From: Bacillota bacterium | GTDB taxonomy: Bacteria; Bacillota_I; Bacilli_A; Izemoplasmatales; Hujiaoplasmataceae | Reading direction: 5' to 3' | Length of the DNA: 35,863 nt | Assembly (NCBI GenBank): GCA_003245625.1 | Contig: QKCT01000048.1 | Coordinates: 1-35,863, forward strand | In this document: positions 1 to 35,863 of the stretch, one piece after another | Numbering within the stretch: the first letter of the stretch is position 1 | How the letters are laid out: each line of letters opens with the position of its first letter | Made by a program: the position numbers and the translations under genes | The notes under the pieces: model-generated | What the model was told of the DNA's origin: nothing | Databases searched by the model: none | Seen by the model: the letters and a program-made list of their open reading frames with translations, nothing else

Positions 1-2061
1 ATTTCGAAAGATTTATCCGATAATGTCGAAAAACGTATTGGAAAATTTATTCTGAATGTATATGACAAGTTGTATGATATTATCCATTATCCAAAGAATC
101 GAACAGTTTATCTGTTTGAAGTAACAGATCGCGAAATGATGAAAGATAAATATATCAAATACACCGATGCAATTGGCGTTTTGAAGTTGGATAATTTTGC
201 AGACGCAACAGAAGAATTGGATTATCAAGATAAAGCAAATATCCAAGGACTCTTACTAGGGGCGATTGATAACTGGTGTAGTAGGAATGAAATTTATTTT
301 AACAATATTAGACCAGAAAAAACAGTTCTGTTCTTAAACAAATACCAATTGGATAAATTGATGAAGGAACAATTCGATATCCTAAATACGGTATCGGATA
401 TTTCGAAAAACAATGAGATTCAAATTACCTTATCAATCGGGATTGCGTGTTTTGAAGGAAGCGCGAAATCCTTGGGCGATGCTGCTGAAGAAGCATTGGC
501 TTTGGCCGAAAGCCGTGGAGGAGACCAAGCAGTTGTCAATTTAAAAAACCAACCATTGAAATTTTATGGCGGAAAAACCAATACCGCTGAAAAGAGAAGT
601 AGAATTACAGCCAAAGTGAATTCTAGAGCTCTTGAAGACTTCATCGAAAACTCAAAAGATGTCTATATCATGCCACACATTGCTACCGATGTGGATGCGT
701 TAGGTTCTGCAATCGGAGTTTTAGAAATGGTGTTAGCCAAAAAGAAAACCGGAAAAATCATATTAGACTTTGACAACATTGACCAAACTTGTCAAAAGGT
801 TATTGATATGTTGAATCAAGAATATATCAAGCTTTTGGAATATCTAATTGATCCAGATGATGCGTTGGAGTTGATTTCACAAGATTCTCTATTGATCATT
901 GTCGACCATCATTCCACCGTCCAATCGATTGAGCCGAAACTGACTGAAAAAACAAAGCATATCATCGTGATTGACCACCACAGAAGAATTGATAATGTAT
1001 TGTCAGATGTTTTAATGAATTATGTTGAACCATATGCATCTAGCTCAGTCGAACTGGTCACAGAATTAATCGATTTATTTGATGAAAAAGTCAATCTTGA
1101 TGCGTTTGAAGCAACCATTATGCTTGCGGGTATGATTATCGATACCAACAATTTTTCTTATCGTACTGGAATCCGCACCTTTGAAGCCGCAGCCAGATTA
1201 AGACGTTTCGGAGCAAATCCATTTAAAGCAAGACTGATGTTGAGAGAATCGCTAGATGACATACGTACAAAAACCAATTTAATTAATCAAGCGAGAATTA
1301 TCTCGAATCATTTTGCTGTAGCCACTTTACCAGAAGACGAAGTTACGGATCGAGTACAATTAGCAATAACAGCAGATGAGTTACTGAAAATCGACAATAT
1401 CGTTGCTGCATTCTCGATTGGAAATATCGATCAAAATACAATTGGGATATCTGCAAGGTCCGTTGATAAATTTAATGTATCCGTCGTTATGGAAGATTTT
1501 GGCGGTGGTGGACACTTAAATAATGCCGCTGCACAAGTCAAAGATTCCACGATTTTGGATATTGCAACCAGAATAGAAGAAATAATCCAGGAAACATACA
1601 AGGAGGAAACCAGTATGAAAGTAATTTTAATCAAAGATATCCGCGGTAAAGGTAAAAAAGGTGATATAATTGATGTAGCTACTGGTTACGGAAATTATTT
1701 ATTAACTTCCAAGAGTGCAATTGCTGCGAATACAGCGAATATTAAGGCGTTAGAAGCGGAAAAAGAAAAAGAAGTTGTGGAAGCAAAAAAAGAGATAGAA
1801 CAAGCCCAAGAATTAAAGACGAAGATTGAGAAAAGCCCAATTAAACTCTATGTCAAAATTGGAGAGTCGGGAAAATTGTTTGGTTCAATTAATACCAAAC
1901 AAATCGCCGATGAATTGAAGAAAACATACCAGTTAAATGTGGATAAACGTAAAATTGATTTGGATGACAACATTCATTCATTGGGATCATACGATGTCAA
2001 CATTCGTTTACATAAAGATGTTACTGCAGTTATCAATTTACAAGTCTTGGAAGAAGAATAA
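1..2061 (+). CDS. gdpP-rplI: GdpP-type c-di-AMP phosphodiesterase (degenerate GGDEF + DHH/DHHA1) fused in frame to ribosomal protein L9; 5' end lies outside the window
   Basis: Frame is open from base 1 (ISKDLSDNVEKRIGKF...) into the listed ORF at 70. GdpP-like 'SRGGDQAVV', 'ATDVDALGSAIGV', 'IVIDHHRR', 'GGGGHLNNAAAQ'; C-terminus 'MKVILIKDIRGKGKKGDIIDVATGYGNYLL' is the L9 N-terminus. Confidence 0.93.
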   Translation: MSKDLSDNVEKRIGKFILNVYDKLYDIIHYPKNRTVYLFEVTDREMMKDKYIKYTDAIGVLKLDNFADATEELDYQDKANIQGLLLGAIDNWCSRNEIYFNNIRPEKTVLFLNKYQLDKLMKEQFDILNTVSDISKNNEIQITLSIGIACFEGSAKSLGDAAEEALALAESRGGDQAVVNLKNQPLKFYGGKTNTAEKRSRITAKVNSRALEDFIENSKDVYIMPHIATDVDALGSAIGVLEMVLAKKKTGKIILDFDNIDQTCQKVIDMLNQEYIKLLEYLIDPDDALELISQDSLLIIVDHHSTVQSIEPKLTEKTKHIIVIDHHRRIDNVLSDVLMNYVEPYASSSVELVTELIDLFDEKVNLDAFEATIMLAGMIIDTNNFSYRTGIRTFEAAARLRRFGANPFKARLMLRESLDDIRTKTNLINQARIISNHFAVATLPEDEVTDRVQLAITADELLKIDNIVAAFSIGNIDQNTIGISARSVDKFNVSVVMEDFGGGGHLNNAAAQVKDSTILDIATRIEEIIQETYKEETSMKVILIKDIRGKGKKGDIIDVATGYGNYLLTSKSAIAANTANIKALEAEKEKEVVEAKKEIEQAQELKTKIEKSPIKLYVKIGESGKLFGSINTKQIADELKKTYQLNVDKRKIDLDDNIHSLGSYDVNIRLHKDVTAVINLQVLEEE
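1615..2061 (+). CDS. rplI: Possible internally initiated ribosomal protein L9 (148 aa), same frame as gdpP
   Basis: AAGGAGG at 1600-1606, 8 nt before ATG 1615, exactly at the expected L9 start. Confidence 0.65.
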   Translation: MKVILIKDIRGKGKKGDIIDVATGYGNYLLTSKSAIAANTANIKALEAEKEKEVVEAKKEIEQAQELKTKIEKSPIKLYVKIGESGKLFGSINTKQIADELKKTYQLNVDKRKIDLDDNIHSLGSYDVNIRLHKDVTAVINLQVLEEE

Positions 2062-2078
2062 TATTCGGGGGGAAATTC

Positions 2079-3398
2079 ATGGATCAAATACCTGCCAATA
2101 TAGAAGCGGAACAAGCCGTTCTCGGGACTATATTCTTTGAAAATTACATGATGAAAACTATAACCGACAAGTTAATCGAATCGGATTTTTACTATCCGAA
2201 TCACAAGATTATCTTTCGTGTTATGAAAGATCTGTTTTCTCAAGAAATTTCCATAGACTATGTTACTGTTGTCAATCATTTAGAAAGTTTAAGTTTGCTT
2301 TCCAAAGCTGGGGGAGTAGAGTATATTACTCAGTTGGCAAACACGGTCCCTTCAACAAGCAATTTTCAACATTATATTAATATTGTGAAGGACAAGGCTG
2401 TCCTTCGTAAATTGCAAGATACCATCAATCAAATTTTAGAAGAATCAAAATCAGTTAGCAATACTCCAGAATTTATTGATGATGTAGAAAAAAATATCCT
2501 AAGTATTACAAAAGAGCGTCGTGCTTCTGACTTTATTGACGTATCGATTATCGCTCAAAGAACCTTGGAAAGTATTGCCGTTCAAGCTCAAAACACTGGG
2601 GATGTAACCGGTCTTGATACAAAGTATCACGAATTAAATAAAGTGACCTTAGGATTACAACCATCTGACCTCATAATTATCGCTGCCAGACCATCAGTAG
2701 GGAAAACAGCCTTTGCTTTGAACCTTGCTTTGAACGTCAGTAAGTTAAGAGATAGACCAAATATTGCTTTCTTCTCTTTGGAAATGGGTGTTGATCAGTT
2801 GGTTATGCGTTTGTTATCTTGCCAAGCTCAGGTAGATAATACATCCATGAGAAAAGGTAGTTTAAATCCACAAGATTGGGAGAAATTACAGCATGCTGCA
2901 AAAATTTTAGAAGACACCAATATTTACTTCGATGATTCCGGAACTGTTCGAGTTACTGAACTAAGAAGTAAATGTCGAAAATTAAAACAAGAAGACAAAT
3001 TGGACTTAATCATTATTGATTACTTGCAATTACTGAGTGGATCTCCGGAAAATCGAGGAAACCGCGTTCAAGAAGTTTCCGAAATTAGTCGTGTATTAAA
3101 GGAAATGGCTCGGGAATTAAAAGTTCCAGTAATCGCATTAAGTCAGTTATCTCGGAACTTGGAACGTAGAGAGAACAAGCGTCCAATGATGGCCGACCTT
3201 AGAGAGTCCGGTTCGATTGAACAGGATGCCGATATTATTGTGTTCTTGTACAATCCTGGAGATGCAGAGCAAGATGAATCCAAAAAGAATCAAGTGGAAT
3301 TTATCGTTGCAAAAAATCGTTCTGGTATTACATCTAGTTTTGAACTGTTATTTAACAAGAACATGTCAAACTTTAACAATCTCAGAACATCAGAATAA
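2079..3398 (+). CDS. dnaB: Replicative DNA helicase DnaB
   Basis: 'IPANIEAEQAVLG', Walker A 'ARPSVGKTAFALN', 'IIIDYLQLL', 'ALSQLSRNLERR.NKRPMMADLRESGSIEQDAD'. Confidence 0.97.
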   Translation: MDQIPANIEAEQAVLGTIFFENYMMKTITDKLIESDFYYPNHKIIFRVMKDLFSQEISIDYVTVVNHLESLSLLSKAGGVEYITQLANTVPSTSNFQHYINIVKDKAVLRKLQDTINQILEESKSVSNTPEFIDDVEKNILSITKERRASDFIDVSIIAQRTLESIAVQAQNTGDVTGLDTKYHELNKVTLGLQPSDLIIIAARPSVGKTAFALNLALNVSKLRDRPNIAFFSLEMGVDQLVMRLLSCQAQVDNTSMRKGSLNPQDWEKLQHAAKILEDTNIYFDDSGTVRVTELRSKCRKLKQEDKLDLIIIDYLQLLSGSPENRGNRVQEVSEISRVLKEMARELKVPVIALSQLSRNLERRENKRPMMADLRESGSIEQDADIIVFLYNPGDAEQDESKKNQVEFIVAKNRSGITSSFELLFNKNMSNFNNLRTSE

Positions 3399-3446
3399 AC
3401 AAAAACAAGGACATTTGATGTCCTTGATTTATGAGGGTACGTAAAA

Positions 3447-4514
3447 ATGATTACAGACAGACTAGATCAAATTGAAGCGCGCTATGTTGAAATCGGCAAA
3501 TTAATGTCCGATCCCCAAGTGGCCACTGATATTCAAAGAGTAACAAAATTAGCCAAAGAGTATTCTTCCTTGGAAACAACTGTGAAAACATATCGGGAAT
3601 ATAAAGGAATATTATCTCAATTAGAAGACCTAAAAGAGATGGTGAAAGACAATGATCCTGAAATTCGCGAAATGGCAGAAATAGAATTGGATGAAGCTCA
3701 CATTAGAATCCCAAAACTAGAAGAGGAATTGGAATTGTTATTGATACCAAAGGATCCGAATGATGATAAGAACGTTATCGTAGAAATTCGTGGTGCTGCT
3801 GGCGGAGATGAAGCCAATATTTTCGCTGGTGATTTATTTCGAATGTACAATAAATTTGCAGAGACAAAAGGTTGGAAGATTGAAGTCCTTTATGCTGAAT
3901 CAAAAGAAGCGGGAGGATTTAGTCAAATCGAATTCATGGTAAGTGGAGATTCTGTATATTCTCTTTTGAAATACGAATCTGGTGTACACCGTGTACAACG
4001 TGTTCCACAAACGGAATCAAGTGGACGAATTCATACTTCGACTGCGACTGTTGTCGTGCTTCCTGAAGCGGAGGATATCGATTTTGAGTTGAACATGGAA
4101 GAAGTTCGTGTTGATACTTTTAACTCATCTGGACCTGGAGGACAATCCGTCAACACTACAAGGTCCGCCGTTCGAGTGACTCATATCCCAACCAATACAG
4201 TTGCACAATGTCAAGATGGAAAGAGTCAACACGAAAATAAAGCATCCGCTTTACGCATCTTAAAGGCAAGACTTTATGATAAAATCCTCCAAGAGAAGTT
4301 GGAAAAAGAAGGTGCAGAACGAAAATCTAAAATTGGATCTGGAGATCGTTCAGAGAAAGTTCGCACCTATAACTATCCTCAAAATAGAATCACAGATCAT
4401 AGGATTGGATTTACCATTCAACAACTCGATCGAGTTATCGACGGTAGGCTAGATCCAATCATCGAGGCATTGATTACCGAAGAACAAAGACGTAAGTTGG
4501 AAAAATCAGAATAA
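3447..4514 (+). CDS. prfA: Peptide chain release factor 1
   Basis: GGQ motif 'SSGPGGQSVNTTRSAVRVTHIPT'; 'GVHRVQRVPQTESSGRIHTSTATVVVLPE'. Confidence 0.97.
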   Translation: MITDRLDQIEARYVEIGKLMSDPQVATDIQRVTKLAKEYSSLETTVKTYREYKGILSQLEDLKEMVKDNDPEIREMAEIELDEAHIRIPKLEEELELLLIPKDPNDDKNVIVEIRGAAGGDEANIFAGDLFRMYNKFAETKGWKIEVLYAESKEAGGFSQIEFMVSGDSVYSLLKYESGVHRVQRVPQTESSGRIHTSTATVVVLPEAEDIDFELNMEEVRVDTFNSSGPGGQSVNTTRSAVRVTHIPTNTVAQCQDGKSQHENKASALRILKARLYDKILQEKLEKEGAERKSKIGSGDRSEKVRTYNYPQNRITDHRIGFTIQQLDRVIDGRLDPIIEALITEEQRRKLEKSE

Positions 4515-5386
4515 TGACTTTTAAAGCAACGCTCGAAGAAGCGAATAAAATATTACGTCATGCAAATAAAGAAACAAGTGCCGCTAAGTTATTGATGTTG
4601 CACTTTTGTGGCTTGGAGCCAACAGATCTTTATTTGCAGTATGCGAATGAGATGCCACCTTCTAACCGGAAGGCATTTTTGGAAGCAATTCGACTTCATG
4701 TTGAACAAAACATTCCGGTTCAACATATTATGGGGTATGTCTATTTCTATGGTTATAAATTCATTGTCAATGATCAGGTTTTGATTCCTCGTTTTGAAAC
4801 TGAGGAATTGGTAGCCAATGTATTGATGTTATATGATGATTATTTCCGGGATGAAGTTGTTGATTTAGTTGACATTGGTACCGGATCTGGATGTTTAGCA
4901 ATAACACTACAAAAAGAAGAACCAGAGCACATTAAGGCTGTAGCAACAGATATTAGCGAGAGCGCCTTAAAAACTGCGAAAGAAAATGCGCTTGCATTAG
5001 ATGCAACGGTTGAATTCTTGTGTGGAGATATGTTGGAACCATTAGAAAGTAGAAAATTTGATATTCTTGTTTCCAATCCACCGTATATTCCGCAAGAAGA
5101 AGTCGTGGAATCGATCATTTATGACCATGAACCACATGTTGCACTATTTGGTGGTGAAGATGGGCTTCGATTCTATCGCGAAATACTATCAAAAGCAAAT
5201 ACTGTTTTGAAGGAACGATCGATTATAGCTTTTGAGCACGGTTATGATAAAGCTGTAGAACTTCAGAATTTGGCAAAGAAATATTTTCCCTATTCCTTAA
5301 TATATACATTAAAGGATATGCAAGGGAAGGATCGTATGACTTTTGTTATAACTGGTTTCGAAGATGGTAAAGAAAGGATTCGATGA
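4514..5386 (+). CDS. prmC: Release factor glutamine N5-methyltransferase
   Basis: SAM motif 'VDIGTGSGCLAI', 'VSNPPYIP'; start overlaps prfA stop (TAATG). Confidence 0.95.
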   Translation: MTFKATLEEANKILRHANKETSAAKLLMLHFCGLEPTDLYLQYANEMPPSNRKAFLEAIRLHVEQNIPVQHIMGYVYFYGYKFIVNDQVLIPRFETEELVANVLMLYDDYFRDEVVDLVDIGTGSGCLAITLQKEEPEHIKAVATDISESALKTAKENALALDATVEFLCGDMLEPLESRKFDILVSNPPYIPQEEVVESIIYDHEPHVALFGGEDGLRFYREILSKANTVLKERSIIAFEHGYDKAVELQNLAKKYFPYSLIYTLKDMQGKDRMTFVITGFEDGKERIR

Positions 5387-5463
5387 AAACGGATTCTTTT
5401 TTTCTTCCTTAATAATATATATATTATTATCAAAATTACGCTGATTTTTTCAATGAAAAACAG

Positions 5464-5493
5464 TTGACAATTCTTCGAAAACCCTTATATTAT
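5464..5493 (+). promoter_or_regulatory. Promoter for topA
   Basis: TTGACA (5464-5469), 18-nt spacer, TATTAT (5488-5493). Confidence 0.7.
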
Positions 5494-5514
5494 TATAGTG
5501 AAATGAGGGATATC

Positions 5515-7584
5515 ATGAGTAAAAAATTAGTAATCGTGGAGTCACCGGCAAAATCCAAAACGATTGCACAATATCTTGGTGGAGACTATACCGTAGAATC
5601 CTCTGTTGGTCATATACGAGATTTGGCAATTGTTGGAGTAGGTGGACTCGGAGTAGACGTTGAACATGATTTCAAGCCTACTTACGAGGTACTCTCCGAA
5701 AAGAAGAAGGTAATTCATCAATTGAATAAAGCGCTAAAAGAAGCGGATGAACTATACCTCGCAACCGACCCGGATCGAGAGGGAGAAGCGATATCCTGGC
5801 ATTTAAGTGAAACCTTGAATATTAAGAATCAAAAGGTGTATCGAGTCATCTTTAATGAGATTACCCGTGATGCAATTAAGGAATCGTTTGAACATCCAGG
5901 AGAAATCAATCGCGATTTGGTGAACTCTCAAGAAACCAGACGTATCTTGGATCGAATTATCGGCTTTAAACTATCAAAACTGCTGCAAGCTAAAATTAAA
6001 TCAAAATCAGCTGGGAGAGTTCAATCTGCTGCATTACAAATTATCGTTGATCGCGAAGATGAAATCAATGCGTTTCAAATAGAAGAATATTATGAGATTT
6101 TTGCATCGATTGAAGGGATGGATGCAAAACTAGTGAAATACAAAGGTGAGAATCCAATGATTCCATCTCAATTGGATGCAGAAAGTATCATTGCATCCTT
6201 ATCAAAAGATTTCGTAGTAGGCTCCATCACGGTGAAACCATATACTTCTAATCCAAAACCACCATTCATTACTTCTACGTTACAACAGCTTGCATCCAGT
6301 AAATATGGATACAGTCCAACCAGAACAATGAAGATTGCTCAAACACTATACGAAGGAATTGATATCGGTAATGAGACGGTAGGTTTGATTACCTACATGC
6401 GTACCGATTCAACACGTATGTCTTCGTCTTTCGTTACACAAGCAGAACAATATATTAAAGAAGAATACGGTGCGGATTATTATGGTAATTTCCGAAAAAT
6501 GAAACAACAAGGGAATGTCCAAGACGCCCACGAAGCCATTCGTCCTACTAGTATTTACAGGACCCCAAAACTAATGAAGCAATATTTGTCTCCGGCAGAA
6601 TATAAGATCTATCAGTTGATCTTTGCTAGAGCGGTTGCTTCATTGATGAAACCAAAGAAAACAGAAGTCACTTCTTTGATTTTGAACAATAACGAAGCAG
6701 ATTTCAAGATCTCCAGTACAAAAATCCTGTTCGACGGGTTCTTGAAGCTATACAATCAATTTGAAACAGAGGATGAAGAAGCTACTTTGGATCTCTCTAG
6801 ATTCCATGAAGGTGACATTTTCAAAGCCGATGAGGTTACATTTAAGCAATTGTTTACAACACCTCCGGCACGCTATTCTGAATCTACTCTGATTAAGAAG
6901 ATGGAAGATTTAGGAATTGGTCGTCCATCCACCTATGCTCAAACGATTCAAACGATAAAGAATCGCAAATACGTTGAATTGAAGGATCGTAAATTTACTC
7001 CAACAGAACAGGGGATTTTAACGATTCGAAAGTTGGATAAGTATTTCCATGAATTTATCAGTCCAAATTACTCAAGACAAATGGAGGTAATGTTGGATGG
7101 AATCGCTGATGGCAAGGAAGAGCGAACCAAAAACCTAACAGAATTCTATCAGTACTTTATGCCTTTGGTCGCGAATGCAGAGCGAAATATGTCCAAAGTG
7201 AAGCCAAAGGAAACGGGTGAACATTGTCCAAATTGTGGATCCCCAATGGTTCATAAACATGGAAAATATGGCGAATTTGAAGCTTGTTCTAATTTTCCAA
7301 CATGTAAGTATATCAAACCAACTGAGAAAGAAACTAAGAGCGAAGTTTTCGATACGAAAGTACCATGCCCAGAATGTGAAAATGCAACATTAGTGGTTCG
7401 AACCGCAAAAAAAGGCAAAAACCGTGGAAAGAAATTCTTAGCCGCATCGACTTTCCCAAAATGCAAATATATTTCTCCTCTAAAAGTGACAGATGAGTTC
7501 TGCCCTAAGTGTTCCAACGTACTTGTAGAGAATGAGAATAAGGAAATAGTTTGTATCGATCCAACCTGCGGTTTTAAGAAGTGA
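5515..7584 (+). CDS. topA: DNA topoisomerase I
   Basis: 'KKLVIVESPAKSKTI', 'YLATDPDREGEAISWHL', 'TYMRTDSTRMS', C-terminal Zn-ribbon repeats. Start set at ATG 5515; the ORF-track start at 5464 falls on the -35 box. Confidence 0.96.
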   Translation: MSKKLVIVESPAKSKTIAQYLGGDYTVESSVGHIRDLAIVGVGGLGVDVEHDFKPTYEVLSEKKKVIHQLNKALKEADELYLATDPDREGEAISWHLSETLNIKNQKVYRVIFNEITRDAIKESFEHPGEINRDLVNSQETRRILDRIIGFKLSKLLQAKIKSKSAGRVQSAALQIIVDREDEINAFQIEEYYEIFASIEGMDAKLVKYKGENPMIPSQLDAESIIASLSKDFVVGSITVKPYTSNPKPPFITSTLQQLASSKYGYSPTRTMKIAQTLYEGIDIGNETVGLITYMRTDSTRMSSSFVTQAEQYIKEEYGADYYGNFRKMKQQGNVQDAHEAIRPTSIYRTPKLMKQYLSPAEYKIYQLIFARAVASLMKPKKTEVTSLILNNNEADFKISSTKILFDGFLKLYNQFETEDEEATLDLSRFHEGDIFKADEVTFKQLFTTPPARYSESTLIKKMEDLGIGRPSTYAQTIQTIKNRKYVELKDRKFTPTEQGILTIRKLDKYFHEFISPNYSRQMEVMLDGIADGKEERTKNLTEFYQYFMPLVANAERNMSKVKPKETGEHCPNCGSPMVHKHGKYGEFEACSNFPTCKYIKPTEKETKSEVFDTKVPCPECENATLVVRTAKKGKNRGKKFLAASTFPKCKYISPLKVTDEFCPKCSNVLVENENKEIVCIDPTCGFKK

Positions 7585-7603
7585 ACCATCACAAAAACTT
7601 CAA

Positions 7604-7632
7604 TTGACACTTTGGAAATCTTGTGTTATTAT
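7604..7632 (+). promoter_or_regulatory. Promoter of candidate small RNA
   Basis: TTGACA (7604-7609), 17-nt spacer, TATTAT (7627-7632); no ORF follows before the terminator. Confidence 0.8.
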
Positions 7633-7637
7633 GTTAA

Positions 7638-7729
7638 CGCAACGAAAAGTTGCATTTCCCTGAAAGTGTTAATATAACACTTACCCTTCCTGAATTCGCT
7701 TCTTACCCTAGAAGCGAATTTTATTTTCC
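7638..7729 (+). ncRNA. Candidate ~90-nt small RNA with three hairpins and C-rich single-stranded segments
   Basis: Promoter just upstream; hairpins GCAAC-GAAAA-GTTGC (7639-7653), AAGTGTTA-ATA-TAACACTT (7664-7682), AATTCGCTTCT-TACCCT-AGAAGCGAATT (7693-7720) followed by TTATTTT. Confidence 0.75.
7693..7728 (+). terminator. Intrinsic terminator ending the candidate sRNA
   Basis: 11-bp perfect stem, 6-nt loop TACCCT, T-rich tail. Confidence 0.85.
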
Positions 7730-7744
7730 TAAAAGTTTGGAAGG

Positions 7745-7755
7745 TATGATATAAT
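7745..7755 (+). promoter_or_regulatory. Extended -10 promoter for ftsY
   Basis: TATGATATAAT (TGn + TATAAT at 7750-7755); no clear -35. Confidence 0.65.
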
Positions 7756-7783
7756 ACAATAGGTATTTAGGGTGGTGAAATCC

Positions 7784-8758
7784 ATGGGATTATTCCAAAA
7801 ATTCTTTCAAAATAAAGAGCGAAAACAAAAAGCTGAAAAATATAAAATAGGAATGATGAAAACACGTCAGGGTTCCCTCTCTTCCTTAAAAGATATCTTG
7901 ACGAAATCGAAAGCGATTAATGAAGATTTGTTCTCCAAACTAGAGGAAATTTTTATCATGGCTGATATTGGTATAGATACGGTTATTGAATTTATTGAAG
8001 AACTCAAAGATTCCGTTAAAACGTTACAAATCACAGATCCACTTCAACTAGAGAATTTAATTGTTGATAAAATGTTTGAATTATACTTAAAGGACGAAAT
8101 AATCAACACAAACATACGTTATAATCAAAATGGATTAACGATAATCTTGTTTGTTGGAGTGAATGGAACCGGAAAAACTACAACCATCGGGAAAATGGCG
8201 TTTAAAATCAAACAAGAAGGAAAATCCGTCATGTTGGCTGCAGGAGATACATTCAGAGCTGGAGCCATTAATCAATTGAAGGTGTTTGGCGAAAGAGTTG
8301 GAGTTCCAGTTATAGCAAAAGAAGCCGGAAGTGATCCTTCCAGCGTCATATATGATGCGATTCAAATTGCCAAGAAAGACAAAGTGGACGTATTACTTGT
8401 GGATACTGCTGGCCGTCTTCAAAACAAAGTAAATTTGATGAACGAGTTGAATAAGATTAGTCGTATTATCAAAAGAGAAACCAATAATCAACCATATGAA
8501 ACCTATTTAGTTATCGATGCGACTACAGGGCAAAACGGATTATCACAAGCTAAAATCTTTTCCGAGGTAACTGATGTTTCAGGAATTGTATTAACTAAAC
8601 TTGACGGTACTGCAAAAGGCGGAATCGTTTTGGCGATACGAAATAAATTAGGAATCCCAATTTCCTTTGTCGGGTTGGGTGAAAAATTGGAAGATCTCGA
8701 GTATTTTGACATTGAAAATTACATTTATGGTTTATTCGCTGATTTCTTCCAAGGGTAG
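7784..8758 (+). CDS. ftsY: Signal recognition particle receptor FtsY
   Basis: 'GVNGTGKTTTIGKMA', 'DTFRAGAINQLKVF', 'VDTAGRLQNKVNLMNEL', 'LTKLDGTAKGG'. ATG 7784 preferred over GTG 7772. Confidence 0.96.
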   Translation: MGLFQKFFQNKERKQKAEKYKIGMMKTRQGSLSSLKDILTKSKAINEDLFSKLEEIFIMADIGIDTVIEFIEELKDSVKTLQITDPLQLENLIVDKMFELYLKDEIINTNIRYNQNGLTIILFVGVNGTGKTTTIGKMAFKIKQEGKSVMLAAGDTFRAGAINQLKVFGERVGVPVIAKEAGSDPSSVIYDAIQIAKKDKVDVLLVDTAGRLQNKVNLMNELNKISRIIKRETNNQPYETYLVIDATTGQNGLSQAKIFSEVTDVSGIVLTKLDGTAKGGIVLAIRNKLGIPISFVGLGEKLEDLEYFDIENYIYGLFADFFQG

Positions 8759-8766
8759 GTGAAAGA

Positions 8767-9078
8767 ATGGATTTGAAAGAAAAAATTCGTTTGAATTCTC
8801 TCTATGACATTTATGGAGAATTGCTTACAGAAAAACAAAGAGAGTATTTTGAATATTACTATTTAAGTGACTATTCCTTGTCTGAAATTTCAGATATTCT
8901 TTCTGTAAGTAGAAACGCAGTTCACATGCAACTAAAAAATGTAGTGTCACATTTAGAACACTATGAAACGACATTGAAAATACAAAAGAAAAAAGAAATC
9001 GTCAAGGCTTTGATGTATAAGATTGATCAAAGTGCAATTACAATCGATGAAATCAAAAAAGAATTGGAGAAGATGTAA
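8767..9078 (+). CDS. ylxM: YlxM family (UPF0122) helix-turn-helix protein, putative SRP-associated regulator
   Basis: 'LYDIYGELLTEKQREYFEYYYLSDYSLSEISDILSVSRNAVHMQLK'; canonical position upstream of ffh. Confidence 0.92.
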   Translation: MDLKEKIRLNSLYDIYGELLTEKQREYFEYYYLSDYSLSEISDILSVSRNAVHMQLKNVVSHLEHYETTLKIQKKKEIVKALMYKIDQSAITIDEIKKELEKM

Positions 9079-9081
9079 GCT

Positions 9082-10473
9082 ATGGCATTTGAAAATTTGA
9101 CCAGTCGCTTTCAAATGGCTTTAAGAAGAATTACAGGAAAAGCGAGATTAACGGAATCTGATATTGATCAAATGATGCGAGAAGTAAGACTCTCGCTTTT
9201 GGAAGCCGATGTTAACTATAAAGTAGTCAAAGAATTCACAGATGAAGTCAAGCAACAAGCATATGGAGAAAAGATTCTCAAAGGCTTAAATCCCGGACAA
9301 CAAGTTGTTAAAATCGTAAGTGATGAACTTACCAAATTAATGGGTGAAACAGCTTCCGAACTAAAACTCAATCCAAGTGGTACTACAGTGATCTTAATGG
9401 TTGGTCTTCAAGGTGCCGGAAAAACAACGACTGCTGGGAAATTAGCGAACTATATTCGTAAGAATCATGATAAGAATCCTATATTGATTGCAGCCGATAT
9501 CTATCGTCCAGCAGCAATCGAACAACTTCAAACCGTTGGGGCACAATTGAAAATTCCTGTGTTTGAAATGGGAAAAACAAACCCAATCCAAATCGTTAGA
9601 GAAGGGTTGGATTATGCAAAAACTCAAGGGCATAATGTTGTCATCATTGATACTGCCGGTCGCCTTCATATTGACGATCAGATGATGGATGAAATTCGCG
9701 AAATCGAAGTGATATCAAAACCAAATGAGGTTCTTTTAACCGTCGATGCGATGACCGGTCAAGACGCAGTCAATGTCGCGAAATCCTTCCATGAGGCCTT
9801 GCATCTGACAGGGTGTGTTTTGACAAAATTAGATGGAGATACCAGAGGTGGAGCAGCTCTATCGATTCGCAAAATTACTGATGTACCGATTAAATTCTCT
9901 GGAACCGGCGAAAAACTAACAGAGATAGAAGTATTTCATCCAGAACGTATGGCAAGTCGTATTTTGGGAATGGGAGACATTATGTCTCTTGTAGAAAAAG
10001 CCACTGCTGAAATCGATGAAGCCGAAGCGATGTCCATGATGGAAAAAATGATGTCGGGACAGTTCGATTACAACGATCTGCTAAAACAGATGAAGATGAT
10101 GAAGAGGATGGGTAAATTCTCAGGATTGTTAAAAATGATTCCGGGTATGAGCACGATGGCTAATGTCGATCAAATCGACGATAGCCAATTAGCATACATT
10201 GAAGCCATTATTAACTCCATGACAAAAGCGGAAAGAAAAAACCCAGAACTAATTGAACGTAGCAGTTCGAGAAGAAATCGAATTTCTGAAGGTTGTGGAC
10301 GATCTACTACCGAAGTGAGTCGACTGATTTCGACATTGGATAAGCAACGAAAAATGATGCGACAACTTCAAAATATGAATCCTCAAAATATTCAAAACAT
10401 GGCACAAGGGACATATCAACCAAGAGAGTCTCGTGCGATGAGAAGAGCAAAAAAGAAAAGTGGTGGCTATTAA
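9082..10473 (+). CDS. ffh: Signal recognition particle protein Ffh
   Basis: 'GLQGAGKTTTAGKLA', 'DTAGRLHIDDQMMDEI', 'LTKLDGDTRGGAALS', Met-rich M domain. Confidence 0.97.
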   Translation: MAFENLTSRFQMALRRITGKARLTESDIDQMMREVRLSLLEADVNYKVVKEFTDEVKQQAYGEKILKGLNPGQQVVKIVSDELTKLMGETASELKLNPSGTTVILMVGLQGAGKTTTAGKLANYIRKNHDKNPILIAADIYRPAAIEQLQTVGAQLKIPVFEMGKTNPIQIVREGLDYAKTQGHNVVIIDTAGRLHIDDQMMDEIREIEVISKPNEVLLTVDAMTGQDAVNVAKSFHEALHLTGCVLTKLDGDTRGGAALSIRKITDVPIKFSGTGEKLTEIEVFHPERMASRILGMGDIMSLVEKATAEIDEAEAMSMMEKMMSGQFDYNDLLKQMKMMKRMGKFSGLLKMIPGMSTMANVDQIDDSQLAYIEAIINSMTKAERKNPELIERSSSRRNRISEGCGRSTTEVSRLISTLDKQRKMMRQLQNMNPQNIQNMAQGTYQPRESRAMRRAKKKSGGY

Positions 10474-10490
10474 TAGCCACCATTATTTTT
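10461..10490. terminator. Probable bidirectional terminator shared by ffh and the convergent HAD gene
   Basis: TGGTGGCTAT-TA-ATAGCCACCA (10461-10482), T-rich flank on each strand; ffh TAA (10471-10473) lies at the apex. Confidence 0.8.
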
Positions 10491-11304
10491 GAGAAAGGTA
10501 CTTGGATAAGAAACGATAAACAGCATTTTCGGAACTAGTATGATCCAAAACAATATCTGCCACTTTGATTAAGTCAGGATGAGAATTTCTAACGCAAACC
10601 CCAACTTTGGCATATTCAATCATCTCGATATCATTATGTCCATCACCGATGGCTATGACTTGATCGCGATCAAATCCAAGGAGTTTGGCTACATACGCCA
10701 AAGCTTTTCCCTTATTGGACTCAGGAGTGTAAATCTCCAAGATCGAATCAAATTCTCCCTTTAAATCCCAGATTCGGCAGAGGACTTTGCCTTGATACTT
10801 CTGATCAATATAGTCTTTGATGATTTTTCCTCGACCTTGTTTTCCAATGATTATAAAACCATTTGTATCAGTCTTCAAAGTGTTGCGAAGGTTACCGACG
10901 ATAATATCGGTAGCCCCATCAACGTGAAGTAATGGTTCAATTTCCTTTTCTTCTTTATATAAGTAGATTTCATCGTATACTTCAGAAAAGGCATTGCGAA
11001 TATGATCGAGGTTATTTTCGAAAATATCAATGATTGCATCTTTGTTAACCACATAATTGACCATCGGAAAATCCTCATGATTTGGATGTGTAATCAAACC
11101 ACCGTTATAATTTATGATCGGTGTGTCTAATCCGAAGCGCTCGTATACAAACTTTGAAGAACGATAGGGTCTTCCTGTTGCAATCACAATTTTATGACCG
11201 AATTCCTGTAATTTTTTCATGAATTCGCACAATGTCTCAGATAAAGAATCGAAATCATATAGGATCGTTCCATCTAAATCAAGTGCGATTAAGTAATTGT
11301 CCAT
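10483..11304 (-). CDS. Cof-like HAD hydrolase
   Basis: 'LIALDLDGTILYD', 'VIATGRPYRSSKFV', 'VIAIGDGHNDIEMIEYAKVGVCVRNSHPDLIKVAD'. Alternative start at 11322. Confidence 0.92.
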   Translation of the reverse strand: MDNYLIALDLDGTILYDFDSLSETLCEFMKKLQEFGHKIVIATGRPYRSSKFVYERFGLDTPIINYNGGLITHPNHEDFPMVNYVVNKDAIIDIFENNLDHIRNAFSEVYDEIYLYKEEKEIEPLLHVDGATDIIVGNLRNTLKTDTNGFIIIGKQGRGKIIKDYIDQKYQGKVLCRIWDLKGEFDSILEIYTPESNKGKALAYVAKLLGFDRDQVIAIGDGHNDIEMIEYAKVGVCVRNSHPDLIKVADIVLDHTSSENAVYRFLSKYLSQK

Positions 11305-11362
11305 AGTATCACCGAAATCCATTATCTCATATCGTTGGGATTAATGCAAATCATTATAACAA

Positions 11363-11391
11363 TTGAATAATATTATATTTTAAGATATAAT
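11363..11391 (+). promoter_or_regulatory. Promoter for the 11416-18831 operon
   Basis: TTGAAT (11363-11368), 17-nt spacer, TATAAT (11386-11391). Confidence 0.7.
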
Positions 11392-11415
11392 TTAATGTAA
11401 TAGGAGCGTAAAAAG

Positions 11416-12195
11416 ATGACTGCTAAATTGATGATAAATCTGTTTCCCTTAATGACTTTGGCAATCGAATGGGTCAACATCCGATATTTCCTTCTTGGTG
11501 CTGTGACTGGTATCATTCTTTTGGCTTTATCTGTGGTTGGAATCCTAGCGACAAACGAACGTAAGAAGACAAAAATTCGAATGTCCAAAGGGGAACCGTT
11601 GGACGAAAAAGTCGTTATGGATATGATCGAATCGAAACAGAATCAATTGGAAAAAACAGCGAGAACGACTGACAGTGGATATTTCAAAGTAGCATTGGAT
11701 TTAAGTTTGGAATTATCAGAAGAAATCTCCCGATATTACTTTCCAGATTCACGCTATCCATTATACGAATTGTCCATCCAAGAATTATTAACTCTCAACT
11801 ATTATATTACCAATCGTATCAATGATTTGGTCAATGGAAAATTCTTTAAATTATTCAAAAACTATCGAATTGCAAGTATTATTGATTTGTTGAATACCAA
11901 AAAGAAGATAACCAATTCTAAATTGATGCAAATCTCAAGAAAAATTAAAATCCAACAAATCTACAGCGCGAGTAAAACAGTATTGAATTATGCAAATCCA
12001 ATTTACTGGTTTCGAAAACTAGCTATCAAACCGACAACAGTCTTAGTAACCAAAGAGATATGTAAATACATCATTTCTATTTTTGGAGAAGAAACAAATA
12101 AAATCTATAGCAAAGCAATCTTTAAACAGGAAGATTCTGAAGAAGATATCATGTCAAAATTGGAAAAGATTGTTGAAAGCGAGGAAATTGAGTAA
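11416..12195 (+). CDS. Uncharacterised protein with one predicted N-terminal transmembrane segment
   Basis: Complete ORF with SD (TAGGAG); hydrophobic 'YFLLGAVTGIILLALSVVGIL'; start/stop overlap with the next gene. Family not recognised. Confidence 0.8.
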   Translation: MTAKLMINLFPLMTLAIEWVNIRYFLLGAVTGIILLALSVVGILATNERKKTKIRMSKGEPLDEKVVMDMIESKQNQLEKTARTTDSGYFKVALDLSLELSEEISRYYFPDSRYPLYELSIQELLTLNYYITNRINDLVNGKFFKLFKNYRIASIIDLLNTKKKITNSKLMQISRKIKIQQIYSASKTVLNYANPIYWFRKLAIKPTTVLVTKEICKYIISIFGEETNKIYSKAIFKQEDSEEDIMSKLEKIVESEEIE

Positions 12196-14345
12196 TGTTT
12201 AATCGCAAAAAGAAACCGGAACGAATTATTCCAGGCTATACGAGAACGCCTGATAATCGAGAATTCTTCATTCCTCAAATCAGTGTCATTGAAGATAAGA
12301 AAGCATTGAGAAACAAGTTTGTCTCTCCGATTTTTGGTACGGCTGCCAAGGATGAAGTTACCATCCCTCAAGATCGTCAAGGTTGGGGAGATATCGATAA
12401 AAAGTATGACGCTTTTCGAAGCAAAAGAAAACTGACAAAAGAAGAAGCAAAACGCAGATATGGGCATCAATATTATGAGTTTATGCGAGTAGACAGTTCT
12501 GCGATGAAAAAGGTTCATACGGAAGAAGGCTTAACCAGCGATGATTTACTAAGGGCTCAACAGTTAGAAAATCCTCAAACCGCAGAAGATATCATTAATG
12601 ATCATACTACTTCTGTTTCTGTTGATGAATTCTTCAAATCAGCCGAAGAAACCTTGCAACAAAATGAAGAGGAAATTATTGAATCCGAGGTTCTTAAGGA
12701 TATCATTGTGGAAGATGATGACGATTCGATGAAATACGATCGAATTGAAGAAGAACGCGAAGATGATGAAATCATTTTCCAATCAACGCAAGAAGAAGAA
12801 CAAGAAATCGAAGATATTGCATTCGCCGATGATTTTGAATATGAAGAATATAAACCTCCGGTTGTCCCTAAGGAAAATCGCCATGTTGAACAACCAATTG
12901 AAAAAGTGGACTTTAAGCATTATCAACTTCCACCGATTAGTCTGTTCAAGAAAACGAAAGCAAAAGCAGATGAGGAGCCTACTTGGATTAAAGATAATAT
13001 TGATATCATAAATCAAACTTTATTATCTTTTGGTATTGAAGGTGAAGTGACCAATTATACAAAAGGACCAACTGTTACTCGATATGAAATTGCTCTTGGT
13101 TCTGGAGTTCAAACAAAAAAAATAACTTCTATTTCAGACAATATTCAAATGAGTTTAGCAGCTTTGAGTATTCGTATAGAAGCTCCAATCCCTGGAAAAA
13201 CAACTGTCGGAATTGAAGTGCCAAATAAAGTGCGAGAGTCTGTTTTCTTCGGAGATGTTGTAGATAACGACTACTTCTTGAATTCTGAAGATCCATTGTT
13301 AATTGCAATCGGGCTAGACATCGATGCAAATCCTGTATATACATCGATTGAGTCGATGCCACACGGACTGGTTGCGGGGTCTACTCAAAGTGGAAAGTCG
13401 GTATGCATTGCATCCATCATTGCTTCTTTGATTACGAAGAATAAACCGGATGGATTAAAGATGATGATGATTGACCCGAAGAAAGTTGATTTGCAACAAT
13501 TTGCCGATATTCCTCATTTGATTACACCAATCATCGACGATCCGAAAATTGCAGTAGAATCCCTAAAATATATGGTAAACGAAATGGAATCCCGCTATGA
13601 TACTTTGAAAGAGTTCAAAGCAATCAACGTGAAAGATTACTATCGTAGAAGACAAAATACACCGAATTTCAAAGCGATGCCGCGAATTGTTATTATTATC
13701 GAAGAGGCTTCCGATTTATTGATTACCGGTGGTAGTGAAGTAGAAGAAGCAATCTTGAAATTAACACAAAAATCTCGTGCTGTCGGAATCCATATATTAT
13801 TAGCGACGCAAAGACCTTCTGCTGATATCATCAAAGGTGCTATTAAAGCGAACATTCCTACTAGATTTGCTTTCCGTGTTCCTTCATCGACAGACTCATC
13901 TGTTGTACTAGATATGACAGGTGCAGAAAAACTCCTCGGTAAAGGAGATATGCTTTTATCAGAAAATGGTATGGCAAGACGTTTGCAAGGTGCATATTTA
14001 TCCCCAGAAGAAATCGAAGCTGTAACAGAATTTATAATTAATCAAGCACAACCGGAATATATGTTCTCTCATGAAAGTTTAATTGTTCGAGCTCAGACCG
14101 GAGAAGATTTGGATACCATTGATGAATTGTTTAAAGAAGTTGCAAATTATGTGGTAGAAGAAGGAAAATGTTCTTTGAACAAGATTACCCAAGTTTTTGG
14201 AATAGGATTTAATCGAGCAACGCAAATTGTGGGAACATTAGAGAAATTCGGTATTGTTTCCGAAAATGTTGGTACGAAACCTCGTACTGTTCTTGTTGAG
14301 TTTGATCAACTCGCAAATATATTTGAAAGTATTGAAACCCTATGA
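12195..14345 (+). CDS. FtsK/SpoIIIE/SftA-like DNA translocase lacking N-terminal membrane helices
   Basis: 'GLVAGSTQSGKSVCIASIIASL', 'MMMIDPKKVDLQQF', 'LLATQRPSADIIKGAIKANIPTRFAFRVPSSTDSSVVLDMTGAEKLLGKGDML', C-terminal gamma-like winged helix; acidic N-terminal half without hydrophobic helices. Confidence 0.94.
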   Translation: MFNRKKKPERIIPGYTRTPDNREFFIPQISVIEDKKALRNKFVSPIFGTAAKDEVTIPQDRQGWGDIDKKYDAFRSKRKLTKEEAKRRYGHQYYEFMRVDSSAMKKVHTEEGLTSDDLLRAQQLENPQTAEDIINDHTTSVSVDEFFKSAEETLQQNEEEIIESEVLKDIIVEDDDDSMKYDRIEEEREDDEIIFQSTQEEEQEIEDIAFADDFEYEEYKPPVVPKENRHVEQPIEKVDFKHYQLPPISLFKKTKAKADEEPTWIKDNIDIINQTLLSFGIEGEVTNYTKGPTVTRYEIALGSGVQTKKITSISDNIQMSLAALSIRIEAPIPGKTTVGIEVPNKVRESVFFGDVVDNDYFLNSEDPLLIAIGLDIDANPVYTSIESMPHGLVAGSTQSGKSVCIASIIASLITKNKPDGLKMMMIDPKKVDLQQFADIPHLITPIIDDPKIAVESLKYMVNEMESRYDTLKEFKAINVKDYYRRRQNTPNFKAMPRIVIIIEEASDLLITGGSEVEEAILKLTQKSRAVGIHILLATQRPSADIIKGAIKANIPTRFAFRVPSSTDSSVVLDMTGAEKLLGKGDMLLSENGMARRLQGAYLSPEEIEAVTEFIINQAQPEYMFSHESLIVRAQTGEDLDTIDELFKEVANYVVEEGKCSLNKITQVFGIGFNRATQIVGTLEKFGIVSENVGTKPRTVLVEFDQLANIFESIETL

Positions 14346-15172
14346 TAGAAGAAATTAACTTACTGGATGAAGAAACAGAACAAGAAAACTTGTTAAGCGA
14401 TTATAACAAGCTGATGAAAAAATCCATTTGGATGATCATCAGCTTTTATGGTATGTTGCTTGTAAGTTTTGGATTATTCCTTTATTTACAACAAAATAAA
14501 TTCTTTATCTTTAATATCAATCGTTCTTTTGAAAACGTTCCAAGTCCGATGATCGCTGAACTATTTTCCATGTTCTTTTTCGCAATCATTATCATTGGTT
14601 TGATATCTTTCTTGGTATTAACAGTTGCGTTTGTACAACAAAAAACAAAAGTATTGCAAGTCGATGAGGAAACCTACGAGGCATATCGCAAGAAATTTAG
14701 CGTCGCAGATGTATTTAGTGTCGTTCCGACCTTCCTTGTAATTGTTATGATTATCAATGGTTTTTTCTTTTCCTTTGCGCAAGTCGATGGAGAGTCGATG
14801 GAACCTACATTTCAAAACAACGATGCAGTCTTGATTAAATATGTTGAATCCTATGATACGGATGAAATCGTGATTGTTGATAAAGGAGACATGTATATCA
14901 TCAAACGTTTGGTCGCTCAAGCTGGAGATCATCTTGTGGTCAATGAGACAGGTGTATATGTGAATGATGTTTATATCTCAAGCGTAATGTATGAGGATTC
15001 ATCTGGAAACTTAAAATTGCTAAACTATAAATCCTATGACATAATTATTCCAGAGGGAAGTTACTATGTTTTGGGAGATAATGAATATCATTCCAGTGAT
15101 TCTCGAGTAGAAGGGTTATTTACGGAAGATAATATGATTGGAGTTGTCATTTTTAAATTCCCTATGGGATAG
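14342..15172 (+). CDS. lepB: Signal peptidase I with extra N-terminal transmembrane segments
   Basis: 'QVDGESMEPTFQNNDAVLI', 'MYIIKRLVAQAGD', 'YYVLGDNEYHSSDSR'; ATGA overlap with the upstream gene. Confidence 0.92.
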   Translation: MIEEINLLDEETEQENLLSDYNKLMKKSIWMIISFYGMLLVSFGLFLYLQQNKFFIFNINRSFENVPSPMIAELFSMFFFAIIIIGLISFLVLTVAFVQQKTKVLQVDEETYEAYRKKFSVADVFSVVPTFLVIVMIINGFFFSFAQVDGESMEPTFQNNDAVLIKYVESYDTDEIVIVDKGDMYIIKRLVAQAGDHLVVNETGVYVNDVYISSVMYEDSSGNLKLLNYKSYDIIIPEGSYYVLGDNEYHSSDSRVEGLFTEDNMIGVVIFKFPMG

Positions 15173-15199
15173 AATTTGACTCTAACAAGGGGGACGGCT

Positions 15200-16063
15200 T
15201 TGAAACAAATTCAATGGTTTCCTGGCCATATGCAAAAAGCCAGAAGACAAATAGAAGAAAAACTACCTGTTATCGATATCGTTTACGAAATCAGAGACGC
15301 AAGAATTCCGGAATCCAGTCGGAATCCTTTGTTGATGGAAATCGTTAAAGGAAAACCAATTCTAGTTATTCTAAATAAGAGCGATTTGGCTGACCCAATG
15401 AAAACAAAAGAATGGATTCAAAAATATGAACAATCTGGCATGCATTGTATCGAATTAAATTCTCTAACTGGAAATGTCTTTTCTCAAGTGAATCAAAAAA
15501 CTCAAATAATACTACAAGGTTTAAAAGAAAAAGAAGAAAAGAAGGGAATGACTGCCCGACCATTTCGAGCGATGGTAATTGGAATTCCTAATGTTGGTAA
15601 ATCGCAATTTATCAATAATATGGCCGGAAAGAATAAAGTGAAAACAGGGAATCTACCTGGAGTGACAAAAACACAGAGTTTCATTAAAACCAAAGGCGAC
15701 CTTCTTTTGTTGGATAACCCAGGTGTTTTGTGGCCAAAGTTTGAAGATGAGTCCATTGGATTTCATTTGGCATTGTTAGGTTCTATCAAGGATGACATAT
15801 TGCCATTAGATGAAGTGGCTATATTTGGTATTCGATATTTATTGAATCACTATCCAAACAGACTAAAAGAACGATATGGTATCGATGCGGATATCGAAAC
15901 ACCAATTCTAGAAATCTTTGACCAGATTGGCATAAACCGAGGTTGCAGATTATCTGGTGGTGATATCGATTACGATCGAGTCATTAATCTGTTTTTGTAT
16001 GATATACGCAATTCAAAATTAGGAAGGATCACGATTGAGTCCATTGAAGATGTATCAGTTTGA
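15200..16063 (+). CDS. rbgA: Ribosome biogenesis GTPase RbgA (YlqF)
   Basis: 'IQWFPGHMQKARRQIEE', permuted GTPase motifs 'LNKSDL', 'GIPNVGKSQFIN', 'DNPGVLWPK'. TTG start with AAGGGGG upstream. Confidence 0.94.
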   Translation: MKQIQWFPGHMQKARRQIEEKLPVIDIVYEIRDARIPESSRNPLLMEIVKGKPILVILNKSDLADPMKTKEWIQKYEQSGMHCIELNSLTGNVFSQVNQKTQIILQGLKEKEEKKGMTARPFRAMVIGIPNVGKSQFINNMAGKNKVKTGNLPGVTKTQSFIKTKGDLLLLDNPGVLWPKFEDESIGFHLALLGSIKDDILPLDEVAIFGIRYLLNHYPNRLKERYGIDADIETPILEIFDQIGINRGCRLSGGDIDYDRVINLFLYDIRNSKLGRITIESIEDVSV

Positions 16064-16682
16064 ACAAGAACTATGGAGAAAAGGTTATCGATATATTGTT
16101 GGAGTTGATGAAGTCGGTCGCGGACCGCTGGCTGGTCCTGTTGTTGCAGGAGCTGTTATATTAAATCCAAATAATCCTATCGATGGCCTAAATGATTCCA
16201 AACAACTTTCTTCGAAACAGCGGCAAAGACTTCTATCCGAAATCAAGGAGAAAGCTTTGGCATACGCTGTTTCTTTTGTCAGTGAGCAAGTTATCGATGA
16301 GATTAATATCTATCAAGCTTCCAAATCAGCGATGCTTCAAGCAATCAAAGGTTTGAGGATTCAACCGGAGTTTGTTCTATCTGATGCAATGCCGCTAAAA
16401 GAAAGCGAACTTCCTTTTCAGGCGATCATCAAAGGAGATACATTATCTGCATCCATCGCTGCAGCATCTATTTTGGCAAAAGAAACTAGAGACGCCTTTA
16501 TGCTCGAAAAAAGCATTCAGTTTCCAGGATATGATTTTGAACACAATATGGGCTATCCCACCAAGAAACATCTTGATGCAATTCAACAGATAGGGGTTTG
16601 TGAAATCCATCGTAGGTCATATAAACCAGTGAAAGATGCTTTGCAAAAACAATTAACACTATGGGAGGAAGAAGATGTATAA
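16035..16682 (+). CDS. rnhB: Ribonuclease HII
   Basis: 'GVDEVGRGPLAGPVVAGAVIL', 'DSKQLSSKQRQRL', 'KGDTLSASIAAASILAKETRD'. TTG 16035 has SD AGGAAGG; ATG 16050 is an alternative. Confidence 0.95.
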   Translation: MSPLKMYQFEQELWRKGYRYIVGVDEVGRGPLAGPVVAGAVILNPNNPIDGLNDSKQLSSKQRQRLLSEIKEKALAYAVSFVSEQVIDEINIYQASKSAMLQAIKGLRIQPEFVLSDAMPLKESELPFQAIIKGDTLSASIAAASILAKETRDAFMLEKSIQFPGYDFEHNMGYPTKKHLDAIQQIGVCEIHRRSYKPVKDALQKQLTLWEEEDV

Positions 16683-17361
16683 AGCTGTAATATTTGATTT
16701 AGATGGAACTCTATTGGATACAATTGAGGATATCACCGATAGTATGAATGCTTCATTGCGTTCACTGGGACATTTGGATTTTCCAATCGATGCATATAAA
16801 TATTTTGTCGGCAGAGGCGTAGATGAATTGATTGTATCTGCAATTGAAGCGGGTGGAATTGATCCTCAAGAATTTACTGCAATTAAGGCTGGTTATCTAA
16901 AAGAGTACGCAATTCGAAAATCAATGAAAACAAAACCTTATCCCGGAATGATCAATCTTCTTCAAAAATTGATTAAGGCTGGAATCAAGGTTTGCATCCT
17001 TTCCAATAAGCCACACTTTCAAACGGAAGCCGTTGTAGAAACATACTTTTCCAATGTTGATTTTGATATTGTTTTTGGAAAAAAACCAGAGTATCCTATT
17101 AAACCAGATCCTTCATCAGCAAACGCCATCACTCAACTACTGGGAATTGATATAGCCGAAATCCTTTATGTTGGAGACACAAATACCGATATGGAAACCG
17201 CGATCAATGCTGGATTCGATAGTGTTGGAGTTCTGTGGGGATTCCGAAATAAACAAGAACTTTTAAATGCAAATGCAACGTATATTGTATCTCAAGCAAA
17301 CCAAATCTATGATATTGTAAAGGGTGACAATCGTGATTATCTCGCAGCAAGAAGCGTTTGA
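16675..17361 (+). CDS. HAD hydrolase, phosphoglycolate phosphatase-like
   Basis: 'AVIFDLDGTLLDTIEDI', 'ILSNKPHFQTE', 'ILYVGDTNTDMETAINAG'. Confidence 0.9.
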   Translation: MYKAVIFDLDGTLLDTIEDITDSMNASLRSLGHLDFPIDAYKYFVGRGVDELIVSAIEAGGIDPQEFTAIKAGYLKEYAIRKSMKTKPYPGMINLLQKLIKAGIKVCILSNKPHFQTEAVVETYFSNVDFDIVFGKKPEYPIKPDPSSANAITQLLGIDIAEILYVGDTNTDMETAINAGFDSVGVLWGFRNKQELLNANATYIVSQANQIYDIVKGDNRDYLAARSV

Positions 17362-17896
17362 GGTAAACTTAAACGGAAAAGTAATCATATTTCCAACGGA
17401 TACCGTGTATGGTATCGGTTGTTTGTTGCAAGATGTATCATCGATTCATCGAATCTATGAGATTAAAAACCGAGATTATTCGAAACCAATGGTAATCCTT
17501 TGCGCCAATTTGAGGCAAGTTAAGGAATTAATACGTCGGGATCAAACGATACCAGATTCTTTGCTTAAATTCTGGCCTGGTAAATTAACAATTATTTTCT
17601 TTAAAAATGAATCTGTTTATGATATAATAACAGCAAACAATAGTACAGTTGGAATTCGCATCCCTGGAAATCGGTTTGCTTTAGACCTTTTATCTAAGCA
17701 CGGCCCTATGGTTGTAACCAGCCTAAATATCAGTAGTGAACCGCCAATCTTGAAGTTCAAGGATACACTCGCGTTCGCTAATCAAGTTGATATGATTGTC
17801 GAAGGCGAAGATTTAAGTGGGATACCATCCACTGTATATGATTTAACAACTCACAAAGTATTGCGCCAAGGTGATATTGAAATTATCGAGGGTTAG
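17333..17896 (+). CDS. tsaC: L-threonylcarbamoyladenylate synthase (TsaC/YrdC/Sua5 domain)
   Basis: 'GKVIIFPTDTVYGIGCLL', 'KNRDYSKPM', 'VGIRIPG', 'VVTSLNISSEPP'. GTG 17333 preferred (SD AAAGGG); overlaps the upstream gene. Confidence 0.92.
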   Translation: MIISQQEAFEVNLNGKVIIFPTDTVYGIGCLLQDVSSIHRIYEIKNRDYSKPMVILCANLRQVKELIRRDQTIPDSLLKFWPGKLTIIFFKNESVYDIITANNSTVGIRIPGNRFALDLLSKHGPMVVTSLNISSEPPILKFKDTLAFANQVDMIVEGEDLSGIPSTVYDLTTHKVLRQGDIEIIEG

Positions 17897-17898
17897 AA

Positions 17899-18831
17899 AT
17901 GATTGATAACAAAGTAAAACAAAAAATCATTGATTCTTATGGAATCAATATTATAGACGACGTTTTATTAGCAGATGATTACCACATTGTATTCTGTTTC
18001 GACTTTTACAAGTTACTCAATGCAGAAATTCATGTTTTAGCGGGTGACATGGGTTTTTATGGATTTAATAAAGAAACAGGATTCACAGTAAAAGATGTGT
18101 TACCGTTTATTGAATACAAAAATCCAGTGTCTTACGTCATAGGAGAAGATCGGTATTTAGAATTTTTGTTGGATTCGATATCACAAAACGAAGATGGCAG
18201 AGAACTCTATTTTCCAATCAAAGGGGATACACAGACATTATGGGTCGTGTGTACTTTTGACACGATAAAGAAAGATGATGATGTTCATTTGATTTATGGT
18301 AGAGTTAATTGGATTACTTCATCAATACCGGATGCAATACGATTTTATGAAAATAATTATCGAGATACTTTGAGTAAATTATATTCCAAAGAAGCTTTGG
18401 CATTACATTTGAATCGAGCTCAAAATAACGATCATTCTTATGGTTTATATTTTGATATTGACAACTTCAAAAGAATCAATGATATCTTTGGACATAAAGC
18501 AGGAGACCGATATTTAAGAGAATTAGGGGAACGGTTACAAAAATTAGAGAGCCCAGATACCCATGTATATCGCATTGGTGGAGATGAGTTTTTTGTTTAC
18601 TTGATTAATTCCACCGAAAATACTGCCTATCAAATGGCGATGCAAGTGATTTACGATGTTGAAAAATTAAATCCAGATGGAGAGCAAGCAGAAGTCAGTG
18701 CTTCCATCGGAATTATCCCTATTATTGGCTCTGATTTCGATGTTGAGGATTTATTGGATTTGGCTGATCGTGCAATGTATCATGCAAAAGAAAAGGGAAA
18801 AGGACATATATCATACGCAAGAGACGTTTAA
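17899..18831 (+). CDS. GGDEF-domain protein, predicted soluble diguanylate cyclase
   Basis: 'YFDIDNFKRINDIFGHKAGDRYLRELGERL', intact 'RIGGDEFFVYL', 'SASIGI', 'ADRAMYHAKEKGKGHISY'. Confidence 0.92.
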   Translation: MIDNKVKQKIIDSYGINIIDDVLLADDYHIVFCFDFYKLLNAEIHVLAGDMGFYGFNKETGFTVKDVLPFIEYKNPVSYVIGEDRYLEFLLDSISQNEDGRELYFPIKGDTQTLWVVCTFDTIKKDDDVHLIYGRVNWITSSIPDAIRFYENNYRDTLSKLYSKEALALHLNRAQNNDHSYGLYFDIDNFKRINDIFGHKAGDRYLRELGERLQKLESPDTHVYRIGGDEFFVYLINSTENTAYQMAMQVIYDVEKLNPDGEQAEVSASIGIIPIIGSDFDVEDLLDLADRAMYHAKEKGKGHISYARDV

Positions 18832-18845
18832 TCGTCTCTTTTTTT
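18820..18845 (+). terminator. Intrinsic terminator after the GGDEF gene
   Basis: AGAGACG-TTTAAT-CGTCTCT + T7; TAA stop of the gene is in the loop. Confidence 0.9.
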
Positions 18846-18857
18846 ATATTGGTTTTA

Positions 18858-18886
18858 TTGTAATAAAACCATGTTTTTGATATAAT
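18858..18886 (+). promoter_or_regulatory. Promoter for rpiB-upp-atp-dut
   Basis: TTGTAA (18858-18863), 17-nt spacer, TATAAT (18881-18886). Confidence 0.7.
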
Positions 18887-18919
18887 TGTTATGATATATT
18901 GGACAAAGGAGAGATGGGT

Positions 18920-19375
18920 ATGAAAGTTTCCATTGGCGCTGATCACGCAGGTTATATTTATAAAGATCCGATTAAAGAACATCTCCAAAATAAAGGGATT
19001 GAAGTGATTGATGAAGGGACAGATTCGAGCCAAGCTACGGATTATCCCGATTATGCATTTAAGGTAGGCAATCGCATAAAGGAAAAAGAAGCCGATTTAG
19101 GTATTTTGATTTGTGGTACAGGAATTGGCATGAGTATTGCAGCGAATAAAGTAGAAGGGATTCGTGCGGCTGTCGTGGAAAATGATTTCACAGCTGAATC
19201 CTCAAGAACGCACAACCATGCGAACGTCATCACGTTCGGATCGCGTGTTAATACGATCGATGAAGTGTTGAAATTCATCGATATATTTATGTCTGCAAAA
19301 GAATCCGAAGAAAAACGCCATGTTGGCAGAGTAGATAAAATTACAGATTTCGAGGAGGGCAAATGGGAAAAGTAG
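18920..19375 (+). CDS. rpiB: Ribose 5-phosphate isomerase B (RpiB/LacAB family)
   Basis: '[11 protein letters not shown]', '[26 protein letters not shown]', '[15 protein letters not shown]'. Confidence 0.93.
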
Positions 19376-19989
19376 TATTGTTTGATCACCCTTTGATCAA
19401 ACACAAATTATCAATTATTAGAAACAAATTCACAGACACTAAGACATTCCGCGAGAATGTAAATGAAATTGGGTCTTTAGTAACTTTCGAGGTTACAAGA
19501 GACCTGGAAACGAGACCAGTAGATATTGAAACGCCTGTTGCAAAGACTACAGCTGAAGTGTTGGCGAAAGAAGTGGTTATTGTCCCGATCTTAAGAGCTG
19601 GACTTGGAATGGTTGATGGAATTCACAACGTGATACCAACAGCTAAGATTGGTCATATCGGTTTGTATCGAGATGAGACAACTTTAAAACCTCAGGAATA
19701 CTATCTGAAATTTCCAAAAGAGATAGTAGATGCGACGGTTTTGGTTGTTGACCCGATGTTGGCGACTGGTGGTTCTGCCATTGCGGCAATCAATAAGGTG
19801 AAGAAAACCGGAGCCAAAGACATTCGATTCGTTGCTTTAGTAGGGTGCCCAGAAGGAATTTCTGCATTGCAAGAAGCACATCCAGATGTGGATATCTATT
19901 TGGCTGCGTTGGATGAAAGATTAAACGAGGTCGGCTATATTGTTCCAGGACTCGGAGATTGTGGGGACAGATTGTTTGGCACAAAATAA
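19363..19989 (+). CDS. upp: Uracil phosphoribosyltransferase
   Basis: '[15 protein letters not shown]', '[13 protein letters not shown]', '[16 protein letters not shown]', '[14 protein letters not shown]'. Confidence 0.96.
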
Positions 19990-20236
19990 GAAAGGCGCAT
20001 CATTCGCTCTGACTTATAACCTGATTACACAATTCTTCGTAGAAACATTTGTCGGGATGATTGTCGGGTATTTTTTAGGAAAATATTTAGACAAATGGTT
20101 GTTTGATGAAAAACAGATTTTTACGTATCTATTGATGATATTGGGTATGCTTTCAGGGCTAGCTAACTTAATTCGAAGAGCTATGAAAACGATCGATGGA
20201 GGTGACCAACATGAAACAAAAGATGAACATCATTGA
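19976..20236 (+). CDS. atpZ: AtpZ-like small membrane protein
   Basis: Two hydrophobic helices, '[17 protein letters not shown]', '[15 protein letters not shown]'; directly before atpI. TTG start with GTGGGGA SD. Confidence 0.7.
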
Positions 20237-20597
20237 AAGAACCTTTTTGTTCAGTTGGCCGTATGCCATCGTCTTTTCGCTTGTTTTATATCTCATTACG
20301 CAAAATTTTGATTGGGTCATAAGCTTTCTTTTAGGGGTCTTTTCCGTATTACTAATGCAGTCGTTAAACTACCGCATAATGAAAAGATTATTTAAAGAGA
20401 ATCCACAAAAGATCAAATCAAACTCCATCATCATTTATCTTGTAAAATATATATTTTACGGTATAATATTATATGTCGCATTAACCGAGGCTGATTGGAA
20501 CGTGTATTTCACATTTGCTGGTTTATTTACGTTCCGAATCGTTTCATTCTTTGTCACTTTGATTTATGCGAATAAAGGGGAAGATGACGATGCTTGA
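20211..20597 (+). CDS. atpI: ATP synthase subunit I (AtpI-like)
   Basis: Small multi-helix membrane protein immediately before atpB; SD GGAGGTGA before ATG 20211. Confidence 0.75.
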   Translation: MKQKMNIIERTFLFSWPYAIVFSLVLYLITQNFDWVISFLLGVFSVLLMQSLNYRIMKRLFKENPQKIKSNSIIIYLVKYIFYGIILYVALTEADWNVYFTFAGLFTFRIVSFFVTLIYANKGEDDDA

Positions 20598-21288
20598 TTT
20601 CAAGTTAATCGCACCGATATCACCGAATGTATATTCTACCTTGATTATTGTTGCTGTTTTGGCAATTATCTTCATTATCGTCGGTGTTAAAATTTCAAAA
20701 CTTGATCCCGCAGAAACTCCAAAAGGTTTTCTGTTTCTTTGTATTACCATCGTTTCATTTTTCCAAAATTTCTTGAAAGACTATATTTCTGGAAAGAGAT
20801 TGGATTTCTTTGGTCCATACTTATTTACCATTATCATTTTCTTGGCGTTAGCTAACACTTCGGCATTGCTGGGTATGACGCCTCCGCTTGCTAATATCGG
20901 GGTAGCATTGAGTTTTTCCATCATAACATTTATTATGATTAAAGTGGCAGAATTCAAGTTTCAAGGAGTTAAAAGTAAGTTAAGCGGACTAATGGGTCCG
21001 GTTAAACCTCTTGCACCACTTATGATTCCAATCAATTTGATTGGTGAAATTTCCACACCTTTTTCTATGGGTCTTCGTTTATTCGTAAATTTGATGAGTG
21101 GAGTGGTAATCTCCGCCATGGTATTTGCTGTAATAGGATCGGCACAATCCATCTTGTTACAAATTGGGTTATACGGAGTCTTTGGAGTGGTGTTACATCT
21201 AATGTTTGATATCTTCTTTGGTTTGATTCAAGCATTCGTGTTCTTTATGTTATCAACTGTCAATCTTTCTATGGCTTCTGAGTCGTAG
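20590..21288 (+). CDS. atpB: F0F1 ATP synthase subunit a
   Basis: 'LIGEISTPFSMGLRLFVNLMSGVVI', 'FDIFFGLIQAFVFFMLSTVNLSMA'. Confidence 0.95.
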   Translation: MLDFKLIAPISPNVYSTLIIVAVLAIIFIIVGVKISKLDPAETPKGFLFLCITIVSFFQNFLKDYISGKRLDFFGPYLFTIIIFLALANTSALLGMTPPLANIGVALSFSIITFIMIKVAEFKFQGVKSKLSGLMGPVKPLAPLMIPINLIGEISTPFSMGLRLFVNLMSGVVISAMVFAVIGSAQSILLQIGLYGVFGVVLHLMFDIFFGLIQAFVFFMLSTVNLSMASES

Positions 21289-21597
<309 letters not shown>

Positions 21598-21632
21598 GAA
21601 TTACACATTAATCGTTACAGAGGAGGGATAGC

Positions 21633-22172
21633 ATGGCCGAAATTCTACAAAAAATGATGGAAGCCGTCACTAAAGCAATTGAAAATGCACTTGGTGCGAG
21701 CTTATCCGATATCGCTATCCAAATAGGAGCTACATTAGTTTTGGTAGTTATTGTAAGAATATTTTTCTGGAATAAAATTACAGCGTTTTTAGAAAAACGT
21801 CGCGAATTGATGCAGCAAGAATTTGATTCTGCTAAAGAAGCGAACGAAGATGCTAAAATACTACAGGAAAAATCAAGCAAGGAATACCAAGAATTAAAGG
21901 CACAATCGAAAGATATCATCGAGAAAGCCAGAAAACGCGGAGAAGAAGAACGCGGAACCATCTTAGAAAAAGCTAAAACAGAGGCGAAGGATTTGATGGA
22001 TCAAGCACAATCAGAAATTGAGCTTGAAAAGAAAAAAGCCGAAAGTGATATTCGCAAAGAAGCGATTAATCTTGCGACTTTGATGGCTAGCAAGATTATC
22101 GAAAAAGAAATCGATGGGTCGGAATATCAAGATTTAACTGTAGATCGAATAGAAAGCAGTGAAAAACTATGA
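21633..22172 (+). CDS. atpF: F0F1 ATP synthase subunit b
   Basis: One TM helix then long charged coiled coil; operon position. Confidence 0.94.
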   Translation: MAEILQKMMEAVTKAIENALGASLSDIAIQIGATLVLVVIVRIFFWNKITAFLEKRRELMQQEFDSAKEANEDAKILQEKSSKEYQELKAQSKDIIEKARKRGEEERGTILEKAKTEAKDLMDQAQSEIELEKKKAESDIRKEAINLATLMASKIIEKEIDGSEYQDLTVDRIESSEKL

Positions 22173-22684
22173 CAGGTATTGCTTATCAATATGCATTAGC
22201 TGTCTTTTCGCTTGCAGAAGAGACAAGTCGTCATGAAGAGTTTAAACAAGTTCTTGCCTCTTTTGCTGAATCTGCGGATGAAGATATGTATAAATTCTTT
22301 GCTCATCCAAAAATCGAACGTTCTCAAAAAATCGCACTTTTGAACGAAACGGTTTCGGATACTCTTTTATCAAACTTTCTCAAAGTTTTGGTGGAAAATG
22401 ATCGTTTTGAACTTCTAGACGCAATTGTCATGGCATATCAAGATATCTTAGATAACCTGCATAAAGTAATGCAAGTTACGGTGTTCTCCAAAGAGAAACT
22501 TTCAAAAGAAAATATCGCAAAAATCGAAGCCAAACTGGAAAAAGCCTATCAAAGAAAAGTAGAATTCGAATTTGTCATTGAGGATACCATTATAGGTGGC
22601 ATCCGGATTGAATTTGAAGGTAATGTTATTGATGAAACAATAAATAAACAATTGGATGAATTAAAATCCAGCTTGTTGGAATAG
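22169..22684 (+). CDS. atpH: F0F1 ATP synthase subunit delta
   Basis: 'IAYQYALAVFSLAEE', 'EDTIIGGIRIEFEGNVIDETINKQLDELKSSL'. Confidence 0.95.
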   Translation: MTGIAYQYALAVFSLAEETSRHEEFKQVLASFAESADEDMYKFFAHPKIERSQKIALLNETVSDTLLSNFLKVLVENDRFELLDAIVMAYQDILDNLHKVMQVTVFSKEKLSKENIAKIEAKLEKAYQRKVEFEFVIEDTIIGGIRIEFEGNVIDETINKQLDELKSSLLE

Positions 22685-22695
22685 AGGTATGACCG

Positions 22696-24201
22696 ATGAA
22701 AATAGATCCATTGGAAATCAGTTCTTTATTAAGAGAACAGATTCGCAAATATGAAAAAGACCTAAAAACCGAGAATGTCGGAACCGTTATTTCCGTGGGC
22801 GATGGGATAGCACTTATTTATGGTTTAGACAATGCCATGAGTGGAGAACTATTGACTTTCCCCAATGGCGTTTATGGAATGGTACAAAACTTAGAAAAAA
22901 ATAATGTTGGTGCCATTTTGTTAAACGACTCTGATCTTGTAAAAGAAGGCGACCAAGTGAAATCCACTGGGCGTATTCTTGAAGTTGGAGTTGGCGAAGA
23001 AATGATTGGTCGCATCGTGAACCCTTTAGGACAACCTTTGGATGGCCTTGGTAAGATTGAAACCAAGAAAAGTCGTCCGATTGAACGAAAAGCGACTGGT
23101 GTAATCGATAGACAACCAGTTGTTCAACCATTGGAAACCGGAATCAAAGTATTAGATGCTTTGGTACCGATTGGACGTGGACAAAGAGAATTAATCATTG
23201 GAGACCGTCAGACGGGAAAAACATCTATCGCGGTCGACACGATATTAAATCAAAAAGGAAAAGACGTTATCTGTATTTATGTTGCCATTGGACAAAAACA
23301 GACAACGGTATTAAATATCTATGAAACCTTAAAGCGCTATGATGCAATGAAGTATTCTATCATCGTAGCCGCGAATGCAAGTGATCCCGCACCGCTTTTA
23401 TTCCTAGCTCCATATGCCGGAGTTACCATGGGAGAAGAGTTTATGTTTGCAGGGAAACACGTTTTAATCATCTATGATGACCTAACAAAACATGCGATTG
23501 CATACCGTGAACTCTCTTTATTGCTTCGCAGACCACCTGGCCGCGAAGCATTTCCTGGAGATGTCTTCTATCTGCATTCTCGTTTATTAGAACGTGCTGC
23601 CAAATTATCCGATACTTTGGGTGGCGGATCGATTACTGCATTACCGATTATTGAAACGCAAGAAGGAGATATATCGGCATATATTCCGACAAATGTCATT
23701 TCCATCACAGACGGACAAATCTTCTTGCAATCAAAATTATTCTATTCCGGAATTCGACCAGCAATCAATGCAGGATTATCTGTATCGCGCGTTGGTGGAT
23801 CCGCGCAACACAAGGCAATCAAACGCGTCTCAGGAACACTGCGTTTGGATTTGGCAAGTTATCGTGAACTTGAAGCGTTTACTCAGTTTGGGTCTGATCT
23901 TGATGATGCAACCAAAGCAAAACTCGATCGTGGAGAACGCACTGTAGAAATCTTAAAACAAGGATTACACGAAACATTACCATTCGAATTACAAGCAGTT
24001 AGTATTTTCTCTCTTAATAATGGTTATTTGGATTCTATTAAGGTAACCAATATCAAACGCTTTGAAACGGAGTTGCATGATTTCATGCAAAGAGATTCTG
24101 AAGGAAAAGCATTGCTGGATGAGATGAGAAAAACAAAGAATCTTCCAGATCAAGAAACATTGGAAAGCGTATTGGATCGTTTCCATTCAGACTTTATTTA
24201 A
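22696..24201 (+). CDS. atpA: F0F1 ATP synthase subunit alpha
   Basis: '[16 protein letters not shown]', '[29 protein letters not shown]'. Confidence 0.98.
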
Positions 24202-24209
24202 GCAAGTAG

Positions 24210-26507
<2,298 letters not shown>

Positions 26508-26517
26508 GGACTGGATT

Positions 26518-26910
26518 ATGAATATTGTGATTGTTACCCCGGATGGGGAATTGTATAATGAAGAAGTTGCTTCTGTCATTATCTCCAGCCAAAACAATGG
26601 CGATTATGAAATATTAAAAGATCATCTTCCAATCGTATCAACGATTGATACGGGATATGTGAAACTAGAACAAGATAAAATGATTTTTTATGTGGTAATC
26701 ATCAATGGTGTGGTAGAACAAATGAATAACAAAATCACAGTTATCGCTCAAGATGCTTTTATTGGTGAGTCCAAAGAGACAGCCTTTGAAAATTTAAATG
26801 CGATTCGAAATGCAAGAACTGAGGAAAATAAAAAGCGTAATATCGAACTTGAATTGGCGGAAAAAGAATTGAAACGTCAAATTAAGATGACCGGCGCTGG
26901 TCAATTGTAA
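26518..26910 (+). CDS. atpC: F0F1 ATP synthase subunit epsilon
   Basis: Beta-rich N-terminus 'VTPDGELYNEEVASVII...GDYEILKDHLPIVSTIDTG' plus helical C-terminus; operon position. Confidence 0.93.
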   Translation: MNIVIVTPDGELYNEEVASVIISSQNNGDYEILKDHLPIVSTIDTGYVKLEQDKMIFYVVIINGVVEQMNNKITVIAQDAFIGESKETAFENLNAIRNARTEENKKRNIELELAEKELKRQIKMTGAGQL

Positions 26911-26920
26911 AGGATAATTT

Positions 26921-27367
26921 ATGAAAAATAGAGGATTTGAAATCGTTTCAAAATTTAAGAACGAAACAATCGACCTTCCCCAACGAAAAACATCGGGTAG
27001 CGCAGGGTATGATTTTTCGGCTGCCGAAACAGTAACGATTAACCCAAAAAGCGTTGGGTTCGTAAGTACTGGAATCAAAGCATACATGCAAAAAGATGAA
27101 GTACTCCAAATGTATCCTAGAAGCAGTTTATCTTTCAAAAAAACACTTTTGAAAGCAAATAGTGTGGGTATCATTGATTCGGATTATTATAACAATCCAG
27201 ACAATGAAGGAGAAATCAAATTAATTCTGTATAATTATGGAGATCAGGCGGTCACAATCGAGAAAGGCGAACGCATCGCACAAGGGTTGTTTATGAAGTA
27301 TTTGACGGTTGATGTCGATGAAAATAACATTAAGCGTTTGGGAGGGTTTGGTTCTACAGGGAACTAA
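26921..27367 (+). CDS. dut: dUTP diphosphatase
   Basis: 'SGSAGYDFSA', 'YPRSSLSFKKTL', 'GIIDSDYY.GEIKLILYN', 'KGERIAQGLF', 'RLGGFGSTG'. Confidence 0.94.
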   Translation: MKNRGFEIVSKFKNETIDLPQRKTSGSAGYDFSAAETVTINPKSVGFVSTGIKAYMQKDEVLQMYPRSSLSFKKTLLKANSVGIIDSDYYNNPDNEGEIKLILYNYGDQAVTIEKGERIAQGLFMKYLTVDVDENNIKRLGGFGSTGN

Positions 27368-27377
27368 ATCCTTTTTT
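27344..27377 (+). terminator. Intrinsic terminator overlapping the end of dut
   Basis: GGGTTTGGTTC-TACAGG-GAACTAAATCC (11 bp, two G-U pairs) + T6; dut TAA is in the 3' arm. Confidence 0.75.
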
Positions 27378-27400
27378 CATCCTTTCCAAGCATATTTCCC

Positions 27401-27429
27401 TTGATTTCTAGTATAAAATTTGGTACAAT
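27401..27429 (+). promoter_or_regulatory. Promoter for rpsB
   Basis: TTGATT (27401-27406), 17-nt spacer, TACAAT (27424-27429) with TGG extended -10. Confidence 0.75.
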
Positions 27430-27435
27430 AATTAA

Positions 27436-27535
27436 GCCGTAAAAAATACACACATCCATGAGTGATTTATCGTGAGCCCCAAGGGTGATAATAGCGTTGA
27501 TTGGGTGGAGGCAAACATCAAAAGGAGGAAAAGAA
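27436..27535 (+). promoter_or_regulatory. Structured 5' leader of rpsB, candidate autoregulatory element
   Basis: CATCCA (27453-27458) can pair with TGGGTG (27502-27507); inside, TTATC/GATAA and CCC/GGG helices. Confidence 0.5.
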
Positions 27536-28603
27536 ATGGGAGTCATTTCAATGAAAGCCCTGTTAGAAGCAGGCGTACATTTTGGACACCAAACTAGAAG
27601 ATGGAACCCTAAGATGGGAAAATACATCTACACTTCTAGAAATGGAATCCACATTATTGATTTGCAAAAAACCAGCGACTTGATCGACGTTTCCTACAAA
27701 GCATTGTTTGATATCGTATCCGAAGGTGGAGAAGTTCTCTTCGTAGGTACAAAAAAACAATCACAGGAACCGGTCAAAGAAGCGGCAGAAAGATCTGGAC
27801 AATACTTTGTGAATCAAAGATGGTTGGGAGGAACGTTGACCAACTTTAAAACAATCAAACGTTCAATCAAGAAACTGCAAGATCTTTACAAAATGGAAAG
27901 CGATGGAACATTCGATGTTCTACCGAAGAAAGAAGTTATCGGACTTCGTAAAGATATGGCACGTTTGGAAAAATTCCTTGGTGGTATCAAGGATATGAGA
28001 AAATTGCCACAAGCACTTTTCATCATCGATCCTAGAAAAGAAAGAAATGCTATCTTGGAAGCAAGAAAACTGAATATCCCTGTATTTGGAATCGTTGATA
28101 CAAACTGCGATCCTGATGACGTGGATTATTTGATTCCAGCCAATGACGACGCATTGCGTTCTGTACGTTTAATCGTTGATAAAATGGCTGACGCTGTTAT
28201 CGAAGCTAGTGGTGGAGTAGTAAACAAAGACGAATCCGCTGAAGAAGATCTTGATGCCGATTTAGACACAGATGCAGCTGATGATGACGATCAAGACGAT
28301 GAAGACGTAGCTCCAGTAGCGAAAAAAGTCGTTGTTAAGGTAAAACCGGAACCAAAAAAAGTGAAACCGGCTGCACCGAAAGCAGAAGTCGTTGAAGAAG
28401 CTAAGGTTGAAGAAAAACCAGCTCCTGCTCCACAACCAAAAGAAGAACCAAAAGTGGAAGCTCCAGTTGTTTCAAAACCTGAAGTTGATTTGGAATCAAT
28501 GACCGTAGCTGAGCTAAGAGATTTAGCAAAAGCGAAAGATTTAAGCGGTTATTCCAAACTCAAAAAAGCAGAATTAATAGCTGAAATCAAAAACGTATTG
28601 TAA
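27536..28603 (+). CDS. rpsB: Ribosomal protein S2 with a long acidic/Pro-Lys-rich C-terminal extension and Rho_N-like end
   Basis: '[41 protein letters not shown]', '[13 protein letters not shown]', '[26 protein letters not shown]'; SD AAAGGAGG before ATG 27536. Confidence 0.97.
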
Positions 28604-28608
28604 TACTA

Positions 28609-28630
28609 GGGAGCGAAACGCTCCCTTTTT
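28609..28630 (+). terminator. Intrinsic terminator after rpsB
   Basis: GGGAGCG-AAA-CGCTCCC + T5. Confidence 0.92.
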
Positions 28631-28706
28631 AAAGAATACCGTAAAAATATTGTATTGAGAATTAAAATATGATAATATTATTATGATGTATCGATAGGAG
28701 GAAAAC

Positions 28707-29600
28707 ATGCAAATTACAGCGAATTTAGTAAAAGAATTAAGAGATAAAACCGGTGCTGGAATGATGGATTGCAAGAAAGCATTGGTAGCAACCGACGGAA
28801 ATATAGAGCAAGCAGTTGATTGGCTAAGAGAAAAGGGTATTTCCAAAGCAGCAACGAAGGCTTCCCGCATTGCAGCAGAAGGTATCTGTACTGTAAAAAC
28901 AAGCGGAAACAGAGGAATCATTTTCGAGTTAAACTGTGAAACAGACTTTGTCGCGAAAAACGAGAAATTTGTCGCTTTAGTCGACACAATCGCCGAAGCA
29001 TTAATCAGCAGCAACGCCGGATGCGAAGAATGTGCAAAAGAAGTTGCAGTCAACGGAAAACCGCTTAGTGAATTCTTGTTGGAGCAAGTAGCGACAATCG
29101 GAGAAAACTTAACCTTCAGACGTTTTGAAGCTTTTAACAAAACAGATGATCAACAATTTGGCGAATACATCCATTTGGGTGGGAAAATTGCAGTATTGAC
29201 AATTTTGAACAATGCTGATTTTGAGACTGCAAAAGATGTTGCAATGCAAGTTGCAGCTTCCAGCCCATTGTATATCCAAAGAGAAGACATCCCACAAGAA
29301 GTATTAGAACACGAACAAGAAATCTTAACCAAAGAAGCTTTGAATGAAAACGCAGAAGCTGAAAAACCGAAACCAGAAGAAATCGTTAAGAAAATGGTTA
29401 TCGGCCGTTTGAATAAAAACCTAAAAGCAATCTGCTTAGTAGATCAAGAATACGTTAAGAATCCGGATGTTACTGTAGCGCAATACGTGAAATCCAAAGG
29501 CGCAAGTATCGCGTTCTTTAAACGTTTGGCAGTTGGTGAAGGAATCGAGAAAAAGGAAGATAACTTCGTAGAAGAAGTTATGGCACAAGCAAAACAATAA
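28707..29600 (+). CDS. tsf: Elongation factor Ts
   Basis: 'LVKELRDKTGAGMMDCKKALVATDGNIEQAVDWLREKG', 'NCETDFVAKNEKF'. Confidence 0.98.
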   Translation: MQITANLVKELRDKTGAGMMDCKKALVATDGNIEQAVDWLREKGISKAATKASRIAAEGICTVKTSGNRGIIFELNCETDFVAKNEKFVALVDTIAEALISSNAGCEECAKEVAVNGKPLSEFLLEQVATIGENLTFRRFEAFNKTDDQQFGEYIHLGGKIAVLTILNNADFETAKDVAMQVAASSPLYIQREDIPQEVLEHEQEILTKEALNENAEAEKPKPEEIVKKMVIGRLNKNLKAICLVDQEYVKNPDVTVAQYVKSKGASIAFFKRLAVGEGIEKKEDNFVEEVMAQAKQ

Positions 29601-29623
29601 AAAGGGCATAGTATGTCCTTTTT
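29601..29623 (+). terminator. Intrinsic terminator after tsf
   Basis: AAAGGGCAT-AGT-ATGTCCTTT (one G-U) + T-rich tail. Confidence 0.75.
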
Positions 29624-29648
29624 CTTTACATAATACAAGGAGGAATGT

Positions 29649-30371
29649 ATGTCGAAACAACGCGTTATGATTAAAATCAGCGGAGAAGCTCTTGCTGGAA
29701 ATGATGGACTCGGTATTAATCCAAAAGTAGTCAAATCAATCGCCAAAGAAATCAAAGCCGCATACGATCTAGGGTTGTGTGAAATCGGCGTGATTGTAGG
29801 TGGCGGAAATATCTTCCGTGGGAAACTTGCCACAGAAATGGGAATTGAACGCTCAAGTGCGGATTATATGGGTATGATCGGTACGATTTTAAACGCTTTA
29901 GCCTTACAAAACTCCTTGGAAGCAGCGGGAGTTCAAACTAGAGTCATGACATCGTTGAATATTCCAGAAGTCGCAGAACCATATATTCGCCGGAAAGCAC
30001 TGTCTCATTTTGAAAAGGATCGTATCGTTATCTTTGGTGGCGGTACCGGGAATCCATATTTCTCAACCGATACGACAGCAGCTCTTCGAGCTGCCGAACT
30101 TGGTGCGACAGTCATCTATATGGCGAAAAATGGAACGGACGGCGTCTATGACAGCGATCCTAGACAAAATCCGGATGCAAAGAAGTTTGTAAAACTGACT
30201 CACAGAGATTTATTACAAAGACAACTTGATGTAATGGACTCAACGGCAGCTGCAATGTGCCGTGACAATGATATCGACATTATTGTTTTCGATATGAATA
30301 CTCCTGGAAATATCAAAAGAGCTATTATGGGAGAACCAATCGGAACAGTTATTAATAATGAGGAGGAATGA
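29649..30371 (+). CDS. pyrH: UMP kinase
   Basis: '[11 protein letters not shown]', '[13 protein letters not shown]', '[16 protein letters not shown]', '[21 protein letters not shown]'. Confidence 0.98.
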
Positions 30372-30376
30372 TTCAT

Positions 30377-30934
30377 ATGCCTGAAATGATTTTGATGGAA
30401 GCAGAAGAAAAGATGGAACATACCATCTTAGCGATGCACAAAGAATTCGCTACTGTACGTAGCGGGAGAGCGAATCCAAAAATGCTGGATCACGTTACCA
30501 TTGATTATTATGGAGTAGAATCTCCAATTAACCAAGTAGCCAGCATTACAGTACCCGAAGGAACACAAATCTATATCAAACCTTACGACAAATCTTTGGT
30601 GCAAACCATTGAACGTGCAATCTTTGCGGCAAATCTTGGTTTTACTCCAATGAATGATGGAATTGGAATTCGAATCGTACTACCACCGCAAACCGAAGAA
30701 AACCGTCGCAATTCAGTGAAGACCATTCACAAAATCGCAGAAGACTGCAAGGTCGCGATTCGTAACATTCGTCGTGATGCAATCCAACATTTTAAAAAGA
30801 TGGAAAAAGATTCAACCATCACAGAAGACGATCTAAGATATTATGAAGATGAAGTCCAAAAACTAACGGACAAATTCACAGATCGTATCGACGAAGATTT
30901 CAAAGCCAAAGAAAAAGACATCATGAGTATATAA
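30377..30934 (+). CDS. frr: Ribosome recycling factor
   Basis: 'ATVRSGRANPKMLDHVTIDYYG', 'GIRIVLPPQTEENRR'. Confidence 0.97.
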   Translation: MPEMILMEAEEKMEHTILAMHKEFATVRSGRANPKMLDHVTIDYYGVESPINQVASITVPEGTQIYIKPYDKSLVQTIERAIFAANLGFTPMNDGIGIRIVLPPQTEENRRNSVKTIHKIAEDCKVAIRNIRRDAIQHFKKMEKDSTITEDDLRYYEDEVQKLTDKFTDRIDEDFKAKEKDIMSI

Positions 30935-30959
30935 GACTAGCGATAGTCTTATATTTTTT
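30929..30959 (+). terminator. Intrinsic terminator after frr
   Basis: ATATAAGACTA-GCGA-TAGTCTTATAT (11 bp) with T-run; frr TAA is in the 5' arm. Confidence 0.88.
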
Positions 30960-31028
30960 CATACAAACAAAAATCATAGAATATTCACATAAAATATAGT
31001 ATAATCATAATGTTGGTTAGGTGAGAAT

Positions 31029-31760
31029 ATGAAGAAGAAAAAATTAGAATCTCTGCAGATTCCTGCGCATGTCGCAATCATTCTAGATGGGAATGGTCGA
31101 TGGGCAAAAAAACGTCATATGCCAAGAACATTTGGGCATCAAGCGGGTGTTGAAAATATTCGAAAAATCACATTGGCAGCTTCTGATTTAGGAATCAAAG
31201 CGCTGAGTGTTTATGCGTTCAGTACAGAAAACTGGTCTCGTCCAAAAGATGAAGTCGACTTTCTGATGAAGTTGCCTGGCGAATTTGAAGAAAGATTCAA
31301 AGACGATTTCAAAGATTATGATGTTAAAGTAATGTTTTCGGGAAGAACATCTCACTTATCCAAAGAAAATTTAGATATTCTTAATCGCATCACAGAAAAA
31401 ACGAAGGATCGAAACGGAATCATACTAAACATTTGTTTTGATTATGGTTCTTATGCTGAAATTACAGAATCTGTAAAAATCATTGCCCAGGATGTGTTGG
31501 ATCTAAAGATCAAACCCGAAGACATTGAACCAAAGCATATCGAAGAACATCTCTATACGAAAGATCTCCCTAAATTGGACTTATTAATTCGTCCGAGTGG
31601 AGAAGTGCGCCTTTCCAATTTCTTGTTGTGGCAAGCGGCGTATGCGGAACTATATTTCTGCAAAACATTCTGGCCAGCTTTTTCCAAAGCTGATTTGGAG
31701 AAAGCAATCATGGAATTCAACCGACGAGATCGTAGATTCGGAGGTTTGAAGAAATCATGA
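31029..31760 (+). CDS. uppS: Isoprenyl transferase (undecaprenyl diphosphate synthase)
   Basis: 'HVAIILDGNGRWAKKRHMPRTFGHQAG', 'YAFSTENWSRP', 'SGEVRLSNFLLWQAAYAELYF'. Confidence 0.96.
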   Translation: MKKKKLESLQIPAHVAIILDGNGRWAKKRHMPRTFGHQAGVENIRKITLAASDLGIKALSVYAFSTENWSRPKDEVDFLMKLPGEFEERFKDDFKDYDVKVMFSGRTSHLSKENLDILNRITEKTKDRNGIILNICFDYGSYAEITESVKIIAQDVLDLKIKPEDIEPKHIEEHLYTKDLPKLDLLIRPSGEVRLSNFLLWQAAYAELYFCKTFWPAFSKADLEKAIMEFNRRDRRFGGLKKS

Positions 31761-32569
31761 AACAAAGAGTAATTACTGGAACAATTCTTATCATTGTCTT
31801 GGGATTATTGATTTACTTTGGTGAAGGTCAACTGGAATTTCTATTTTCAGGATTCTGTGTGCTCCTATCTATTTTGGCTGCACATGAATTTATGAAAATG
31901 TCTCGTCACGGACTAACCTTTCGGTGGTTTGATGCAATTCCAATTGTTTTGACTGGGGCTTTTAGTATCATGAGCGTTCTCAGCTATGATATTCTAATGG
32001 TATATTTTATCTATGTATTCCGTTTTCTTGTGGGGTTGATTTTGATAGAAACAATTCTATTTGTATCAATTCGAGAGTTTACTAGACAGGATTTTGGAAA
32101 TCATATCCTCACTGTTTTTTACACCAGTTTAGGATTTATCGCTTTTGCATATTTACGTAAATCAAATATCAACTTGATTATTTACTTGTTATTGGTTGCG
32201 ATGGTAACAGATATGTTTGCCTATTTCATCGGTATCAAGTTTGGTCGTCATCGCTTAGCAGAGCATATCTCTCCTAAGAAAAGCATTGAAGGTGCAGTTG
32301 GTGGTTTGGTTATTGGTTCCGTTGTTGCTACTATCTTTGCTTTTTACACGGAATTATTCAGCATTGGCTTTGTAGCGATACTTGGTTTATCTGTATTTTT
32401 GTCTGCAGTATCTCAATCAGGAGATTTAATTGCGTCAAAATTCAAACGTGAAGTTGGGATCAAAGATTACTCGAATTTATTTCCAGGACATGGAGGGGTA
32501 TTGGATCGTTTCGATTCCTCTATGTTTGCAGCAATCTTCTTAATGATTGCATATATTATCTTTATGTAG
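31757..32569 (+). CDS. cdsA: Phosphatidate cytidylyltransferase
   Basis: 'SPKKSIEGAVGG', 'SQSGDLIASKFKREVGIKDYSNLFPGHGGVLDRFDS'. Confidence 0.96.
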   Translation: MKQRVITGTILIIVLGLLIYFGEGQLEFLFSGFCVLLSILAAHEFMKMSRHGLTFRWFDAIPIVLTGAFSIMSVLSYDILMVYFIYVFRFLVGLILIETILFVSIREFTRQDFGNHILTVFYTSLGFIAFAYLRKSNINLIIYLLLVAMVTDMFAYFIGIKFGRHRLAEHISPKKSIEGAVGGLVIGSVVATIFAFYTELFSIGFVAILGLSVFLSAVSQSGDLIASKFKREVGIKDYSNLFPGHGGVLDRFDSSMFAAIFLMIAYIIFM

Positions 32570-32577
32570 GAGACTCT

Positions 32578-33732
32578 ATGAAGAATGTTTACCTTTTAGG
32601 GGCGACTGGATCCATCGGTCGTCAAACCATTGAAATCATTGAACAAAATCCAAACGATTTCAATCTGGTTGCGATATCTGGATACAATCAACTAGACGAA
32701 TTGATTGATATCGCAAGTAGATGTTCTTTAAAAATGATTTGTGTAAAGAATCAAGAAGATGCAGCGGTTCTAAAAGGTATTTTTAAGGAAACGGAGATTG
32801 TTTACGGAGATGAAGGCTTAAAGTCAGTTGCCTCTTTGAATCCTGAAGATTCAGAAGCATTCCTAATCAATGCTCTGGTGGGAATGGTTGGATTGGCTCC
32901 GACAATCGCCGCTTTATCAATCAACCGGGATGTGTTGCTGGCAAATAAAGAGACTTTGGTTGTTGGTGGACATTTAATCCAAGAGTTATTAGCTAGTCAC
33001 TCTGCAAAACTATATCCTTTAGATTCAGAGCATAATGCAATTTGGCAAGCCTTAAATGCAGAAAGTATGGACTCTGTCAACCGATTAATCATTACAGCAA
33101 GTGGCGGCTCATTTCGTGATTACACAAGAGAACAATTGCAAAGTGTTACGATTGAAGCTGCGCTAGATCACCCTAATTGGTCTATGGGCCAAAAGATTAC
33201 AATTGACTCAGCTACTATGATGAATAAAGGATTTGAATTGATTGAAGCTGCGTATCTATTTGATATTGACATCGATAGAATTGTTCCAATCATACATCGC
33301 GAAAGCATTATTCATTCCATGGTAGAATTTGTCGATCATTCTATCATTGCACAACTGGGTCCTCACGACATGAGAATGCCTATCAGTTATGCAATGTATT
33401 ATCCGAATCGAAAACCGAATCCTACTCAACCTTTGGATTTTAGTACAATAAATGCTTTGCATTTTGAAGCGGTTGACTATGATAGATATCCTTTACTTGC
33501 CTTAGCAATTTCAGCATTTAAACAAGGCGGTAGCCAACGCACCGTATTAAATGCTGCAAACGAAGTAGCAGTTGCTTTGTTCTTAGAAGGAAAGATATCC
33601 TTCTTGGATATTGAAGCAATTGTGATTGATGCAGTGAAAAAGCATCAAGGAATCCCGAATCCTTCTTTGGATGAAATTATAGCAATTGATCAAGCAATTA
33701 AAACTCAAATTCGTAATGAGTATGAGAAATAG
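32578..33732 (+). CDS. dxr: 1-deoxy-D-xylulose 5-phosphate reductoisomerase
   Basis: 'LLGATGSIGRQTIEII', 'LANKETLVVGG', 'PLDSEHNAIWQAL', 'TASGGSFRDYT', 'HPNWSMGQKITIDSATMMNKG'. Confidence 0.97.
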   Translation: MKNVYLLGATGSIGRQTIEIIEQNPNDFNLVAISGYNQLDELIDIASRCSLKMICVKNQEDAAVLKGIFKETEIVYGDEGLKSVASLNPEDSEAFLINALVGMVGLAPTIAALSINRDVLLANKETLVVGGHLIQELLASHSAKLYPLDSEHNAIWQALNAESMDSVNRLIITASGGSFRDYTREQLQSVTIEAALDHPNWSMGQKITIDSATMMNKGFELIEAAYLFDIDIDRIVPIIHRESIIHSMVEFVDHSIIAQLGPHDMRMPISYAMYYPNRKPNPTQPLDFSTINALHFEAVDYDRYPLLALAISAFKQGGSQRTVLNAANEVAVALFLEGKISFLDIEAIVIDAVKKHQGIPNPSLDEIIAIDQAIKTQIRNEYEK

Positions 33733-33747
33733 AATGGAGTTAACAAT

Positions 33748-35514
33748 ATGTTTATTACCCTAGCGATATGGCAAACTTTAGGAAATATTATTATTTTCTT
33801 ATTGGTATTGAGTCTTGTCATTAACATTCATGAATTGGGACATTTATTCTTTGCAAAAAGAGCAGGGATTTTATGTCATGAATTTGCGTTTGGAATGGGT
33901 CCAAGACTTTGGAGCAAAAAAGTCGGAGAGACTATCTATTCCATTCGTGCCATCCCATTTGGTGGTTTTGTATCTATGGCGGGAGAAGAAATCGAATCGG
34001 ATATTGTGAAAATCGGACAAAAGATTCGATTGGGATTCGATCAGGATAACGAAGTTAATCGAATCATTCTTAATTCAGCCGATACCAATTATCACGATTT
34101 CTTAGAAGTAAAAGTGGAACAGGTGGATTTATCCAGTGAAGCGGGAAATCGACTCTTTATTAATGAGTATACAGTCAAAAGAAATGCAATGTATGTGGAT
34201 GGAAAAACCCATTTGCAAATTGCACCAAAAGATCGTAGCTTTAGTTATAAGACCAAATGGCAGCGATTTAGCGCAACGTTTGGCGGTCCTTTGATGAATT
34301 TTGTTTTAGCTTTTATCGTTTTCTTGACAATGTCATTTATCATTGGCGTTCCAGATTATGATAGTTCCGTTATTGCAGATGTTTCAGAAGGTTCACCGGC
34401 AGCCGAAATCTTACAAGCTGGAGATAAGATTATCTCAATCAATGGAGTGGATGTGACTTCTTGGGGTGGAGAAAGCAACTCTGTAAACAGTGAATTATCC
34501 AAAGATGTTAATAGTTATGTTATCGTTGTGGAACGAGATGGAAGTATTGTGACATTGCAAGCAATATCTCCACAATATATTTTTTATGGTTTAGGTTTTA
34601 CGTCTACTGTTGGAACGGATGAATTGATTATTGATACACCACTTTATCTTGATACGGAAATTGCAAGTGGGGATATTATCCTTTCGATTGATGGAATCGC
34701 TATGAACTCGTGGGACGATGTCATCGCCTATTCAGATGCACATCAAAATGGTTCCACGGATGAGAATCCAACCGTTATTGAAGTTGAGCGGTCGGTTACT
34801 TATGCAACGGTTGAAGGATTAGTTACCGACGTCAGTGTAGATGCGACCACAGGTTATGTTACAATTACTGTACTAAAAGATGAATGTAATTTCTTCTGTC
34901 AAGTGTTTGGTAGAGAATACACAACAATGATATTAAAAGGTGGAGAAACTGATCTTATTAACGTAGGTGCACATATTGATGCAAATACTCCAGTAGGACG
35001 CAATGCAGTTTATACGATTTCTTATGTGGCTTACGGATCAGATGTTTTGGATGCACAAGGCTACGATTATTTCTATTCTCGTATTGGCATTACCAGTTCT
35101 TCCAAGTTTAGTTTCTTTGGAAGTTTTGGAACTGCGTGGTCCTCTTTTGTAAATGCTGGAACATCGATTTTTAAAACCATTGGTTTGATGTTCTCTTCCG
35201 ATCAAGTTGGCGTGTCTGATTTGTCTGGTTTTGTTGGGATTTTCTCGATGACTAGCAGAGCGGCAGCGGGAGGATTTGTCAGTCTTCTTTCTTGGATTGG
35301 ATTCTTGAGTATTAACCTCGGTATTGTCAACCTGTTGCCTATACCAGCGTTAGACGGAGGAAGACTAGTCTTTATTGGTTATGAGGCAATTACGAAGAAG
35401 CGCCCAAATCAGAAATTCGAAAATCTATTGCATACAATTATGTTCTTCTTATTAATGGGATTTTTGATTTTTATTACCTATAACGATATATTGCGATTAT
35501 TTGGTATTAAGTAA
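33748..35514 (+). CDS. rseP: Site-2 metalloprotease RseP/RasP, enlarged, with two PDZ-like regions
   Basis: 'NIHELGHLFFAKRAGI', 'GGPLMNFVLAFIVF', 'SPAAEILQAGDKIISINGVDV', 'NLLPIPALDGGRLVFIGYE'. Confidence 0.95.
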   Translation: MFITLAIWQTLGNIIIFLLVLSLVINIHELGHLFFAKRAGILCHEFAFGMGPRLWSKKVGETIYSIRAIPFGGFVSMAGEEIESDIVKIGQKIRLGFDQDNEVNRIILNSADTNYHDFLEVKVEQVDLSSEAGNRLFINEYTVKRNAMYVDGKTHLQIAPKDRSFSYKTKWQRFSATFGGPLMNFVLAFIVFLTMSFIIGVPDYDSSVIADVSEGSPAAEILQAGDKIISINGVDVTSWGGESNSVNSELSKDVNSYVIVVERDGSIVTLQAISPQYIFYGLGFTSTVGTDELIIDTPLYLDTEIASGDIILSIDGIAMNSWDDVIAYSDAHQNGSTDENPTVIEVERSVTYATVEGLVTDVSVDATTGYVTITVLKDECNFFCQVFGREYTTMILKGGETDLINVGAHIDANTPVGRNAVYTISYVAYGSDVLDAQGYDYFYSRIGITSSSKFSFFGSFGTAWSSFVNAGTSIFKTIGLMFSSDQVGVSDLSGFVGIFSMTSRAAAGGFVSLLSWIGFLSINLGIVNLLPIPALDGGRLVFIGYEAITKKRPNQKFENLLHTIMFFLLMGFLIFITYNDILRLFGIK

Positions 35515-35532
35515 ACCTAGATTGTTTTCTAC

Positions 35533-35562
35533 GGACCAAGCATTTCGCTTGGTCCTTTTTTT
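35533..35562 (+). terminator. Intrinsic terminator after rseP
   Basis: GGACCAAGC-ATTTC-GCTTGGTCC + T7. Confidence 0.93.
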
Positions 35563-35674
35563 ATTTTTCATTCTTGAAAATGGGGATTTTCAGGAAAAAA
35601 CACATCATTCATATTATCTGAAAACTGGCGCATTTATTTTCATCGAAATGTTGTAAAAATACAAGAAATTATTA

Positions 35675-35703
35675 TTGACATAAAAAGTGCGCTATGATAA
35701 AAT
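35675..35703 (+). promoter_or_regulatory. rRNA operon promoter
   Basis: TTGACA (35675-35680), 17-nt spacer, TAAAAT (35698-35703) with TGA extended -10; A/T-rich upstream. Confidence 0.8.
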
Positions 35704-35734
35704 ATATAAGCGCGTGAAATGCGCGACAATAAGC

Positions 35735-35750
35735 GGTCTTTGAAAACTAA
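35735..35750 (+). promoter_or_regulatory. BoxA-like antitermination element in the pre-16S leader
   Basis: GGTCTTTGAAAACTAA resembles Bacillota rrn leader boxA (TCTTTGAAAACT). Confidence 0.65.
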
Positions 35751-35831
35751 ACATATGCAAAACAACAAGCCAAGCAATTCTTAGAGATAAGAAAGAACAA
35801 AAAAGAGCTAATAAGAACTAAAATATAGAGA

Positions 35832-35863
35832 TATATGGAGAGTTTGATCCTGGCTCAGGATAA
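35832..35863 (+). rRNA. rrs: 16S rRNA, 5' end only (runs off the window)
   Basis: TATATGGAGAGTTTGATCCTGGCTCAGGATAA contains the universal 27F site. Confidence 0.97.

Follow-up and report, generated by a model that had tools for sequence, protein, structure and literature searches.

A conserved small RNA gene with exposed C-rich segments in the topA-ftsY gap of Izemoplasmatales

Introduction

What is encoded in the short gap that separates topA from ftsY and the SRP operon in Izemoplasmatales? The question was raised by an earlier note on a DNA stretch of 35,863 nucleotides (contig QKCT01000048.1 of assembly GCA_003245625.1, family Hujiaoplasmataceae), here called the window. The note, made from the letters alone, placed a candidate undescribed small RNA with C-rich segments in the gap. 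The analysis reported here makes it near certain that the topA-ftsY RNA is a real, conserved and uncatalogued sRNA gene. What such an RNA may do is discussed in the light of known sRNAs of Gram-positive bacteria and of the alternatives.

Results

Organization of the locus

At window 7604-7727 the topA-ftsY gap carries a promoter, an RNA of about 90 nt featuring three hairpins, and an intrinsic terminator, all on the + strand. The promoter (7604-7632) is of the sigma-70 type, TTGACA-N17-TATTAT with an extended -10 TG. The hexamers TTGACA (7604-7609) and TATTAT (7627-7632) are separated by a spacer of 17, and 11 of 12 consensus positions are matched. An extended -10 of the TRTGnTAnnAT type recurs at the same position in most homologues, and sister-family copies are preceded by TTGACA-N17-TATTAT-like promoters. 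Immediately 5' of the -35 is found a box fitting TCACAAAAnCWTCA (7589-7602, + strand). Of the 16 homologous loci, 14 have the box, which contains TCACAAAA, with few mismatches; L005 and L006 lack it. The pattern is rare in the whole genome of the relative G007, where one of its 3 occurrences is at the sRNA locus, and no such box was noticed among the listed promoters of sister-family copies. The box is possibly a regulator site.

The whole RNA spans 7639-7727 (+ strand, about 88-90 nt), and is matched by the covariance model R1 described below at 7640-7725 with 66 bits. The expected 5' end is occupied by hairpin 1 (7639-7653; GCAAC-GAAAA-GTTGC, 5 bp). It is followed by C-rich region 1, TTTCCC (7655-7660, in a segment extending over 7655-7663), by hairpin 2 (7664-7682; AAGTGTTA-ATA-TAACACTT, 8 bp), by C-rich region 2, ACCCTTCCT (7683-7691, in a segment extending over 7683-7693), and by hairpin 3 with its T-run (7692-7727). 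The stem of hairpin 3 (7692-7721) has 11 Watson-Crick pairs plus 1 G-U, and encloses the loop TACCCT (7704-7709). Hairpin 3 with the T-run is the sole terminator called in the scanned region. A separate extended -10 of ftsY (TGATATAAT, 7747-7755, + strand) is located 3' of this terminator, and a TATGATATAATAC-like extended -10 is kept at ftsY in most relatives.

The 91-nt strand has a minimum free energy of -28.6 kcal/mol, a value that 0 of 200 shuffles reached; the shuffled sequences gave -7.8 +/- 2.3 (z = -9.2). Both C-rich regions are predicted to be unpaired. Mean unpaired probabilities are 0.94 for TTTCCC and 0.96 for ACCCTTCCT in the window sequence, and at least 0.8 in most sequences, the exceptions being L006 and, for segment 1, L015. 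The longest reading frame inside the window RNA has 3 codons, and none is common to homologues. The coordinates, promoter and C-rich segments given in the earlier note agree with the sequence; its three stems of 5, 8 and 11 bp, the last a terminator, are confirmed by folding and by the terminator call, and its view that the RNA hosts no credible ORF stands.

Other features of the window are worth recording. At 70-2061 a GdpP-type protein, with GGDEF, DHH and DHHA1 domains, and a complete ribosomal protein L9 share a single reading frame, which may be either a true fusion or an assembly frame error. The ribosomal protein S2 encoded at 27533-28603 is extended at its C-terminus by a long stretch rich in charged residues and proline, with a Rho_N/SAP-like domain at its end. 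The product of 33748-35514 is an RseP-like M50 protease (588 aa) that contains a PDZ domain and also a long insertion.

Conservation within the family

A DNA search covering 34 genomes of the window's family returned same-genus matches of 81-88% identity, and pieces in two further genera, all located in the topA-ftsY gap. The covariance model R1 was seeded with eight sequences from two other genera, the window's genus being left out. It identified exactly one copy per genome, at the topA-ftsY locus, in 16 of 16 genomes across three genera. No comparable score was found elsewhere in the order or in the family's other eight genera, and a class sample of 395 genomes gave no further match at E <= 0.01. 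The topA-ftsY gaps of L039-L042, read directly, lack the RNA.

In the alignment of the 16 homologues, which was fitted to the model and whose counts therefore favour it, 97.4% of the cells pair and 11 of 25 pairs feature two-sided changes (35 cells). Out of 500 shuffles, none came up to these pairing and covariation values, and sliding of the partners lowers pairing to 36-44%. The earlier seed alignment of 8 sequences, made with no model fitting, gives the same picture. Two-sided changes are found among the 16 homologues at 4 of 7 model pairs of hairpin 1 and at 6 of 12 pairs of hairpin 3. Hairpin 1 is represented in the sister family by 37 different sequences among 39 copies, every one of which pairs. 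The lower stem of hairpin 2 is invariant within the window's family, and is re-paired with a different sequence in other families.

Mean identity among the 16 homologues is 0.98 for TTTCCC, 1.00 for ACCCTTCCT (9 of 9 positions identical), 0.97 for the hairpin 2 stem, and 0.54-0.73 for the loops. More distant copies also carry the CCCTTCC of C-rich region 2. CCC is found in the terminator loop of 4 of 16 homologues, and this loop is therefore outside the conserved design. Of the repeated exposed CCC motifs that the earlier note had described, those in the two inter-stem segments are near-invariant and mostly unpaired, while the one in the terminator loop must be dropped. Conservation in relatives and compensating stem changes, which the note had named as its own test, are documented by the family search, by R1 and by the 16-sequence alignment.

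A wider family

In more distant genomes the gaps 5' of ftsY feature the same layout, with TATCCCCTACA and CCCTTCCT flanking a different hairpin 2. A pattern search identified 13 genomes in two other families, and the reversed control pattern gave zero matches. One of these two families again has its RNA next to topA or ftsY, the other at different places. The model R2, built on the distant form and run on a phylum sample, matched the sister family in the window's own order and, in two genomes from the window's family, a second copy. The sister-family form is longer. The broader model R3, seeded with no window-type topA-ftsY sequence, picked it up in 47 of the 49 genomes of that family, with E < 1e-14 in most cases and with 1 to 4 copies, and also identified members in other families of the class. 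Class and phylum matches with E above about 1e-3 have been taken as unreliable; several of the weak ones, among which are L350, L351 and L380-L382, are chance matches. Forty sister-family loci were inspected; 33 have topA on one side and ftsY or ylxM on the other, and the remaining 7 adjoin one of these genes.

The models of the two forms recognize each other's loci. R1, run on 44 distant loci, gave 42 matches, 41 of which are on the RNA gene and strand; R3, run on the 16 window-type loci, gave 12 matches, and 12 of 12 agree with the RNA gene in place and strand. The best two R3 matches in the complete genome G007 are its two RNA genes, the sister-type at 67 bits and the topA-ftsY copy at 14 bits, the latter score alone corresponding to E = 3. 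The relative strain zrk2, whose genome is complete (CP076020.1), has both forms. Taken singly, scores from one form to the other are weak, and the argument rests on the agreement in place and strand plus the common locus. Because the reciprocal matches agree in both respects, the two forms are regarded as one family, and the window-type RNA is very likely the local version of a wider family that includes the sister-family RNA at the same locus.

Extra copies away from topA-ftsY are present in some genomes. The presence of copies in unrelated contexts argues for a stand-alone gene. One subtype, found in genomes of two families, is located just 3' of a recombinase-like gene (L426:1501-1566; L375:1486-1551; L378:1502-1567). 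The upstream ORFs are related in all three, and the L426 gene (L426:3-1463) encodes a serine recombinase (PF00239, PF07508, PF13408). A tRNA or tmRNA is found within a few hundred bases of the copy in each. The arrangement suggests that recombinase-linked copies may be carried at the end of integrative elements. In another genome (G245) two diverged RNA copies lie about 520 bases apart (L362:1502-1567 and 2020-2087).

Comparison with known RNAs

No Rfam family (Rfam 15) was matched at gathering threshold in the window and its relatives, and at relaxed thresholds only chance-level matches fell at the RNA. No description of an sRNA at the topA-ftsY locus was found in openly licensed papers. On the Rfam result, the RNA can be called undescribed, as the earlier note had it.

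RsaE/RoxS is a small Gram-positive RNA in which several conserved C-rich regions pair with ribosome-binding sites (PMC4409812). The topA-ftsY RNA likewise features two or more conserved, exposed C-rich segments between hairpins, but sequence and hairpin layout are unlike those of RsaE/RoxS. The corresponding model RF01820, which recovered the B. subtilis control, was above cut-off in 0 of 20 genomes and gave no match in the window; in G209 an sRNA locus is overlapped by one match below threshold (E = 8.8, 14 bits). The RNA is outside RsaE/RoxS by covariance model. Two further traits of RsaE/RoxS are transcription under ResD/SrrA control, on which the box 5' of the -35 may bear, and mRNA targets from redox or central metabolism, on which the target predictions below may bear.

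LhrC1-5 of Listeria carry redundant UCCC motifs and a single-stranded stretch between stem-loops, and are present in multiple genomic copies (PMC4132741). C motifs and a single-stranded stretch between stem-loops are found here too; as to copy number, the window type is single and the wider form is present in 1-4 copies in some genomes. In contrast, LhrC binds via the loop of stem-loop A and the terminator loop, and the RNA described here has no Rfam match. The LhrC set of three redundant UCCC sites, one of them in the terminator loop, is not a feature of this RNA, whose terminator loop has CCC in only 4 of 16 homologues. The iron-sparing sRNAs IsrR (Staphylococcus) and FsrA (Bacillus) have exposed C-rich regions, terminator hairpins and Shine-Dalgarno pairing (PMC9410917). 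Exposed C-rich regions and hairpins with a terminator are shared, Shine-Dalgarno pairing being here a prediction; the sequence differs, and two IsrR C-rich regions sit in hairpin loops. The RNA family is new; its type, should it act as predicted, is the already known one of the C-rich Gram-positive sRNAs.

Predicted targets

Targets were predicted in the complete genome G007 and in part of the window genome. For both segments, most pairings predicted in G007 are at Shine-Dalgarno positions, about -20 to -10. Any Shine-Dalgarno sequence can pair with a C-rich segment, however, and pairing position alone is weak proof. At -10 kcal/mol, segment 1 pairs in G007 with 113 start regions against a shuffle mean of 34, a count that equals the highest of 15 shuffles. 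No segment 1 excess over shuffles was found in the partial window genome, and for most segments the genome-wide counts of complementary start regions are not clearly above those of shuffled segments. Perfect complements of at least 8 nt are not in excess over shuffles either, and in 314 orthologue pairs between G007 and the part of the window genome the predicted strength is no better conserved than for shuffled segments. A few redox-type and iron genes rank high in one genome; they were chosen after the fact and are without significance. A pattern scan of viral contigs was discarded as too unspecific.

Discussion

We favour the hypothesis that the locus is a free-standing gene for a non-coding C-rich sRNA of about 90 nt, masking Shine-Dalgarno regions in trans, and assign to it a probability of about 0.62. 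Its own promoter would start transcription and its own terminator would end it. The three hairpins would keep two near-invariant single-stranded segments, TTTCCC and ACCCTTCCT, open. These segments are similar to the anti-Shine-Dalgarno end of 16S rRNA; in trans they would bind the purine-rich Shine-Dalgarno regions of several mRNAs, at positions of about -20 to -10, and block translation. The computation shows the make-up of the gene, its conservation, the compensating changes in its stems, the common locus in a sister family and the additional copies; that the RNA is transcribed, pairs with mRNAs and represses them, and which targets it has, is inferred. Shine-Dalgarno pairing in trans, taken by itself, is a probable prediction because of the precedent of RoxS, IsrR and LhrC (PMC4409812, PMC9410917, PMC4132741).

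The main rival, unlikely in our judgement, is that the C-rich segments and the lower part of hairpin 2 make up a binding site through which the RNA would titrate or regulate an RNA-binding protein. C-rich region 2 and the neighbouring stem are indeed invariant as a block, beyond what pairing with many mRNAs needs, and the mRNA target signal is weak. In low-GC Gram-positives, however, exposed C-rich motifs next to a terminator are known to be the mark of sRNAs that pair with mRNAs (PMC4132741, PMC9410917), and no candidate protein was found in the analysis. The target counts bear also on a different idea, that of a global mimic lowering translation generally rather than that of specific mRNAs. 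The anti-Shine-Dalgarno sequence of 16S rRNA is CCUCCUUU, which CCCTTCCT resembles, and the likeness would fit such a mimic, as would the excess of segment 1 pairings in G007. Yet this excess is mild, linked to composition, and missing from the partial window genome, and a general mimic does not need two distinct conserved segments, which makes the idea improbable.

Two other alternatives start from the neighbourhood. Two families keep the RNA 5' of ftsY and a third does so in part, as would be expected of a cis-acting leader or attenuator of ftsY and the SRP operon, or of an RNA acting on its neighbour ftsY, as the earlier note had also considered. But the RNA has its own promoter and terminator, behind which lies the further extended -10 of ftsY; ftsY start regions, ranked by complementarity, come out near the 35th percentile in either group; and many copies lie at other places, copies with no ftsY nearby among them. 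The neighbour-acting role is thus not borne out, and any cis role looks quite improbable. Neighbourhood with ftsY and ffh is likewise the only point in common with the small SRP RNA of bacteria (RF00169). A component of the signal recognition particle is hardly conceivable at this locus, where RF00169 has no match, as a normal SRP RNA, encoded by its own separate gene, scores above threshold elsewhere in 7 of 7 genomes tested; the earlier note had rightly set SRP RNA aside.

The favoured reading, a C-rich sRNA acting in trans, leaves room for a more speculative view of the extra copies. An old regulator of the order might have been kept beside topA-ftsY, and copies of it captured by integrative elements beside a serine recombinase, host and element competing via the same C-rich regulator; we consider this scenario doubtful.

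Trans-acting sRNAs are rarely conserved across long distances, and RsaE has been described as the sole one, besides 6S RNA, common to Staphylococcus aureus and Bacillus subtilis (PMC4409812). The sRNA gene described here can be traced at the same locus through most sister-family genomes, and more weakly into other families of the class. The diverged and the recombinase-linked copies are a natural comparison set. For Izemoplasmatales and their relatives, which are little studied, the RNA would be a first candidate core sRNA with defined, mutable functional segments.
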